From positions 1 to 55,481 of IMG/VR virus record IMGVR_UViG_3300050014_000090: 55,481 bases of DNA. One strand, 5' to 3'. The notes below the pieces were generated by a model. That model was not told the origin of the DNA and did not search any database. It worked only from the letters and a program-made list of their open reading frames with translations. The translations under genes and the position numbers were made by a program. The DNA is from a virus. This document shows positions 1-55,481 of the stretch, in pieces (the first letter of the stretch is position 1; every line of letters starts with the position of its first letter).

Positions 1-177
1 GCCCCTGTTGATTGAGATGCCGTCACTGCCTAGATTGAAAAGGCCATACAATGGATACGGTGCGCCGTTGGCGTTGGTCGCATTCCACAGGAGCCGACTC
101 GCCGTTCCATTGTACGCTGAGTATCCGACCTGATTCGTGATAGTCTTTGAATCCTGTGCAAATGTGAAGATGATTGT
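1..177. repeat. Terminal direct repeat, left copy (repeats 55305-55481)
   Basis: Positions 1-177 match 55305-55481 base for base except at position 50 (A) versus 55354 (C). A gene reads through the joint without interruption, so this is either overlap from assembling a circular molecule or real terminal redundancy. The mismatch changes a codon of the fibre gene (Trp in the right copy, Leu in the left), which suggests population variation or a sequencing error. Confidence 0.95.
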
Positions 178-186
178 TTGCGCCAC
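1..186 (-). CDS. Adhesin/fibre protein, N-terminal 62 codons (continues at 55304)
   Basis: This is the 5' part of the large Ig-repeat adhesin that ends at 53307. Joined across the window ends the gene is 728 codons (727 aa). The reading frame is closed upstream by a TAA at 190-192, and the first start after it is GTG at 184-186, preceded by GGGAG about nine bases away. The N-terminus (AQTIIFTFAQDSKTITNQVG) followed by LLWNATNANGAPYPWYGLFN resembles the start of a concanavalin-like beta-sandwich. No function can be given beyond surface binding. Confidence 0.75.
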   Translation of the reverse strand, partial: MAQTIIFTFAQDSKTITNQVGYSAYNGTASRLLWNATNANGAPYPLYGLFNLGSDGISINRG

Positions 187-233
187 GGCTTAGGTCTCCC
201 GCGATGTCCATCGGCATAGTGCGAACACGGTGA

Positions 234-710
234 TTAAACTACCTTCAGTCGGCAAATTCCCTTGGCATCAAATACAATCGTCAATGTCCCGGCCGTGACG
301 TCCTTCTCAACGCCGAAGTCGAGATAACAAATCAGCGGCTTGTTGGTCGCTGTGTTGTCATAGACCACGCCGCCCTCAGTCACGAACGTCGACGATGTCC
401 ACGGAGCCGGTGCGGTTCCGCCAAACTTTAGGTAACGCAGCGAGTCATCGGGATCGGTGATCATTGCGAGCGTTGGTGTTGCGATTGACTGACCGCCTGC
501 CGTGTAGCCCGCGCCCTCGCCGTTTGTCGTCTCCATCGCTGAGGCAATTGTGGTGTAACTGGTCTCAGTCTCGTTGTTCGGGATATAGGTCGGCGAGTTC
601 GTTTGTGATTTAGCGAGTGCGAGTTTGATCGTGTCCGTGAGCCAATTGATTCGCTCCGTCGCGTGACCGACCATTCTCAGCGGCCCGCCTTCATACATTG
701 TTCCAACCAT
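234..710 (-). CDS. Virion-associated fibre-like protein, 158 aa
   Basis: The protein is Thr/Ala/Gly-rich and predicted to be mostly beta structure, with no transmembrane segment. Its N-terminal pattern (MYEGGPLRMVGHATERINWL followed by a D-T-I-K-LAL stretch) parallels the start of the 289-aa protein at 48602-49471 (YYYGGTLLDG...KIDWLNDPIYAAL), so the two may share a small attachment domain. It lies between capsid-proximal genes and the large adhesin that crosses the window ends, inside the adhesin block that follows the major capsid gene. A capsid- or tail-fibre role is inferred from position. The start is ATG at 710. Confidence 0.6.
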   Translation of the reverse strand: MVGTMYEGGPLRMVGHATERINWLTDTIKLALAKSQTNSPTYIPNNETETSYTTIASAMETTNGEGAGYTAGGQSIATPTLAMITDPDDSLRYLKFGGTAPAPWTSSTFVTEGGVVYDNTATNKPLICYLDFGVEKDVTAGTLTIVFDAKGICRLKVV

Positions 711-729
711 TATCGTGTCTCCTTATTGT

Positions 730-1008
730 TTAGATGTCAGCCCTCGGGATCTTCCGGGCGTGTGCAGGACAGCCGTTGTCAATCAGATCCTCGCGTTCCA
801 TTTTCCACTTCATTGTAAACCCGCACCACGATTGAATTCCTCGCGGTTGCTTTGTTGTCAAACTTGCACGCCTGCACGTTGAGCAATTGTGATATTCGTG
901 CGGGAGCGGGAAGACGTTGTTCTTGACAATCACCTTCGGATCGAATACTTCATACTCGTATCCAAGTCCGCCCCGTTCTTTGGGTTTGATGTATTGTGTC
1001 TCGGGCAT
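730..1008 (-). CDS. Cys-rich zinc-ribbon-like protein, 92 aa
   Basis: A soluble 92-residue protein with a CxxC pair (NCSTC, near residue 42), a third Cys in WCGF and a fourth in GCPAH. This CxxC...C...C-P-x-[H/W/F] layout recurs in small proteins at 18682, 18825, 17479, 23845, 6809 and 8600, so it belongs to a dispersed family in this genome. Four cysteines at this spacing would fit one structural zinc or an Fe-S site. Function unknown. It sits between fibre-like genes, which is unusual for a virion module. Confidence 0.65.
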   Translation of the reverse strand: MPETQYIKPKERGGLGYEYEVFDPKVIVKNNVFPLPHEYHNCSTCRRASLTTKQPRGIQSWCGFTMKWKMEREDLIDNGCPAHARKIPRADI

Positions 1009-1023
1009 TTTGGTATCTATCGT

Positions 1024-1224
1024 TTATCTCATTGGATCAAAGGCCGCGACTCCGGGGACTGCGGCTGACACGGTCGTATTGCAGGCCGGATAAGTCCCGG
1101 GAACGGTCGTGTTGTATGTCGCGTTTCCTGCGAGATACTCCCGTATTGCCTCGTCTTCGTTCAGTAACACATAGTCGCCGACCTTGCGGCCTCGACTTGC
1201 GACCGTGAATAGCATTAGCTTCAT
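1024..1224 (-). CDS. Small virion-region protein, 66 aa, paralogue of 1477-1728
   Basis: The first 35 residues (MKLMLFTVASRGRKVGDYVL then an acidic helix and YLAGNA) align with the neighbour at 1477-1728 (MKMVIFTQNHAGYKAG then A-D-N-LIQGGYA). This short beta-hairpin-plus-helix layout is often seen in tiny proteins encoded beside phage capsid genes, whose exact role is unknown. The C-terminal half differs (Thr/Ala/Pro-rich). A GGAGG lies just upstream of the ATG. The homology between the pair is seen directly; the head-completion role is inference. Confidence 0.6.
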   Translation of the reverse strand: MKLMLFTVASRGRKVGDYVLLNEDEAIREYLAGNATYNTTVPGTYPACNTTVSAAVPGVAAFDPMR

Positions 1225-1233
1225 ATTAACCTC

Positions 1234-1470
1234 CTACAAGCAGCGTCCCGTTGCATCAGTCCACGCCGTCCCATTATACCAAACCGGCTGTAAGAGCGTG
1301 GTGTCATAGACCTGTTGCCCCGTTGCCGGAGTCAACGCTTGCCGTTGCGTTGTTGTTAAGACCAACGGCAAAACGCCCGACGCTAACTTTGAGGATGTCA
1401 CACAGCCGTCGATGATCTGCGGCGTGTCGATGCAGTTGACATTAAGGTCAGTTCGATATTGCATCGTCAT
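1234..1470 (-). CDS. Fibre tip-like small protein, 78 aa
   Basis: The C-terminal part (YDTTLLQPVWYNGTAWTDAT) is nearly the same motif as the C-terminus of the 389-aa beta-helix protein at 49608 (YDTTLNKPIWWNGTNWVDAT). Such an 'x-P-x-W-x-N-G-T-x-W-x-DATG' ending is common in phage fibres and probably forms a small terminal beta module. The N-terminus (MQYRTDLNVNCIDTPQIIDG) resembles trimeric fibre neck segments. It is probably a minimal fibre or a separate fibre tip acting with the adjacent adhesins. Confidence 0.6.
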   Translation of the reverse strand: MTMQYRTDLNVNCIDTPQIIDGCVTSSKLASGVLPLVLTTTQRQALTPATGQQVYDTTLLQPVWYNGTAWTDATGRCL

Positions 1471-1476
1471 CGTGGA

Positions 1477-1728
1477 TCACTTCTTATGCTTTGGCTTGTG
1501 GATCATCTTGTCTTTTCTCGGAGTCTCCACTGCCTTTGCTTCGCGGTCTTTTAGTTCCTCGTCGCTCGGCGTGCCGTTGTGAATGTTCTCATGCATATCC
1601 GGTTCCTTTGTCTTGAATTCCTTGGCGTATCCGCCTTGAATCAAGTTGTCCGCAATAGTCTCGTCGAACAACTGACCCGCGCCCGCCTTATACCCGGCGT
1701 GGTTCTGTGTGAAGATAACCATCTTCAT
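1477..1728 (-). CDS. Small virion-region protein, 83 aa, paralogue of 1024-1224
   Basis: I chose the ATG at 1728 (MKMVIFTQNHAGYKAGAGQL) because GGAGGTGAGC precedes it; an upstream start would add 14 unrelated residues. The first half matches the neighbouring 66-aa protein. The second half is highly charged and Lys-rich (ends KDKMIHKPKHKK), suggesting interaction with DNA or an acidic surface. It lies two genes after the major capsid protein. A minor head or connector accessory role is inferred from position only. Confidence 0.6.
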   Translation of the reverse strand: MKMVIFTQNHAGYKAGAGQLFDETIADNLIQGGYAKEFKTKEPDMHENIHNGTPSDEELKDREAKAVETPRKDKMIHKPKHKK

Positions 1729-1787
1729 TCGCTCACCTCCAAGGTGAAAATAGAGGGCGTGGATAAACACGCCCTTCTTATGTTTTC

Positions 1788-2300
1788 TTACGCTGTGGTA
1801 AGCATTCCAGTGTTCGTTATCGGTTCGTCTCGAGAACCCTCAAAGACGAGGATTATCGGGCCGATAACTGTTGGCGTCGTTACCGCGCTGAAGTTCGCCG
1901 TTATCAATACCTTGAGATAGCGGTTCGCGTTAATCAGGTCACAATATGACGTAGCGACTGCGTTGCCCGTTGTGGCAACATAGCCGTGACCTGCATCAAC
2001 GCAGAGCGCGGCCGTCGTCGGATCGATGTTTGTCGTCGCTGGTAACTGAACGCCAACGTCAGCATACGTGCCGCCGCTCGATGTGCTCGATTGGATCTCC
2101 ATTTGAACCGTGACCGATCCATTTCCCGCTTTGACGAACGGGAAGATCGCTCGGACGGACGTATATTTCTTGTCAACGCCGAGATCGAACGCTGTGCTGA
2201 GTGCAGTGACCGCGATCGCCGATCCGGGCGACGTGATAGTCACCGGAGCATCGGTCATCTTGACCGCGACGTGCTTGAGCATCCCTCTTTTTATACCCAT
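1788..2300 (-). CDS. Probable capsid cement/decoration protein, 170 aa
   Basis: This beta-rich, Ala/Thr/Gly/Val-rich 170-aa protein is encoded immediately after the major capsid protein. Its segments (an N-terminal DAPVTITSPGSAIAVTALST stretch, alternating hydrophobics, and a final YLKVLITANFS strand) match the look of jelly-roll cement proteins that stabilise HK97-type shells. The ATG at 2300 has AGGAGTTGA upstream. Gene position directly behind the capsid gene is the main argument; the fold is inferred. Confidence 0.6.
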   Translation of the reverse strand: MGIKRGMLKHVAVKMTDAPVTITSPGSAIAVTALSTAFDLGVDKKYTSVRAIFPFVKAGNGSVTVQMEIQSSTSSGGTYADVGVQLPATTNIDPTTAALCVDAGHGYVATTGNAVATSYCDLINANRYLKVLITANFSAVTTPTVIGPIILVFEGSRDEPITNTGMLTTA

Positions 2301-2324
2301 TTTGAATCAACTCCTATTCGAGGA

Positions 2325-3518
2325 TTAGTATCCCCATGTGCATCCGGTCAATGCCGCTGCGGAGGCGACGTGTCGCATTCCGAAGTCGTGCATGCTGATT
2401 GCTCTTATGACCGTCTCATCTCTCGAGAATGGAGACACAAGAGTTCCGCTCAGATCGTATGCGGCCTCACTCGAGGCGTCGATTCTCATGGTCATCGCAT
2501 CACCGATGATCAACTCAGGCGCTTCGACGAGGTATATGTAGTTCGACGTCCCGCTGTCGATCGTCATTTGGGTCGTAGTCACGACCGGATAACCCCACCA
2601 AACCGGGTTTGCTCCCTGAACCTCGGGGAACGCTAGAGCGCCCGTTGAAGTTCTTACGGTTGCGAGCCAGTTCTTTGTAGTGGGTCGCATAATCCACGAC
2701 CGTCGTGTGTCGGGAACGTTGGCGTTGTCGAGCAGCGTTTGAACACGGCCCGCGTCGAGAGTTGCCGTGATTGCGGTTGGCGTTGCAGTCATAGCGATTT
2801 GATTGCTCGTTTGCATAACGTTCCGCAGGCCGACCGGAGTGTTTGCTTCACCGTCGCCCTCCATAAACGCGAGGTCTTCTCTCAAGGCCATTCGCGTGAC
2901 CATATCCTGCCTGACAATCTGATCGGCATTCTGAACGGCGAAGTTGAGCAGATCATTCGAGATCGCAACTTCACATCCGAGTTTGCGTCCGACGAGGTTC
3001 AATTGTCCGAGCGTCTCCTGTGAGGTTTGAATGTTCGCACCTTCATAGAGATACGCGGCAGTTGCTCCGCCGGTGATTCGTGGAATGCTGAGTTGTCCGT
3101 TGACAAGTGGCATTATCGTCGCGCCGATCTTCCGCATGATTGCGGTTGGTATGAGCAGTTCGATGATCTCCGTTGATAGAACATCGGGGATTAAAAAGCC
3201 GCCTGCCGTGTCGGTGCTCGCTTGCATTGCCTTGAGTGCAGTCGTGATCTTTGACTTGTCGCCAAACTTCCGCTGTCCCCAAGAGAATGACTTATCGATG
3301 TCGCCTTTGCCCTGTGCAAGAGCGATCATAAGACCGCCGATCGGGTCGACCTTCTCCGCTTTATTTCTGTCCTGATAATCTCGCTCTGCGGCAAGCATTT
3401 GATAGAGACCCAAGGTTTGCCGGTCTTTGGCGTCCTTCACGGCATCCGTGAGGCGCTTGCCGATCGACTCCTCGATCATCTCCTTCAATTGCAGGCGAGT
3501 CGCTTTTATCTCTGCCAT
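2325..3518 (-). CDS. HK97-fold major capsid protein, 397 aa
   Basis: The protein forms the icosahedral shell. An N-terminal helical scaffold-like segment (about residues 1-100) precedes ALKAMQASTDTAGGFLIPDV, the classic junction of the delta region and mature HK97-type capsid proteins, followed by the N-arm and P-domain signatures (YLYEGANIQTSQETLGQ; GDGEANTPVGLRNVM). The protease probably cleaves just before the TAGGFLIP segment. I chose ATG 3518 (MAEIKATRL) because GGAGG sits seven bases upstream; a start at 3542 would overlap the protease stop. It follows portal and protease genes in the standard order. Confidence 0.95.
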   Translation of the reverse strand: MAEIKATRLQLKEMIEESIGKRLTDAVKDAKDRQTLGLYQMLAAERDYQDRNKAEKVDPIGGLMIALAQGKGDIDKSFSWGQRKFGDKSKITTALKAMQASTDTAGGFLIPDVLSTEIIELLIPTAIMRKIGATIMPLVNGQLSIPRITGGATAAYLYEGANIQTSQETLGQLNLVGRKLGCEVAISNDLLNFAVQNADQIVRQDMVTRMALREDLAFMEGDGEANTPVGLRNVMQTSNQIAMTATPTAITATLDAGRVQTLLDNANVPDTRRSWIMRPTTKNWLATVRTSTGALAFPEVQGANPVWWGYPVVTTTQMTIDSGTSNYIYLVEAPELIIGDAMTMRIDASSEAAYDLSGTLVSPFSRDETVIRAISMHDFGMRHVASAAALTGCTWGY

Positions 3519-3531
3519 CTTTTTTCCTCCA

Positions 3532-5193
3532 TTAACTCGCATTTGCCGCGAGTTCGTCGTCTAACCCTAATTCCTTTGCCTTCTCGTCATACGCTTCTTG
3601 AATGAGCGTATCGAGTTCTTCCTCTGAGATGATGATCATCTCCTCATCGGCGACCACTGGCTCGGGAACATCAGGAATCACGTCCTTTAGTTCCGCGACT
3701 TCGTGGCCGAGTGGATATGATACGTCAATGACCGGCTCGGTGACTGACTTGCCGTCGTCATCAGGCGGCGTATCAGGTTCCGGCCCTGCGGGTGCGGGTT
3801 TAGGCCCGGCCCCGGGTTTACCTGTCACTTGTGCCAAGACGCCATTCGTCAACTTGACGCCCGAATTATGCGATGTCACTGCGTCTCTAAGGTCGGACTC
3901 ATTCGCCGCACTCAGGACGCGCCCCGCTTTTAGTGTCTCATTAAGTTCGTTGATCTGCTTTTGCTGATCTTCGACCATCTTCTTGAGATCATCAATCTCT
4001 TTATTCACGTTCTCCTCCTCCTTTGTTGGCGAAGTTGTTGTCCATTCCCATGCCGCGCTTGTATCGCCGGTCGTTTCACCGACGGCCGCGCCCTGATAAT
4101 GACTGACATTGGCCGTTTGTCCGCCTGATGTAACATTTACTGCCACCATCTTCGGCGGCTTCTTGTCCGCGTTCTCCTCGCGCTCTCGTATGCGCTCTGT
4201 GACTTCTGTTATGTGAGAGCATTTCTCCACTAACTGATGATTAGTGGTAACGTCCTTTTTCCATTCGAGAGGACTTGGATCGGCGCACTTCGACGGTGGA
4301 TCGTCCTTCTTGTGCAAGTCACACATCGCTTTCTCTACCTGCGCGTGCAGCCAGTTCATGTCAGCCTGTGTGAAACCTGTCATTAGGTTCCCCTGCGCGG
4401 CGAACATGTGCAAGCGCCGGTGATATGCCGACAGATCCACAAGGTTCTCTTTACCGATCCCTGCCAACAGGTCGCTCTTATCGGTGTCAGTTATTGACTT
4501 TGATTCACTCTTGACTCGCTTCATCGCACATCCTTCCTCTGTGCAATAATCGGACATCTCCTTGAGGAACGCCTTGACCATCGCTTTGTCGTGACCGAAT
4601 GTTGCAGCACGATCAATGACCGCTTGCGGATTTGCGGGAACTGGAACGGCTGAGAACTCAAGTAAATCCCATTTGGTGAAGTGCGTGCCGTTGCCAAACA
4701 CGGAACTCATAGGCGATTCCTGTCTCTCCTCATCCTTTTCCTCGATCTCATTCCAATTATACGGATCGAACCCGATCGAGACAGCGTTGAGGAATCCTGT
4801 CAGATACATTCTCCTGACCATAGATCCTCGAAGTCCTGAGAATGATTCGTGATAGTTGTCGTCAGGTTGGAATTCGACGGCCGCCTTGACGCCTTGTTGC
4901 GTGACTTCCTTGCCCGCCTTTATGATCTTGATTGGTTGCGCCCACATCTCGACCGACTTGCCGACCGGAAGGTCATCATACTTGTGCGCCCACTGCATCA
5001 CGGCGTTGTTCGCATAGTTCTCGACCATTATACCGGCCGGGTCAACAATATCGCCGTCTCTATCGCGGACGTCCGTTGTGATCGTGAAGATTAACGGCGA
5101 TTTGTCGTCGTTTGGATCTTCCGCGACGGGTTTATCTACTTTAAAGAGTTTGCGAATGATCTCGCCTTGCTTCACGTCCTTTGCTAATGTCAT
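3532..5193 (-). CDS. Prohead protease fused to scaffold-like region, 553 aa
   Basis: Residues about 1-215 are an S78/U35-type prohead protease: VMQWAHKYDDLPVGK carries the catalytic His, LNAVSIGFDPYN the nucleophile Ser, and LLEFSAVPVPANP the conserved C-terminal strand. The rest is not protease: a Cys/His-containing helical segment, a coiled coil (EIDDLKKMVEDQQKQINELN, about residue 395), a Pro/Gly linker, and an acidic C-terminus (EEMIIISEEELDTLIQEAYD). That tail looks like an internal scaffold. The stop lies 14 bases before the capsid ATG. A fused protease-scaffold is longer than the roughly 200 aa of stand-alone proteases. Confidence 0.9.
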   Translation of the reverse strand: MTLAKDVKQGEIIRKLFKVDKPVAEDPNDDKSPLIFTITTDVRDRDGDIVDPAGIMVENYANNAVMQWAHKYDDLPVGKSVEMWAQPIKIIKAGKEVTQQGVKAAVEFQPDDNYHESFSGLRGSMVRRMYLTGFLNAVSIGFDPYNWNEIEEKDEERQESPMSSVFGNGTHFTKWDLLEFSAVPVPANPQAVIDRAATFGHDKAMVKAFLKEMSDYCTEEGCAMKRVKSESKSITDTDKSDLLAGIGKENLVDLSAYHRRLHMFAAQGNLMTGFTQADMNWLHAQVEKAMCDLHKKDDPPSKCADPSPLEWKKDVTTNHQLVEKCSHITEVTERIREREENADKKPPKMVAVNVTSGGQTANVSHYQGAAVGETTGDTSAAWEWTTTSPTKEEENVNKEIDDLKKMVEDQQKQINELNETLKAGRVLSAANESDLRDAVTSHNSGVKLTNGVLAQVTGKPGAGPKPAPAGPEPDTPPDDDGKSVTEPVIDVSYPLGHEVAELKDVIPDVPEPVVADEEMIIISEEELDTLIQEAYDEKAKELGLDDELAANAS

Positions 5194-5279
5194 TTGATCA
5201 CTCCGTAAATTTGGAATAAGACGAACAGGATCTCAAAGAAGATCAGCGTCACAATGAATTCTAAATAACTAAATTGCAT
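5190..5279 (-). CDS. Tiny single-pass membrane protein, 29 aa
   Basis: This short gene reads MQFSYLEFIVTLIFFEILFV and nine further residues to a TGA. A perfect GGAGGTGG precedes the ATG by four bases, and its TGA overlaps the protease ATG (ATGA), so translation is probably coupled. Nearly the whole protein is one hydrophobic helix with an acidic face. It sits between portal and protease, an unusual place for a membrane peptide. Function unknown; membrane docking of the prohead or lysis timing are guesses. Confidence 0.7.
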   Translation of the reverse strand: MQFSYLEFIVTLIFFEILFVLFQIYGVIK

Positions 5280-5292
5280 TTGTCCACCTCCG

Positions 5293-6729
5293 TTATCGTC
5301 GCCTAAGTCTCACAACGTTCCCGCGTCCTGTGATCACCTTCCGGCCCTGTGTCCGAGGTTTGAATCCCATCAGCGGGATTGCCGGGGATGATGCCTCATC
5401 CGTTGATCCTTCCTCCTCCTCCTCGGGCGTGAGTTCACCATAAGGAGATTCCTCGGACGGTTCAGAGACGGCGTTGAGATTGATGTTCATCGGCAACGGG
5501 AAGCGTTCGCCCATTTGATCAGGCAACGGTTCCTCGCCTGCCTTCGCACGCACCTCGTCGATTAGAAAAGCGTATGGATGCGCCGACATCACGGAGAGTT
5601 GATAATCCTTATCTTCCGCGATCGGACTGACAAAGTCGATCTCTACCTGACCAGTGTCATCGAACATCGGGACGAGTTGCTTTTGGAACGCTTCTCTCAT
5701 TTGTGTGAGCAGCGGCGTGAGTGTGTATTTGGAAAAGAACATATCGGCCGCCTCGATCGTGGCACGGTTAGAAGATGAAAGTATGCCGACGATCTCAGGC
5801 GGCAGGCCGAAGACTTGAATGATTGTGTCACGTTCGTATTGGCGCAACTGTGTGAACTGCATCGATTGGAAGTCCTGCTTAAAGGTCGTGATGTCGACCG
5901 CCTCACTCATGAAGTGCGGCTTAAAGGCGTTCCCAAAACCGGCCTGCTTCTCGACCCATTCCTCTTGCATCCGCTTCGTCTTCTCGGGATTGAGGCCTTT
6001 GCCAGTGATCAGGATGTCAGGTCGTGCTTGATTCTCAAAGAAGTTCCGTATGGTCTTCGCTGCTTCCTCGTCGGTCGTGAGTTCATCATCCAATGCTTGA
6101 GCAATTCCCGATCCGCGTCCGTATGGTGAGGTAGGATCAGGATCGAGCAGCCATAGAACCTGATCGTATGGGATGGGGAATTGCCCGTTTGGAAGTGATA
6201 AGGTGAATGCCGGTTCGTCAGGCGTTGGCAACTTCGTTATCTTGTCAGGAGTGATCGGCCATATTTGCCAACCTTCGGGCGTCTTGTCCCAAATGCCAAA
6301 CGCTTCGCCGACCGTTTTAAGATGAACTGTCCACAAGAAGACGATGGTTTGCCAAGAAAAGTAAGGATGCGGCTGCGATAAGAAGATCTCGAGAGGATGC
6401 TTCTGTCCCTCGAGGAGATCATTGAGCGGAATCATTTGATTGGTCTCAGGATCTTCCGCCAATCCGAGCCATTCAACGCCCGCCGTGCTGCTTGCGATCT
6501 TGCTTACTGCCGCACGGAACCACGGCAGTTCGTTGTATGATTGTAAGAACTGCGGAACGCCTCGCTTCGTCCCGCCAACCTGTCTCGATTGGTTTAAGAA
6601 CGTTGTAAAAAAGCCTGCCGATCCGCTTGTGCCTGCGGCCATGCCGCCTAAGCGAGACCCGGCCTTGGTAAATGACTTGGAAAAGGTACGGGCGCGAGTG
6701 AGCAATGAGTCAGTACGTCGCGTAGGCAC
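5293..6729 (-). CDS. Portal protein, 478 aa
   Basis: The portal dodecamer forms the DNA entry vertex. Recognisable HK97-type portal segments include LPWFRAAVSKIASSTAGVEW, the WLLDPDPTSPYGRGSGIAQA loop, a long wing/stem region (FFENQARPDILITGKG) and FGLPPEIVGILSSSNRATIE followed by the crown helix. The C-terminus is acidic then basic (GRGNVVRLRRR). The first available start is GTG at 6729 after an in-frame TAA. It lacks a good ribosome site, so an internal ATG at 6642 is possible. It is followed by the tiny membrane gene, protease and capsid genes. Confidence 0.93.
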   Translation of the reverse strand: MPTRRTDSLLTRARTFSKSFTKAGSRLGGMAAGTSGSAGFFTTFLNQSRQVGGTKRGVPQFLQSYNELPWFRAAVSKIASSTAGVEWLGLAEDPETNQMIPLNDLLEGQKHPLEIFLSQPHPYFSWQTIVFLWTVHLKTVGEAFGIWDKTPEGWQIWPITPDKITKLPTPDEPAFTLSLPNGQFPIPYDQVLWLLDPDPTSPYGRGSGIAQALDDELTTDEEAAKTIRNFFENQARPDILITGKGLNPEKTKRMQEEWVEKQAGFGNAFKPHFMSEAVDITTFKQDFQSMQFTQLRQYERDTIIQVFGLPPEIVGILSSSNRATIEAADMFFSKYTLTPLLTQMREAFQKQLVPMFDDTGQVEIDFVSPIAEDKDYQLSVMSAHPYAFLIDEVRAKAGEEPLPDQMGERFPLPMNINLNAVSEPSEESPYGELTPEEEEEGSTDEASSPAIPLMGFKPRTQGRKVITGRGNVVRLRRR

Positions 6730-6808
6730 GCCTTATATTTGATCGTTATAGCAATTAAAGACAAATGCGGCCTCCGTAAGGAGATTGATTAAAAAAAAGA
6801 GAGAGGAA
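6730..6808 (-). other. Short gap before portal with TATA-like AAATATAAGG
   Basis: The 79-base gap has a GGAGG with a small CTCC-TTAC-GGAG hairpin (about 6770-6785) and an AAATATAAGG stretch immediately before the portal GTG. The AT-rich stretch is too close to the GTG to be its own promoter. No gene is seen. Confidence 0.35.
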
Positions 6809-6946
6809 TCATTCCATCTCTTTGAATCCGCTGCATGGATCATGACTAAACAAACATAGGTGTTTATCGCACGTCACTAGGATCTTGCATACTGTGTAGC
6901 CATCAAACGTGATGCTTTCACAGTTTAAACATTCTGTATCTGTCAT
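6809..6946 (-). CDS. Cys-rich miniprotein, 45 aa
   Basis: The protein (MTDTECLNCESITFDGYTVC then KILVTCDKHLCLF and a final DPCSGF) has seven cysteines. It fits the CxxC...C...C-x-x-F pattern found in several tiny proteins of this genome. Its ATG overlaps the stop of the upstream Cys-rich gene by ATGA, so both are cotranslated. Zinc or Fe-S binding is inferred from cysteine spacing. No catalytic motif is visible. Confidence 0.7.
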   Translation of the reverse strand: MTDTECLNCESITFDGYTVCKILVTCDKHLCLFSHDPCSGFKEME

Positions 6947-7122
6947 GCCGTTCCCTTCGTTGTCGGATCACAGAACTCAAAGATCTCGCATGTCTTGCAG
7001 AGATCCTCTTGTTTGCATACGTCACAACATTCGCGTCCTTCCAAACAGAAGATACACGTCATGCCCCCGGCTTTGTAACCGGGATGCAGGACGCACTTTG
7101 TCGTTCGTCGCTTCTTTGGCAT
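6943..7122 (-). CDS. Cys-rich miniprotein with basic N-terminus, 59 aa
   Basis: It begins MPKKRRTTKCVLHPGYKAGG and carries ten cysteines in CxxC-type clusters (CIFCLEGRECCDVCKQEDLC, then KTCEIFEFC). The basic N-terminus suggests nucleic-acid contact; the cysteines suggest two metal sites. The ATG has GGAGG eight bases upstream. It is the first gene of the capsid transcript after the intergenic region, just before the 45-aa Cys-rich gene and the portal. A transcription- or translation-regulating role is possible but unproven. Confidence 0.75.
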   Translation of the reverse strand: MPKKRRTTKCVLHPGYKAGGMTCIFCLEGRECCDVCKQEDLCKTCEIFEFCDPTTKGTA

Positions 7123-7491
7123 TCTTTGTTCCTCCTATCCCTGCGTGAGTCCTCGGCCTCGCACAGTTCACATGATAACATGCGACGTTTGAGCATAAAT
7201 AGTTAAATTGCTCCGTTTGCCAAATAGAGGTCGTGCCGTTGTTGTCGTGCTAAAAAGGGTTCAAAACGGACGACGTCAAGAAGCAGCGATCCGAATTACT
7301 CAAAGGACAAAGGAAAAAAGTCGCGGGATTAACCCGGGCGGACGATCACTCTTGATCTTGGCGTCCCTTTGTTTTCTTCCGTCCCCGATTGAATACGGGT
7401 CGAGTCAATCCCTGCATTAAAGAGAGGTGAGGCCCGGGAGAACGAAAGCAAAGACCCGGGCCTATTGGCCAGTACTGAAGACGATCCTTAA
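7123..7491 (-). other. Intergenic region between peptidase operon and capsid operon
   Basis: This 369-base stretch carries no convincing gene. On the minus strand it holds, in order, a long GC-rich hairpin (7430-7463), a weaker GGG-TTAAT-CCC stem (about 7324-7335) followed by TTTTTT, and an AT-rich TTTAACTATTTATGC segment (about 7190-7205) that could be the promoter for the Cys-rich/portal/capsid transcript starting near 7122. A 40-codon frame from 7181 overlaps the next gene and lacks a ribosome site. Confidence 0.5.
7430..7463 (-). terminator. Nine-base-pair GC hairpin after the peptidase operon
   Basis: AGGCCCGGG (7430-7438) and CCCGGGCCT (7455-7463) are perfect inverted repeats around a 16-base loop, 29 bases beyond the last stop codon of the operon. 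No long T run follows, so it may act as an mRNA end/stability hairpin instead of a classic terminator. Confidence 0.55.
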
Positions 7492-7677
7492 TTATCTTCT
7501 TGCCTTAAAGACCTTGTGAATCTCTTGCAGTAAGTCGTCGATTGCCAACACGACCAATAAGATCGTGAAGATAATCAGGCCGACAATTACCTGATCCGGC
7601 CTTGACTTCGCTGCTCGAATATTGTGACCCTCGCATTCACACGTTCCCTCAAGTTCGCACAGCGCACAGTTGCTCAT
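7492..7677 (-). CDS. Cys-rich N-terminus plus one membrane helix, 61 aa
   Basis: The chosen ATG at 7677 overlaps the peptidase stop (ATGA). Residues 1-17 (MSNCALCELEGTCECEG) hold five Cys, then a polar link, then a membrane helix (VIVGLIIFTILLVVLAI), and a basic tail (HKVFKARR). It could be a small membrane anchor or holin-like partner of the papain-like peptidase encoded just upstream. The coupling is seen; the lysis role is inference. Confidence 0.65.
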   Translation of the reverse strand: MSNCALCELEGTCECEGHNIRAAKSRPDQVIVGLIIFTILLVVLAIDDLLQEIHKVFKARR

Positions 7678-8597
7678 TTGCTCGTCACGATATTGAGGAT
7701 CTTCTTGAGCTTTTGTTCGCACGCTGTCGGCGCAGGCCCGGGCGTTGGTGTAGGCGTTGGCGGCACAGGCGTCGGAGTCGGATTGATCTCCGTCTCGCCT
7801 GCGATCACTCGAGAGTCACGCACAAGGCCCGCAGTTATGTATTGCTCAGGCAATAACCCGAGGCCGCCTTTGAATTTGCCGAATGCCTTGCCCCATCCTT
7901 CGCCCCAAGAGTTGAGTGTCCACAGATAACCCGGCTGATAACCAAAGAAGGCCATACAATGACCGCCGATCGATTCCTCATTCGCTCCGGGATAGGTTAT
8001 GATCCCATCGCTGCCGACGTTCTCTATCTGTGCATAGACGGGCGTGCCGTACACAACGGGCAATCCTGTCACGGCGAGACAAGTCTTGATGTTGGCTAAT
8101 GTTGCGACGTATCCTTGCGCTGAATCGAGGAGATATGTGTTGTTCGTCTCGTCCTTGACTGCATCGTCGACGACTTTCAAAGGCGGATTGGCATCCATCT
8201 CATTCGTGTCATAAGGCCAATCGGTCTCAGGTGCGACGCCATACTTGACGGTCGCTGTTACTCCATCGGCAATCGTTGATCCGTTATCGCCGGGGAAGTC
8301 TCCGCCAACGATCCTCGCCATTCGATACTCATAGTTGCGGCATCCCAAGACGGCCGAGCCTGATTGCTTCATCTGCAATCCCTCGAATGCCGAGGTGACG
8401 CCGTGAGCAACGCAAGATCCTTCGCTGCCTTGATCTTTGACTGTGCTGACAAGATTGGTGATGTCGCACGTTGTCGGCAATACTGCGGGCGGCGTTACGA
8501 ATCGCTCGTATCGCAACCTTCGCGGATCGGGAAGTTCCCGATGCCATCCCATACCATAGTTCTTTTTTGGTGTTCTTATTCTACTAACATTTACCAT
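7674..8597 (-). CDS. Papain-like (C1A) cysteine peptidase, 307 aa
   Basis: The catalytic set is complete: Gln and Cys in VKDQGSEGSCVAHG (about residues 53-62), His in GGHCMAFFGY, and Asn in WTLNSWGEGWG. The opening GWHRELPDPRRLRYERF is typical of archaeal and viral C1 peptidases. There is no signal peptide or long propeptide. A Pro/Thr tail (about residues 270-290) leads to a short Lys-rich end. It is translationally coupled to a small membrane protein and has GGAGG before its ATG. Likely roles are cleavage of the host S-layer or envelope protein at lysis or entry, or virion maturation. The substrate cannot be read from sequence. Confidence 0.9.
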   Translation of the reverse strand: MVNVSRIRTPKKNYGMGWHRELPDPRRLRYERFVTPPAVLPTTCDITNLVSTVKDQGSEGSCVAHGVTSAFEGLQMKQSGSAVLGCRNYEYRMARIVGGDFPGDNGSTIADGVTATVKYGVAPETDWPYDTNEMDANPPLKVVDDAVKDETNNTYLLDSAQGYVATLANIKTCLAVTGLPVVYGTPVYAQIENVGSDGIITYPGANEESIGGHCMAFFGYQPGYLWTLNSWGEGWGKAFGKFKGGLGLLPEQYITAGLVRDSRVIAGETEINPTPTPVPPTPTPTPGPAPTACEQKLKKILNIVTSK

Positions 8598-8599
8598 CG

Positions 8600-8830
8600 T
8601 TAAACCTCCACGATCTTCGTCGTGTAGGATTCACATCCCTTGCCGAGGATGTAGTTCTCGACGCCGACTGCACAACTCCCGGGCCGCACGACGTCGGCCG
8701 GAATTTCAAGCGTTGGTTTGCACAGTCCGCAATGTTCACAGGTCTTGCACGGCAAGTTGTTCTTTACGTAATCGATCGACGCATCCATAAAGAACCCGCG
8801 TTCGTCGTGAGGCAGTCGTATTGCTGTCAT
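8600..8830 (-). CDS. Cys-rich protein, 76 aa
   Basis: I chose ATG 8830 (MTAIRLPHDERGFF) with GGGAGAGTGA upstream that overlaps the histone stop; a longer start adds a low-complexity stretch. The core LPCKTCEHCGLCKP is followed by a Cys in PGSCAVG and one in GCESY, giving six cysteines: one zinc-ribbon knot or an Fe-S site. It is the C...C-x-x-Y variant of the small Cys-rich family in this genome. It is encoded between the histone-fold gene and the peptidase. Confidence 0.7.
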   Translation of the reverse strand: MTAIRLPHDERGFFMDASIDYVKNNLPCKTCEHCGLCKPTLEIPADVVRPGSCAVGVENYILGKGCESYTTKIVEV

Positions 8831-8832
8831 AT

Positions 8833-9018
8833 TCACTCTCCCATATCCTGCACCTCTATTCGAACCCGCTTGTCCGCTTGCATTCGTTGAACTGCCTTGA
8901 CCGCTGCTTGATTCATGAACGTGGTGATCCACGCCTCGAAGTCCGTCAGCGCCGCGTTGCTTACTTGCTTCGCTCCTGCGGCTATTAATGCATCGTGTAG
9001 TTGTTGCTTACTGATCAT
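8833..9018 (-). CDS. Archaeal-type histone-fold protein, 61 aa
   Basis: Residues from GAKQVSNAALTDFEAWITTF onward align without gaps over 45 positions with the archaeal histone core (my recollection of HMfB: GAERVSDDARITLAKILEEM and so on). Conserved are the GA-x-x-VS turn into helix 2, the alternating Ala face, and R...D seven residues apart in RVRIEVQD, matching the Arg-Asp salt bridge of loop 2/helix 3. The length fits a single tail-less histone fold. DNA-contact positions differ: Gln replaces the loop-1 Arg, and V-R replace the K-T of loop 2. GGAGGTGA precedes the ATG. It may compact viral DNA or modulate host chromatin. Confidence 0.75.
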   Translation of the reverse strand: MISKQQLHDALIAAGAKQVSNAALTDFEAWITTFMNQAAVKAVQRMQADKRVRIEVQDMGE

Positions 9019-9032
9019 TGATTATCACCTCC

Positions 9033-9200
9033 TTAAACTTCCTTCCAACAATCATCGGCGTCTTCGCGTTTGACTGTAAGCATAACTCGATAACCTGCTT
9101 CCTTGAGCGTGTTGATTGCGTCCTTGGTCTTCGCCTGCCAAATGCTATCGTCGTGGAACATCTCGCGCACCTTCATATCCACGTCGATATACTTCACCAT
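9033..9200 (-). CDS. Small hypothetical protein, 55 aa
   Basis: ATG 9200 overlaps the stop of the upstream membrane gene (ATGGTGA), which is why I prefer it to a start 12 codons earlier. The sequence (MVKYIDVDMKVREMF...EAGYRVMLTVKREDADDCWK) predicts an alpha-beta fold with an N-terminal strand, helix and C-terminal strand. No known family is recognised. Confidence 0.6.
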   Translation of the reverse strand: MVKYIDVDMKVREMFHDDSIWQAKTKDAINTLKEAGYRVMLTVKREDADDCWKEV

Positions 9201-9358
9201 ATCAACGCGACTGTCAATGCGATCGCAAAGACCCACGCGATCAACGTTGCGACAAGTCCCATCGGATTGACAACGTTCTCCGTGCTCCTATACGTTGCGA
9301 TCCACGACGTTATCGCTGCCGCGCCTATTGCCACGGCCATTAGTTGAAACGCATCCAT
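9194..9358 (-). CDS. Two-helix membrane protein, 54 aa
   Basis: The product has two hydrophobic helices (LMAVAIGAAAITSWIA near the N-terminus and GLVATLIAWVFAIALTVALI at the end) joined by a short polar loop (TYRSTENVVNP). Size and hairpin topology fit a small class II-like holin, and a papain-like peptidase is encoded 0.6 kb downstream in the same operon. The start ATG at 9358 follows the stop of the preceding gene directly. The holin idea is inference from topology and position. Confidence 0.6.
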   Translation of the reverse strand: MDAFQLMAVAIGAAAITSWIATYRSTENVVNPMGLVATLIAWVFAIALTVALIW

Positions 9359-9359
9359 C

Positions 9360-9617
9360 TTATCGCTCCGATGGATGTTCCATCATCTCGCCGCCTGTCG
9401 GTCTTGGAGTCGGAACGATCCCGTCGCCAATGACCTTACAGTTCACATCGTCACGCCATACAAGATCGGGATAAGTCCCGTCGTTGTTCATCTTACGTGG
9501 CCGAATCCCATACTGAATACAGCCATTGAAGTATTCAATCACGCCGACAACGATGCCCCGGAACCCGGTGACATTGTCCTCGACTTCCTTGCCTTGTATC
9601 TCATTCCATTTTAACAT
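9360..9617 (-). CDS. SH3-like small phage protein, 85 aa
   Basis: The pattern GFRGIVVGVIEYFNGCIQYG, then an RP-K-x..W-RDD motif, is a recurrent small all-beta phage/prophage protein with a conserved G-F-x-G-x-V start and GC-x-QY-x-I-x-P strand. Function is unknown for the family. The C-terminus is a disordered Pro/Glu tail. Its ATG lies a few bases before a two-TM gene, in an operon of very small genes. Family resemblance is from memory of such sequences. Confidence 0.6.
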   Translation of the reverse strand: MLKWNEIQGKEVEDNVTGFRGIVVGVIEYFNGCIQYGIRPRKMNNDGTYPDLVWRDDVNCKVIGDGIVPTPRPTGGEMMEHPSER

Positions 9618-9628
9618 TGCAACCTCCT

Positions 9629-9880
9629 TTATTCATCGTCGGGATCTTTGAATTTAAGATCCGACATATCGGTATATCCTTCGTTGATTAGATCTTGCCA
9701 ACCGCCCTGATGGTGCTTCTCATAGATCGTATGACCGTATGTTGTTGTGCCTGCGCTGACTTGTATGCGTATGAATTCGCTGTTCGCTATCTTGTCGAAC
9801 CCTTTGGTCAACGTGATCTTGTCGACCTTGATCTCATCCGCTATTGATATTATCATCTTATCAAACTCCGCAAGACTCAT
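9629..9880 (-). CDS. Small hypothetical protein, 83 aa
   Basis: It begins MSLAEFDKMIISIADEIKVD and continues with predicted strands (FIRIQVSAGTTTYGHTIYEK). The C-terminus is acidic (FKDPDDE). Its ATG overlaps the TGA of the upstream two-TM gene (ATGA). No known motif is present. Confidence 0.6.
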   Translation of the reverse strand: MSLAEFDKMIISIADEIKVDKITLTKGFDKIANSEFIRIQVSAGTTTYGHTIYEKHHQGGWQDLINEGYTDMSDLKFKDPDDE

Positions 9881-10047
9881 CGCATCAGAACCGCCAACAC
9901 AATGATCGCCACGCCTGCCAATGCCCGCGCATATCGTTCACCATCAAACCATACGCTGTGATAGTTGCTTGCGATTAAGGCGCTGCCTATTCCATCGATA
10001 ACTATTGCGGCCCCGATTATGATCAGGAGCCAGTTGTATATGTTCAT
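9877..10047 (-). CDS. Two-helix membrane protein, 56 aa
   Basis: This gene encodes MNIYNWLLIIIGAAIVIDGI, a polar loop with NYHSVWFDGERYAR, then ALAGVAIIVLAVLMR. Two membrane helices flank a loop of about 20 residues. AGGTGA precedes the ATG by four bases, and the stop overlaps the next ATG. It resembles the 54-aa protein at 9194 in size and topology but not in sequence. Holin/antiholin-like or a membrane-stress peptide are possibilities. Confidence 0.65.
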   Translation of the reverse strand: MNIYNWLLIIIGAAIVIDGIGSALIASNYHSVWFDGERYARALAGVAIIVLAVLMR

Positions 10048-10058
10048 TGCTTCACCTA

Positions 10059-10334
10059 CTATCTATACGGCCATAGAAGATCGTCACGTCGTTTGATCAC
10101 GACTGCTCCGGGCCGTTCCTCATCGAGTTCCATAACCTCAATCGGGCCGTCCTTGTGTTGGATCTCGATCGTGTGCTTCGTTGGATGCGGATGATACTCC
10201 GGCTTAATCCCTGTGTCCCAATAGTTCATCAGGCGAATGACCATATCGTCCCAAGTCTCAGTCGGCAATCGATAATGTGTCAGTCGTTCCTTGGTCGTGT
10301 CATAGATCTTAATCGTCCGTGTCTTGCCGTTCAT
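10059..10334 (-). CDS. Ribbon-helix-helix-like DNA-binding protein, 91 aa
   Basis: The N-terminus (KTRTIKIYDTTKERLTHYRL then TWDDMVIRLMNYWD) has the RHH layout: one alternating basic strand followed by two helices. The second half (HTIEIQHKDGPIEVMELDEE) predicts a beta hairpin, as in VapB/DUF7557-type small regulators. I prefer ATG 10334, which overlaps the preceding stop (ATGA); ATG 10343 with GGTGA just upstream is also possible and adds three residues. It and the 45-aa RHH upstream probably form a pair of regulators. Confidence 0.55.
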   Translation of the reverse strand: MNGKTRTIKIYDTTKERLTHYRLPTETWDDMVIRLMNYWDTGIKPEYHPHPTKHTIEIQHKDGPIEVMELDEERPGAVVIKRRDDLLWPYR

Positions 10335-10468
10335 TGGAGCCATCGTCTCACCTTACCTTTGCGATCCAATAAGCGATTAATCACCGTGTCATAGTTCTCA
10401 TACCATCCGCTCTCGTCCCATAGTCGCTTAACTGTTGAATCATCAAGCGTGATCGTCGTGTCGGCCAT
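10331..10468 (-). CDS. Minimal ribbon-helix-helix protein, 45 aa
   Basis: The product reads MADTTITLDDSTVKRLWDES then YENYDTVINRLLDRKGK, the strand-helix-helix pattern of Arc/MetJ regulators at minimal length. GGAGGTGATC precedes the ATG. It overlaps the next RHH-like gene by ATGA and the previous gene by 26 bases. It would dimerise to bind an operator. No toxin partner is recognisable next to it. Confidence 0.6.
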   Translation of the reverse strand: MADTTITLDDSTVKRLWDESGWYENYDTVINRLLDRKGKVRRWLQ

Positions 10469-10616
10469 TCTCGATCACCTCCATAATGTCGATCCTTGTG
10501 CAGGTTCCGGGCGGTTGGAAGCTGTATATGCTGCCTTTGTCCAGTATCACCTCAAGATATGACGGCGATACGACGCCCGGTTCGATTGTGGTCATCGTTA
10601 TGCAAAGTCTTGTCAT
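10443..10616 (-). CDS. Small hypothetical protein, 57 aa
   Basis: It starts MTRLCITMTTIEPGVVSPSY, with AGAGGTGAGAC directly before the ATG, and ends with a His/Asp-rich tail. It overlaps the RHH gene that follows. Strands alternate with a central ILDKGSIYSF segment, so a small beta fold is likely. No family is recognised. Confidence 0.55.
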   Translation of the reverse strand: MTRLCITMTTIEPGVVSPSYLEVILDKGSIYSFQPPGTCTRIDIMEVIENGRHDDHA

Positions 10617-10717
10617 TGTCTCACCTCTTGAGTTATCGAATATTAAGAAAAATCTTTCCGGTTTAGGATAATTTATCTTCGCGTTCTACCGTGTCCGCCT
10701 ATATCCTGCGTGTTTTT

Positions 10718-11218
10718 CTAAGAATACCTCGCAAGTTCTCCCCTGACTTTTATTCCACATCTTTCTAACCACAAATTCCACGCTTCGAGTCCTGTAATGC
10801 CCTCTCTTTTGGGTCGCCTCCACAAATTTTTGTACCTATAAACTCGCAGGATTGTATCGGCAAACTCAACGGGTGGTAAATCTTGAGGTTCTTGCGGTTG
10901 TGTGTGTGTCGTAAGCATCCAAATTGTTGGTTTTTTTGTTGTGAGATCATCAGTCACGGTCTCAAATGATTTTCTCTGCCCCCAGTTTTTACCGAATATG
11001 GATTTCGCTATATCGAACCCCCTCAATTCTTTAGAAATTTCTTCGTCGTAAAATTTCGTCTCTCCGAACCAGTAATATTTGTCATGGATCTCTGCAAATG
11101 CATCTATATCAGTGGGTGATATTTTTCCCATACCATTTTTCCCGGGGCATTCGAGCCCTTTAAATAGCACTATTTGTCGATATGGTTGCCTGTATTTATT
11201 GAAACCTAGTTTCTTCAT
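10718..11218 (-). CDS. Putative PD-(D/E)XK nuclease beside the adenine methylase, 166 aa
   Basis: ISPTDIDAFAEIHDKYYWFG followed by ETKF gives a D...ExK arrangement typical of PD-(D/E)XK nucleases: Asp in the first strand, Glu-Thr-Lys in the second. The remainder has a YRYKNLWRRPKREG segment and a helical C-terminus (LEAWNLWLERCG). GGGGAG precedes ATG 11218. The gene is visibly richer in A/T than its neighbours, which suggests separate origin. Lying directly after a DNA adenine methyltransferase gene, it could be the restriction partner. Endonuclease activity is inference. Confidence 0.5.
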   Translation of the reverse strand: MKKLGFNKYRQPYRQIVLFKGLECPGKNGMGKISPTDIDAFAEIHDKYYWFGETKFYDEEISKELRGFDIAKSIFGKNWGQRKSFETVTDDLTTKKPTIWMLTTHTQPQEPQDLPPVEFADTILRVYRYKNLWRRPKREGITGLEAWNLWLERCGIKVRGELARYS

Positions 11219-11285
11219 AAACTCCCCTGAGCAGTTCGCTATTCCAAATGTTGCGGGGACTAATGTATCCGCAAACCTTGTTACT

Positions 11286-12293
11286 TTACTCTTCTTTATC
11301 GTTGAACCACATCTCTTCTCGTTGTTCTACTGCGGCCATTTCGTCTCCCCAAGATGTCCACCCCGGGCGTTTGCCGCGAGCAAAGAGTTCTATCTTTCGT
11401 GCTTCGGGATACATATCTTCAATGATTCGATAGACAACACCGGGTTTACGACTGTGCCTTGCCGATTTCTCCCGAATAACTGAGCGAGGTAGTGACGCAT
11501 CGGGAGGAGACGCCATCTTGCCCTTTCGCCCGATCAATAGATATTCGTGCTGTATGCGAACGATGTGTCCAAGTCCCATGCGTTCTTTGTCCCATACCAT
11601 GCTTGTTCGATAGGTGAATCCCCAAGCATTCAAGACCGAAAGTCCTTCCTCCAATTTCGGCGACGTGACCCATAGGAATAGCATCGCATTCTCGGCCGAC
11701 GGAACGTCCATTGCTTTGATGTCCTCAAGTTCCATCGTTGGATATTGATGTTCGATCTGCCGTTCCGGGGTTGTCGTCCCTACGTCGTACTTCCACGGCG
11801 GATCGGCATATATTATGTCATATTCACCTTCAATGCTTGGGAGTGATTCGGGTTCTGTGCGATTGATATCACGGACTGCTTCGCGCAGTTCTTTGACTGA
11901 CCAATCATTCGCTTCCGCTTCATCCAATAGTTTGTCCCCATCCTCATCGGGGTGGACTCCTTGAACTGCTTGATGATGGCTCCACGAAAGATTTTCCCGA
12001 CGTCGGGAAAATTGAAACCTCCCTGCCATCGTCTTTTCATTTGCTACGGATTGATAATCATATCCCGTGTTTTTGATTGCTTCTTTGTACTTGTCCCCAT
12101 AACGCAGCTCGCCATAGTTGAGCCAATCTCCAATAAGCCATTGAATTGCTCCTTCAACTTGTCGTATCTTAGAACCAAAATCACCCCATTCCACAACGGT
12201 CGGATTGCCTGTCACGACAAGACCCACGCGCGTCGGAACAAACATGGCATCCGCCATTAAAGCCAGTTCGTTTTTGTCGACCATTTCAATCAT
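11286..12293 (-). CDS. MT-A70 family DNA N6-adenine methyltransferase, 335 aa
   Basis: The C-terminal half is an MT-A70 domain: YDIIYADPPWKYDV holds the DPPW catalytic motif, with the usual LFLWVTSPKLEEGLSVLNAW strand and the GHIVRIQHEYLLIGRKG and ARHSRKPGVVY motifs. The N-terminal half (WLIGDWLNYGELRYGDKYKE; RRENLSWSHHQAV) is the helical domain often fused to phage and plasmid MT-A70 enzymes. ATG 12293 overlaps the upstream stop. It would methylate adenine in viral or host DNA, either as protection from restriction or as part of a pair with the nuclease downstream. Confidence 0.9.
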   Translation of the reverse strand: MIEMVDKNELALMADAMFVPTRVGLVVTGNPTVVEWGDFGSKIRQVEGAIQWLIGDWLNYGELRYGDKYKEAIKNTGYDYQSVANEKTMAGRFQFSRRRENLSWSHHQAVQGVHPDEDGDKLLDEAEANDWSVKELREAVRDINRTEPESLPSIEGEYDIIYADPPWKYDVGTTTPERQIEHQYPTMELEDIKAMDVPSAENAMLFLWVTSPKLEEGLSVLNAWGFTYRTSMVWDKERMGLGHIVRIQHEYLLIGRKGKMASPPDASLPRSVIREKSARHSRKPGVVYRIIEDMYPEARKIELFARGKRPGWTSWGDEMAAVEQREEMWFNDKEE

Positions 12294-12511
12294 TCATCTC
12301 CCGCCCGATTAACGATCGACATGAGGACGTCCATGTCTTCTCTGACCTGCTCAATCTCTGCGCGGGCAATGCAAACCTCGTCAAAGAGGAGCTTTGTTCG
12401 CAGTAACGCACCTTTGCGCTTTGCGAGGTGCTTCATATTGCGATATATGTCCTCGATGCGGTCTTGAAGATGCGACGTGTTTATCCACATCTCCGACATT
12501 GTTCGTCCCAT
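12290..12511 (-). CDS. Helical small protein, 73 aa
   Basis: From ATG 12511 the protein is nearly all helix (SEMWINTSHLQDRIEDIYRN followed by a Lys-rich segment and IARAEIEQVREDMDVLM). The start is uncertain: ATG 12499 is also possible, and an upstream start would overlap the RHH gene. The stop overlaps the methylase ATG, so translation is coupled. It may be a coiled-coil partner of the methylase. No family is recognised. Confidence 0.55.
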   Translation of the reverse strand: MGRTMSEMWINTSHLQDRIEDIYRNMKHLAKRKGALLRTKLLFDEVCIARAEIEQVREDMDVLMSIVNRAGDE

Positions 12512-12512
12512 C

Positions 12513-12695
12513 TTAAGACATCCCAATGGTTTTTCTGACTTCCAACGCCGCCTCATAGACTTGTAGGAGATGTTCTAAAAAATCAGCGTCGGTCGCTCTA
12601 CTGTCCCAATGCTTATAGTTGTCACGAAGTTGAGTCCATGCCTCGCGTGTGTGCGGATAGACTCTCAGGTTCAACGTGGCTTTATGGTTGGTCAT
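12513..12695 (-). CDS. Ribbon-helix-helix-like regulator, 60 aa
   Basis: MTNHKATLNLRVYPHTREAW, then a helix and DADFLEHLLQVYEAAL, is the strand-helix-helix layout of RHH proteins with the typical 'x-LxVYPxTxExW' strand seen in archaeal ones. It overlaps the stop of the coiled-coil gene upstream and precedes the methylase cluster, which it may regulate. Confidence 0.6.
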   Translation of the reverse strand: MTNHKATLNLRVYPHTREAWTQLRDNYKHWDSRATDADFLEHLLQVYEAALEVRKTIGMS

Positions 12696-13090
12696 AGAGT
12701 TGTAAGCCCGAGGATAATGTCGGTCTCCGTCTTGATGTCGCGTCGTTGTTCGTGAAGCCTGAGCAGTTTTGCCTTGCGTATCTCGATTTGCATCGTGAGG
12801 TCGCGCATTGCGTTCCGCCTGACGCGATACTTCTCACTCTTGTTGAGTGTGAGCAGAACGGCCGCAGCTTGTGCGTCTACATTCGGATAATACGGCTTGC
12901 CTGTTTGCGGGTTTATCTGACTCGCATCGACACGCGCCTCGGCTTCGTATGCTGCCATCTCGTCTTTGAATGCGTTGAATTCGCGGTTGTTTTCCGCGAG
13001 CGTTGTGCTTAGTTCTAATATATCATCGGCCGCTTCGTTTAGGTCAACTGAGACCTGCCTTGCGACCGTCTTGGCTGCTTCTATGTCCAT
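12692..13090 (-). CDS. Coiled-coil protein, 132 aa
   Basis: I start at ATG 13090 (MDIEAAKTVARQVSVDLNEA), which has AGGTGAGAATT upstream. The protein is almost entirely helical with heptad-like spacing (ADDILELSTTLAENNREFNA; IEIRKAKLLRLHEQRRDIKT) broken by a NPQTGKPYYPNVDAQAAAVL segment. That break motif (GKPY-PN) recurs in phage proteins of unknown function lying near recombination or annealing genes. No enzyme motif is present. Confidence 0.55.
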   Translation of the reverse strand: MDIEAAKTVARQVSVDLNEAADDILELSTTLAENNREFNAFKDEMAAYEAEARVDASQINPQTGKPYYPNVDAQAAAVLLTLNKSEKYRVRRNAMRDLTMQIEIRKAKLLRLHEQRRDIKTETDIILGLTTL

Positions 13091-13376
13091 AATTCTCACC
13101 TCTTAAATCATCGATAACGGCGTCGTAAAGGTTAATCCGTTGCATAAGTGCATTCCGCGTCGCCGCATCCCAATCGTTTGTTAATTTATCCACGTATCCG
13201 GCACGTTTGCGCTCGAGGACGTTAAGAGCAATGTTTTTCATAGCTTCGGATATTGCGGCCTCGACGGCTTGACCAAAATTAAGAATGTTTGCTTTGAACT
13301 GCTCGACGCCTTCAATTACTAATTCAAATTCCTCCCCGGCTTTTGGAGCGCCATACCAATAATTCTCGTCAGTCAT
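13044..13376 (-). CDS. Helical hypothetical protein, 110 aa
   Basis: It starts MTDENYWYGAPKAGEEFELV and is mostly helical after residue 25 (FKANILNFGQAVEAAISEAM). The C-terminal 15 codons overlap the start of the next gene in another frame. It lies between a tiny membrane gene and the coiled-coil gene. No known family is recognised. Confidence 0.5.
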   Translation of the reverse strand: MTDENYWYGAPKAGEEFELVIEGVEQFKANILNFGQAVEAAISEAMKNIALNVLERKRAGYVDKLTNDWDAATRNALMQRINLYDAVIDDLRGENYGHRSSQDGRKAGLS

Positions 13377-13379
13377 TTT

Positions 13380-13484
13380 TCACCTCTCGACATACAGCTT
13401 TCGCCCGAGGTATTGAATCACTAAGCTGAAAATAAGCCCGATGCTTATCCCATCGAGCAGATAGATTAACTCCACTTCACTCAT
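13380..13484 (-). CDS. Tiny single-pass membrane protein, 34 aa
   Basis: The peptide begins MSEVELIYLLDGISIGLIFS and ends with a basic tail (GRKLYVER). Its ATG overlaps the end of the HNH gene, and GGAGG lies seven bases before it. One membrane helix with a cytoplasmic basic end is predicted. Like the 29- and 33-aa membrane peptides elsewhere, it is wedged between unrelated genes at stop-start overlaps. Confidence 0.6.
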   Translation of the reverse strand: MSEVELIYLLDGISIGLIFSLVIQYLGRKLYVER

Positions 13485-13956
13485 TTTTAGCCTCCAAAAA
13501 TTCGTCATCCGTTTTTGTGAACTTGCTCAGATTGCAGTCGCTACAAGAGAGAACAATATTTTCGATTAGGTTACGGCCCCCCCTCGAAAGCGGAATCCTG
13601 TGCTCAACGTGAACCTCCCGATCGAACGACGCATAAAGCAGTTCGCCGCAGTAAAAACAGAAGCCTTCTTGCTGTTCAAATAATGTATTTAATTCGCTTA
13701 TGGTGTACCCGCCGGAGTTATCACTATATTCTCGCGCTCTGCGATTGTGATCGTACATCCTGAGCTTGTCGGGATTTGCTTTTTTCCATTGTCGCAATGC
13801 TTCGTTTCTTTTTTCTTTGTTAACCTCGCGGTATTTGCGATGATACTCGAGCATTTTGTCTCGATTCTTTTGGTAATACTCGCGCTGGTATCCCGGATGC
13901 GCCTCATTAAACTTGCGCTTTGATTCCCTCGCTTTTTCTTTTTGGCGATCATTCAT
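13477..13956 (-). CDS. HNH endonuclease, 159 aa
   Basis: The start at ATG 13956 (MNDRQKEKARESKRK) has GGAGG six bases upstream; the frame is open further up but overlaps the next gene. The N-terminal half is a long basic helix with repeated 'Y-x-x-N-R-x-K' elements (REYYQKNRDKMLEYHRKYRE), a DNA-binding array seen in HNH proteins. The C-terminal HNH domain has FCFYCGEL, VHVEHRIPLSRGG and LSCSDCNLSK: two zinc CxxC knuckles around EH and N. It is a free-standing nuclease, possibly homing or packaging-linked. Confidence 0.9.
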   Translation of the reverse strand: MNDRQKEKARESKRKFNEAHPGYQREYYQKNRDKMLEYHRKYREVNKEKRNEALRQWKKANPDKLRMYDHNRRAREYSDNSGGYTISELNTLFEQQEGFCFYCGELLYASFDREVHVEHRIPLSRGGRNLIENIVLSCSDCNLSKFTKTDDEFLEAKNE

Positions 13957-14125
13957 GTGCGGCCTCCGGGTGCGAACACTGCAAATGCTCATGATGGCGG
14001 ATTGAATAGTCGCACGCCACGCACTCAATGTATGGGATAAACGTCTCCTGATGCAAACCCAAACACTCAACGTAGAGCGTGACGTTTACCGGCTCGGGGA
14101 CGTCATAGATGTCTTTGCGACGCAT
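13949..14125 (-). CDS. Small Cys/His-rich protein, 58 aa
   Basis: ATG 14125 (MRRKDIYDVPEPVNVTLYVE) is preferred because the upstream gene stops at 14127. Cysteines and histidines (VECLGLHQ; YIECVACDYSIRHHEHLQC; SHPEAAHE) suggest one zinc site of CxxC...HxxH/C type. It overlaps the HNH start by eight bases, so expression is coupled. Confidence 0.55.
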   Translation of the reverse strand: MRRKDIYDVPEPVNVTLYVECLGLHQETFIPYIECVACDYSIRHHEHLQCSHPEAAHE

Positions 14126-14126
14126 T

Positions 14127-14318
14127 CTAATACATCCCATAGGTCAAATCAAAGATAACGTCATCCATCGTGACCTTCCGGGGTTCTCCGCTTGCGCATG
14201 CATTTTGATCTACTCCGATCTGCGTATCCTCGCGGATCTTGTTGAGTTTTTTCCAGTTGTCTATCGAAATTTCAATTAAGACGGTCTCAGCGGCATCGGT
14301 TGGCATTGGATGTGTCAT
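14127..14318 (-). CDS. VapB/RHH-like small regulator, 63 aa
   Basis: From ATG 14318 (GGGAGG nine bases upstream) the sequence is MTHPMPTDAAETVLIEISID, NWKKLNKIREDT, then KVTMDDVIFDLTYGM. This strand, helix, and 'T-x-x-D-V-I' helix is the signature of archaeal VapB-like (DUF7557) RHH antitoxin-type proteins. No toxin gene adjoins it, so an orphan regulator is likelier. Confidence 0.6.
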   Translation of the reverse strand: MTHPMPTDAAETVLIEISIDNWKKLNKIREDTQIGVDQNACASGEPRKVTMDDVIFDLTYGMY

Positions 14319-14421
14319 GTATGCTAACCTCCCTGCCTTGTGCCTCAAGTCTCGCTTTAAGCAGGTCGATCTCATCGAGGACGTATTGAAGATCGACTTC
14401 GTGTAGAACTTCGTTGCTCAT
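14287..14421 (-). CDS. Small helical protein, 44 aa
   Basis: The gene reads MSNEVLHEVDLQYVLDEIDL then LKARLEAQGREVS and a short polar tail. Its ATG overlaps the previous TGA, and it overlaps the next gene start by 32 bases. A single amphipathic leucine-zipper-like helix is predicted. Function unknown. Confidence 0.45.
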   Translation of the reverse strand: MSNEVLHEVDLQYVLDEIDLLKARLEAQGREVSIHDTSNANRCR

Positions 14422-14582
14422 GCTTTCGCACCTCCGTTCGACCAAATGCCCTTGACAAAAGAGTATTTCAGCACGGTCTCCGTGGCGGAGAAGTCGATAT
14501 TCCTGCCCGGATTCTCGTCTTTAAAAAGTTCGATCACTTCACACGCGATTATCTCGCGTTGATATGCTGCCAATGCGGTCAT
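14418..14582 (-). CDS. Small hypothetical protein, 54 aa
   Basis: The protein (MTALAAYQREIIACEVIELF then FKDENPGRNIDFSATETVLK) has GAGGTGAGATAAA before its ATG. It is the first gene after the terminator at 14595-14627, so it begins the long small-gene operon that runs to the papain-like peptidase. No family is recognised. Confidence 0.5.
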   Translation of the reverse strand: MTALAAYQREIIACEVIELFKDENPGRNIDFSATETVLKYSFVKGIWSNGGAKA

Positions 14583-14594
14583 TTTATCTCACCT

Positions 14595-14627
14595 CAAAAA
14601 GAAAATAGCCGGGAGTTCTCCCGACTA
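14595..14627 (-). terminator. Intrinsic terminator after the lipoprotein gene
   Basis: On the minus strand TAGTCGGGAG-AA-CTCCCGGCTA forms a hairpin (14606-14627, one G-T-type mismatch position), followed by TTTTCTTTTT. It starts a few bases after the lipoprotein stop and separates that cassette from the next operon. Confidence 0.75.
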
Positions 14628-14630
14628 AAT

Positions 14631-15263
14631 TCACGCTATTATGTAGTATCCCATTGTTCCCCACGACGAGGCATATTGCGACGTTCCGGCGTATGTTCCG
14701 CCGATTGTGATGTCCCCGGGTAGGAGAGGCACAAGTCCGGCGGTCGAGAACGTGAAAGTCCCATATCCGTTGCTTCCGGTCGTTGCCGACCCGAGTTGCT
14801 TGCCTGATGCGTCAAACGAGACAGTTTGTCCCGGAATCGGAACAGTCTTTGCGCTGACTGTGAACGTGAAAGTGATGTCCGTTCCGCTCTTTATCGGGTT
14901 CGTGTTGCCTGAGATAGAGACTTGCGTCGGGATCTTGGTGACTGTCGGCGTTGCAGTCGGAACCCACGTGCTCTGATCCTCGCCGTGCAAATTGCGAATA
15001 GTCGGCTCGGCGGTTGGCGTTGTTGTTGGCGTACCCTTTGGCATATTACTATTAGGTACGGGTGTTGCGACTGCCGCCGGTGCAACTGTCGCTGTAGGTT
15101 TGACAACGGCCTTCGTTGTCTTGACCGCTGTCTTTGTTGTATTATTGTGTGCCGTCGACGTTACTGTTGGGACTGCATTGTTGCTCGGACTTGTACATCC
15201 GCACATTGCGACGACGACGCCCGCGAGGACGCACAACGTCAGAAATTTTTCGGCACTTTTCAT
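14631..15263 (-). CDS. Secreted lipoprotein with Ig-like domain, 210 aa
   Basis: The N-terminus MKSAEKFLTLCVLAGVVVAM followed by CGCTSPS is a signal peptide with a lipobox-type Cys. Residues 30-115 form a Thr/Ala/Pro/Lys-rich linker as in cell-surface proteins of methanogens. The C-terminal 90 residues (PTQVSISGNTNPIKSGTDIT onward; VPGQTVSFDASGK; GYGTFTFSTAGLVP) form a Big_1/Ig-like sandwich. It would be displayed on the infected or lysogenic cell. Its own promoter and terminator suggest a moron, for example a superinfection-exclusion factor; that role is inference. Start ATG 15263 follows GAGGCGAC. Confidence 0.8.
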   Translation of the reverse strand: MKSAEKFLTLCVLAGVVVAMCGCTSPSNNAVPTVTSTAHNNTTKTAVKTTKAVVKPTATVAPAAVATPVPNSNMPKGTPTTTPTAEPTIRNLHGEDQSTWVPTATPTVTKIPTQVSISGNTNPIKSGTDITFTFTVSAKTVPIPGQTVSFDASGKQLGSATTGSNGYGTFTFSTAGLVPLLPGDITIGGTYAGTSQYASSWGTMGYYIIA

Positions 15264-15273
15264 AATGTCGCCT

Positions 15274-15444
15274 CTAAAAATTCCCGACCTGCCGAACTCC
15301 GCTTGCGAGTTGATCCGCAATGCGCTTCAACTGCCACGCAATCTCTGCTTGTATATCTATACTTAGCGCCTGTCCTGTATCTGCGCCGCTACCGAATATC
15401 AGATTATGAATGTATTGTTCCCTGTTCTCAACGGTGTTTGACAT
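15274..15444 (-). CDS. Small helical protein, 56 aa
   Basis: ATG 15444 (MSNTVENREQYIHNLIFGSG) with AGAGAGGG upstream. The C-terminal half (DIQAEIAWQLKRIADQLASG) is a single amphipathic helix. It lies between the RHH gene and the lipoprotein gene of the same short transcript. Function unknown. Confidence 0.5.
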   Translation of the reverse strand: MSNTVENREQYIHNLIFGSGADTGQALSIDIQAEIAWQLKRIADQLASGVRQVGNF

Positions 15445-15493
15445 TTTTTTAGCCCTCTCTTTGTTGTTTCCTATTAGGAAACGATTGAACATA

Positions 15494-15640
15494 TTAGAAC
15501 TGACCGTGCTTTTCGAGTAAAACGTCGATTGATTCGCTCATAGTCAATCGCTTGGCTTTTCGTGCTGATTCCTTCAATTGGAAGCGCTTTAACTGCTCCC
15601 GCGTCTTTTTCTCTATTTGGATTGTGGCCAGTTCTTTCAT
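15494..15640 (-). CDS. RHH-like regulator at head of lipoprotein cassette, 48 aa
   Basis: The product MKELATIQIEKKTREQLKRF, then basic residues and LTMSESIDVLLEKHG, is the strand-helix-helix pattern of an antitoxin/repressor-type RHH protein. Its ATG lies only about 26-29 bases from a TATATAT box (15666-15672), so the mRNA is probably leaderless. As first gene of the cassette it may autoregulate the lipoprotein. Confidence 0.6.
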   Translation of the reverse strand: MKELATIQIEKKTREQLKRFQLKESARKAKRLTMSESIDVLLEKHGQF

Positions 15641-15663
15641 GTAATCTCGTATAGGTCGCTCTG

Positions 15664-15690
15664 TGTATATATGTGTTGCTATATGCTTAT
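15664..15690 (-). promoter_or_regulatory. TATA promoter of the RHH/lipoprotein cassette
   Basis: The minus strand reads ATAGCAACACATATATACAC. The TATA box (15666-15672) lies at the spacing for a start at or next to ATG 15640. The upstream ATAGCAACA element is shared with the promoter at 24228-24246. Confidence 0.65.
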
Positions 15691-15695
15691 TAAAA

Positions 15696-16187
15696 CTACC
15701 TTAGATCTGAGAGACATTTCTCAAGATTAAGCAAACCATTGGCGTCTTTTTTGAGTTGCGGATATTTGCCGGGTAAGTCCTTCGGATCAATAGCAACCTC
15801 GCCCTCGAGGAATGCGCCGCATACGTGACTCCATGGGAGCAGATAAAACTCGTTCTGCTTCGGGCCTCGTCCCTGCTTAATCTCAGCGGCGAGGATTCCA
15901 AACCGGCCAGTGTCCTCAATGAATTCGGTGATTGTGGTGATTTGGTGCTTGCCTTTGCTGCGCTTCCAAGAGCTAAAATAGAACTTTGATGTCTTGGTCG
16001 GATTGATAGATTTGACTTCTATCGCGAGATAATGATCAGGATTCCTCGAGTCGACAAGGACGTCAATGTATTGAGTATAAAACCGTGACTGCTTCAAGCG
16101 ATACGCGAGGCCCGGCTGCTCCGTGGCTGATAAGTATTCATTGATCAATTTGACAATGCGATTCTCGCTCGGAGATGTGCCTGACAT
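15696..16187 (-). CDS. Hjc-like PD-(D/E)XK resolvase/nuclease, 163 aa
   Basis: Motifs follow the archaeal Holliday-junction-resolvase-like pattern: Glu in SENRIVKLINEYL, RLKQSRFYTQYIDVLVDS with the metal-binding Asp, and YLAIEVKSIN giving the ExK. Then come HQITTITEFIEDTGRFGILA and an LLPWSHVCGAFLEGE strand, as in small haloarchaeal and methanogen PDDEXK proteins. It probably resolves branched viral DNA before packaging. It lies just after the minor head and zinc-ribbon genes and just before the lipoprotein cassette promoter. No ribosome site is obvious at ATG 16187. Confidence 0.75.
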   Translation of the reverse strand: MSGTSPSENRIVKLINEYLSATEQPGLAYRLKQSRFYTQYIDVLVDSRNPDHYLAIEVKSINPTKTSKFYFSSWKRSKGKHQITTITEFIEDTGRFGILAAEIKQGRGPKQNEFYLLPWSHVCGAFLEGEVAIDPKDLPGKYPQLKKDANGLLNLEKCLSDLR

Positions 16188-16189
16188 CG

Positions 16190-16456
16190 TTATTTATCTG
16201 CGTGATGGATCACAAATAGAAGTCTATTGAGCCGTGCAACATCGAGATCGAGTTGCTTCCATAGTTTGATCCCGGCTTCCATTTGAACCTCGAGCTTGCT
16301 GATCCGTTTTTTGAGATCCGCCGAATAATCCGTGTCTTCTTCGAGATCTTGAAGTCGCGCTTCGTGATCCGCAAGTCCCTCTTGAATCGTCTTATGTAAC
16401 GTGGTCGCTAATTCAACTGCTCGGACTTCCAAGCCGTGCAGATCTTCCTCGCGCAT
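16190..16456 (-). CDS. Coiled-coil protein, 88 aa
   Basis: ATG 16456 overlaps the preceding stop (TGATG). The sequence is one long heptad-repeat helix (HEARLQDLEEDTDYSADL-like central region, KKRISKLEVQMEAGIKLWKQ) with a short hydrophobic C-terminal segment (ARLNRLLFVIHHADK). It may be a structural spacer or chaperone. No family is recognised. Confidence 0.55.
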   Translation of the reverse strand: MREEDLHGLEVRAVELATTLHKTIQEGLADHEARLQDLEEDTDYSADLKKRISKLEVQMEAGIKLWKQLDLDVARLNRLLFVIHHADK

Positions 16457-16650
16457 CAAATCTCATCCTCTTTGATCTCGCCGTCCCGAATCCTGCGGCC
16501 TAACTCTTGCAGGCATTTGTCGCAATAGAATCTACCTCGGTATAGGTGAATTCCATCCATCGCTTTATCTCTGACGCCCTTGCACTCCTTTAAAGGCGTG
16601 TTGCATTCCTCACAGCCTCGTTTATCGAATTCTCCTCTTGGTTCTATCAT
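16456..16650 (-). CDS. Zinc-ribbon protein (LIM/DksA-like knuckles), 64 aa
   Basis: The first knuckle is GCEECNTPLKEC and the second FYCDKCLQELG, separated by about 24 residues with GIHLYRGRFY before the second. This is a classic treble-clef/zinc-ribbon arrangement. GGAGGCGACCGA precedes the ATG, which overlaps the minor head stop (ATGA). A nucleic-acid or protein-binding adaptor is likely. Confidence 0.7.
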   Translation of the reverse strand: MIEPRGEFDKRGCEECNTPLKECKGVRDKAMDGIHLYRGRFYCDKCLQELGRRIRDGEIKEDEI

Positions 16651-17486
16651 TCGGTCGCCTCCTCAGTTTCTTCTCCTGATGCCGCTTCGCACAAGATGGT
16701 GCAAGCGCAGTTGATGATATTCCAATCACTGCCTGACGGATCGCCCGGATGGTCTAAGTCTTCGCCTCCGACGTCAAACGTGTCGTCCATGGGTACAGAT
16801 TGACCGTCCGCGTCGGCGTGTGCTTCTCTCACGTTGTCGAGTCCCGTTGTGCTCCACGTCTTGTTTAAATCGGGAACTGTTGCTTTCATGGTTTGTAAAG
16901 AGGCCGCGTTCATCGCCGAATTCGCTTCCGTCCGCGAGATTGTTTGACCTCTACCATCCCATGAATCTCCGAGCATCGAATCGACCGCTTGACCTATCTC
17001 AAAGTGTGAGTCACCGTTCTTGATGCCGTCGGCGATTATGGAGCGTATGCTGTCTTGTGTTGTGTCATCGATGCCGACTATCTTGTCTTTGAATGCGCTG
17101 CCTTGAATCAGGTTGTTGACGGTTTGCTCCCAATCGGGAACAATGTCTTCAACGTCCTCAACGTCTTGTTTGGTGATCGGTTTGCTGACGTCTTTACCCG
17201 TTAGGAACGCATGGATATACCCAATAGTAGCCCGTCCCGTCTCTACCCATAGACTTTTAAGTGCAAGCTTCCAACCAAGGCCTGCTTGGTGAGTATAATA
17301 AGATTTGATGTGTTCTATGGCGGTCTCAGGAGAGCTAGTTGCCCGGAAGATAGAACGGATTGCCTTGCGATCCTTCTCCCATACTGGCGTAAGTCGTGCC
17401 ATGCCGAATTTGTCCCATTCCTGACGGTGAGCATCCATCATTCGGGCGAATTCGTGCCGCTTCTTGTCCTTCTTTGACTCAGCCAT
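16647..17486 (-). CDS. Minor head protein, phage Mu F / SPP1 gp7-like, 279 aa
   Basis: The C-terminal half carries the Mu F signature: TISRTEANSAMNAASLQTMK, then KTWSTTGLDNVREAHADADG, a DDTFDVGGEDLDHPGDPSG loop and NIINCACTI. The N-terminus is helical and basic. These proteins join the portal at the unique vertex and are usually encoded next to the portal. Here the gene lies with the terminase nuclease gene about 10 kb from the portal, so the head module is broken up by the small-gene operon. Confidence 0.85.
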   Translation of the reverse strand: MAESKKDKKRHEFARMMDAHRQEWDKFGMARLTPVWEKDRKAIRSIFRATSSPETAIEHIKSYYTHQAGLGWKLALKSLWVETGRATIGYIHAFLTGKDVSKPITKQDVEDVEDIVPDWEQTVNNLIQGSAFKDKIVGIDDTTQDSIRSIIADGIKNGDSHFEIGQAVDSMLGDSWDGRGQTISRTEANSAMNAASLQTMKATVPDLNKTWSTTGLDNVREAHADADGQSVPMDDTFDVGGEDLDHPGDPSGSDWNIINCACTILCEAASGEETEEATE

Positions 17487-17619
17487 GGAGAATCCTCTCT
17501 ATCAATTGGTTGCGGAACTTGCCGCAACAGCCATAATCGTCAAGCATCAATCCCGCCTTGCAGGTCAAACCATTGAAAAAACCACAATAGCGGCAATCGT
17601 GTTTATTTGGTTGTTTCAT
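17479..17619 (-). CDS. Cys-rich miniprotein, 46 aa
   Basis: The gene encodes MKQPNKHDCRYCGFFNGLTC, then KAGLMLDDYGCCGKF and a helical tail. The CxxC-x7-C-x9-CC-x-x-F layout matches the dispersed small Cys-rich family of this genome. It overlaps the start of the minor head gene and directly follows a hydrophobic peptide frame. Zinc binding is inferred. Confidence 0.7.
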   Translation of the reverse strand: MKQPNKHDCRYCGFFNGLTCKAGLMLDDYGCCGKFRNQLIERILHG

Positions 17620-17709
17620 TTATCGGAATATGCAAATGAGAACAATTGTTGCCACGAACGCCGCGACCACAAATGGATCGATCGAACAGTGGCATATTGC
17701 TAATTGCAG
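17620..17709 (-). CDS. Possible 29-aa membrane peptide with CTG start
   Basis: An open frame with no ATG, GTG or TTG encodes LQLAICHCSIDPFVVAAFVA then TIVLICIFR, a single membrane helix. GGGAGGTGA lies five bases before its CTG, the spacing expected for a start. The frame ends one base before the next ATG. The size and type match the other tiny membrane genes here. Use of CTG is the uncertain point. Confidence 0.35.
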   Translation of the reverse strand: MQLAICHCSIDPFVVAAFVATIVLICIFR

Positions 17710-17713
17710 CGAC

Positions 17714-17824
17714 TCACCTCCCGTTTAAGTTCTTGCGTCGTATGTATTCCTTCTCAAAGTCTCGCTTTTCCTTCATCTCTTGGTCAAACAGTCGTAAATA
17801 TTTCTCATTGTCTTCGTCGATCAT
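17714..17824 (-). CDS. Charged helical peptide, 36 aa
   Basis: MIDEDNEKYLRLFDQEMKEK continues as a charged helix to NLNGR. Its ribosome site GGTGA is formed by the stop region of the terminase nuclease gene. It could be an accessory subunit of the split terminase, but nothing beyond position supports that. Confidence 0.5.
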   Translation of the reverse strand: MIDEDNEKYLRLFDQEMKEKRDFEKEYIRRKNLNGR

Positions 17825-17828
17825 TCTC

Positions 17829-18587
17829 TCACCAAAACAACGGCACAGCGCCGCCTCCTGAGTCTTCCGCGACCCACGCCGCGATTCCTATCGCTGACAC
17901 AGTATCATCGTGAATTCCGGTCTTCATTGCGCCAAACTGGTCATAACCTGCGTCGGTTATCTTCCGTTCGTAATTGTTCAGTTCCTCTCTCAGTTCCTCC
18001 AATTGACCTTTCATCTTCGCATCCGCCCATAAGCGATGTGTCTCAAAGAGTGAGATCAACGTCGACGCCATTTGCGGCTTTGGCAAGTTGACACTCCTCG
18101 GGTCGTTCCACTTTGGCCGGATTCCTCCGGTGAGTGTGACACGATAGAGTTCCGCATTCGGGATCAACTCGACGACCGTGTCCGTTACTGCCGCGCCAAC
18201 GCCGCCCTCATCAACGACGACATAGACATAGTCAAAGTCAGGACTCTCAATCAGTTGAGTCCACGTCTTGCGGAGCAAGCGGGAGACCTTCGGATATGGC
18301 GTCTCGAGCGGGAGTCGCCTAATTCGGGAGACGTGATAGACGAACCGATCCTCCTGTTCCTCGTCGAGTTCGATCGGGAGGAACGGCTCGAGGAAGATGA
18401 TCGAGGTATAGTCGGCCTTTTTTCCAAGGTCAACGCCCACGTAGACCGTGCGATTGTAATTGCCGTATTCGGTCGTGCGGAACTTCTCGGACTTCTCACG
18501 CTGCTCGCTTTTCTTTGTCTCGCTGAGTGCTTCCATCCTGCGGCGGTTGCGTGCTGCGAATTGTGAGTTGACCCACGAATCGCTCAC
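17829..18587 (-). CDS. Terminase large subunit, separate nuclease domain, 252 aa
   Basis: This gene encodes only the C-terminal RNase H-like nuclease of TerL: VYVGVDLGKKADYTSI (first metal Asp), YVVVDEGGVGAAVTDTV (second), and GIHDDTVSAIGIAAW (third, HDD). A helical N-terminal segment (RNRRRMEALSETKKSEQREK) stands where the linker to the ATPase would be. The GTG start at 18587 has GGAGG upstream and overlaps the stop of a tiny membrane gene. The ATPase half is encoded at 19825-20640, with five small genes between. The two products probably assemble into one motor that cuts the concatemer. Confidence 0.9.
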   Translation of the reverse strand: MSDSWVNSQFAARNRRRMEALSETKKSEQREKSEKFRTTEYGNYNRTVYVGVDLGKKADYTSIIFLEPFLPIELDEEQEDRFVYHVSRIRRLPLETPYPKVSRLLRKTWTQLIESPDFDYVYVVVDEGGVGAAVTDTVVELIPNAELYRVTLTGGIRPKWNDPRSVNLPKPQMASTLISLFETHRLWADAKMKGQLEELREELNNYERKITDAGYDQFGAMKTGIHDDTVSAIGIAAWVAEDSGGGAVPLFW

Positions 18588-18685
18588 TTAAACCGCCTCC
18601 GTTCATCCAACCATAGCACAAACACACAATACGCAATAGCAACAACGATCGCAAGGGCGAGAAATAATGCTTCTGAATCAGTCAT
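18584..18685 (-). CDS. Tiny single-pass membrane protein, 33 aa
   Basis: MTDSEALFLALAIVVAIAYC, then VFVLWLDERRRFK: one membrane helix and a basic end. Its stop overlaps the GTG of the terminase nuclease gene (GTGA), and its ATG overlaps the previous stop. It is one of the genes inserted between the two terminase halves. Confidence 0.65.
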   Translation of the reverse strand: MTDSEALFLALAIVVAIAYCVFVLWLDERRRFK

Positions 18686-18828
18686 CTCGCAGGCCTCCAT
18701 CCGGGACAGTCCTTGATTCCTTGCTCCTGCATCTCGCGGATCTCACAGTTGAAATACCGATGGCACGTAAATGATCCGGCTTCCATCTTGAGCGATAGAT
18801 TCGCACAGGTGAAACATTCAAAACTCAT
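18682..18828 (-). CDS. Cys-rich miniprotein, 48 aa
   Basis: MSFECFTCANLSLKMEAGSF, then TCHRYFNCEIREM, and DCPGWRPAR at the end. The pattern CxxC...C...C...C-P-x-W is the clearest form of the small Cys-rich family. ATG 18828 overlaps the stop of the neighbouring family member (ATGA), so the two are a coupled pair inside the terminase split. Confidence 0.75.
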   Translation of the reverse strand: MSFECFTCANLSLKMEAGSFTCHRYFNCEIREMQEQGIKDCPGWRPAR

Positions 18829-19016
18829 GATGCACTCGGTTTGTATGCGACCCACGATAAGCATGTGAACGCGAGACTTTGTGGTGTGCTGCCGTCAACG
18901 TCGCAATAGTAACAATCGACGTCTCGCTTGAGATTGTCGCAGGTGACGCAGATATGCACGTTCTCGACGGTCATGATCACGTCGTCACTCGGGGAGTTTT
19001 GCGTTGAGTTTACCAT
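18825..19016 (-). CDS. Cys-rich miniprotein, 63 aa
   Basis: After a polar N-terminus the core is ENVHICVTCDNLKRDVDCYY, then CDVDGSTPQSLAFTCLSW. The CxxC...C-x-x-C...C-x-x-W layout matches its neighbour at 18682, and the pair probably arose by duplication. ATG 19016 has GGAGG eight bases upstream. A second ATG at codon 15 is possible. Confidence 0.7.
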   Translation of the reverse strand: MVNSTQNSPSDDVIMTVENVHICVTCDNLKRDVDCYYCDVDGSTPQSLAFTCLSWVAYKPSAS

Positions 19017-19030
19017 TCAAGACGCCTCCG

Positions 19031-19609
19031 TTAATCGCTCGCCCATTCAACATCAACATAGCCGTTCCACTGAGCCAAAAGAGTATGACCGTAATAATCA
19101 ACGTCGAAGTCATCCATCGTGACGCTGCCATTCGGCTCGAGATAATAAACGACCCATTCGGTCGTATTGGCAAGAGGAAAAACCGCCGAGACCGCGACGA
19201 GCGTTGTGTTCTTGTCGTGGCTTTTGAACTTTATGCGTGTCCTGCCATCATTCGAGATCTCAGTTCGTTGAAAGTCTGACCATTGACCAAACTTTGCCAG
19301 TGTCTTCTCGGCCACAGTTTGCGGCGTCGTTGGATAGTCCACGAAGCGCTTTGGAACCCGGGCCTGTGGCTCAGGATCAGGACGATGCTCCCATGGTTGT
19401 GTATAATCGTCTTCGCACCGAGACTTTTGGTCAACGATGTGATATGCCCGCGCTCTCTCGGCCCGCTCTTGCCAATCGTCTTTTCCACTGATCTCGCCCT
19501 TCATATAGGCGCAATAGATGTCGCAGGGAACGCGGCCTTCCAACACAGCCGCCGCTGCTTTTGGTTTTTGCCTTTTAAGATTGGCAAGCCCGCCCGAGCA
19601 ACCACTCAT
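19031..19609 (-). CDS. Hypothetical protein, 192 aa
   Basis: The N-terminus has Cys at SGCSGG and in PCDIYCAYMKGEISGKDDWQ; the rest is soluble with a predicted beta-rich C-terminus (KFKSHDKNTTLVAVSAVFPL; TEWVVYYLEPNGSVTMDDFD). GGAGGCGA precedes the ATG, which overlaps the RHH gene's stop. It is the largest gene in the insert that separates TerL-ATPase from TerL-nuclease. No known family is recognised. Confidence 0.65.
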   Translation of the reverse strand: MSGCSGGLANLKRQKPKAAAAVLEGRVPCDIYCAYMKGEISGKDDWQERAERARAYHIVDQKSRCEDDYTQPWEHRPDPEPQARVPKRFVDYPTTPQTVAEKTLAKFGQWSDFQRTEISNDGRTRIKFKSHDKNTTLVAVSAVFPLANTTEWVVYYLEPNGSVTMDDFDVDYYGHTLLAQWNGYVDVEWASD

Positions 19610-19809
19610 GCCTTCGCCTCCACGCCCAAAAACTCGCGGAGCATATACTCCACGGCCACGGACTTCGGAATCATCTCGTTAAACGCCTTCCGTTCGACGT
19701 GATATGCAATCTCGGGCGGGAGCCACATATTGATTTGTAAACTGCCTTCCCGTTTCATCTTCTTGCGATACGTTTGCCGGTGATCGTGCGCCGCTTGTCC
19801 TCCCATCAT
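19606..19809 (-). CDS. RHH-like small protein inside the terminase split, 67 aa
   Basis: A basic N-terminus (AAHDHRQTYRKKMKREG) leads to SLQINMWLPPEIAYHVERKA and KSVAVEYMLREFLG, which read as strand, helix, helix. GGAGGTCAC precedes the two adjacent ATG codons (19809 and 19806). It may regulate the packaging genes or bind DNA as an accessory of the terminase. Confidence 0.6.
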   Translation of the reverse strand: MMGGQAAHDHRQTYRKKMKREGSLQINMWLPPEIAYHVERKAFNEMIPKSVAVEYMLREFLGVEAKA

Positions 19810-19824
19810 TTGTGACCTCCTCTC

Positions 19825-20640
19825 TCATTCTAGATCCATATTTATCTCGTCCCTTGTGTATAGCTCAGGATGATTGAACGCTGCCTCGATGTCCTCGGCC
19901 CGGAATACACTGTCTATGGCCTCTGCGAAAAAACAATAATATTCCTGTTTGAATTCCCAATCGAGCATCCGCGCCTTTTCCTCCATGATGAACGCCTTTT
20001 TAAATCGCGGACACTGGTCGGCGTTGATCTCTATCTTGAGCCATTCCGTCTCATTCTCCCACGCCTGCCAAAAAAAGCCTCGCTTGCCGTGCGGCGTGGA
20101 GAGTAGGACGATCTTGCCGTCGCTTATGTTGAGCATTGGTCGGGCGTTTGTGTATGCCTTCTCATGCACCTGCGCCGCTTCATCGATGATAAGCAGTGTG
20201 ACGTCGGAATAGCCTCGAATGCTATCCGGTGCTTGTCCTGTGAGTGCAATGATTCGTGACTTGTTTTGCAGCTCGAGCCGGTGAACGCTCTCGGTTATTG
20301 AGAGGACGGGACGGCCGATCTGCTTATAGTAGTCGGTGATCTTGCGAAAAGACTCTTTAGCCTGCTCGAGCGTGTGCGAGATTACGATCACCATAGCTCC
20401 GGGTGTGTAGAGTGCATGGTGAAGCGCCATCACTGCGACGATCGAGGACTTGCCGGTTTGCCGGGCGCAGTTAAGGAGGATGCGCTTTGAGTCCGACTCA
20501 AGAACCTCGTATTGCCACTCATCGGGATCGAGACCGAGTGCTTCCGCAAACAGTCCCGGATACTTCTCGAGTGCGAGATAGTCCGAGATCTGCGGGTGCT
20601 CAGTTTTGGCTCGTACTTGCCTCGTTATCGCCATTTGCAT
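19825..20640 (-). CDS. Terminase large subunit, separate ATPase domain, 271 aa
   Basis: The complete packaging ATPase is here: ILLNCARQTGKSSIVAVMAL is the Walker A strand, VTLLIIDEAAQVHEKAY Walker B, and KIVLLSTPHGKRGFFWQAW motif III. It ends with EFKQEYYCFFAEAIDSVF and the start of the interdomain linker, then stops, with no nuclease domain. It overlaps the TerS gene by about 40 bases. The nuclease domain is a separate gene 1.2 kb downstream. ATG 20640 or the one two codons later could be the start. Confidence 0.92.
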   Translation of the reverse strand: MQMAITRQVRAKTEHPQISDYLALEKYPGLFAEALGLDPDEWQYEVLESDSKRILLNCARQTGKSSIVAVMALHHALYTPGAMVIVISHTLEQAKESFRKITDYYKQIGRPVLSITESVHRLELQNKSRIIALTGQAPDSIRGYSDVTLLIIDEAAQVHEKAYTNARPMLNISDGKIVLLSTPHGKRGFFWQAWENETEWLKIEINADQCPRFKKAFIMEEKARMLDWEFKQEYYCFFAEAIDSVFRAEDIEAAFNHPELYTRDEINMDLE

Positions 20641-21130
20641 GCTGATACTTCATCATTGCCCTGACAATATTCTTTTGCGTCTTGAGGTCTTGCCCGGCGG
20701 CCGCTTTGATCACCTCGAATAGCTTGTCGACTTCCTCTTTAACGGTGATCTGCATTGGCTCCAAGTGAACGCGACCGAGCGACTGATTCATCTCGAGCGC
20801 CTTAAACTTCATATTGCCAAGTTGCGAGAGCGCCGCGACGCGATCTTTGGCCGGTGTTATTGGATCAAGAGCGATCTCCCATAGATGTCGCTCGACTTCC
20901 TCGAGTCCGTTGAGGTAGTCCTGCACGACAAAGTCGTCGTTTATCTCGGGGATCACAAAGTCTCCCCACGTATGTCGTTTTCTCCAATCCGACCACATTG
21001 CTTGATCGGTGACGCCATACTTGCCCGCCATCTCGCGGATTATAACATTGTGCGGTTCACCGTGGAGATGTCTCGTATACATTTCTATGCGTCGGTTTAG
21101 CAACCTCTTTTGAGGCCCCACTTGTCCCAT
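20600..21130 (-). CDS. Terminase small subunit-like protein, 176 aa
   Basis: The N-terminus holds a helix-turn-helix (REMAGKYGVTDQAMWSDWRK) used for recognising packaging sites. The middle is helical (LEEVERHLWEIALDPITPAK; DRVAALSQLGNMKFKALEM) and the C-terminus carries an oligomerisation/TerL-contact helix. Its place directly upstream of and overlapping the TerL ATPase gene supports the call. Confidence 0.8.
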   Translation of the reverse strand: MGQVGPQKRLLNRRIEMYTRHLHGEPHNVIIREMAGKYGVTDQAMWSDWRKRHTWGDFVIPEINDDFVVQDYLNGLEEVERHLWEIALDPITPAKDRVAALSQLGNMKFKALEMNQSLGRVHLEPMQITVKEEVDKLFEVIKAAAGQDLKTQKNIVRAMMKYQHANGDNEASTSQN

Positions 21131-21328
21131 TTAATGCCTCCCGTTTAATTTATACGCATATAAACGATGTTGGCCGGTCTCTATGCGTTCAACGCATCCT
21201 TGCTTAAACATCCGGCGACACTGGTCTTGCGACGTCATAGTGTCGACGCCAAGGATTGCGCTGATCTCCTTGGCAGTCATCGCTCGGCCCGCCTTCTTGA
21301 GGACTGCATAAACCTCAGCTTGACTCAT
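21131..21328 (-). CDS. Winged-helix DNA-binding protein, 65 aa
   Basis: ATG 21328 begins MSQAEVYAVLKKAGRAMTAK, then EISAILGVDTMTSQDQCRRM and the wing (VERIETGQHRLYAYKLNGRH), which together form a minimal wHTH domain. A start at 21370 would add 14 residues but overlap the zinc-ribbon gene more. It abuts TerS and may regulate packaging genes or help recognise the packaging site. Confidence 0.75.
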   Translation of the reverse strand: MSQAEVYAVLKKAGRAMTAKEISAILGVDTMTSQDQCRRMFKQGCVERIETGQHRLYAYKLNGRH

Positions 21329-21452
21329 TCCACTCGCGCAAATGCGGATTGCTCTGCGGCCGTTCGCCATTGCTCTGTTTGGTGATACAAAAGGGACAGA
21401 GAGCCGCTCCCTCTTGGATCGGCTTCCCGCAACGACAACAAGGTCGCGGCAT
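21315..21452 (-). CDS. Zinc-ribbon miniprotein, 45 aa
   Basis: The sequence begins MPRPCCRCGKPIQEGAALCP and continues FCITKQSNGERP. CxxC...CPxC is a textbook rubredoxin/zinc-ribbon knuckle pair. It has a GTGAG before the ATG and overlaps the winged-helix gene. Nucleic-acid binding is likely. Confidence 0.7.
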   Translation of the reverse strand: MPRPCCRCGKPIQEGAALCPFCITKQSNGERPQSNPHLREWNESS

Positions 21453-21464
21453 TGCTCACAGTTC

Positions 21465-22640
21465 TCACGCCGATTCGTTGATCCACGCCGACCAGTTCAC
21501 GCCGTCATTCGACGTCTTGAAGTATATGACGTCGTCGGTTCCCATCACTGAGAGGATGATGCACGAATTCATGATGATTGCCGTCGGGTTTGTCCCGGCC
21601 TTGATTCCACCTCCGAGAGTGTTCCACGTTGACCATGCTTTGCCATCATACCGCTTATGCCACATCGCTGAGTCACTTCCGCGAACAAATGTGTCGATTG
21701 TTCCGGGCGTCAGTGACACAGCCGCCGGGGAAGACGTGCAGATCCCGCCGAGCGAGTCCCATGCTGGTAACGGTGTAACGCCAAGGTGACGATGCCATAG
21801 CGCCTCATCATTCTTGACGGCGAAGACGTCGATCGTTTTGTTGTCCCGCGAGCAGAGCGCCGCATCACCGACGATCTTTAATGTTGCAGGTGGAGGAGGT
21901 GGAGGCGGTGTTGGGGTCATCCGGTTCTTTAAAGTGATGTTCGTTGCAGGCCATACATCCATCCATGCCTGATACCAGCTCTGAAACTGATTAAACACGT
22001 TGTTCATATTGGAACCATATCCACCCCAAACGCCTATTCCTGCAAAGGTTATGCCGTTTGCTTCCATCTGTTGAGCAATGTTGATATAGTCCTGTGCGCT
22101 TGAGTGGTTCATCATCCACGTTCCTACACATAGCCCTATTTCTTTAACTCCATGTGCCTTTGCGTGCTGCATGCCCGGCCCCATGACATTCCATCCCCAA
22201 AGATTTGTGTTTGAATCATAGGTTTCCATGTAGCTTACTGCGCCGTATTTTCCTACAGGCCCGGGGTGCGTGACATTCCAAATATCGTCATCAGTGCCAC
22301 CGCCGGTACCCTCGCCGCCATAATCTAAAAACGTCAGGTGACTCATTATCGAGTCTATCTCTGCTGCTTGCTCGGATTCGCCGCCGACGGCGTGCCATCC
22401 TGCCGCGGCTAGGTTTGCGTTGTAGCTGTCTAAACCATTCCATCCTGCTTGACCGTCGTTCCCGTTATTCAAAACAGGTGAAAGTTTAGCGGCTAGGATG
22501 TCATTTACAACGTTTGAAGGTGGAGAACTACCTCCACCGTGAACGATGTAGTGCGCATCAATGATGCCCCCACTTCTAAGTTGTCCTAAGTCATTGTATG
22601 AGTCGCCTGCGACCCAATACACTACGCTATGATTTACCAT
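21465..22640 (-). CDS. TIM-barrel-like protein with lectin-type propeller blades, 391 aa
   Basis: Residues about 1-225 look like a glycosidase-type TIM barrel (strands such as HSVVYWVAGDS, AHYIVHGGG, EIGLCVGTWMM, ITFAGIGVWGGYG). They parallel the 247-aa protein at 34779 (EVGICIGMSDC; VLFYCGIGYD). A Pro-rich linker (TPTPPPPPPPATLK) leads to PLL-like beta-propeller repeats (IDVFAVKNDEALWHRHL; IDTFVRGSDSAMWHKRYDGK; AWSTWNTLGGG). It could cleave or bind host surface glycan. GGAGG precedes ATG 22640. No catalytic acid pair can be assigned with confidence. Confidence 0.65.
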   Translation of the reverse strand: MVNHSVVYWVAGDSYNDLGQLRSGGIIDAHYIVHGGGSSPPSNVVNDILAAKLSPVLNNGNDGQAGWNGLDSYNANLAAAGWHAVGGESEQAAEIDSIMSHLTFLDYGGEGTGGGTDDDIWNVTHPGPVGKYGAVSYMETYDSNTNLWGWNVMGPGMQHAKAHGVKEIGLCVGTWMMNHSSAQDYINIAQQMEANGITFAGIGVWGGYGSNMNNVFNQFQSWYQAWMDVWPATNITLKNRMTPTPPPPPPPATLKIVGDAALCSRDNKTIDVFAVKNDEALWHRHLGVTPLPAWDSLGGICTSSPAAVSLTPGTIDTFVRGSDSAMWHKRYDGKAWSTWNTLGGGIKAGTNPTAIIMNSCIILSVMGTDDVIYFKTSNDGVNWSAWINESA

Positions 22641-22896
22641 TAGATAGCCTCCGGCTTTGTTTTTAAATCGATGAAAAAAGAAGAGGGAAGGTGAGACATC
22701 GACGAGGTGGAGATAGGCTCATGAAGATAAGCCAAACTTAGAAACCTCGCCGACGTGACCGTAAAAGAGTTGTCTTGTGGTCTTAAATACCTTATCACTG
22801 TCTCACCTTCTCGTTTGGGGTCGCCTTCAATTTCGGTTCCTGTCACTTATAGTTTCTGATTCCTGTTTGGTCAATTTGCTATGATTGACAATCCCT
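22641..22896 (-). promoter_or_regulatory. Leader and probable promoter of the packaging operon
   Basis: This 256-base gap holds a TATTTAAG box (minus strand, 22782-22789). That would start transcription near 22760 and give a leader of about 120 bases before ATG 22640. A 68-codon frame spans most of the gap, but it has a poor composition and no ribosome site and is not called. Confidence 0.4.
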
Positions 22897-23019
22897 TTAG
22901 TGTCCTGTAAACAACAGGATCGTGAGCCTAATGCTGAGGGCGACGACCCAATACAGTAGGAAGAAATGAAATGCCGTCGATTTCAATACGCTGACGGTCA
23001 AAGATTTATTGTTGGCCAT
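22897..23019 (-). CDS. Small membrane protein, 40 aa
   Basis: MANNKSLTVSVLKSTAFHFF, then LLYWVVALSIRLTILLFTGH. One long or two short hydrophobic helices with a basic N-terminus are predicted. AAAAGGTGAGACA precedes the ATG. It follows the 67-aa membrane-anchored protein gene. Confidence 0.6.
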   Translation of the reverse strand: MANNKSLTVSVLKSTAFHFFLLYWVVALSIRLTILLFTGH

Positions 23020-23038
23020 GTTGTCTCACCTTTTCTCC

Positions 23039-23242
23039 TTAATTCGCTGCGAGTGTTGGAACCGGACTCACCAATTGCGGGTCGGTTGCTCCAAGTTGAT
23101 AGACCGGGATCGTAGTCGGCCGGATCGCCGGGTTCTGCGAGGTCACTGCCGTCGCAGGAGGATAGAATATTACCAATCCCACGACGATAAGCGACGCCAC
23201 GACGACGGCGACGAGTGCGAGCTTTGAGTCTTTGTCGATCAT
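23039..23242 (-). CDS. Membrane-anchored extracytoplasmic peptide, 67 aa
   Basis: The N-terminal MIDKDSKLALVAVVVASLIV leads into GLVIFYPPATAV, a single membrane anchor. A 40-residue Pro/Thr/Ala-rich exposed tail follows (PVYQLGATDPQLVSPVPTL). It overlaps the OB-like gene's stop by ATGA. It may interact with the envelope or the neighbouring 40-aa membrane protein. Confidence 0.65.
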   Translation of the reverse strand: MIDKDSKLALVAVVVASLIVVGLVIFYPPATAVTSQNPAIRPTTIPVYQLGATDPQLVSPVPTLAAN

Positions 23243-23640
23243 AGTTCCCGGTTCTGCGCGTCGTCCTCAAGCGTCGGCTTCGGCTTGTGCTTTGCCACTT
23301 TTATTATGTTTTCCCATTCGTCGCCAGCGTCGGTCGTGTTGATCTCGATAAGAAGTCTGCACTTCTCACCGACCAGTTCCGCGACGTCAAATTCCATCGG
23401 GGTCTCGTTGGGTCGCAGAGACGATACGAGACCAAATAGTGCGCTGCTCGGCATAAACGACTTGTTGTATCGCTTCTTTAGTTCTGTGCCGTCAATATCG
23501 AACGTGACATAGATCACGTCTTTGACGCCAAAAGCTGTTTGTACTCCGTCTTCCGCTGTGACGTCCTTGATAACGGCGTCATATACGCCTTCCTCAAGTC
23601 GCGCCTTGCGCGGTTCACGTTTAACAACTGTGCTGCTCAT
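23239..23640 (-). CDS. OB-fold-like, possible single-strand DNA-binding protein, 133 aa
   Basis: The pattern LEEGVYDAVIKDVTAEDGVQ, FGVKDVIYVTFDIDGTELKK, RYNKSFMPSSALFGLVSSL and MEFDVAELVGEKCRLLIEIN is that of small phage OB-fold/annealing-type proteins (G-x-Y-x-A-x-I-x-D; F-x-I-D-G strand; Y-N-x-S). The end is acidic (TLEDDAQNREL), as in SSB tails. It is the only replication-type candidate in the genome. The family link is from pattern memory. Confidence 0.55.
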   Translation of the reverse strand: MSSTVVKREPRKARLEEGVYDAVIKDVTAEDGVQTAFGVKDVIYVTFDIDGTELKKRYNKSFMPSSALFGLVSSLRPNETPMEFDVAELVGEKCRLLIEINTTDAGDEWENIIKVAKHKPKPTLEDDAQNREL

Positions 23641-23653
23641 AGTTCATTCCTCC

Positions 23654-23839
23654 TTAAAATTGTGGCTGCTCGGTCTTCCGAGCATCGCGTTCCTTTGTGG
23701 CCTGTTCCTCGGCCCGATCCAACAACTGATCCAATAGATCGACTGATTTAGTGATCGCGTCCTCAACGCTTGTAAATACCGATTCCTCATCGTCCGCGAT
23801 CCTCAGCGTCACCATGCCGATCTGCAAAGCTATCTCCAT
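23654..23839 (-). CDS. Small acidic helical protein, 61 aa
   Basis: A strand-like start (MEIALQIGMVTLRIADDEES) is followed by a long helix (FTSVEDAITKSVDLLDQLLD) and a charged tail. It sits between a Cys-rich miniprotein and the OB-like gene in the same transcript. No known family is recognised. Confidence 0.55.
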   Translation of the reverse strand: MEIALQIGMVTLRIADDEESVFTSVEDAITKSVDLLDQLLDRAEEQATKERDARKTEQPQF

Positions 23840-23844
23840 TTATT

Positions 23845-23991
23845 TCACCTCACCTCAAATTTATTACAGGTATCTGTTCCAAGATGGTTTGCTCTGTCCT
23901 TTTTACACCAAAGATACGGTGCTGACGGATTGCGACTATGCTTGCAGTTTGAGCACACTTCTTTGACCTTTACCATGGGTTTTTTTCTCAT
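23845..23991 (-). CDS. Cys-rich miniprotein, 48 aa
   Basis: The product begins MRKKPMVKVKEVCSNCKHSR; further on it has APYLWCKKDRANHL and TCNKFEVR. CxxC...C...C-x-x-F with a basic N-terminus fits the dispersed family. Its ATG directly abuts the stop of the RHH gene. The arrangement looks like a one-zinc nucleic-acid-binding knuckle. Confidence 0.7.
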   Translation of the reverse strand: MRKKPMVKVKEVCSNCKHSRNPSAPYLWCKKDRANHLGTDTCNKFEVR

Positions 23992-24177
23992 TTAAAAGAC
24001 AGGATTATTAATGCCGTCGATTTCTCGAATGACATCTAAAAGGACGTCGCCCATTGAAACGCGAGTCCCTGTCTCATGTTGTATCTCACCGGCTCGCTTT
24101 AGGAGCCACGCATGCACCTCATCCGGGACATAGATTCCCTTGTGGGACTCCATAAATGCTTTGCTGTGTTTTTTCAT
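23992..24177 (-). CDS. Ribbon-helix-helix regulator, 61 aa
   Basis: The core SHKGIYVPDEVHAWLLKRAG, then TRVSMGDVLLDVIREIDG, is a strand-helix-helix RHH domain. The 'G-x-x-VS-x-x-D' turn is shared with the 74-aa protein at 26843. It is first in its transcript behind a clear TATA box, with GGTGA before the ATG, so it is a candidate master repressor of this region. Confidence 0.65.
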   Translation of the reverse strand: MKKHSKAFMESHKGIYVPDEVHAWLLKRAGEIQHETGTRVSMGDVLLDVIREIDGINNPVF

Positions 24178-24225
24178 TGACTTTAATCTTCACCTCTTTT
24201 AAGTAAGCTACTATATCCTTTTAAT

Positions 24226-24246
24226 GCTATATATGCTTGTTGCTAT
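24226..24246 (-). promoter_or_regulatory. TATA promoter for the RHH/OB-like operon
   Basis: The minus strand reads ATAGCAACAAGCATATATAG, with the TATA box at 24228-24234. A start about 25 bases on (near 24205) gives a short leader with GGTGA. The ATAGCAACA upstream element is repeated at the 15.67-kb promoter. Confidence 0.7.
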
Positions 24247-24262
24247 TTGAATTATCAAACAT

Positions 24263-24688
24263 TCAAAAGTCAAGTAGTGCATATTCTTCAGAAGGAAGTC
24301 CGCCGTCGTGTGCATATACCATCGTTCCTTGTCTATTCTCATTATGTCCTAAAAGCTGTCGGATTACGTTGATAGGCATACCTCTTGATTCCGCATAAAC
24401 GACGAAACTGTGTCGAAACGTATGAGGGTGTAAATTATTAACTCCTGCAAACTTCCCGTATTTCTTGACGATGTTGTAAACCTGTGTTCGACGGATAGCG
24501 AAAACAGGTTCCCCCTGTTCGACGTTGTGCTGCAAGATATAGATTTTAAGCGCCTTTTCTGTTGTTTCATCAACAAACACGTCTCGGCGGCCCTTGTGTT
24601 TTAGATTAGGAACGCTTATGCTTGTCCTTGCCAATGTTTGCGTGATGTAGATAGGACAAATTGCTAAAAGTTCGCTTACACGCTTGTT
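24263..24688 (-). pseudogene. Tyrosine recombinase catalytic domain, out of frame with upstream gene
   Basis: The catalytic residues are all visible: Arg in NKRVSELLAICP, the HxxR box in HTFRHSFVVYAESRG, H in QLLGHNEN, and Tyr in TMVYAHDGG. The frame is open only from 24688. It has no ATG, GTG or TTG before the Arg box; the first start (TTG 24634) would lose that Arg. The gene upstream runs through the same bases in a frame one base different. This is therefore a truncated or frameshifted integrase, or one made by +1 frameshifting. About 140 residues remain of a usual 300 or more. If working it would integrate the virus. Confidence 0.75.
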
Positions 24689-25115
24689 TCAAGCGTTCCG
24701 TTTCTTGTTTCTTTTCTTTTCTTTTTGCTAATCTCTGTTTCTTCTCTGCCTCTGTCCTCGCTTTATCTGCAAGATTTTCTATCTTAATCAACCGTTCCAT
24801 ATACGGATCGATAAACGCGCGAGTCATATGATCCTCGATAAGTTTGTGAGTCTTTGTTCCGTGTGTTCCCTTCTTATCTCGATATGCGTCGGGCGCTTTC
24901 ATTGCTTCCTTCTTAATCTCGTCCCAATCAAGGAGCCGCTCTCCCCTATGTGCGGCCTCGACCTGCTCTCGCTGATAGTCGAGTGAAGTCCTCATTTTCC
25001 ATTTATCGAGTCCTTTGTCTATTACATCAAGGATGGTTGTGACGCCGGGATATTCGTTCCCTTCGGTGTCTTGATATGCCCTCCCATATTTTCTATATAC
25101 TCGTTTTAAGCCCAT
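24606..25115 (-). CDS. Nuclease-like N-terminus with Lys-rich coiled tail, 169 aa
   Basis: The start (QDTEGNEYPGVTTILDVIDK, then GLDKWKMRTS) and DKKGTHGTKTHKLIEDHM resemble the N-terminal part of PD-(D/E)XK phage exonucleases (a P-x-VT-x-IL start and a G-T-x-x-H-x-x-IE motif). The later D and ExK motifs are missing. Instead a Lys/Glu-rich helix (KKQRLAKRKEKKQETERLKQ) runs into the recombinase region in another frame. It looks like a deletion joint between a nuclease gene and an integrase gene. Confidence 0.55.
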   Translation of the reverse strand: MGLKRVYRKYGRAYQDTEGNEYPGVTTILDVIDKGLDKWKMRTSLDYQREQVEAAHRGERLLDWDEIKKEAMKAPDAYRDKKGTHGTKTHKLIEDHMTRAFIDPYMERLIKIENLADKARTEAEKKQRLAKRKEKKQETERLKQACKRTFSNLSYLHHANIGKDKHKRS

Positions 25116-25118
25116 TTT

Positions 25119-25475
25119 TCACCTTTTATCGACTGCTCTGAATGCGAATGCTGCGACCTGCCGCTTCCTGTCCTCGACGACCTCCGGGACGGTCGGGTCG
25201 TGCTTCATCGGAAGTGCTCGCCCTGCTTTAATCTCCTCGTTGATGTTCACCGGATGAACGCAGAACCCGACCCGGTCAGTATAGTCGCAATCAAAACAAG
25301 CGTCAGGAATGCGGTGATTGCCAATCGGACAGCCGTCAGTCAAGTCCTCGGTGCGTGTGTGTGTGTATTCCCGTTTCGCTGCGGCTATCTCGTCGGCCCT
25401 GCGCGTGTCGACTTGCATCTCTTTGACGATTTGCTCGCCCGTTTTAACCAATTTATTTAAATCGTCTTTGTCCAT
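25119..25475 (-). CDS. Cys-containing hypothetical protein, 118 aa
   Basis: A helical N-terminus (DDLNKLVKTGEQIVKEMQVD) is followed by a Cys segment: TDGCPIGNHRIPDACFDCDY, then VGFCVHPVNIN. Four or five cysteines with two His could form one metal site. It lies between the HNH-like and nuclease-like genes in a short transcript. No known family is recognised. Confidence 0.55.
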   Translation of the reverse strand: MDKDDLNKLVKTGEQIVKEMQVDTRRADEIAAAKREYTHTRTEDLTDGCPIGNHRIPDACFDCDYTDRVGFCVHPVNINEEIKAGRALPMKHDPTVPEVVEDRKRQVAAFAFRAVDKR

Positions 25476-25481
25476 GATTTT

Positions 25482-25883
25482 TTACCCCCAATGATACCAT
25501 TCATGCGCTTGCTCCTTTGTGAGCCAATTTAATTCGACCATCTTTGAGACCTCCTGCGATGTGATAGGCCAATCTCTGACCTTTGCGTGTGCCGGATTCT
25601 GACATCGTTCGGTGTCGCATCGAGTGTTCACCTGACGCCGGTCGGGAACCTCATCGAATGCAAGCAAAAAAAGAAGCCGTCGAATCTGAACATATCGACC
25701 TCGGCCCCCGGCGTTCAAACTCTTGTCGACATATATGCGTCCCGTATCCGCATCGCTTTTGAGAGTCCAACAACGAGGTTCAAAACAGCCCTCAACGCGC
25801 CGCGATATTTCTTTTCGTATCCTGACTAGGTGCGCGGCAACCGTTGGATTCTTAGGATTCCGTATGTTGAATGTGTTTGCCAT
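25482..25883 (-). CDS. HNH-like zinc-finger protein, 133 aa
   Basis: The segment VNTRCDTERCQNPAHAKVRD resembles the C-terminal half of phage HNH_3 proteins (CDN-x-x-CxNPxHL), and CFEPRCWTLKSDADTGRIYV the preceding zinc half, but a clear catalytic His-Asn set is not seen. The basic core (RYVQIRRLLFLLAF) matches the usual helix of that family. The ATG is at leaderless distance from a TATA box and is covered by a perfect dyad. Confidence 0.6.
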   Translation of the reverse strand: MANTFNIRNPKNPTVAAHLVRIRKEISRRVEGCFEPRCWTLKSDADTGRIYVDKSLNAGGRGRYVQIRRLLFLLAFDEVPDRRQVNTRCDTERCQNPAHAKVRDWPITSQEVSKMVELNWLTKEQAHEWYHWG

Positions 25884-25914
25884 TGAGGATAGAACGCCTC
25901 AATGCTATATAACA
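25881..25914 (-). promoter_or_regulatory. Leaderless TATA promoter with perfect dyad operator
   Basis: TATATA (25906-25911) lies about 25 bases from the A of ATG 25883. CATTGAGG (25881-25888) and CCTCAATG (25897-25904) are exact inverted repeats around an 8-base spacer. They lie between the box and the start codon and include it. A repressor bound here would block transcription. Confidence 0.65.
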
Positions 25915-26122
25915 ATAACCAAATAACTAAATATCTCGCTATTCTGAGGGACGGCCCCCACCCTAAAAAATTGAGCACAACATTAATATATACAGAACAG
26001 AAACAGATACACGAACCTATTTTAGCGGCAATTCTTATAGGCGGCTATTTAGCCGTCAATTTGTGGTCACTTGAGGACAATCTTTTTTCATGGGGTCATC
26101 CTCGGAGAAGTGAGATATTTGG
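25915..26122. other. AT-rich intergenic region without a convincing gene
   Basis: The stretch is AT-rich, contains a second TATA-like box (about 25984-25993) and a perfect CGGCTA-TT-TAGCCG palindrome (26042-26055). A plus-strand 78-codon frame spans it but lacks a ribosome site and stands alone on that strand. A regulatory or replication-start role is possible. Confidence 0.4.
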
Positions 26123-26524
26123 TTATTTTTTCAAGTGATACGCTATCGCGTCGGGATGATCGCACATCGCGTTCTTGAGATCATAATACCACTGTCTTAA
26201 AAGAAGCTTGACATCGACAGTAGTGACGTCCTCAATCATAATCGTGATCCGCCCCAAGTCGTCAACGATGGCGATGATTAGCTGATACAAATGATATTCA
26301 TTCGTTTTATATAGCGCCTTCTCTACCTGCTCGGCCTTCTCTTTTCTCTTGCGCTCCTCCTCGGGAGTTAGGTATTGAGGGTCAGCTTCGCATTCTTGGA
26401 GCGTCCGAATTAGGTTTGCTCCGGTCATGGACTCCTCGATCGTTGCCATGCGCATGGCGATCCGGTTGCATCGGATCGCATCGCGGGGATCGTCGCAGAT
26501 CCTCCCTATATTCGGAATTATCAT
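26123..26524 (-). CDS. Helical hypothetical protein, 133 aa
   Basis: After MIIPNIGRICDDPRDAIRCN the protein is nearly all helical (TPEEERKRKEKAEQVEKALY) with a hydrophobic C-terminal half (YHLYQLIIAIVDDLGRITIM). AGAGGACG stands directly before the ATG. It is the first gene after the late-operon terminator. No known family is recognised. Confidence 0.55.
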   Translation of the reverse strand: MIIPNIGRICDDPRDAIRCNRIAMRMATIEESMTGANLIRTLQECEADPQYLTPEEERKRKEKAEQVEKALYKTNEYHLYQLIIAIVDDLGRITIMIEDVTTVDVKLLLRQWYYDLKNAMCDHPDAIAYHLKK

Positions 26525-26540
26525 CGTCCTCTTGATAAGA

Positions 26541-26568
26541 ATAAAAAATAGGCTACGAATAGCCTATT
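26541..26568 (-). terminator. UUCG-loop intrinsic terminator of the late operon
   Basis: On the minus strand AATAGGCTA-TTCG-TAGCCTATT forms a perfect stem capped by a UUCG tetraloop and runs into TTTTTTATTC. It lies just after the last gene (stop 26575). Confidence 0.85.
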
Positions 26569-26574
26569 AATAGA

Positions 26575-26874
26575 CTACTTTTTCATCTCAAGCATGAGCT
26601 GTTGCGTCCTCTTGACAGTGTCGTTTATCACGATGCCCATGCCGATCACGTATCCCGCGATCACGGAACCCGCTGCAATCGGGACGACAATGTTGCCACT
26701 CGCTGCAAGCGTCGCAATGCCGCCGATGATGGCTATCACGATAATGACGATCTTGTGCGATGCCGCACTCAGATCGGCCACATCCTCAGCCAGTGTATGC
26801 AACACGACGCCGATCACAAGACCCGCGACGAGACACACAAAATCAACCGTGCTCGGATCGACTACTATTGCCAT
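26575..26874 (-). CDS. Multi-pass membrane protein, 99 aa
   Basis: ATG 26874 has AGGTGAGAACA upstream. Three membrane helices are predicted (FVCLVAGLVIGVVLHTLA; IVIIVIAIIGGIATLAASG; VVPIAAGSVIAGYVIGMGIV) before a charged tail (TQQLMLEMKK). Size and topology fit a class I-like holin. It is the last gene of the late operon, where holins can lie, but no endolysin adjoins it. Confidence 0.6.
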   Translation of the reverse strand: MAIVVDPSTVDFVCLVAGLVIGVVLHTLAEDVADLSAASHKIVIIVIAIIGGIATLAASGNIVVPIAAGSVIAGYVIGMGIVINDTVKRTQQLMLEMKK

Positions 26875-27067
26875 TGTTCTCACCTCCCTCTGTTTTCTCG
26901 ATTCGCTTTGCCATATTCTCTATTGCGTCGGAAACGCTAACCTCCTTACCCCATTCGATTTGAAGCTTCCCCGCGAATCGTATGATCGCCGCATGTGCAG
27001 CGTTCGTTATATGGATTGTCTTATGTTCTCTGAACCAACGACTCTGACTTTGTGGAATGCCCCTCAT
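26843..27067 (-). CDS. Ribbon-helix-helix-like protein, 74 aa
   Basis: EHKTIHITNAAHAAIIRFAG, then KEVSVSDAIENMAKRIEKTE, is the strand-helix-helix pattern with the VS-x-x-DA turn, similar to the regulator at 23992. The C-terminus is Gly/Asn/Ser-rich and overlaps the membrane gene by 32 bases. An RHH gene at the end of the late operon is unusual. Confidence 0.6.
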   Translation of the reverse strand: MRGIPQSQSRWFREHKTIHITNAAHAAIIRFAGKLQIEWGKEVSVSDAIENMAKRIEKTEGGENNGNSSRSEHG

Positions 27068-27085
27068 ATCTCAACTCTAAATGTG

Positions 27086-29035
27086 TCAAATCGGCCCGTA
27101 GGCCACGGTGCTGTCTCCGATTATAGTCACTGCATTCAACCCTTCGAGTTGCGCGTATGCCATGCCCTCGGCGTCAACGTTCTGAACTAATACTCGGGCA
27201 TTATACATCTTTGTGACGTCAGGAGTGAAGGTGAGGGAGAGCATGCGCCAGTGATCCATCTCGTCGGGAAGTGTTACCTCTACAAGCGCCGAGTCGCCGA
27301 ATCCATAGAGCGGGTCGGCCGACGGGTCGATGATTTGGAACTTGGCCGTGCCGCCGAGAAATTCCTTTTTCATGACGATTGATATGTTGAACGTGTCCCC
27401 GAGTTTGCCGAGGAATGTTGTGTCCCAATAGATCGGGAGGTTGGCTTGTTGGATCACAAATTGCCACGTTGGAACTCCTGCATAGGTCTCGAGCGTTTGC
27501 ATAAAAGAGTAGCCGCCGACGCACCATGTCCGATGCATGCCGAGGTTCCCGTTGTGGTCGTATGAGTCGTTTGAATACCACTGCTTTGTCGCGGCCATCA
27601 ACGGAACGCCGAGCGTCAGCGGGTTCCCAAGGGTCAGGCCGTAACATACGGCTTCATATTCGTTTATGAAGTCGACGACGTTGTTGTTGAACGCGCAGTT
27701 GATATAGGTATTTGACCCCCCGCCTGACGCCCCGAGGCTTGCTCCTTGGAACATACAATTATTGAACAGAGACGTGTCAATCCCGTTTATGCATGTGACT
27801 TCCATGTTCGCTATCGTGACGTTCTTGCCTTGAACTCCGGTGATATTTGAGATCCCTACATTCGCACCCACTATGACACAGTCTTGCATGAAGATTGAGC
27901 CGATCATGCTGTCGAGGAATGCGCCGTGCGTCGGGTCGGTTTGTGCGTTGACCGCCGTGCTCTTTGTGATAATAACGCCGCCGGGGTTGCTATAAAGCGC
28001 CGGGGAGCTGTTTCCTTGGATCGTGAAGGCGTTGATCACATACGAATCGGGGAGGCCGTGCGCGAGGTGCGCCCCACCTGCAAGCCATAAGCCACTAAGC
28101 GAATCAAACGTGCTCACCTCTGTCGCAAATAACGGGGCCGGGACTCCTGCCGCGACGGGAGCGTTGATATAGATCGGTCGGGAGACGTGCGCGACAATCT
28201 CGCCGATAATTCGATTCTCTCCGAGAGCTTCGGTGAGTGTGATCGTTTGCGTGGCTGAATTATACGAATAGACTTCATAGATCCCGGATTGTGCTTCGTC
28301 AAACATTCCCTGATCGATTGAACTGCCAATGATTATCATGTCTCCACTGTTGATCATCAGGTCGTCCGCGACGGTGACGGTCGTGTCGCCGACTACCTGC
28401 GGAAGTGTGAGCGTCGTCTCGTTGGTTAGGTCATACCAACCGAATATCGAGCAGTTTGCGACCTTGATCAGGCCGCCCGGCGGCGTGTTGCCAAGGACGA
28501 GGATCGCGGCCCTGTGCGCCATGCCGATGGGAGTCGCGGCGATCGGATCGCTTGCTGAGTTTCCGATAAAGAGTGCTCCCTCGCCGGTGATCTGTGTCGA
28601 GTCCTGTATCGCCAGTGTTGGCGTCAGTGTGAACGGAGTGAGCGCCGTGCCGGTGATCGGTGAGGCCGTGGCAAAACATAGCGTGCCGTGGATCACGATC
28701 CCTTTGTGGCCGATGTTAAATGCTGACTCATCGAGATCAAAGTGAACGATGTCTCCGGCTGCGATCGATACGCCGTTGCCGTCCCCGGGAACCACGCCTC
28801 CGGCCCACGTTGCCGAGTCGCTCCATAGCATATCCCCACCACGCCCGCTCGAGGCGACCCCCGCGTCAGCGATGGCGGTTGCTACTCCTGCTTTCATCTC
28901 GGCCGTCACCACGTCGGGATAACAGCCCGGGTCGTATTGAACCGTCGGGTCGCGGACTGCAAGGACTTCCGAGCAATCAGCGTCGCCGTATTGCGTCGCT
29001 CCGACGCAGGTCGTGATTATAGTGACATCGGTCAT
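27086..29035 (-). CDS. Tail spike with G8 domain and beta-helix, 649 aa
   Basis: ATG 29035 (MTDVTIITTCVGATQYGDAD). Residues about 65-190 match the G8 domain layout: LWSDSATWAGGVVPGDGNGV, SIAAGDIVHFDLDE, and GIVIHGTLCF. The middle (about 190-470) has short repeating strands of a right-handed parallel beta-helix (ITKSTAVNA; FMQDCVIVGANVGI; VTIANMEVTCI). The C-terminal 150 residues form a beta-sandwich (LEGLNAVTIIGDSTVAYGPI end). Such spikes bind or cleave surface polysaccharide. It is the last large gene of the late operon. Confidence 0.75.
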   Translation of the reverse strand: MTDVTIITTCVGATQYGDADCSEVLAVRDPTVQYDPGCYPDVVTAEMKAGVATAIADAGVASSGRGGDMLWSDSATWAGGVVPGDGNGVSIAAGDIVHFDLDESAFNIGHKGIVIHGTLCFATASPITGTALTPFTLTPTLAIQDSTQITGEGALFIGNSASDPIAATPIGMAHRAAILVLGNTPPGGLIKVANCSIFGWYDLTNETTLTLPQVVGDTTVTVADDLMINSGDMIIIGSSIDQGMFDEAQSGIYEVYSYNSATQTITLTEALGENRIIGEIVAHVSRPIYINAPVAAGVPAPLFATEVSTFDSLSGLWLAGGAHLAHGLPDSYVINAFTIQGNSSPALYSNPGGVIITKSTAVNAQTDPTHGAFLDSMIGSIFMQDCVIVGANVGISNITGVQGKNVTIANMEVTCINGIDTSLFNNCMFQGASLGASGGGSNTYINCAFNNNVVDFINEYEAVCYGLTLGNPLTLGVPLMAATKQWYSNDSYDHNGNLGMHRTWCVGGYSFMQTLETYAGVPTWQFVIQQANLPIYWDTTFLGKLGDTFNISIVMKKEFLGGTAKFQIIDPSADPLYGFGDSALVEVTLPDEMDHWRMLSLTFTPDVTKMYNARVLVQNVDAEGMAYAQLEGLNAVTIIGDSTVAYGPI

Positions 29036-29045
29036 TTTTGATCCC

Positions 29046-29309
29046 CTACCATAAACGTGATATTGCGACGAACGCGACTGAGCCAACGATCGCAACGATC
29101 ACGCCGACCAGTGTCGTGATAATGAGTGATCGCTGTGCGTTCATCTTGTCAAACATTGAGTCCTTAAATTGCTCTTGCCCTTCGTCCTGTTTGTCAAGGT
29201 GATCCTTTAACTCTTTGTTGCCCGCCTGTAAGTCGTCAATACGCTCGTCATATCGGGCGCATTGATCCTCAAGTTTCATGACTCGCTGTTCAATGTCTTT
29301 TAAGCTCAT
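29046..29309 (-). CDS. Coiled coil with C-terminal membrane anchor, 87 aa
   Basis: Heptad-rich helix (LKDIEQRVMKLEDQCARYDE; LQAGNKELKDHLDKQDE) followed by one membrane helix (SLIITTLVGVIVAIVGSVAF). This is the layout of XhlA-type haemolysin/holin-associated proteins. It overlaps the transporter gene's stop. A lysis-accessory function is possible. Confidence 0.65.
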   Translation of the reverse strand: MSLKDIEQRVMKLEDQCARYDERIDDLQAGNKELKDHLDKQDEGQEQFKDSMFDKMNAQRSLIITTLVGVIVAIVGSVAFVAISRLW

Positions 29310-29803
29310 ATTGATACCCCCAATGCTAACCGAAGACCATACGCAAGCAAAAACGCAATCGCGGCGATGCCAAATGATAAGGTGATGCGTCGCGGAAACT
29401 CACTCCAAAAATACCGGTCTTCCGGCTTTGTTATATATTTTGTAAATCCAACGACCACGATAAACGCAAGGATAAGCGTTCCGATAAGTGCGTGTGCGTA
29501 TCCCGACAGGAGTAGGAACGGCAGGATAAGGATTATAGCGATTCCAAAATACATACCGCCAGTTCGCAGCGATGCACTTATGGGACTTCGCACATTTGTA
29601 TCGAAGCACTTTTCTGTATCCTTCTCGAGGTATTCGCTTGATGCCATGCTGAACGTTCCGGCGAGAGCGGTGATTAGCGCGGCCAAGGCGATCAGTCGCG
29701 TGTTCTGTAACGCGATGGTGAAGCCTGCGATCGCTGCGGTGATCTCAACGATTGAGTCATTAGTTCCCATCGTCATAGCGCCGAGATAACCCGGGTCAGT
29801 CAT
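29306..29803 (-). CDS. VIT1/CCC1-like metal transporter, 165 aa
   Basis: The N-terminal half carries the family signature: MGTNDSIVEITAAIAGFTIA, then LIALAALITALAGTFSMASS and EYLEKDTEK (GxNDxxVE; G-x-SMA-x-x-EY). Three further helices follow (FGIAIILILPFLLLSGYAHA; LIGTLILAFIVVVGF; LSFGIAAIAFLLAYGLRLAL), giving about five. It lacks a long metal-binding loop, like short archaeal members of about 170 aa. Family members move Fe or Mn. Its presence in a virus late operon is unexpected. Its ATG overlaps the DUF1003 gene's end. Confidence 0.8.
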   Translation of the reverse strand: MTDPGYLGAMTMGTNDSIVEITAAIAGFTIALQNTRLIALAALITALAGTFSMASSEYLEKDTEKCFDTNVRSPISASLRTGGMYFGIAIILILPFLLLSGYAHALIGTLILAFIVVVGFTKYITKPEDRYFWSEFPRRITLSFGIAAIAFLLAYGLRLALGVSI

Positions 29804-30230
29804 GTTTTACCAGCTCGAGCAATAATCTCGTTTGTTTAAGTAACTCCTCATCTTGTGCCGATAGGTGCTTGCCAACCTCGCCCAAATCATGATAACTCTT
29901 TTGCGTGGTGTTGAACTGTTCCTCTGCTTGCATCTCTGACTTTTTACCAAGGATGTTTTGCCCTACCATGATGATCGGCAGGATGGTTAGCGACAGGAAC
30001 GAAGATGTGAGCCACATTATGATCCAATACAAAGTATTCGGGAGCCATCCAAGTATCGCGCCTAAACCGATAAAGCAAATTATCGTAAATAGGTAAGCTG
30101 TCCACATTGAGCCTACGTGTTGAGTGAGGATAACCGCTAACCGTGCGTTAAACCCTGTTTGCTCTAGCTTGTAACGCTCATTTGTATTAACCGGCTTATG
30201 CGAGTGAGGTATGTGTTCGTAAAGTTTCAT
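29796..30230 (-). CDS. DUF1003-like membrane protein, 144 aa
   Basis: ATG 30230 (MKLYEHIPHSHKPVNTNERY) overlaps the upstream stop (ATGA), so I prefer it to longer starts. The core follows the DUF1003 pattern: two membrane helices around GSMWTAYLFTIICFIGLG and WIIMWLTSSFLSLTILPIIM, then VGQNILGKKSEMQAEEQFN and HDLGEVGKHLSAQDEEL. Family function is unknown; members often sit near metal or stress genes. Here it is coupled to the VIT-like gene. Confidence 0.75.
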   Translation of the reverse strand: MKLYEHIPHSHKPVNTNERYKLEQTGFNARLAVILTQHVGSMWTAYLFTIICFIGLGAILGWLPNTLYWIIMWLTSSFLSLTILPIIMVGQNILGKKSEMQAEEQFNTTQKSYHDLGEVGKHLSAQDEELLKQTRLLLELVKHD

Positions 30231-30853
30231 GGCAGTGTCGGGAGACCTCCAAATGTATGAGTCATTAAGGTGATAATGACGATGAACAGGAAAAAGGCGA
30301 CCGTCAAGGATGCGGTGATAATCTTCCATTGTAAATTACTTGTCGACTCCGCTTGCTTCTTAATAAAATCTACTCTAAGTGCTGCAATCTCCTGACCCGA
30401 TTCTCGTCTTGCTTCGGCAAGTCTATCAATGGCACGCTGCACACTTTCCAACGCAACACGTTCGACCTCAGCCATGCGAGCGGCTCCTGCTTGCTTCATC
30501 TCGGACATTCTTCTCTCTAATTCCGCGATCTCCGCTCGTATGTGAACCTCCCGGTTATCCGCCCGTTCTCTCACGGCCGTATCGCTTTCGACGTCACGTC
30601 CGATCCCATTGCGTTCTATCTGATTTTCCCGGTTTGCTATACTGATGTCCATCGCATCAACTTTTTTAACGAGTTCGTTTATTCCATGAGCTACATCATC
30701 GAGCATTCCGTTTTGTCGCTTGCTGTTCGTTTCATACGCCCTGAGCCGTTCGTCGTGCTGTCCGATAGCGATCTGACAGGTATTCACTCCGGTATTTATC
30801 TCATTGAGTTCTGTGCGGTGTATGTCGAGACGCTTGATTATCTCATCGTCCAC
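30227..30853 (-). CDS. Long coiled coil with membrane anchor, 208 aa
   Basis: I favour GTG 30853 (VDDEIIKRLDIHRTELNEIN) with GGGAGGGAG upstream; ATG 30952 would add 33 basic residues and overlap the beta-helix gene. Residues 10-170 are a charged coiled coil (ERVALESVQRAIDRLAEARR), ending in one membrane helix (IITASLTVAFFLFIVIITLM). It could be a spanin-like or membrane-tethering factor of the lysis cluster. Confidence 0.6.
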   Translation of the reverse strand: MDDEIIKRLDIHRTELNEINTGVNTCQIAIGQHDERLRAYETNSKRQNGMLDDVAHGINELVKKVDAMDISIANRENQIERNGIGRDVESDTAVRERADNREVHIRAEIAELERRMSEMKQAGAARMAEVERVALESVQRAIDRLAEARRESGQEIAALRVDFIKKQAESTSNLQWKIITASLTVAFFLFIVIITLMTHTFGGLPTLP

Positions 30854-30944
30854 TGTTCTCCCTCCCCATCGTTTTTGTTCCGTCGGGCCTTCTTTTTGCG
30901 TCGCCGTCGCCTCCCATCGTGCTTTTTGTCGCTTCCGGCCATGA

Positions 30945-32564
30945 TCAGGCATCGTAACTTGAGCCGTTTGGTGCTGTGCATTGGCTCCGGTTAAATCGTA
31001 TCCAATTCGGATTTATGTTTGATCCGCCCGCGTATGTGCATTTGATATTGTTCGCGGTCGTGTAGGCGGCATACCATGCCTCGTTGTTGGTGACTATGTT
31101 GGCGTTGACGAGGTTGTCCATGTAGATTCCATAGGCCGGTTTATAGCTCGAATAGCCGTTCTCAGTCCAAAAGTTATTTCCTGTGATAAAGTTGCCCTGC
31201 GTGAGCTGACCCCACATGGCGATATGCGAGTGAGCGTTGTTGGCGTCGAGGCTGTTCGTGTTGAAGTGATTGTTCTCGATATTGTTGCGATAAACGGTCA
31301 GGCTTCCCGTCGAGGAGCTGCTCAGTTGCATTCCATCATACCAATTATACCCGATCGTGTTGTTGTTGATGATGTTAGCCGACGCCCCGATCGATCCCGT
31401 TGCTCCGATGAGTTGCATCCCGATCCTGTTGTATTTGATCTGATTGTTAGTGATGATTCCTTGCGACCCAGTTGTCACGATCCCGGCGTTGCATGAGTTC
31501 CCGACATAACATCCCTCGATTCGATGCCCATATGAGTTGTCGCCGGAACTTACTGAGTTAATAAAGATCCCTGTATCCTTGCAGTGGCTGATATAAAGGT
31601 TGCGGAACGTGTCAAGGATTCCATCGTTGACGGTGATCGCATTTGAGCCGCTAACAATTGTCGGGAATGCGCCACGATTCGGAGGCGTGCCGCCGCCATC
31701 GAGGAACATCTCAGTCACAGTACACCAGCTCGCATTATCGAGCAGTATTATCGGGTTTGCGCCTCCGGCTGAATAGATACGTGTTCCCCATCCGAGACCT
31801 CTAAGTGTCGTTGATCCGGGCATGGTGATCGCGCCGTCCGTGAAAAAGTTTCCCTCGGACAAAAGCACCGTCCCGTTCCCGCGACCGAGGCCGCCATACG
31901 AGCCGCCCGGTGAGACTGCAATAAGGCCCGCGTTTATGATGTCCTCGGCGTGTGTATAACCGGCCGGTATAACTGCGTCGGCATTCGCACGGATCAGTGG
32001 AGATGCCGTGTCCGCCGCGATAACGTAGGTTGCTGACTTGGCTGCGCCGCCGTTGACAAAGTTCCGCATGTCGCGTATGTTCGCCGACGAGAGCGTGGAG
32101 GCATTATATGGAATCGTGACACACGCGAGCGGGATTTGCCACTTTTGTTGATATTCTTGAATCAATGTCGGCGGCTGCGGCGTCCCGCTGAGTGAACCGT
32201 TGCCTGCGGGATAGGTCGCGCCCGCAGTTCCCGGCATAACTTTCACGGTGATTCCCGCGCCGGTTCCCCATTTTAGCTCAAGGACGATCAGGTCGGCCCT
32301 CGAGCCGCTCTGACTTGTATTCACTCCCGGATTGAGCGCGAGTTGTGGGTTCCCGTCGTTAAGATAAAAGACCCCTTGAATCCACGCCGAGCCGCTGTCG
32401 ATTAAGACCTGTCGGTTCGCGCCGCCGGTCGTCGTGACCGCGAGTTGATTGACTACGTCCTGTGGGATAGCCATGACGCCGGTCGGCATCCAATATCGCG
32501 CCATTTGCGCCCACATATCCTCATTCATGGCCGTTGTATCAAACGGAAAACTTGTTTCAGTCAT
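30945..32564 (-). CDS. Tail spike with right-handed beta-helix, 539 aa
   Basis: The N-terminal 200 residues form a fibre base (AINEDMW/ MARYWMPTGVMAIPQ; VLIDSGSAWIQGVFYLND; RADLIVLELKWG). The C-terminal 300 show pectate-lyase/Beta_helix coils: TMPGSTTLRGLGWGTRIYSA, LYISHCKDTGIFIN, IEGCYVGNSCNAGIV, IINNNTIGYNWYDGM, VYRNNIENNHF. Such spikes recognise or degrade host glycans. It adjoins the lectin-propeller gene with a two-base gap. Confidence 0.85.
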   Translation of the reverse strand: MTETSFPFDTTAMNEDMWAQMARYWMPTGVMAIPQDVVNQLAVTTTGGANRQVLIDSGSAWIQGVFYLNDGNPQLALNPGVNTSQSGSRADLIVLELKWGTGAGITVKVMPGTAGATYPAGNGSLSGTPQPPTLIQEYQQKWQIPLACVTIPYNASTLSSANIRDMRNFVNGGAAKSATYVIAADTASPLIRANADAVIPAGYTHAEDIINAGLIAVSPGGSYGGLGRGNGTVLLSEGNFFTDGAITMPGSTTLRGLGWGTRIYSAGGANPIILLDNASWCTVTEMFLDGGGTPPNRGAFPTIVSGSNAITVNDGILDTFRNLYISHCKDTGIFINSVSSGDNSYGHRIEGCYVGNSCNAGIVTTGSQGIITNNQIKYNRIGMQLIGATGSIGASANIINNNTIGYNWYDGMQLSSSSTGSLTVYRNNIENNHFNTNSLDANNAHSHIAMWGQLTQGNFITGNNFWTENGYSSYKPAYGIYMDNLVNANIVTNNEAWYAAYTTANNIKCTYAGGSNINPNWIRFNRSQCTAPNGSSYDA

Positions 32565-32566
32565 TA

Positions 32567-34777
32567 TTATGTACCTCCTGTTGGCGGTGCTCGCTTATGG
32601 TCGCGAAGTACGACGCTAATCCCGGCGGGCATTGCCGACGGAACCGGATTAACGGGCACAAGTGTCAGGTCTTGCGGTGATGGCGGTGTCGTTGTCGGGC
32701 CTCCCGGCGTCGTGGTTCCTCCCGGTGCTGCGGGGATCACGCCGCCCGGCTGTGCCGCTGGCTCCGTCGTGGAGATAGACGCAAGGCCGCCGAGGTTCTC
32801 CCATGCATACCATGAGTCCCCGTTGCCATACGTGTGATAAATCTGACCGTCGGTTCCCGCGACAAAGACGTGATAGTTTGTCGCGTCCGCACAAACTCCC
32901 GGCCCGGTTCCTGTTGCGAGCGTCCCGCCTAACTCGAGCCATGCTGCGTCCCATGCGCCATCATTCCACTCGAGCATGTAAAGATGGCCGTTGTCCTTGC
33001 CCTGTGCAAAGACGGCGAGTTGCGTTCTTGATGGGATAGCGCCTACTCCGGGAGATGCGGTCGTTTGGAATCCTCCTTGTGAGAGGTTCTCCCAAGCCGA
33101 CGACCAACTGCCGCCGCTGCTCAATCTGTATTTGTGATAGACTGCGCCGTCTGTCCCGGTCACAAAGACGTCAAGCCGTCCCGTCGCAAATGAACACGCA
33201 CACGGCCCCGTCTCTGCGAGAAGCACTCCGCCGAGGCTTGTCCATGATCCCCAGGTGCTGCCGTTCCATTCTTTATACCAACAAGCGCCGTCGCCGCCTC
33301 GGCAAAAGACTGTCACCTCATTGGTCGCGTCGGAAGTCGCCCCGACCGCCGACGTGCTGACCCCCGCCAAGTTTTGCCACGCCCATCCGTTCGCGTTGCT
33401 CGCGTGATACACATTGTTCGTCGTGCCGGTGACAAATGCGTCTATCCGATCGCCGCCCCATGAAGCAGCGCCGACGCCTGCTCCCGAGTATGCGACTCCG
33501 CCGATGCTTTTCCAAACGCCCCATGTGCCGTTCTGTTGCTGTTTGACATAGACTTGATTATCGGTTCCTCGCACCAAGACGGCGAGTTCGTTGGTGTTAG
33601 GAGTGCAGGCCGCCGGAGTTGAACCTTCGTATCCTCCCGAAGTGAGGCTCACGACGCCGCCCCACGTTATCGTCAGGTCGTTGCCCCAATTGCCCGAGGC
33701 TCCCTTTGCATTATAATGATACACGCCCGTCTTTTTGGGACTCGGGATCACGCCGCTGAAATTGCCTTTGGCATCCGGCTGGATCGTCCCGATAGTTGTG
33801 AGGCCGCCGCTCGGATCTTTTTGCACAATCGACACGGCCGTCGCATCCGGTTTGTTTGCGATCCATCCTCCGGCATTCGTGACCCATCCCTGCACGCCGC
33901 TGATGCCGCTTGATTTGTTCACGTCGACCGTCGCCTTGTAGAGTGAAGTCGTCGGAGCGCCTGTGATTCCGCACCATATATGTTTACATGGACAGTTTGC
34001 GATGGGCGTTGTGCCGCCTCCGCCGTTAGGGACAACACCACCCGCCCATAGCGGAACATCATCAGCCCAATTGCCGCCGTTCGCAAGGTCTAGGACGGCG
34101 TTGTCCTCGCGCCACGAATAAAGGTAACAGCCACATGGGAACCCGCCACAGTTTGAAGCGTCGTTACATCCTGAGCCGACTTGTATGCAGTTGCCGATTC
34201 CATAACTATTCGCCACAGGCCCGTCGGAAGACACGGAGACTTGAAAATAATAGTTAGTATTCAACTGTAAATTATAGTTAAAATCAACATATAATGCGCC
34301 TTCACTCCCGGGACTCGGTGATATTTGAACGGGCCGACTGCTCCCTACTCCGAGGTAGAACTTCGCATCAAGATAACTCGCTCCGGCTATTTCGACGGAG
34401 AAGTGCCAAATCCCATGCTGAGTCAAGACTCCGTTGGTATAATCACACTCCTCATGGAGATAACCATAAAACGTGTCTGCTCCGGCCGACCACAGTTTGC
34501 CATCGTTGCCGACAAGATAGCCGTCGATAACACCGTTGACGGGCCACCATCGGGCGGTTCTAAGTCCGATTTGCCATGTGTGCTGAGTCGGATTGCTGAC
34601 GCCGGGAACTATTATCCCATCTTTTGCTCCCGTCAGCGGCCCCCACATCGGATGTCCCAATGAGTTAGTTCCATATTGATTTCGAGCCGCTTGGCCGTTG
34701 TAAGCAGATCCTCCAGTACCATAGTTTGTGATGGTCGGCGAGTTCTTGTCAAATTTATACCAAATGTACTGCGACAT
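32567..34777 (-). CDS. Receptor-binding protein with PLL-type beta-propeller, 736 aa
   Basis: Residues 1-220 resemble a carbohydrate-binding or sialidase-like sandwich. A middle Ig-like domain (SLYKATVDVNKSSGISGVQG; TGVYHYNAKGASG) leads to a propeller of about six PLL-lectin blades (about 385-690), each with the form 'x-D-x-F-V-x-G-T-D-x-x-VYHK...W...W-x-x-LGG', e.g. RLDVFVTGTDGAVYHKYRL and NYHVFVAGTDGQIYHTYG. A Pro/Thr/Gly tail closes it. The propeller should bind fucosylated or methylated sugars. Confidence 0.75.
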   Translation of the reverse strand: MSQYIWYKFDKNSPTITNYGTGGSAYNGQAARNQYGTNSLGHPMWGPLTGAKDGIIVPGVSNPTQHTWQIGLRTARWWPVNGVIDGYLVGNDGKLWSAGADTFYGYLHEECDYTNGVLTQHGIWHFSVEIAGASYLDAKFYLGVGSSRPVQISPSPGSEGALYVDFNYNLQLNTNYYFQVSVSSDGPVANSYGIGNCIQVGSGCNDASNCGGFPCGCYLYSWREDNAVLDLANGGNWADDVPLWAGGVVPNGGGGTTPIANCPCKHIWCGITGAPTTSLYKATVDVNKSSGISGVQGWVTNAGGWIANKPDATAVSIVQKDPSGGLTTIGTIQPDAKGNFSGVIPSPKKTGVYHYNAKGASGNWGNDLTITWGGVVSLTSGGYEGSTPAACTPNTNELAVLVRGTDNQVYVKQQQNGTWGVWKSIGGVAYSGAGVGAASWGGDRIDAFVTGTTNNVYHASNANGWAWQNLAGVSTSAVGATSDATNEVTVFCRGGDGACWYKEWNGSTWGSWTSLGGVLLAETGPCACSFATGRLDVFVTGTDGAVYHKYRLSSGGSWSSAWENLSQGGFQTTASPGVGAIPSRTQLAVFAQGKDNGHLYMLEWNDGAWDAAWLELGGTLATGTGPGVCADATNYHVFVAGTDGQIYHTYGNGDSWYAWENLGGLASISTTEPAAQPGGVIPAAPGGTTTPGGPTTTPPSPQDLTLVPVNPVPSAMPAGISVVLRDHKRAPPTGGT

Positions 34778-34778
34778 C

Positions 34779-35522
34779 TTATGTGCCTCTCATCCCTTTT
34801 CTGACGCCAAAGCGGTCGATAAGTCCTTGGAACGTTCCGTTAAAACTGCCTTTGACAAAAGAGCAAATATCATAGCCAATCCCGCAATAGAATAGGACGT
34901 TATCGCATAGAAGACCATACGCTCTCGCCTTGTTGATCAAATCGATATACCAGTTGACGCCGACGTTCATGCAGTCTGACATGCCGATACAAATCCCGAC
35001 TTCCTGAGCGCCCGCGCTATATGCGCTGCTCATTTGCATTATCGCTGAATTTGGTGACGGGGAGCAACCATCATCGCCGACAAATGTCCTGATATAATCG
35101 ACGTGCTTGTCGTTCATTGGATGGTTCCACGGATCGGCATACGCATTGATCTGACCGTCGTCAATGCCGTCATAATCCTGACCGCCCGGGCCGCCGAGGT
35201 TACAATATCGTAAGTAATTATTGACAACGCGAATAACGTCTCCACCACATCCCGCTCCTGCGATCATGTCCCATCCCAAGTTTTTAGCGGCATTGATAGC
35301 GCCGCCAAATTGCTCTCCTTGCGTCCCGGGCCCGTTCCCGGGATCATTAAAAGGATTCCACGTTGCATACGTGATTCCGGCATCGTGGATGAACCCGGGA
35401 TTCGGGATCGTCGACGTGTCTTGTGTGACAATGCCCGCCTCGTCAACGCCGCAATCTGCGAGCCAGCCTATATCGCTGATGCTTCCGCCTTGGCAAATGA
35501 TTCGTAGTCCGAGTTCTGTCAA
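34779..35522 (-). CDS. TIM-barrel-like tail protein, 247 aa
   Basis: Strands IICQGGSISDIGWL, AGITYATWNPFND, WDMIAGAGCGGDV, QEVGICIGMSDCMN and VLFYCGIGYDIC suggest a glycosidase-like barrel. It is paralogous to the N-terminal domain of the 391-aa protein at 21465. It lies between the tail hub and the lectin-propeller gene, and is probably a tail-tip glycosidase or binding domain. No catalytic pair can be assigned firmly. Confidence 0.6.
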   Translation of the reverse strand: MTELGLRIICQGGSISDIGWLADCGVDEAGIVTQDTSTIPNPGFIHDAGITYATWNPFNDPGNGPGTQGEQFGGAINAAKNLGWDMIAGAGCGGDVIRVVNNYLRYCNLGGPGGQDYDGIDDGQINAYADPWNHPMNDKHVDYIRTFVGDDGCSPSPNSAIMQMSSAYSAGAQEVGICIGMSDCMNVGVNWYIDLINKARAYGLLCDNVLFYCGIGYDICSFVKGSFNGTFQGLIDRFGVRKGMRGT

Positions 35523-35528
35523 TTACTT

Positions 35529-37025
35529 TCACCTCGCGTTGAGCATAAGTTGTCGGATTAAGTCGCCCTGCGCCCCGAGTTTTTGCATGACGCGGGTTTG
35601 CTGCTTCTTGCTGAATGCCAATGCTGCCGATCCGCCCGCGCTACCACTCCCGGCCGGGACGGAATAATTGATATTCGTCACGACCTGATCGATCGGTTCG
35701 TCCCCGATCATGCATCGCACCTTGTCGCCGACGTAGAAGTCTCGCGGGAATCTGATCTGATCGGTCTCCTGTATGGTGAGTGTGAGCTGTGCATTATACG
35801 CATCCGACAGGAGTGCGAGTTGATTCGTTCCGGCCATATTCGAGTTGATCTCTGCGGCCGTGTCGCTTGCCTGTCCCGTCGTGGCGCTCTCCCATCCTTC
35901 AAACCGACCGTATTGCGCGATCGAAGTCGTGTCGGCCGATGGGAGCATAATCTTCTCAACGCCCGGATTCGGCCCGACGCCGATCACCATGTTTGCGACC
36001 GGAAGTCCGAAAGTGAATTCATATTCTTTAAGTGTGCCGGAATCGACCGAGAATACCAAATCGCCGTCGGTGAGATCGTTCCCGGTGTAAACCTCAAATT
36101 CGAGATCTGTGCCGTTCTGTGTAACGTAGAAATAAACGCCGCCCGCGATCGCCGTGGCCTGTATCTGCGAGAGTAGGTTCTCTCCCCGCGAATTGACGAC
36201 CACATTGCCGCCGCGCCCGTAATTTGTCTTGATGGCAAGGTGCGGAATCGCTCGAGGCCCGTACATATCAACGCACGCGCCCGCCCCGGCGTTGTAATAA
36301 ACAAGTTCCTTCATGACGGTCTCCGCGTTGCCGGATCGAGTATCAAAGCCGAGATATGTCGGATTGTCGACGATTGCACCTTTCGTGTTGGTTTGCGTGA
36401 CTACTGTCCCGGCCGGATGCGCCCGGCCGAAGTTCGTGGCCGCTATTAATGTGTTCTGTGGATAGTCAATCGCGGCGATCACGGCCGTCGTGCCGGTGAC
36501 TGTGCCTGCGGTTGCGATAGTCATTGTCGCTCCGGGCAAGAAGGCGCTCGCGTCAGCGACGATAACGTTTGGCTGTCCGACGACGACGGTCGTGGCAATC
36601 GTTGTCGTCATCCCTTCCGCGACTATCTTGTCAGTGAACCGATAGCATCCGTCGGCATCGATGGTCAGCCCCTCAACGCGGGGATAACAGATTCTCGCGG
36701 CGAGATATGCGTTGTCGCACCCGCCGAATATCGAGGTCGTCCGTAGGCCCGCGATATAGTGCGTCTTTGTGAGCATCACCGGCCCGGTCATTATCTGCAC
36801 ATTTTCACGCAGGAACATTATGCCGTCGCCGAGCGAGAACGTGTGACCGCCTGAGTTGAGGTTCATAAAGTCCTCCGTGTGCATGTCGATTTGCCAGCTC
36901 GAGACGTCGTTGAGTGTGAGCGTGCAGTTGAAGTCAACAAGGTCGCGGATCTCGCCGTTGTCCTCGAGGTTTGTATCCCTCATTATCACCTCGCATTCCG
37001 CATCGACGAGTTCAGAGATCCCCAT
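35529..37025 (-). CDS. Tail hub/Gp37-like protein, 498 aa
   Basis: The N-terminus (MGISELVDAECEVIMRDTNL; LVDFNCTLTLNDVSSWQIDM) and the FLRENVQIMTGPVMLTKTHY strand fit siphovirus ReqiPepy6 Gp37-like hub proteins. Two further domains follow: FTDKIVAEGM...GATMTIATAGTVTG-type insertion and YVTQNGTDLEFEVYTGNDLT. The C-terminus (YNAQLTLTIQETDQIRFPRD then FYVGDKVRCMIGDEP) is an OB/LysM-like closing segment. It forms the tail-tip hub below the distal tail protein and abuts its gene. Confidence 0.75.
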   Translation of the reverse strand: MGISELVDAECEVIMRDTNLEDNGEIRDLVDFNCTLTLNDVSSWQIDMHTEDFMNLNSGGHTFSLGDGIMFLRENVQIMTGPVMLTKTHYIAGLRTTSIFGGCDNAYLAARICYPRVEGLTIDADGCYRFTDKIVAEGMTTTIATTVVVGQPNVIVADASAFLPGATMTIATAGTVTGTTAVIAAIDYPQNTLIAATNFGRAHPAGTVVTQTNTKGAIVDNPTYLGFDTRSGNAETVMKELVYYNAGAGACVDMYGPRAIPHLAIKTNYGRGGNVVVNSRGENLLSQIQATAIAGGVYFYVTQNGTDLEFEVYTGNDLTDGDLVFSVDSGTLKEYEFTFGLPVANMVIGVGPNPGVEKIMLPSADTTSIAQYGRFEGWESATTGQASDTAAEINSNMAGTNQLALLSDAYNAQLTLTIQETDQIRFPRDFYVGDKVRCMIGDEPIDQVVTNINYSVPAGSGSAGGSAALAFSKKQQTRVMQKLGAQGDLIRQLMLNAR

Positions 37026-37963
37026 TATACGCCCTCAAATCGCTGCAAGAATGAGAAGGTGACAAGTGCTTCGCCGCTGCTCCCTTCCATCTCATGAGAG
37101 AGTTCATTCGGCCCCGGGACAAGCGCCCAAAACTTCCGCTGCGTTGCATCCATATACTTTCGCAGGTTGGTCGTCGTGCCATCGGGCATGACTGACGTGA
37201 CCGTGTGCGACGTCGCGCCGCTGTCGCGCATGTCGATCGTGACCACTTCATCAGTGACAAGCGTATAATTCAAGAGGAACGAATCTCCGGTCGTGAGGTT
37301 CACAAGCCTCGGGGCAACGCCCGGGCCTGCGATTGTCCAAACCGGATATGCGTCGGCATCGCCATCGTTGAAGACGACCCAATCCCTCGCAACCGACGAC
37401 GATCCGAGCCGCCACGGATTGCAGAACCACGGATTCGCATCAAAGAATAGGTCGGTCGGAGCCTCGTATGCGGTCACATGCACGATCGCGTTCCCGGCGA
37501 TGTCGTAAAAGTAAGGATCATACGCCGTCAGCTTTAACGGAATATTCATCGATTGGAAGCTGCGGTTTGCATCATCAGGAGCGACCTCGAAGCCGCCTGC
37601 ATACTTGCAGAAGCAGCTCCGTGTCTCACCGAGTTCGTTGGTGATCTGCAATTCGATGATACTCTGTGCATAGGTGAGTGATCGTCGGAGAACCTGCTTG
37701 TTAAGTTCCCGCTCGGCCGCCGTGTATCCTTGAATCCGTATCGGCATGTAGAGTTCCCGCTTCCCGAGCAGTTCCTCGCGGAGTTCCTCGCCCGCGATGT
37801 TTGGGATCACGTCGGACGTGTATGTCCGAGGCATTCCGTGATGCCCGTACCCACCTTTTAATAGATGGTATCTCGCGTCGTATGACCAATCGCCCGGCGT
37901 GTTGAGCGTGTTGAACATATACTCCTGTTCATCCCATGCCGTCTTGAGTGTCCATCGCTCCAT
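37025..37963 (-). CDS. Distal tail protein (Dit-like), 312 aa
   Basis: The N-terminal half matches the siphovirus tail-component pattern (YMPIRIQGYTAAERELNKQV then LRRSLTYAQSIIELQITNEL; SMNIPLKLTAYDPYFYD, which is the typical closing strand). The C-terminal half is a galectin-like sandwich (VVFNDGDADAYPVWTIAGPG; TGDSFLLNYTL; MDATQRKFWALVPGPNELS). It joins tail tube and hub. The tape measure gene lies directly upstream and the hub gene overlaps downstream. Confidence 0.85.
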   Translation of the reverse strand: MERWTLKTAWDEQEYMFNTLNTPGDWSYDARYHLLKGGYGHHGMPRTYTSDVIPNIAGEELREELLGKRELYMPIRIQGYTAAERELNKQVLRRSLTYAQSIIELQITNELGETRSCFCKYAGGFEVAPDDANRSFQSMNIPLKLTAYDPYFYDIAGNAIVHVTAYEAPTDLFFDANPWFCNPWRLGSSSVARDWVVFNDGDADAYPVWTIAGPGVAPRLVNLTTGDSFLLNYTLVTDEVVTIDMRDSGATSHTVTSVMPDGTTTNLRKYMDATQRKFWALVPGPNELSHEMEGSSGEALVTFSFLQRFEGV

Positions 37964-37972
37964 TTGAGTCTC

Positions 37973-40900
37973 CTATTGTAAAAGGTGGTGGTAGTCCTCG
38001 AGGTCTTGGAAAGCTTTAAAGACCTTGCGCGTGATGTTCTCCGAATCAACAATAACCTGTGTGTGATAATGTGTCTCGTTCGTCGTGCCGCTCTTTGCCA
38101 TCGGAACCGCCGCAGTGGTCGGCTGTCGCATCGACGTCGGGACGCCAAACATTGCCAAGATCGACGGGTCGATGCCGCCGAAGTATTTTCTCGGCAAGAC
38201 TATTTCGTCGCCCGCCTCGCCGACATTTACGGTATAGCCGCCAGTCTTTCCCGGGAAGTAACCGCCTTCGGCGAAATCAAAACCATTAGGCAATATGACA
38301 GGAATAGCGGGAACATGCCCATGAAGTTGTATTCCGCTGAACGCGCTTCCTATCGCACCTGCAATATTACCAACCGCACTTTGAGCAGAGCTGACCAATG
38401 CGCCCGCCAGTGAGTTCGCACCTGTGGCGACTGCGTTGCCGATTGCACTCGCCATTCCTCCCAATGCGCCGCCCCAATTAAACCCTGATATGTCGGAGCC
38501 AAGTGTGCTCATGAACTGACCCGGAACGCCCTGTATCCACCCCCATATCGAGGAGCCAATACTACTCAGTCCGTTAATAAACTGACCCGGGATTCCTTGC
38601 AGCCATCCCCAAATCCGACTTCCGATGCTGCTCAATCCATTGATGAATTGTCCGGGAACGCCTTGCAGCCATCCCCATATCTGTGACCCAATCGTGGAGA
38701 GCCCCCCGATGAACTGACCGGGAACGCCTGAGAGCCAGCCCCATATCTGTGACCCAATCGTGGAGAGGCCACTGATAAACTGACCGGGAAGTCCTTGAAT
38801 GTGCGACCAAATGAACGTCCCAATCGATACGAGGCCATTGATAAACTGCATCGGAAGCGGCGAGAGCTTTGTCCAAATGAAGTTTCCAATATTTGCGAAC
38901 CCTTGGATCTCCCGCTCGGGCAATCCTGAGATCCAGCCCCAAATCTTGTTTCCTATATCCTTTAGGCCGTCGATGAACTTGCCCGGGACTGAGGTGAGCC
39001 ACCCCCAAACCTTCGTTCCAATGTCCTTCATCCCGTCGACGATATTGCCGCCGAGCGTTGTTAATACGGCTCCTAATTTGGAGAATGCACTCCCCCAATC
39101 GATCGCCTTAAACGCATTGATGATCGCCTGACCAAACGCCTTTAATGTGACAAATATCGTCGTGAATATTTGGAGCCAGTTGACGGCCTTGAGTGCGTTT
39201 AACAATGCCGTTCCGAGGGCGACAGCGGAGCCTCCAATCGCTTTAAGCATCCCACCGATCACACTTCCCCAATCTATTTTTCCGAGAGCACTCATTAAAG
39301 CGCCGCCGATCTTGCCGAATACTGCGCCCCAATCGACCTTTTCAAGAGCATTAAATAACGCTATGGCGATCTTGGCAAAGATAGTCGGGACAAGCTCGAG
39401 CAGTTTGATAAACACATCGCCAAGTTTGCCAAGAATATCAGGCCCGGCTTTTGCCATTCCTGTCGAGAGGCCGCCCGACAGTCCTGCCGCTGCTTTGGTT
39501 CCGGCGGTTCCACCTGTGCCTCCACCTCCGCCACCCCCAAATAATGAATCGAATGCCGCGCCGACAGCATTTATCAAGTTGTTGATCATTGCCGTCGGGT
39601 CGAAGTTGAGCAGCCCAGTCAGGACGTTGTCGACTGCCGTGAGCAAGCCGTTCACCATGCCGCCCCAATCGATATTTTTAATCGACGTGAACGCACCCAT
39701 AATCATGCCGCCGATCTTGTCCGCGATTCCGCCGATCGTTGTGACTGACTCCCCAATGGCCGTGATCATCATTCCCGGGAAGCCCATTATATCGTTCTTT
39801 ATAGTATCAAAGCCGCCTTTAAACCCACTGATAAGGTCGCCGCCAAGTTTACCGAAGTTAAGACTCGTCAAATCGCCGACGAGTTCTCCGACCCATCCGA
39901 GAAGCGATTGGAATTGACCAACAAGAGCGCCGACCGCAGTCCTAAACGTTTGCGAGGTCGCATAGAGGACTCCAAAGAATGCGGCGATCGCTGCCACGAT
40001 TGCCACGACCGGCAATAATGCCGGGCCTATCAATGCTACCGCTGCCGCCATTAATCCGCCACTCTCCGCGCCCGCGCCCGCGCCTGCGGCAACGCCTTCC
40101 GCTGCCGTGCCTGCCTCGCCAAGACCTGCGCCTATTCCCGGGATTATCCCGGCGATTGACGATAAAGGCCCGGGCAAGTTGTCAAAGATGCCGCCCAAGA
40201 TCCCGGCATGTGACCCGACGTCCTCGACCGCCGTGCCTGTGTCCTCGACTACCGGCGTGATGTCTCCGGCCGCGCCCTTGACGTCGTTGAGCGCGCCTTC
40301 CTCGGACTTTGTCTTCTGTAAAAGATTGTCAAAACAACTTGAATCAGGACAAGAGACCGCGCCCATCGATGGGACTTTTGCCTTTGTCGTCGTTTGTCCC
40401 GGGATTGTGAGGCCTGTCAACTTCTGAACCAACGGCCCGACCATATTCGCCATGTCGCCAAGCGTCTTTTTCATCGTGTCGAACGCGGTCAGGACTTTGC
40501 TCGAGATCATCAACAGCGGCCCGATCGTCGCGACTACCAATCCGACTACTAAGAGGACGTCCTTTAACGGCCCCGGCAAGTCGCCAAACTTCGCGGCGAG
40601 GTTGCCGACCATTGTGAGGATAGGCATAAAGAGAGTGAGCAGTTGCGTCGCCATCCCGATAAGCGCCTCGCCGATCGGAGCGAATGCGAGGATTGCCTTT
40701 TGCTTTAATAACTCGAATTTCTCGCTCAAGGTTTGCATAGCCTCGGCCGACTTCTGTGTCGCGCCTTGGCTATCCGTGATCGCCTTCGTAAGTTGATCGT
40801 TGCTCAGTTTACCGGCCACGCCTGCGGCGGTGAACATATCGGCGTTCTTGCCGAGGAGTGTTGTCTCGGCAGCGGTGTATTTTCCACCCTCTTGAGCATC

Positions 40901-41692
40901 CTTGACCATGTGCTGCCAAAATGCTGATGAACTCTCGCCCGCCTTGGCCGCCGCCGGGCCTATCGCGGTGAGGATTGGCGTGATTTGTTTTGCCTTTAGT
41001 CCCGCCTGAGTCATCCCGTCTAGTAGTGCGATCTGCGCCGGAACGCTCAGTCCCATTTTAGACATTGCCGCCGTGCCTTTGTCAAACGCCGGGGCGATTT
41101 GGTCAATGGAGACGCCGGTCTTTTGGAACCCGACGGTCATCATGTCCGTCAGTTGTGGGATTGTGAGGAGAGGCGCGTGGATCGCGGTGAGGCCCATGTT
41201 CGCGCCCGTTAATGCCTTTGTGAACGTATCAGTGTCGGCGGCGGCATCCGTCCCCGTTACCTTGGCATAGTTGACCATCGAGGTCGCAGCCTCAGTCATT
41301 GCCGTGCCTTGGAGATGCAGTGAGTTGTTGAGTTTGTCGATCACTGAGGTTAATGTATCAGCGGCGACGGGGACATTTGAATAAACAGTTTTCCAGCTAT
41401 TTTGTAGCGCCGTGAGTTGTGACCCTTGGAGGCCTGTCGACTTCGCCATCGTGGAGAATGCTGAATCGACGGTCATTGCGGCCTTGACCGAGAATGCGCC
41501 GATAGCAATGAGAGGCGCAGTGACTCCGGCGGTCATTGCGGTTCCTGCGGAGCTGAGTGTCGCGGAGTGACTTTTGACGTTGCTCTCGAATCCGCTGACG
41601 TCACTCTCGGCTTGTTTAAAGCCGTTGCTCAGGCCGGTCAGATCTGCGCCGAATTTTACGATTATGTCGCTAGTAGCGCCTCCGAGAACCAT
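37973..41692 (-). CDS. Tape measure protein, 1239 aa
   Basis: This is the longest gene, after the tail chaperones. The start (SDIIVKFGADLTGLSNGFKQ) is the usual tape measure N-terminus, followed by Ala-rich helices and a TP901-type core. Hydrophobic segments (about 340-400 and 545-585: LLVVGLVVATIGPLLMISSK; LPVVAIVAAIAAFFGVL) would insert in the membrane. Residues 891-1066 are eight 22-residue IG-x-x-IWGWL-x-G-x-PGQF repeats. The C-terminus has a glycine-rich and VGEAGDEIVLPRKYFGG segment. Length predicts a tail of roughly 180 nm at 1.5 angstrom per residue. Confidence 0.93.
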   Translation of the reverse strand: MVLGGATSDIIVKFGADLTGLSNGFKQAESDVSGFESNVKSHSATLSSAGTAMTAGVTAPLIAIGAFSVKAAMTVDSAFSTMAKSTGLQGSQLTALQNSWKTVYSNVPVAADTLTSVIDKLNNSLHLQGTAMTEAATSMVNYAKVTGTDAAADTDTFTKALTGANMGLTAIHAPLLTIPQLTDMMTVGFQKTGVSIDQIAPAFDKGTAAMSKMGLSVPAQIALLDGMTQAGLKAKQITPILTAIGPAAAKAGESSSAFWQHMVKDAQEGGKYTAAETTLLGKNADMFTAAGVAGKLSNDQLTKAITDSQGATQKSAEAMQTLSEKFELLKQKAILAFAPIGEALIGMATQLLTLFMPILTMVGNLAAKFGDLPGPLKDVLLVVGLVVATIGPLLMISSKVLTAFDTMKKTLGDMANMVGPLVQKLTGLTIPGQTTTKAKVPSMGAVSCPDSSCFDNLLQKTKSEEGALNDVKGAAGDITPVVEDTGTAVEDVGSHAGILGGIFDNLPGPLSSIAGIIPGIGAGLGEAGTAAEGVAAGAGAGAESGGLMAAAVALIGPALLPVVAIVAAIAAFFGVLYATSQTFRTAVGALVGQFQSLLGWVGELVGDLTSLNFGKLGGDLISGFKGGFDTIKNDIMGFPGMMITAIGESVTTIGGIADKIGGMIMGAFTSIKNIDWGGMVNGLLTAVDNVLTGLLNFDPTAMINNLINAVGAAFDSLFGGGGGGGTGGTAGTKAAAGLSGGLSTGMAKAGPDILGKLGDVFIKLLELVPTIFAKIAIALFNALEKVDWGAVFGKIGGALMSALGKIDWGSVIGGMLKAIGGSAVALGTALLNALKAVNWLQIFTTIFVTLKAFGQAIINAFKAIDWGSAFSKLGAVLTTLGGNIVDGMKDIGTKVWGWLTSVPGKFIDGLKDIGNKIWGWISGLPEREIQGFANIGNFIWTKLSPLPMQFINGLVSIGTFIWSHIQGLPGQFISGLSTIGSQIWGWLSGVPGQFIGGLSTIGSQIWGWLQGVPGQFINGLSSIGSRIWGWLQGIPGQFINGLSSIGSSIWGWIQGVPGQFMSTLGSDISGFNWGGALGGMASAIGNAVATGANSLAGALVSSAQSAVGNIAGAIGSAFSGIQLHGHVPAIPVILPNGFDFAEGGYFPGKTGGYTVNVGEAGDEIVLPRKYFGGIDPSILAMFGVPTSMRQPTTAAVPMAKSGTTNETHYHTQVIVDSENITRKVFKAFQDLEDYHHLLQ
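38495..39022 (-). repeat. Eight tandem 66-bp (22-residue) repeats in the tape measure gene
   Basis: Each unit encodes the form IGSQIWGWLSGVPGQFIGGLST. The last four units are the most alike and share identical DNA stretches (for example CCCATATCTGTGACCCAATC occurs twice), pointing to recent unequal duplication. Trp-Gly-Trp in each unit is striking. Confidence 0.85.
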
Positions 41693-42280
41693 TTATGCCT
41701 TCTCCTTCTTGCGATCGTCTTCGATCTCCCATGGTGGTTTTCCTTCCGGCCCCCAAACCGACGGGTCGGCCTTGTAAATCACGACTCCGTCACCAACCAC
41801 CATTCCGCCCTCTTTGTCGAGGTTAAATCCGCAACAGTCCCGAGCAACGAGTTCAGCATTTCTCCACTCGTCGGAATCGTGCGGGACTGTGTCGGGATTA
41901 TGCCCCCATTGCTCGAGGAGTGATCGTGTTGTTTGAAGTAGTAACTCCTCGGGGTCGATGTCGATTGATACTGGCTGCGGAACATACGCTTCCCGGCGCT
42001 GTGCATAGTATTCAGCGCCTCCGTGTCCTTCGACATAGTCGTTATACCATGGAAGTAAGTCCTCTATTGTGACTAATTCCTGCTCTTTGTCCCATCGATT
42101 GACATTGTGCAGTGTAGAGATGATTTGGGCGCGTTTGATAGCATCGAGTTTCTCCCGCTCCTGCCATCCTCGGAACAATTGCTTAAACTGGAAGTGCGTC
42201 AGCGCGAACAGCTCATCATACGAGAGATGCAGCACGCCGAGGCCGACCAGTAAGATCTCGTCCCAATTAAACAGGTTCAG
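41693..42280 (-). CDS. Tail assembly chaperone, frameshift extension (T part), 195 codons
   Basis: Read in the -1 frame from the slip site, this open frame continues the G protein as LNLFNWDEILLVGLGVLHLS, YDELFALTHFQFKQLFRGWQ, and so on. It has no ribosome site of its own before the first start-like codon (GTG 42235). The GT fusion would be about 350 aa. Such fusions load the tape measure and organise tail tube assembly. Tryptophan and Tyr-rich helices follow. The tape measure ATG lies directly after its stop. Confidence 0.88.
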   Translation of the reverse strand: MNLFNWDEILLVGLGVLHLSYDELFALTHFQFKQLFRGWQEREKLDAIKRAQIISTLHNVNRWDKEQELVTIEDLLPWYNDYVEGHGGAEYYAQRREAYVPQPVSIDIDPEELLLQTTRSLLEQWGHNPDTVPHDSDEWRNAELVARDCCGFNLDKEGGMVVGDGVVIYKADPSVWGPEGKPPWEIEDDRKKEKA

Positions 42281-42744
42281 TTTTTTTCGTCGCCTGCCTC
42301 CTCACCTTCACCGACTCCGACTTGCTCCCCGGCTTCCGTTGCTCCCGCAATGAACTCGTCATTCTCTGACGACGGCGTGCCGGTTATCGTGCCTTCAAAC
42401 GCGAGGCCGATCGCTTCGCCGATCTTCTCGATCACATAACCAAAGTCCTCAACTCCGAGGATCTTCCCCGCGAGGTCTTTGGTCATTCCCGGGAACTGTT
42501 GCTTCAAGGCTGCGGCCAAGAGGACACGCATGTCGTGGAAGCTGATATTCTCAGGATGTTCGCTCCCGCTCTTGTTGAGAACTTGGAGCAGCGATTCGCT
42601 TCCACGGAACTCGAGTTCCGCATCAGCCATCGCATTATAATCGAGTTTTAGGTGAACCGACCGATGATCTTTTGGCCGGATATATTTCTTTGCTATCGAT
42701 TTTTTAAAGTCGACTTCGACTTCGCCCTTATGTGGATTCGCCAT
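42277..42744 (-). CDS. Tail assembly chaperone (G part), 155 aa
   Basis: The protein (IAKKYIRPKDHRSVHLKLDY, NAMADAELEFRGSESLLQVL, an RVLLAAALKQQFPGMTKDL helix and FGYVIEKIGEAIGLAFEG) is a typical tail chaperone, ending in an acidic linker (GVGEGEEAGDEKN). It stops right after the slippery sequence, so most ribosomes make G and a fraction make GT. It sits between tail tube-type genes and the tape measure. Confidence 0.88.
   Translation of the reverse strand: MANPHKGEVEVDFKKSIAKKYIRPKDHRSVHLKLDYNAMADAELEFRGSESLLQVLNKSGSEHPENISFHDMRVLLAAALKQQFPGMTKDLAGKILGVEDFGYVIEKIGEAIGLAFEGTITGTPSSENDEFIAGATEAGEQVGVGEGEEAGDEKN
42280..42286 (-). promoter_or_regulatory. Programmed -1 frameshift site A AAA AAC
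   Basis: On the minus strand the codons are GAA AAA AAC TGA. The heptamer A AAA AAC is in the exact X XXY YYZ register, and the -1 frame is open on into the T part. Seven consecutive A residues support slippage. Confidence 0.9.
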
Positions 42745-42764
42745 TGATATACGGTTTAACTCCT

Positions 42765-43214
42765 TTATTGCCCGGTCGTTGGTTTAGAGACGACCATAAT
42801 ACTCAGGCCTGCACTCCCCGATATGGAGAACGTGACCTTGCATCGATTCGGAAGATTCGCTCCGCTCGGATCGATCGTTTGATTGAACCGACTTGGCGCA
42901 AAGCCGCCGAGGATCTTGACCTTTGCCGTCACGTTACCGGCGGCAATCGTCGCGGGGACGTTGTGCTCGGCGGTATAGCCTTGATCGCACGCGGAAGCTT
43001 CGAGAACGGTGATCGTCCCAATGTTCGCCGACGTGTTGAGGACGTGTAGCACTTGCGTCCCGTCATTGAGGAAGACGATTCCGTTTGTATAGTCGGCCGC
43101 TTGCAGAGCATACCATTGAGCGTTTGCTCCGGTCGTCGCCTGTGCGGGCGGCGTGGTGTTCGTCGAGTCGGTGATGGTCGCCACGTATGGCGTTACATCA
43201 ATTGGATTTACCAT
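42765..43214 (-). CDS. Beta-rich virion protein, 149 aa
   Basis: The segments NAQWYALQAADYTNGIVFLN, DGTQVLHVLNTSANIGTITV and TFSISGSAGLSIMVV suggest a beta-sandwich decoration-type protein. The downstream-encoded tail chaperones and the related 122-aa gene show the tail module context. Both share the DGTxVLxVxNT / DTFPNTGKEIFVHIN type of strand. Possibly tail-tube or capsid decoration. Confidence 0.6.
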   Translation of the reverse strand: MVNPIDVTPYVATITDSTNTTPPAQATTGANAQWYALQAADYTNGIVFLNDGTQVLHVLNTSANIGTITVLEASACDQGYTAEHNVPATIAAGNVTAKVKILGGFAPSRFNQTIDPSGANLPNRCKVTFSISGSAGLSIMVVSKPTTGQ

Positions 43215-43235
43215 GTTTGTTCACTCCTTTACGAC

Positions 43236-43604
43236 TTAACCGACGATCGGAGATTGCAGGACGACGATCGTGACCTTGCCGCTCGAGATCGTTGTCCCAT
43301 CGTAGGCAACGGCGATCGTGTTCCCAAACTTTGAGGTCGGAAACGGCCCGTATGGGACGGCTTTGCCTGCGAGAGTCGTCTCGGTCTTGTCGTGTTCGAT
43401 GCCGAGACTGCATTTGTTCTCGGTGAACGTGACCGTGTGCGAGCTTGAGTCAGCGTTGATATGCACGAATATCTCCTTGCCCGTATTCGGGAACGTGTCG
43501 AGCGCCAAGTCCGTCGGAGCCGCTGCGATCCCTGCCAAGTTGTTAAGATCTATGCCGCCGCCTGTTAAAGAAAAGGCGACCGGCACGTATGCTGATCCTG
43601 CCAT
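43236..43604 (-). CDS. Beta-rich virion protein, 122 aa
   Basis: DLALDTFPNTGKEIFVHINA, SHTVTFTENKCSLGI and KVTIVVLQSPIVG resemble the neighbour at 42765 in strand order. The pair probably arose by duplication. Encoded between the tail tube candidate and the chaperones, it may decorate the tail. No enzymatic motif is present. Confidence 0.6.
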   Translation of the reverse strand: MAGSAYVPVAFSLTGGGIDLNNLAGIAAAPTDLALDTFPNTGKEIFVHINADSSSHTVTFTENKCSLGIEHDKTETTLAGKAVPYGPFPTSKFGNTIAVAYDGTTISSGKVTIVVLQSPIVG

Positions 43605-43620
43605 TGTTCAACGCCTCCGT

Positions 43621-44064
43621 TTAAGCGTATTGCAGCACGCCGCAGCCGGTGACGGTCAGCGTCAGTTTGGTCACGGCCCTGTTGGTCGCGTCGCTGTCCC
43701 ATCCCATCACAGCGTATCCAAAGTAGCCGGTCGTTGCGCCGTTAGGCTTCCACGCGACGCGCCTCATCTCGAGACCCATTGGCATGTTCCGGGCGAGCAT
43801 TTGGCCGGGATCGGTAAGGTTCCACTGACAATCAAGGGTCAATGACCAATCGTAACCGACGGCAATCGCCAATCCTGCGGCGCTGTCTTTGTTCGTGGCG
43901 TCCGCAGTAACAGTTTTAACACTCATCTTTGAGGTCGTTTCACCGCCAATCCCGACCCACGTCGGAGCGCCTTGTGTAACTCCGGCAAGGGCGGTCGAGT
44001 CGACGTAAAACCTCGTCACCATTCCGTTCTCAAAAGAGGGCGGATAGCAGCTAATGTTTACCAT
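43621..44064 (-). CDS. Probable major tail tube protein, 147 aa
   Basis: The pattern TRFYVDSTALAGVTQGAPTW, DWSLTLDCQWNLTDPGQMLA and TKLTLTVTGCGVLQYA is that of small TP901-1-type tube proteins (an N-terminal strand pair, a central S-x-x-x-D-x-x-W-N segment, a C-terminal beta hairpin). Size and position two genes after the tail terminator candidate agree. It would polymerise around the tape measure. Confidence 0.65.
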   Translation of the reverse strand: MVNISCYPPSFENGMVTRFYVDSTALAGVTQGAPTWVGIGGETTSKMSVKTVTADATNKDSAAGLAIAVGYDWSLTLDCQWNLTDPGQMLARNMPMGLEMRRVAWKPNGATTGYFGYAVMGWDSDATNRAVTKLTLTVTGCGVLQYA

Positions 44065-44077
44065 CTCATATCACTCC

Positions 44078-44563
44078 TTATTTTAATTCGGCTTTCATTT
44101 GCACGGTGAGCACGGACTTCCGCACTCCGACCAGCCTCGAGTCGTCCTCTCGCGTCACGATTGACCGGATTGCGTAACTCCGCAACCTGAGAGGTTCGTT
44201 CATCAATGCTCGTCTCACCGAGTCCTTAAAGAGGATCAGCCGCGTCTCCGTGTCATAGCCTTTCGCAATGACACAGGTCACTCGCACCTTTAAGATTCCT
44301 CCATTTGGCGGGATCATCGCCGTGCAATCGTCAACAAAGTCTTGTTTAATCTCAACGGTCGGAAGGGCATCGGTGTTGACCCTGAGTCCCTCCGCCTTGA
44401 GCCGCTTCCTCACTACATCGGAGAGCATCTCCATATCAGTCATTGGAACTGGCTCAGGCTCGGGCTGTTGTTTCCTATTAGGAAACTCCTTTTTAATCTC
44501 GCCTGCCTCGACCGACATCTCTATCTCTTCGGGTTTAACCACAACGTCTTTTTTCTTTGGCAT
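44078..44563 (-). CDS. Tail-completion-region protein, 161 aa
   Basis: A disordered Lys/Glu/Pro N-terminus (to residue 45) is followed by SDVVRKRLKAEGLRVNTDAL and ILKVRVTCVIAKGYDTETRL, an alpha-beta fold resembling minor tail or tail-completion proteins. It sits between the tail terminator candidate and the tube protein. No family can be assigned with certainty. Confidence 0.5.
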   Translation of the reverse strand: MPKKKDVVVKPEEIEMSVEAGEIKKEFPNRKQQPEPEPVPMTDMEMLSDVVRKRLKAEGLRVNTDALPTVEIKQDFVDDCTAMIPPNGGILKVRVTCVIAKGYDTETRLILFKDSVRRALMNEPLRLRSYAIRSIVTREDDSRLVGVRKSVLTVQMKAELK

Positions 44564-44577
44564 ATCGTCCCTCCCGG

Positions 44578-45039
44578 CTAATTATTCTGTTTAATCGTGA
44601 ATACAAGCTCTTGCAGCGATCGCTCGAGTTCCTCTCTGACCCTCTTGGCAAGACCTTCCTCCGCGAGCAGGCTGGTCGATCCGTTCCCAAACGTGAACAA
44701 CTGAATACAGAAGTTGCTTGTATCTGCGAATTGCATCGTGCCATTGATCGCCGCGTCAGAGAGCGCCTCGAATACGACGCCAAGGATTGCGATGTTATCC
44801 ATCGTGCCGCCATATCCGGTGAAGACGTATAACTCGAGCGTATAATCATCCTCGAAAAAGTCTTTGGTCGCTTGATTGTTCCAAGTGCAATCGCCAAGGC
44901 ACACATATGGGAGCGGCATTCCCTTCGGGATCGTCTCGAAGACCGGCACGATTGCGCCCTTGTATGAGATCGCGCCTTGGAGGATGGAACTGATTAATAC
45001 ACGGAGTTCAAACTGCGGACTCTTTTTTGCGAAGGTCAT
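44578..45039 (-). CDS. Tail terminator protein (DUF3168-like), 153 aa
   Basis: The pattern FELRVLISSILQGAISYKGA, VPVFETIPKGMPLPYVCLGD, and DYTLELYVFTGYGGTMDNIA followed by VVFEALSDAAI is that of the DUF3168/tail terminator fold (Y-V-x-x-G x..., strand, long helix). It caps the tail tube and joins it to the head. It overlaps the gp10-like gene by four bases. Confidence 0.7.
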   Translation of the reverse strand: MTFAKKSPQFELRVLISSILQGAISYKGAIVPVFETIPKGMPLPYVCLGDCTWNNQATKDFFEDDYTLELYVFTGYGGTMDNIAILGVVFEALSDAAINGTMQFADTSNFCIQLFTFGNGSTSLLAEEGLAKRVREELERSLQELVFTIKQNN

Positions 45040-45536
45040 AGTTTTAATACCTCGAGAGAGGCCGTCATTATCCTGACTGCCTCGGCCTTGGCCGGTTCAA
45101 TGATTGGAGTGATAAAGTCATTCGCCTTTGTTCCCTTCTTGCGTATGCTCGCAATGATCGGATAGACCGCTTCCTTCGGGATTCCCTTGCGCTTCGCCCA
45201 CTGCGCGATCGCCGCTTGCCCCTCCTCACTTACCGGATGCGGCTTTGTTCCTTCTCTGACCCATCCGGTATATTTGGCCGTCGAGACAATCGTCGTCGTC
45301 GGGTTCCCCACGGTTCCCGGGACTGCGTGAATCCCGTTGACGAGTCCTGACGTCCCTCCGCGTGGCGCTTTAGCCTTGAGCCGGGACGCGGTCAACATTG
45401 TGAAGGCGTTGAGATCCTTGACGATCCGCGTCTTGAGCGTTGTCTCAGCGGCCCTCCACTTCCCCAATAATTGATCGGCCCCCATAACTGAGGCGCTGAG
45501 AACAGGCGAGCGGGTCGGAGCAGGCGGCGCAGCCAT
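45036..45536 (-). CDS. HK97 gp10-like head-tail protein, 166 aa
   Basis: The segments LKTRIVKDLNAFTMLTASRL, KAKAPRGGTSGLVNGIHAVP and YTGWVREGTKPHPVSEEGQA are the HK97-gp10/minor tail pattern (APxxTGxLxxSI; YAxxVExGTxPH). It joins head connector and tail terminator during assembly. It overlaps both neighbours by one to four bases. Confidence 0.75.
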   Translation of the reverse strand: MAAPPAPTRSPVLSASVMGADQLLGKWRAAETTLKTRIVKDLNAFTMLTASRLKAKAPRGGTSGLVNGIHAVPGTVGNPTTTIVSTAKYTGWVREGTKPHPVSEEGQAAIAQWAKRKGIPKEAVYPIIASIRKKGTKANDFITPIIEPAKAEAVRIMTASLEVLKL

Positions 45537-45967
45537 TAGAGATACTCCTCCGCTTGTGTCGTGCCTTCGACAATGTTGAGGTTCATATAGTGATAATCTC
45601 CCGCGATGTTTGTGATCATGTGAATCCTGCCAATGTGATAATCCCCTTCATACCACCATCGGACTTGCATATTCTCTTTGATCCTCGTGTCACGGCGAAC
45701 CTTGAAGGCGAAGGTTATCCGCACGCCCTGAGCGAATGCCTGTATCGTGTCCTCGGGGACGGGTTCGCTGATCTGCGCTGAGATCCCTTGTCCATCCGGC
45801 CCGCTGAGGTATGGCTCCCAATCCGGCGGCGTTGCGCGTGCCGCGTCGATCGTTCCCTTCGGCCGGTCGACAAAGATCTTTTGCCATTGCTCATACCATT
45901 CGTTATCGAGGCCGGTGTTTTTCATCAGCCATCCGTATTTCTGTGTGAGCGAAGGTTGTGCGGTCAT
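45536..45967 (-). CDS. Head-closure/stopper-like protein, 143 aa
   Basis: The helical N-terminus (QKYGWLMKNTGLDNEWYEQW) and the beta C-terminal part (VRITFAFKVRRDTRIKENMQ, VRWWYEGDYHIGRIHMITNI) form the usual head-tail adaptor. It sits in the standard order connector - stopper - gp10 - terminator. Confidence 0.65.
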   Translation of the reverse strand: MTAQPSLTQKYGWLMKNTGLDNEWYEQWQKIFVDRPKGTIDAARATPPDWEPYLSGPDGQGISAQISEPVPEDTIQAFAQGVRITFAFKVRRDTRIKENMQVRWWYEGDYHIGRIHMITNIAGDYHYMNLNIVEGTTQAEEYL

Positions 45968-46596
45968 ATCAGATCATTCGCTTCTATTGCATAGTTGTCG
46001 AGCAGGTCGACGGCCTGCGTCGGCACGGTATAATCGAAGTTCTCTCGGGACGCCCACCATTGCGCCACTGTGATTCGGATAGCGTGACGGATCGGTGCGG
46101 GAACATCGGTGAGTTTATCCCCGTATCCCGCGACGTATTGTATCTTATACCACCCGCGAATGTAGAACGGCCACCACGCATTGAAGTTGAGTCGGATCAT
46201 CGCGGGTTCCTGATCTATGTCGGCGTTGTAGATCGTCGGAGAGATCGTGTGAACACTGAGATCCTGCGCCGTCGCTGTGATCCCGGTGATCGTTTGGCAC
46301 GGCGGCCGCCATATCTTGATCGTCTCGGGGAGTTGCTCGTATGCGTATGTCGTGATCCCCGAGGTGACTTTTGGGATTATGACCGGCGTCAGTGTCAGCT
46401 CGAGCGTTTGTGTGATAAACGCCCGGCCGGTGAGTTGCTCGCACTTGCTCGTTGCCGCTGCGATCAGATCTTCAAGGAGCATTTGATCGCGGGCATTGTT
46501 TGGATTGTCGGGGTCGAGGTGAACCATGTTCATAGCGTCGGCCCTCTCGACCGGCCATCGTTCCGGCGGCGTGATAACCTTGAGTGTGTACTTCAT
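45964..46596 (-). CDS. Head-tail connector (gp6-like), 210 aa
   Basis: ATG 46596 (MKYTLKVITPPERWPVERAD) has GGAGGTCA six bases upstream; a longer frame exists but lacks that signal. LLEDLIAAATSKCEQLTGRA, FITQTLELTLTPVII and IRHAIRITVAQWWASREN are the gp6/gp15-type connector helices and strands. It forms the ring under the portal. Confidence 0.8.
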   Translation of the reverse strand: MKYTLKVITPPERWPVERADAMNMVHLDPDNPNNARDQMLLEDLIAAATSKCEQLTGRAFITQTLELTLTPVIIPKVTSGITTYAYEQLPETIKIWRPPCQTITGITATAQDLSVHTISPTIYNADIDQEPAMIRLNFNAWWPFYIRGWYKIQYVAGYGDKLTDVPAPIRHAIRITVAQWWASRENFDYTVPTQAVDLLDNYAIEANDLI

Positions 46597-46955
46597 GGCG
46601 TGACCTCCTCGAGAATCCGCCCGGGTTCGACCTGCAAGTATCCCCACGCCTCGAGCGTTGTTGTCGTGACGGCCGCGACGGTGATCGTCATTTCTAATTG
46701 ATATGTGTAGGTGAGTGGCGGAATCGTCATCTCGTCGGCAGTGAACAGAACAGCTACTTGTCCATCTTCATCGCCTAATGCAAGACCGTCACCGATTGTT
46801 TTAGTAAGAACATCCCCTGTTACATTGTGATATGCAGTCCATTCAAATGACGCGGTTGTAATATCGCGGGGTGCGCCAGTTGTATCCGTTATCACGAACG
46901 GTATCGCGTCGTCAACGCCTTGATAAACTGTTTTGTTGATTGTCGCGAGCGTCAT
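46593..46955 (-). CDS. BppU-N/Ig-like small virion protein, 120 aa
   Basis: A typical layout: INKTVYQGVDDAIPFVITDT, TGAPRDITTASFEWTAYHN, then TYTYQLEMTITVAAVTTTTL and a GYLQVEPG end. This resembles the BppU N-terminal (DUF2479) sandwich used to attach receptor-binding proteins. Similar genes are at 46952, 47462 and 52945. It overlaps the connector gene by ATGA. Confidence 0.65.
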   Translation of the reverse strand: MTLATINKTVYQGVDDAIPFVITDTTGAPRDITTASFEWTAYHNVTGDVLTKTIGDGLALGDEDGQVAVLFTADEMTIPPLTYTYQLEMTITVAAVTTTTLEAWGYLQVEPGRILEEVTP

Positions 46956-47461
46956 ACCTTACCCCACAATGCAGCAGGTGCTTTGAGTGTGGGTCGTTCA
47001 ACTCGAGGTAGGTTCGTCGTCGCGTTCCACGTCTCTGAGGGGTTTACCGTAAGCGATGCAGTGTTCCCGATAAGCGGATAGACCACCTTTTGCACCCCAT
47101 TAAGAATCACGCGCACTTCGTAGGTGTACGAACCAGCAACGAGTGTAGAGGCGTCAGCAGTGGTAATCGCGATAAGCGCCGCGCATTTAGTCGTTGTAAT
47201 AGACGCAATCGGGTTTGCGGCGATAGTGATGTCAGAAGCCAATAACGGAGTTGTACCGCCGGTGTCTTTCGTGAGTATTGGATTCGCACCAGAATACACA
47301 GTAAAAATAACCCTTGCCGTTCCGCTTGAAAGGCCCGCAGTTGCTGATGCGTATGTCTTCCCCCCATTCGTAAGGTCAACAGGTGCTCCGGCGTGCCGGT
47401 CGGTGACAATAATGCAATGCGTATAAGTCTCTCCTTGTCTAAAACTAAAATCGTTCGCCAT
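46952..47461 (-). CDS. BppU-N/Ig-like virion protein, 169 aa
   Basis: The start ANDFSFRQGETYTHCIIVTD and APVDLTNGGKTYASATAGLS follow the same scheme as its neighbours (a 'Q-G-x-T' strand, then P-x-D-L-T, then a TYEVRVILNGVQKVV strand). The C-terminal tail (NLPRVERPTLKAPAALWG) is probably an attachment peptide. Overlaps at both ends suggest coupled expression. Confidence 0.65.
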   Translation of the reverse strand: MANDFSFRQGETYTHCIIVTDRHAGAPVDLTNGGKTYASATAGLSSGTARVIFTVYSGANPILTKDTGGTTPLLASDITIAANPIASITTTKCAALIAITTADASTLVAGSYTYEVRVILNGVQKVVYPLIGNTASLTVNPSETWNATTNLPRVERPTLKAPAALWGKV

Positions 47462-47881
47462 CTAAAACACTCCCTGCGCGATTGAATCAACGAGAGTGGT
47501 CGCTTCAGTCCCACACGATGTACTCGGATTAACGATAAGCGCCGCGCCATTGATAACAAGCTCCTGTGTGTTGTCGCTAAAGTACACCCGCAGTTCGTAG
47601 GGATATGTATTGGTTGTAGTCGTAGACCCGATACCGAAAGCAGTAGACGTATCATCGCTGGTGATGGTCATTAGAAGTTGCCCTGCTGCGGCGTTGGTAA
47701 TAACAATAGAATTATCCGTGAGGTGCTTCCGTAATATCACCCTGCCACTTGATGTTGCTACCCACACAATATTTGTTGCATCAGTCAAGTTAATGGGACT
47801 TGGTGGTGTTGCATCATCAGTAATCGTGATTGATTCGTACCGCGTATCTCCGGCGTTTATACTAATATCATCTGCGGCCAT
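47462..47881 (-). CDS. BppU-N/Ig-like virion protein, 139 aa
   Basis: The sequence INAGDTRYESITITDDATPP, SPINLTDATNIVWVATSSGR and YPYELRVYFSDNTQELVING is paralogous to the neighbours at 46593 and 46952. It closes with a Ser/Thr stretch. Three tandem paralogues suggest a stack of attachment sandwiches or a set of alternative fibre adaptors. Confidence 0.65.
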   Translation of the reverse strand: MAADDISINAGDTRYESITITDDATPPSPINLTDATNIVWVATSSGRVILRKHLTDNSIVITNAAAGQLLMTITSDDTSTAFGIGSTTTTNTYPYELRVYFSDNTQELVINGAALIVNPSTSCGTEATTLVDSIAQGVF

Positions 47882-47882
47882 T

Positions 47883-48584
47883 TTAACTACTCCTTCTTTT
47901 TAACATTCTAGCGGCGGTGATTGTGTCCGTTTTTTTCATAGTTGCTTCAATCTGGGCCGTTGTATCCTTCTTTGCGGCTTGTATCGCACCTGTGAGGACT
48001 TCCGTCGCGGTTAATGGCTGTGTGTACAAATGGTGAACTACGTCGTACAACCAGATTACGTTCGCGCAGCCCTCTTGTTGCGTCGAGACAATCGCGTTCG
48101 TCCAAAGTTGTAACGGTGGAAATCCAAGAATCTGTGAACAGCCTACTGTTGAAACTGACTGAATTGAACTCGTTGCTAGTAGCCACAGTGCCGCTATAAT
48201 CTCCAGTTGTGAGCATCCAACAAGCGAAACTACCTGAGCAGGATTCGAGTCCAGAATCCATAATGCCGCTATTATCTCCAGCAACGAACAACCTGCGAAT
48301 GAAGCTGATGCGATTGGATTTGAGTTTAGGGTATGAAGAATTGATAAAACGTCTATCGAAGCATAATTCGCTTCCGACTCCCACGCCTGTGTGTATGCGT
48401 TCGCTGTCGTAAAGTCCCATGTCGTTAGGTGAGTTAGTTGATACGTTGGACTGCAACACGCTAACCCAGCGCTCATCGCAGGTTTGCTGTTGGTTGTCCA
48501 CAGCATCGTTAGCATCCGTGGGGATGAGCATACGCATGTTGATGCACTCTTCGCCGGGGGTGCCGTTACTGTCCACGTTGTCAT
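47883..48584 (-). CDS. Repeat-containing protein, 233 aa
   Basis: I favour this frame over an overlapping one because it contains 25-residue repeats (FAGCSLLEIIAALWILDSNP; LVGCSQLEIIAALWLLATSS; TVGCSQILGFPPLQLW), each beginning with [V/A]-GCS. The C-terminus is charged (AQIEATMKKTDTITAARMLK). The repeats are hydrophobic and could build a solenoid. It lies between fibre-like and Ig-like genes. No known family is recognised. Confidence 0.55.
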   Translation of the reverse strand: MTTWTVTAPPAKSASTCVCSSPRMLTMLWTTNSKPAMSAGLACCSPTYQLTHLTTWDFTTANAYTQAWESEANYASIDVLSILHTLNSNPIASASFAGCSLLEIIAALWILDSNPAQVVSLVGCSQLEIIAALWLLATSSIQSVSTVGCSQILGFPPLQLWTNAIVSTQQEGCANVIWLYDVVHHLYTQPLTATEVLTGAIQAAKKDTTAQIEATMKKTDTITAARMLKRRSS

Positions 48585-48601
48585 TCATTTCTGCCTTACG
48601 C

Positions 48602-49471
48602 TTAAGCTAGTAACCGCATAAACATTCCAACAGCCGTTCCAAGGTTAACCTGCACCTTATCGCCGCTTGCGTTGTTTGCCTGTAGTATCTTTGTGCCACT
48701 TGCATATGCGTGAGCTGTTGCGTTGGTAAGGGTGATTGATACGCCTGCGCTGATTGAACTGATAGTGTTTGCTTCCCAGTTCGAACCGTCACCGACATAA
48801 ACCTGCCCGCCAATGTTTCCAGCGCCCGCCCCCGCTGCGTAGGTGACGAATCCTGTGGTGCTTGCGACGGCTATTGCGGTAGTTTGCCCGTTTGAGATTG
48901 TCCCGGATGAAGTAGTGTTTATCGAACCGCCGCACAGGTCGAGATACCCAAGTAGAGGCCAATATTTAGGACTGGTTATTCCTGCGGTTTTCTTGTAGAT
49001 AACCACACCTTGCAGACCAGTGTATGTCATGTTCGTAGCGTAGAAGCCGTTTGTAGTTGCACCTGCTAGTGGGGGGTTTTCCATTCCGGTTGTGTTGGTG
49101 CTTGCGAACAGCTCTGAATACGCTGCTGGTGAATACGTGGTGGTGTCAAGATACGGGGCGATTGTCGTGAGTGCCACCCCGTCTGCGGCGTATCCTGTGC
49201 CGGTAAAGTTTGTTTGGCTTGCTATATCGAACTGACTTATCTGACTCCAGTATTTACCCATTGAGCTGGTGTTTGCTTTATCCTGCGTGAAAAACGTTGG
49301 GAGTGTTGTGCCAAGCGGTGAATATGGGCCAACCAACGCGGCGTATATTGGGTCGTTCAACCAGTCTATCTTTGCGTCTGACGTTCCTGCAACTGTGGGT
49401 TGGGCAGATGCGCCGTCGAGTAGTGTGCCACCGTAGTAATACAGGTGGCCTTGAATCGGTGTTAAGGTCAT
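48602..49471 (-). CDS. Fibre-like virion protein, 289 aa
   Basis: The N-terminus (LTPIQGHLYYYGGTLLDGAS; KIDWLNDPIYAALVGP) parallels the 158-aa protein at 234. The body is Thr/Ser/Gly/Ala-rich beta structure, with TAIAVASTTGFVTYAAGAGA and ISAGVSITLTNATAHAYASG strands. The latter resembles a segment of the 462-aa protein (DYGIISSVGSSPASITLGANLAHTYASG). It is a probable adhesin or fibre shaft. Confidence 0.65.
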   Translation of the reverse strand: MTLTPIQGHLYYYGGTLLDGASAQPTVAGTSDAKIDWLNDPIYAALVGPYSPLGTTLPTFFTQDKANTSSMGKYWSQISQFDIASQTNFTGTGYAADGVALTTIAPYLDTTTYSPAAYSELFASTNTTGMENPPLAGATTNGFYATNMTYTGLQGVVIYKKTAGITSPKYWPLLGYLDLCGGSINTTSSGTISNGQTTAIAVASTTGFVTYAAGAGAGNIGGQVYVGDGSNWEANTISSISAGVSITLTNATAHAYASGTKILQANNASGDKVQVNLGTAVGMFMRLLA

Positions 49472-49488
49472 TTTTCTTAAACTCCTTC

Positions 49489-49611
49489 TTAAACGTTCCA
49501 GCCTATTGGCACGGTTATTGATTGGTTTGTTTCGAGGGTTGCAGTTAAGTATTCAGTCTCACCTGCTGGCGGTTCCCAACACGGATTTATGTTCAATAAC
49601 TCCCACGTCAT
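49489..49611 (-). CDS. Small fibre-region peptide, 40 aa
   Basis: The gene encodes MTWELLNINPCWEPPAGETE, then YLTATLETNQSITVPIGWNV. Its ATG overlaps the TGA of the beta-helix gene (ATGA). Two aromatic ends around a beta-like centre suggest a tiny fibre chaperone or clip. It would be overlooked by a 60-codon cutoff. Confidence 0.6.
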   Translation of the reverse strand: MTWELLNINPCWEPPAGETEYLTATLETNQSITVPIGWNV

Positions 49612-50777
49612 ACGCTCGTCCCCGTAGCATCAACCCAATTAGTGCCGTTCCACCAAATCGGTTTGTTGAGTGTTGTATCGTAGAATTGCTGTAACATCCC
49701 CGGATTCACTGGTCGGTTTGACGTGATTCCCGTGCGCGACGCAAGTCCTTCATACGTAGTGAACTTGTGGCCATAACCGGGTGCCCAGAATGGAAGTTCC
49801 GTAAGCCCTACACCCGCTTTTACTGCTGAATAGGTTATAGTCCCCCCCATGTAACCGGGATTGGTTTCAGTCGCACCAGCGACACGTGAGTACCAACCGG
49901 CTAATTTAAATTCTATATCATAACCTATAAGGTCAATCAACGCGCCGTTATCCCCTGCGAATACGGGGCCATTCGGACACCACTGCTCACCACAGTTAAG
50001 AATCGAGTTGGTGTGCATGCCGTTCCCAGCATTAAAAATATAGGGGTATGTACATTCGATGCCAAAACAACCAATCCCGATGAAGTGTTCCCCTTGCAGC
50101 GCCATCCCATACTGAAACCCATATGCCACACAGTTTAGTAAAACGATTGGCCCTATTTTGCCACCCCACGGTAACTTAATCCCATATGTACCTAAAGGTG
50201 GGGCACCTGCATTACCGTCATACATAGCACGCACGCTATCAAGCTGCGCCCCAGTAACATATTCCAAATCAATCGCAGATTTATTAATCGTTTGACTCGG
50301 GACTGTCACGTATAGATTTTTAAGTTGTACACTCTGGCCCGGAAAACTAGCCATAGGCATCTCTCCGTACGGTGTTCCGATAGTGTTGCACACATCGGTT
50401 GCGTGACCTGTGTATGCGCTAGGGTTTGTTTTAAACCATACACCCCCCGACGGTGCATATGCTGAATAAGCGGTAGACCATGGGAGGTTTTCACCCTCTA
50501 ACGTAATACTACAATAGTCTGCGTAACGATTGATGTAAATCCCGTTGTACTGCGTGCCTACGTCGTTCACCGTCAATGTGTCGATATTGTATGTGCCGTC
50601 AAGGAAAAGAATCCGACCCCCCGTTGATGGGAGGTCAACTATAACGTCGTTAATTAAGTACTGGTCATCGGTTCCGGTGCATATCAAATCAGCGGCGTTG
50701 TTGCGTACAGTGTTTTCGGCGGCGATTATCGTTGTACTGCTGTTTCTACAACTGGTTCTCCACGGGATTGTTGTCAT
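49608..50777 (-). CDS. Beta-helix spike protein, 389 aa
   Basis: The opening (STTIIAAENTVRNNAADLIC then TGTDDQYLINDVIVDLPSTG and GRILFLDGTYNI) is a pectate-lyase-type phage spike N-terminus. Repeated strands follow (ITLEGENLPW; VQLKNLYVTVPSQTI; LLNCVAYGFQYGMALQGEHF). The C-terminus (LNKPIWWNGTNWVDATG) is the fibre-tip motif shared with 1234-1470. It probably binds or cleaves cell-surface glycan. Confidence 0.75.
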   Translation of the reverse strand: MTTIPWRTSCRNSSTTIIAAENTVRNNAADLICTGTDDQYLINDVIVDLPSTGGRILFLDGTYNIDTLTVNDVGTQYNGIYINRYADYCSITLEGENLPWSTAYSAYAPSGGVWFKTNPSAYTGHATDVCNTIGTPYGEMPMASFPGQSVQLKNLYVTVPSQTINKSAIDLEYVTGAQLDSVRAMYDGNAGAPPLGTYGIKLPWGGKIGPIVLLNCVAYGFQYGMALQGEHFIGIGCFGIECTYPYIFNAGNGMHTNSILNCGEQWCPNGPVFAGDNGALIDLIGYDIEFKLAGWYSRVAGATETNPGYMGGTITYSAVKAGVGLTELPFWAPGYGHKFTTYEGLASRTGITSNRPVNPGMLQQFYDTTLNKPIWWNGTNWVDATGTSV

Positions 50778-50786
50778 CTTATCCTC

Positions 50787-52175
50787 TTACTGTGGGAAGT
50801 ACTGGAGCCTTGCACCAATAGGGTAGTACGCCGAGTAGTAAGTCGCAGTGGATGCCACGTTCCCTATAGCAAAGAGTCCACAGCCTGTCCCCAACGCCGG
50901 TGCGTTCCCTACAATAAAAATTTCGTTTGTACCTATAGCAGCTAAATCTGAGGCATCTGGGAAGTAGGTGGAGACAGAACCTCCTTCTGCGCTTGGAAGA
51001 AACGCCCAAGAAAGTGCGCCTGTTGTATACACGTTTGTTGGAAGACTGGCGCCCGCAGGAAGTATAGAGCCTGTGTTTATATATGGTGTGCTAGGGGCGC
51101 CAGAATCAGAATATGTCAGTGCGTTCGTCTGCGGTGCGATCCAGTAGTTACCGCTCGTGTCGCACCGCAGACCTTCGACAAACTTCCAGATGTTCGCATA
51201 TACGTTTTCAACACCCCTGTAGCTCATCGCTGCCGTGGTGACGCTTGTTGAACCGTAAGAAGCATTGCCGCTTGGTGCCGTTCCTGCGGTTGCGGTGTAC
51301 CCCGTGTTTATTAATGAACCTGTTGAGACTCCGTTTCCTAATGTGGTCTGTGAGTTTAAGCTTGCGTATTCTATAGTTTCAAGGGACTGAAGCGCAGCGT
51401 ACATTTGGATAGTCATAAGTTCCCATCCTGCGCCTCGTAATTCCGCAGCAGTCCTGTGTGTTGCCTTTGTTTGTACTGTTGTTGGGGTGACGCCCGCTAT
51501 TGATTGAAGTTTACTACTGCTTATGTACCCTTCATAAGCACCGACTAACGCATACGGTTTAGCAACACCATCTACTATGAACGCGGGGTGTAGGTCTGCG
51601 GCTGTGATTGTGTGAGTGTTTGGATTTAAGTTTGTATTTTGAAGCGGTATTGAATCACCTAAAGCGTTGCTAATCCACCGTGCGGTTGTGTATTCGGTTA
51701 CGGTGGCGCCGGAAGCGTACGTATGCGCTAGGTTTGCACCTAATGTAATAGATGCGGGGCTGCTTCCTACTGAACTGATGATACCATAGTCGATGTTCGT
51801 TCCGTCAGTGATAAAAACCACGGGATGCGCTGTCGCCGTAAATCCAGTCGTGCTGGTAAGGTCAATAACTGCCTGACCACTACTCGCCTGTGCGTTTGAG
51901 GTGGCAGTTGCGGTGTACCCGGTCGTATCGGTGTATTGATAAAATGCGGGAACCCGCACCATAACTTGCCCGTTCGAGCCGTAGTCATCATAACCACAGC
52001 CCCCCGCGCTAGAGGTACACCACGCAACCGGAATACCCTGGTCATTGACGTTGCACCGCTGCATACCACCCCACGGTTGAACTGTCGTGCCTACCGTTAG
52101 ATTAGAACCGCCGGTATTAAGCCGCGTGAGTGTTGGCGATGATGTGCCAGTCCATAGTGCGCCGTATGCTGTCAT
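50787..52175 (-). CDS. Receptor-binding protein with C-type-lectin-like C-terminus, 462 aa
   Basis: The N-terminal half is a fibre shaft (LTVGTTVQPWGGMQRCNVND; SNGQVMVRVPAFYQYTDTTG). The C-terminal half carries YRGVENVYANIWKFVEGLRC, then AYYPIGARLQYFP at the end: the phage C-type-lectin/FGE-like fold seen in many receptor-binding proteins and in diversified tail proteins. No reverse transcriptase or template repeat was seen nearby, so diversification is not supported. Confidence 0.7.
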   Translation of the reverse strand: MTAYGALWTGTSSPTLTRLNTGGSNLTVGTTVQPWGGMQRCNVNDQGIPVAWCTSSAGGCGYDDYGSNGQVMVRVPAFYQYTDTTGYTATATSNAQASSGQAVIDLTSTTGFTATAHPVVFITDGTNIDYGIISSVGSSPASITLGANLAHTYASGATVTEYTTARWISNALGDSIPLQNTNLNPNTHTITAADLHPAFIVDGVAKPYALVGAYEGYISSSKLQSIAGVTPTTVQTKATHRTAAELRGAGWELMTIQMYAALQSLETIEYASLNSQTTLGNGVSTGSLINTGYTATAGTAPSGNASYGSTSVTTAAMSYRGVENVYANIWKFVEGLRCDTSGNYWIAPQTNALTYSDSGAPSTPYINTGSILPAGASLPTNVYTTGALSWAFLPSAEGGSVSTYFPDASDLAAIGTNEIFIVGNAPALGTGCGLFAIGNVASTATYYSAYYPIGARLQYFPQ

Positions 52176-52183
52176 TTATTCTC

Positions 52184-52924
52184 CTAAGCCGATTGAATAT
52201 AATATAGCTTGTCGCCTGCGTAGCCAAATTGGTAATAGAGGTTGTGCAGGTCATTTATTGCGACGTCTGTTGACTGACCGGGGTACAGTGGGAACGCAGG
52301 GGTAGAACCACCTATACGGACGCCTGCTGCATTGTTGCCTGTATCGGCTACGATTTTCACGCGAGACCCACAGGGTGTTGCGCTGGCTGCGAAACGGTGT
52401 GCATTTGTGTCGGCTTCGGTGATTGATCCTGATACTGGTGCTGTGGGTGCTATCGTTTGAACCGATACTACGTTGCTTGTGATACATCCGCCAAGAACGG
52501 AGTCTCTGACTGCTAGGTAATGAACGGCTTGGTCTTCAACTGCGGTGAGGACTGCGTTTGTAACCGCTCCGTTGAATTGCGTCTGTGGCAGGTTGCCGAT
52601 TGCCGTTACGACGTCAGAGAATGTCTTTGAGTTCGTCCCGATTAATGCGGTTGCGAGCGTTGAATCCGTTGGAACTGATGATACTGAGATTGACCCTTGT
52701 ATCTTAAACCCTGATCCCGACGTTGCGAGCGTGTAAAGGTCTGCGATTGTATGTGCCGACGCGACCGGCCCGACAATTCCCGCGAGTAGTGCGACGAGGC
52801 CCGGATCTGCAGCCCCAAGTGCGACCTCTCCGATGGCGACCTGCAAACTGCCGCCGATTAAATTGACCGGGACTCCTTGAACGTTTGGATCATAGCCGTC
52901 CTGTCCCGGCGTTGGTGTTGGCAT
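52184..52924 (-). CDS. Fibre-like protein, 246 aa
   Basis: The start MPTPTPGQDGYDPNVQGVPV is a flexible attachment. The middle is helical and Ala/Thr-rich (SDVVTAIGNLPQTQFNGAVT). The end (RIGGSTPAFPLYPGQSTDVA, INDLHNLYYQFGYAGDKLYY) is a typical small beta cap. It is located inside the adhesin block. No enzyme motif. Confidence 0.6.
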   Translation of the reverse strand: MPTPTPGQDGYDPNVQGVPVNLIGGSLQVAIGEVALGAADPGLVALLAGIVGPVASAHTIADLYTLATSGSGFKIQGSISVSSVPTDSTLATALIGTNSKTFSDVVTAIGNLPQTQFNGAVTNAVLTAVEDQAVHYLAVRDSVLGGCITSNVVSVQTIAPTAPVSGSITEADTNAHRFAASATPCGSRVKIVADTGNNAAGVRIGGSTPAFPLYPGQSTDVAINDLHNLYYQFGYAGDKLYYIQSA

Positions 52925-52944
52925 ATTATTTTTCCTCCTAAGTC

Positions 52945-53310
52945 TCAGGTTTGTGACGGCATTATGAACATCCGCCCTCGAATTCCGATGTATTGATTGC
53001 TCGACAGTGTGAGCCGCGCTTCGTGATCATAGATTATTGCCACGCCGTATGTCTTCGTATCCGGTAACGGCGTATCGGTCGGTAAGAATGCAATCGTGAA
53101 GTAACTGATCACGTCGTCGAGATCGGGCGTTCCGAGTGTGATCCCGGCCCCGACAGTCTTCGGCCCGATCAGGACGTCGCCGTTGAATGTAGCGTTCCAT
53201 GTTATGCTGCATCCGGTGATGTCCCGTTTAACTCCGGTCGGCGTGATCAAATTCACGTTGACCAATAGCGAGGCCCGTTCGTCGATGTTAATATCCACAG
53301 TGTTCGTCAT
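52945..53310 (-). CDS. BppU-N/Ig-like virion protein, 121 aa
   Basis: The layout VDINIDERASLLVNVNLITP, TGVKRDITGCSITWNATFNG, DTKTYGVAIIYDHEARLTLS matches the BppU-N-like proteins at 46593-47881. It overlaps the large adhesin's stop by four bases and may attach it to the virion. Confidence 0.65.
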   Translation of the reverse strand: MTNTVDINIDERASLLVNVNLITPTGVKRDITGCSITWNATFNGDVLIGPKTVGAGITLGTPDLDDVISYFTIAFLPTDTPLPDTKTYGVAIIYDHEARLTLSSNQYIGIRGRMFIMPSQT

Positions 53311-55481
53311 TCAGTAACGACCTCCAATTCAAGATCGATCTCGTCAGTCACCACGGCGACAAGGTCGATCGTATCGGTGAGTGTCGACGTGACATCGAGT
53401 TCCTCGTCAAGCGTTACCGTGTAATAATCAATCTCTTGGAACGCGATCTTGGCATACGGATCAATCGCTGCGATCTCCATCGCCGGAACGACGTCCGTTG
53501 TCACGGTCTCAGATTCCTCAATACCTGTATAGTTCTGCGTCTCGATAATGCAGTCTCCGACGACCTCAGTGGTGACTTGTGTGCTGAGTTGACTGACGAT
53601 CAGCGGTCGCGCCCTGAGTTCGCTGCCTGTCGCAACGGCCGGGAAGCAGAACTCCCACATGTGCTCAACGTCGGGATAGACAATGACCGTCGCAATCTCC
53701 ATTCCAACGACTGTCGTCGTAATCGTATAACCGATTTGTATCGTCGGGTTTAGCCCTGCCGTGGCTATCATCGCAGGCACGACCGGCGGATTCGCATAAA
53801 TATACTGTAAGAATGTTGGCGTCGGCACATCCGTCACCATCGCGGGGACGACCGTTGTCGTGACGACGATTATTGCCACGATAGTCACCGTCGGACTTGA
53901 GCAGGCCGCTTGCGTGGTTGTTCCTGCATACGTCGTATAATACGTGAGCGTCCCTGCGAGCGCCGTAACAGAGAACGAATAGTTCCCGTTGCTGTCCGAC
54001 GTAGTTGTCGGCCCCGTTGACAGTGTGACCGTCGCGGAGAACCCTGCGCTTGTCGTCGTGTCTTCGAGCACGCCTGACAAGGTGAAGATGTCCCCGACGT
54101 TTGGCGTTGTTGTCGATGCGATGCAAGTGAGCGATGACGTATCCTGATCTTCCTCGCCGGTGACCATTATCTCATCATCGCAGCCGAGATAGTTCCCGGT
54201 CGCGGTGAAACTCACGTCGTAATAGGTATCGCCTGCGACTGCTGACTGGATGATGAAGGAATAAACGCCATTCGAATCGGTCGTCGCCGTGTCAACGTAT
54301 GATCCGTTGGCCGATAAGTCGATCGACTTGCCTGTGAGTTTGCTGCTGCCGGATGTTAGCGTGCCATAAATATTGAACGACGCCCCGACCGTCGGATTGG
54401 TCGTACTCGCATATTCAGTGATCGCCGTTGAGACTGCCTGTCCTACTGCGTGCCAAACGGAGCCGGAACTGTCGCATGAATGATGCCCTGAGTCACCTTC
54501 AAATGCAACATACTCCCATTCGCCCGGCGCGGCCTCGCCGGTTTGTGTGTAAGAATAATTGCCGTTGCTGTCGGTCGTGCAATAACCATACGCGACGTGC
54601 CCTGTCGCAAAGCCATCATTTGACCACCAAACGTCGATCGACTTGCCTGCGAGTTTAACGCCGCCAGTTGTTTGAAGCGTTCCGGTCACTGTGTAGTTCT
54701 GTCCGATATTCGGCGTCGTCGTGCTCGGCGTGCAAGAGATCGTTGTCGCAACGGCAGGATTCCAACGGGCGGAGTCCGTTGACCAATCCGAATACGTCGC
54801 CCAATTCGGAGCCTCATTATAAAACTCGCGGTATATGATCACGCCCATGTTGCAGTTGTAGTTAGAACATCCTGAGCTGCAATTTGCGATAACGGAATTC
54901 GCCCCGGTCGCATCGTTATACCACGATGTATCAGAACTTGTATGCGTCACCGTGACGTTTGTTTTAGTCGGAGCGACCGGAGTACCTTTGTTCGGTGTCT
55001 GCCCGACGTAGATACTCACGTTATTGGCAGCGACCGATCGTGGATTTGCCGGGATGTTGACGGCTACTTGAACATATAGCGTCGTGCCTGGCGAGACTGT
55101 CCGGTCCGATGTCCACATAACATAGTTTCCCGACGTCGCAGATGCACGCATAAAACTGATCTGGTTGTTTTGGATCTGAATCGAAAAGCCACCCCACGCC
55201 TTGTCGAAGATCTTGGAGATTGAGCCGTTGACACCCATCCCCTGATACCAAAAACCGATCTCCCACGCATGCAGGAACGCGCCAGTTCCTGCGTCGGTGT
55301 AGGTGCCCCTGTTGATTGAGATGCCGTCACTGCCTAGATTGAAAAGGCCATACCATGGATACGGTGCGCCGTTGGCGTTGGTCGCATTCCACAGGAGCCG
55401 ACTCGCCGTTCCATTGTACGCTGAGTATCCGACCTGATTCGTGATAGTCTTTGAATCCTGTGCAAATGTGAAGATGATTGT
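53307..55481 (-). CDS. Large adhesin with LamG-like and Ig-like domains (C-terminal 666 codons)
   Basis: With the first 62 codons at 1-186 the protein is 727 aa. After a concanavalin-like N-terminal part (SDGISINRG; GFWYQGMGVNGSIS; KAWGGFSIQIQNNQISFMRA), three Ig-like domains follow. They share a VTISCTPSTTTPNIGQNYTV-type opening and a TDSNGNYSYT strand, e.g. TVGASFNIYGTLTSGSSKLT and PNVGDIFTLSGVLEDTTTSA. The C-terminus is a Val/Thr-rich, acidic stretch ending LELEVVTE. This is probably a cell-surface binding fibre. Confidence 0.75.
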   Translation of the reverse strand, partial: TIIFTFAQDSKTITNQVGYSAYNGTASRLLWNATNANGAPYPWYGLFNLGSDGISINRGTYTDAGTGAFLHAWEIGFWYQGMGVNGSISKIFDKAWGGFSIQIQNNQISFMRASATSGNYVMWTSDRTVSPGTTLYVQVAVNIPANPRSVAANNVSIYVGQTPNKGTPVAPTKTNVTVTHTSSDTSWYNDATGANSVIANCSSGCSNYNCNMGVIIYREFYNEAPNWATYSDWSTDSARWNPAVATTISCTPSTTTPNIGQNYTVTGTLQTTGGVKLAGKSIDVWWSNDGFATGHVAYGYCTTDSNGNYSYTQTGEAAPGEWEYVAFEGDSGHHSCDSSGSVWHAVGQAVSTAITEYASTTNPTVGASFNIYGTLTSGSSKLTGKSIDLSANGSYVDTATTDSNGVYSFIIQSAVAGDTYYDVSFTATGNYLGCDDEIMVTGEEDQDTSSLTCIASTTTPNVGDIFTLSGVLEDTTTSAGFSATVTLSTGPTTTSDSNGNYSFSVTALAGTLTYYTTYAGTTTQAACSSPTVTIVAIIVVTTTVVPAMVTDVPTPTFLQYIYANPPVVPAMIATAGLNPTIQIGYTITTTVVGMEIATVIVYPDVEHMWEFCFPAVATGSELRARPLIVSQLSTQVTTEVVGDCIIETQNYTGIEESETVTTDVVPAMEIAAIDPYAKIAFQEIDYYTVTLDEELDVTSTLTDTIDLVAVVTDEIDLELEVVTE
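55305..55481. repeat. Terminal direct repeat, right copy (repeats 1-177)
   Basis: This copy matches positions 1-177 except for C at 55354 versus A at 50. The codon there is Trp (TGG) in this copy and Leu (TTG) in the left copy. Confidence 0.95.

Follow-up and report, generated by a model that had tools for sequence, protein, structure and literature searches.

We consider it very likely that the virus of IMG/VR record IMGVR_UViG_3300050014_000090 has a two-gene large terminase (TerL), in which the split between ATPase and nuclease is ancestral and the five small genes now found between the halves are later cargo. In TerL, an ATPase ring moves the DNA and an RNase H-like domain cuts it. Here, both halves are intact, conserved and selected in separate open reading frames (ORFs), the split is older than the insert, and the cargo is variable or absent among related loci.

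The window (the whole stretch of DNA analysed, 55,481 nt, which is the entire record) carries 177-nt direct repeats at its two ends, 99% identical to each other, and the viral genome is therefore complete, at about 55.3 kb. It is that of a tailed virus, with portal, protease, major head protein, MuF, tape measure and Gp37-like tail genes, and the TerL genes adjoin a probable TerS gene and tailed-virus head genes, the context expected of a Caudoviricetes TerL. The nearest cellular matches are the peat 'Euryarchaeota' MAGs fen_53 (73%) and bog_38 (67%), the second of which encodes McrA, and these matches to peat archaeal MAGs point to a methanogen as the likely host. Elsewhere in the window lie a papain-family cysteine protease (7674-8597; Pfam Peptidase_C1, 6e-9), with a similar-looking protein at 11086-11709 of the related contig L016, and an MT-A70 family DNA methyltransferase (11286-12293; 8e-27). 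The protein at 15696-16187 has by eye, and without Pfam support, the look of an archaeal Holliday-junction resolvase, with a 59-65% identical counterpart in L016 and in three further relatives, L005-L007. The features considered below are:

1..177, no strand: direct terminal repeat, copy 1 (99% identity to 55305-55481)
16647..17486, minus strand: Mu gpF-like minor head protein, downstream neighbour of TerL (Pfam Phage_Mu_F, 5e-12; same order in relatives)
17829..18587, minus strand: TerL nuclease half (TerL-C), 252 aa, GTG start (PHROG, profile, AlphaFold2, Foldseek)
18584..18700, minus strand: inserted ORF 5, single-span membrane peptide, 38 aa from the first ATG and 33 from the second; its stop overlaps the nuclease start (GTGA)
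18682..18864, minus strand: inserted ORF 4, Cys miniprotein (CxxC..C..C small ORF)
18825..19016, minus strand: inserted ORF 3, Cys miniprotein (CxxC..C..C small ORF)
19031..19609, minus strand: inserted ORF 2, 192 aa, no Pfam or PHROG match
19606..19809, minus strand: inserted ORF 1, small protein, RHH-like by a weak profile match; GGAGG at 19820-19816
19825..20640, minus strand: TerL ATPase half (TerL-N), 271 aa (Pfam, PHROG and PDB profiles)
20600..21130, minus strand: probable TerS, 176 aa, directly upstream of TerL and overlapping the start of the ATPase gene
55305..55481, no strand: direct terminal repeat, copy 2, pairing with copy 1

TerL-N matches Pfam Terminase_6N (1.8e-13), the 239-aa ATPase-only profile PHROG 7579, annotated 'terminase large subunit' (1e-53), and the PDB profiles of 4zni (3e-10) and T4 gp17 (1e-8). 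Its P-loop (ARQTGKSS), Walker B (IIDEA) and STP motif are intact, as in other TerL ATPases, and it ends in an acidic tail, DEINMDLE. The probable TerS has a weak DNA-binding match in PHROG (E 0.038), and its positional counterparts in L005-L007 and L016 are 40-44% identical to it.

TerL-C alone has no significant Pfam family, and in PHROG it falls into a 233-aa family of 'unknown function', PHROG 27743 (6e-24). A profile of 32 TerL-C sequences matches the solved TerL nucleases of Thermus phages (5tge, 5m1q and 5m1f; about 1e-19), and Pfam Terminase_6C is matched by 21 of the 32 aligned members. The AlphaFold2 model from this alignment reaches a pLDDT of 88.7 (an earlier model from 3 sequences, at 41.7, was unusable), and each of its best 12 fold matches in the PDB is either a terminase nuclease domain or an entire large terminase, with Foldseek matches to 5m1o (8e-7), UL15, HCMV, Sf6 and SPP1. 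The predicted layout is an N-terminal helix (residues 3-37) and then an RNase H-like fold whose acidic catalytic residues are Asp53 and Asp126, invariant in the alignment, and Asp227/228, nearly so. Motifs, profile and fold confirm that 17829-18587 is the nuclease half of a TerL. A single-protein search of IMG/VR with the nuclease half gave no match, nor did a 3-row nuclease alignment against the genome collection, whereas other three-sequence alignments (A1, A3 and A4) did find matches in the viral and genome collections.

The two ORFs lie 1.24 kb apart, with the nuclease gene downstream, preceded by its own GGAGG (18600-18596) and overlapping the preceding ORF at a GTGA, and in the window, as in relatives, TerL is not a single polypeptide. 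A sequence-only reading of this DNA had already assigned the ATPase motifs and the nuclease Asp motifs to two genes with separate starts, and had placed the break between the domains; all of this is borne out, both break points falling outside the two folded domains. A profile scan of the complete genome recovered neither a second TerL ATPase nor a second TerL nuclease, and no full-length TerL beside the two halves. The same reading had described the insert as an RHH protein, a 192-aa protein, two Cys-rich miniproteins and a 33-aa membrane peptide. The five ORFs and both Cys miniproteins stand, the RHH assignment is weak (phrog_11804, E 0.003, with no Pfam match), and the peptide has 38 or 33 aa depending on the ATG. 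No counterpart of inserted ORF 1 was found near the TerL of relatives, five relative contigs, of which some are partial, lack the 192-aa protein, and inserted ORF 4 shares 36% identity over 44 aa with the lone Cys-protein between the halves of L016. The window has 7 small CxxC..C..C ORFs, where block shuffles gave 0-3. They are scattered (6809-6946, 6943-7122, 8600-8932, 17479-17619, 18682-18864, 18825-19016 and 23845-23991), and such miniproteins occur in relatives too.

Comparison with related loci indicates that the split predates the insert. In L005, L006 and L007, from three metagenomes (the close relatives are without exception contigs of metagenomes or MAGs), the ATPase is 77% and the nuclease 61-62% identical to that of the window, and the junction consists of the TAA ending the ATPase ORF, 12 nt, and a nuclease ORF with its own ATG after a purine-rich site. 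The halves of L016, 62% (ATPase) and 65% (nuclease) identical, are separated by one 54-aa Cys-protein, at least three Cys-proteins precede the nuclease in L058, and a methyltransferase-like ORF, read by eye, lies between the halves in L031. Across loci the junction is thus empty, or is occupied by one, three or more, or five small genes, or by a single larger one, Cys-miniproteins being the only shared kind. Because the split occupies the same point in relatives that have no insert, it was not produced by the five-gene insert, and because the five inserted genes are not conserved between loci, a motor role for their products is disfavoured and stands unsupported. Comparison of gene order has in this way upheld one part of the earlier proposal, the split, which the relatives named above share, and refuted another, that the insert produced it, and it makes improbable that the inserted proteins belong to the motor.

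The arrangement extends well beyond these contigs. Of 238 genomes surveyed in the class to which a Methanothrix MAG belongs, 23 contained PHROG 27743; split TerL genes with neighbouring halves were found at 23 loci in 18 genomes, and fused ones, of 407 aa, at 2 loci. The ATPase ORF of the split loci measures 247-287 aa, once 347, two loci being cut by a contig end, and no gene separates the halves in 22 of these 23 provirus loci. In one methanogen provirus (L136), a 402-aa ORF that is radical-SAM-like by its Cys motif and has no Pfam match lies between the TerL halves. Two more split loci have adjacent ORFs (L020, L088 in an alphaproteobacterial RefSeq genome). L046 was rejected as an interdomain split, its frameshift lying inside the ATPase. 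Since many related viruses share the split, it is old and real, and very likely ancestral in this archaeal-virus group.

In a tree of the ATPase domain, one clade (support 100/95) unites 29 rows that are split, 8 that are fused and 3 that lack a nuclease, and needs 4 changes between the split and fused states, the direction of which hangs on the rooting on fused outgroups, with some inner branches weak. Given that root, the simplest history would start from a single old split, with about three re-fusions afterwards, in the Thermus/Meiothermus phages, in L029 and in the group L063m/L152/L154-L156. The nucleases of the last two groups match other PHROGs (5653/10250; 5573/38), as expected if a detached ATPase can swap partners. 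Widened to take in a second, distant group, the tree requires 7 changes, and splits therefore probably arose more than once overall. Both halves are under purifying selection, with a dN of 0.013 and a dS of 0.11 between the nucleases of L005 and L007, and a dN of 0.185 and a dS of 1.49 between the ATPases of the window and L005; these are simple NG86 estimates, saturated at the larger distances.

Several loci depart from the common arrangement. A second clade, which was kept apart (L065, L068, L071, L073 and L077), has its nuclease ORF in the +1 frame relative to the ATPase ORF that it overlaps, with poor starts or none before motif I, and programmed frameshifting or recoding is possible there. 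On the 7.8-kb viral contig L063, two distinct TerLs, a split one and a fused one, face opposite ways. The detached nuclease gene at 2243-3481 of L150 (4913-6151 of L174) has 413 aa, and beyond the first match of its profile a further nuclease-like stretch, degenerate in appearance, is matched as well. L017, L018 and L170 (G249:C20) hold a TerS and ATPase-half pair, and neither a capsid gene nor a nuclease was recognised in its neighbourhood. The ATPases of L017 and L018 are 67-73% identical to that of the window, and the neighbours read by eye include a DNA methylase and a helicase (L018) and a schlafen-like protein (L170). These pairs recall the enigmatic TerS-TerL element NitKor-E1 (PMC6563490). 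A stand-alone TerL-type nuclease gene (a 252-aa frame) occurs in 4 of 7 genomes of one small archaeal class (L171, L172, L173 and L178); that of L172 (5199-5924) has ordinary chromosomal genes around it and no ATPase nearby.

Other explanations can be weighed against these observations. It is very improbable that the insert broke a continuous TerL and that its proteins now form motor parts: the five ORFs do sit exactly at the interdomain point, tied to the halves by ribosome sites and overlaps, but L005-L007 refute the insert as the cause, and the inserted genes vary from locus to locus, the 192-aa protein among them. Phage TerL genes are a known target of group I introns, for example in some Bastillevirinae (PMC11878797), and the insert might by analogy be a spliced intron or an intein, so that full-length TerL would be restored as RNA or protein. 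This is highly unlikely, given that the window has no Rfam match at the gathering threshold (hence no group I or II intron RNA recognised in the insert), that the inserted ORFs tested match no homing endonuclease family in Pfam or PHROG, that the insert-free L005-L007 have no continuous TerL frame, their ATPase half ending in a stop and their nuclease half having its own start, and that the halves of other members differ in reading frame and overlap by 4 nt in the ATGA manner. Stop readthrough, conceivable in L005-L007, where the halves are in frame, was rejected, the halves elsewhere being out of frame or kilobases apart.

That the split reflects faulty sequencing or assembly, or a gene in decay, is extremely unlikely. 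Frameshifts do occur as a risk in metagenome contigs, and the excluded distant locus L046 looks like one, but the same split with an identical junction recurs in three metagenomes, whose independent assemblies do the work of a check by reads, and the split again in L016; it is repeated at the 23 loci in 18 genomes, one of them deep in a large contig (G052:C1, near 490 kb), and dN is well below dS with every catalytic residue kept. We also regard as unlikely, if less remote, that the split is real but the detached nuclease was recruited to another role, in recombination or as a resolvase-like enzyme, and that another enzyme cuts the concatemer. The RuvC fold is common to terminase nucleases, the TerS-ATPase pairs of L017, L018 and L170 lack a nearby nuclease, and the stand-alone nuclease of L172 lies in ordinary chromosomal surroundings, all of which would suit such a recruitment; against it, the nuclease gene directly follows the ATPase gene in nearly all viral and proviral loci, and the best PDB sequence matches of the nuclease are large-terminase nucleases and its best fold matches terminases.

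In the two-gene motor that we favour, TerL-N, as its own protein, would form the DNA-pumping ring on the portal, as in other TerL, and TerL-C, as a second protein, would cut the DNA concatemer both when packaging begins and when it ends, meeting the ATPase ring without a peptide link. The five small genes would be later arrivals at a cargo-tolerant junction, and would not be needed by the split motor. We infer that both halves continue to serve packaging, and their assembly in trans, as suggested earlier, is plausible. The halves might dock through their conserved new ends, the ATPase tail EID(L/M)xL(D/E) and the nuclease start W(M/F)P(G/S)D with its helix. Tails in split members read DEINMDLE, NEIDLSLDDL, DIDMSLDDL, WEIDLELE and EIELDLD, nuclease starts of the form (S/A/G)W(M/F)P(G/S)D are found in L005, L016, L058 and L063 (the window keeps only the Trp), and these end tails are common to distant split members, L063 included. 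Against universal docking ends, many provirus members have a short N-terminal extension on the nuclease, or none. L017, L018 and L170 keep the ATPase tail too, and because no nuclease lies near it there, it may serve another partner.

When the domains of T4 TerL are separated, their activities are kept and translocation is lost completely (PMC9958956), which weighs against a working two-protein motor. The isolated ATPase domain of D6E forms pentamers, and its kcat is some 60-fold that of the full-length enzyme (PMC5727402). Tentatively, and with slightly less than even confidence, we propose that the present lineage packages with an ATPase ring lacking a covalent nuclease, that a T4-type hinge or tether would not be needed for translocation, and that the loose link allowed the nuclease partner to change. 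A lineage that does without the link would offer a natural test of the T4 rule, that is, of whether a tethered nuclease domain is required for force or the ATPase ring is enough.

TerL is regarded as a fused ATPase-nuclease, and a jumbo-phage survey has called the attached TerL nuclease universal (PMC7824862). The open-access literature yielded no description of such a two-gene TerL, which is weak evidence of absence, and EFLK1, considered as a precedent, showed nothing in its first 50 kb. Among 50,697 phage records, none matched the detached nuclease of the window or that of a methanogen provirus member at the thresholds used. Since half-length 'terminase large subunit' families exist in PHROG, pieces of split TerLs may already have been catalogued without comment. 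The window halves fall into two separate PHROG families, 7579 and 27743, the latter bearing no terminase annotation and no statement there of its pairing with the former. The present analysis offers a function for PHROG 27743, and surveys that count the ATPase half alone as 'TerL' overlook its partner.

Compared with known systems, the two genes encode the same two domains and catalytic motifs, in the same place after TerS, as the one-chain T4-type (Terminase_6) enzymes T4 gp17, G20c/P74-26, D6E and Sf6 gp2. Those are single polypeptides, with a hinge that is essential in T4 (PMC9958956), whereas the window has two genes. The TerL of Bastillevirinae interrupted by introns is likewise in pieces, but these are rejoined by group I splicing (PMC11878797), while the window has no intron and separate starts. 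The nearest cultured relatives of the ATPase are those of the Thermus phage Riverbug and the Meiothermus phages MMP7 and MMP17, at 37-39% identity (46-47% to a methanogen provirus member), and the Riverbug nuclease is of a type related to that of the window. Their TerLs are fused, at 415-417 aa, and lie by the tree inside the split clade, so that these phages have perhaps re-fused what their archaeal-virus relatives keep as two genes.
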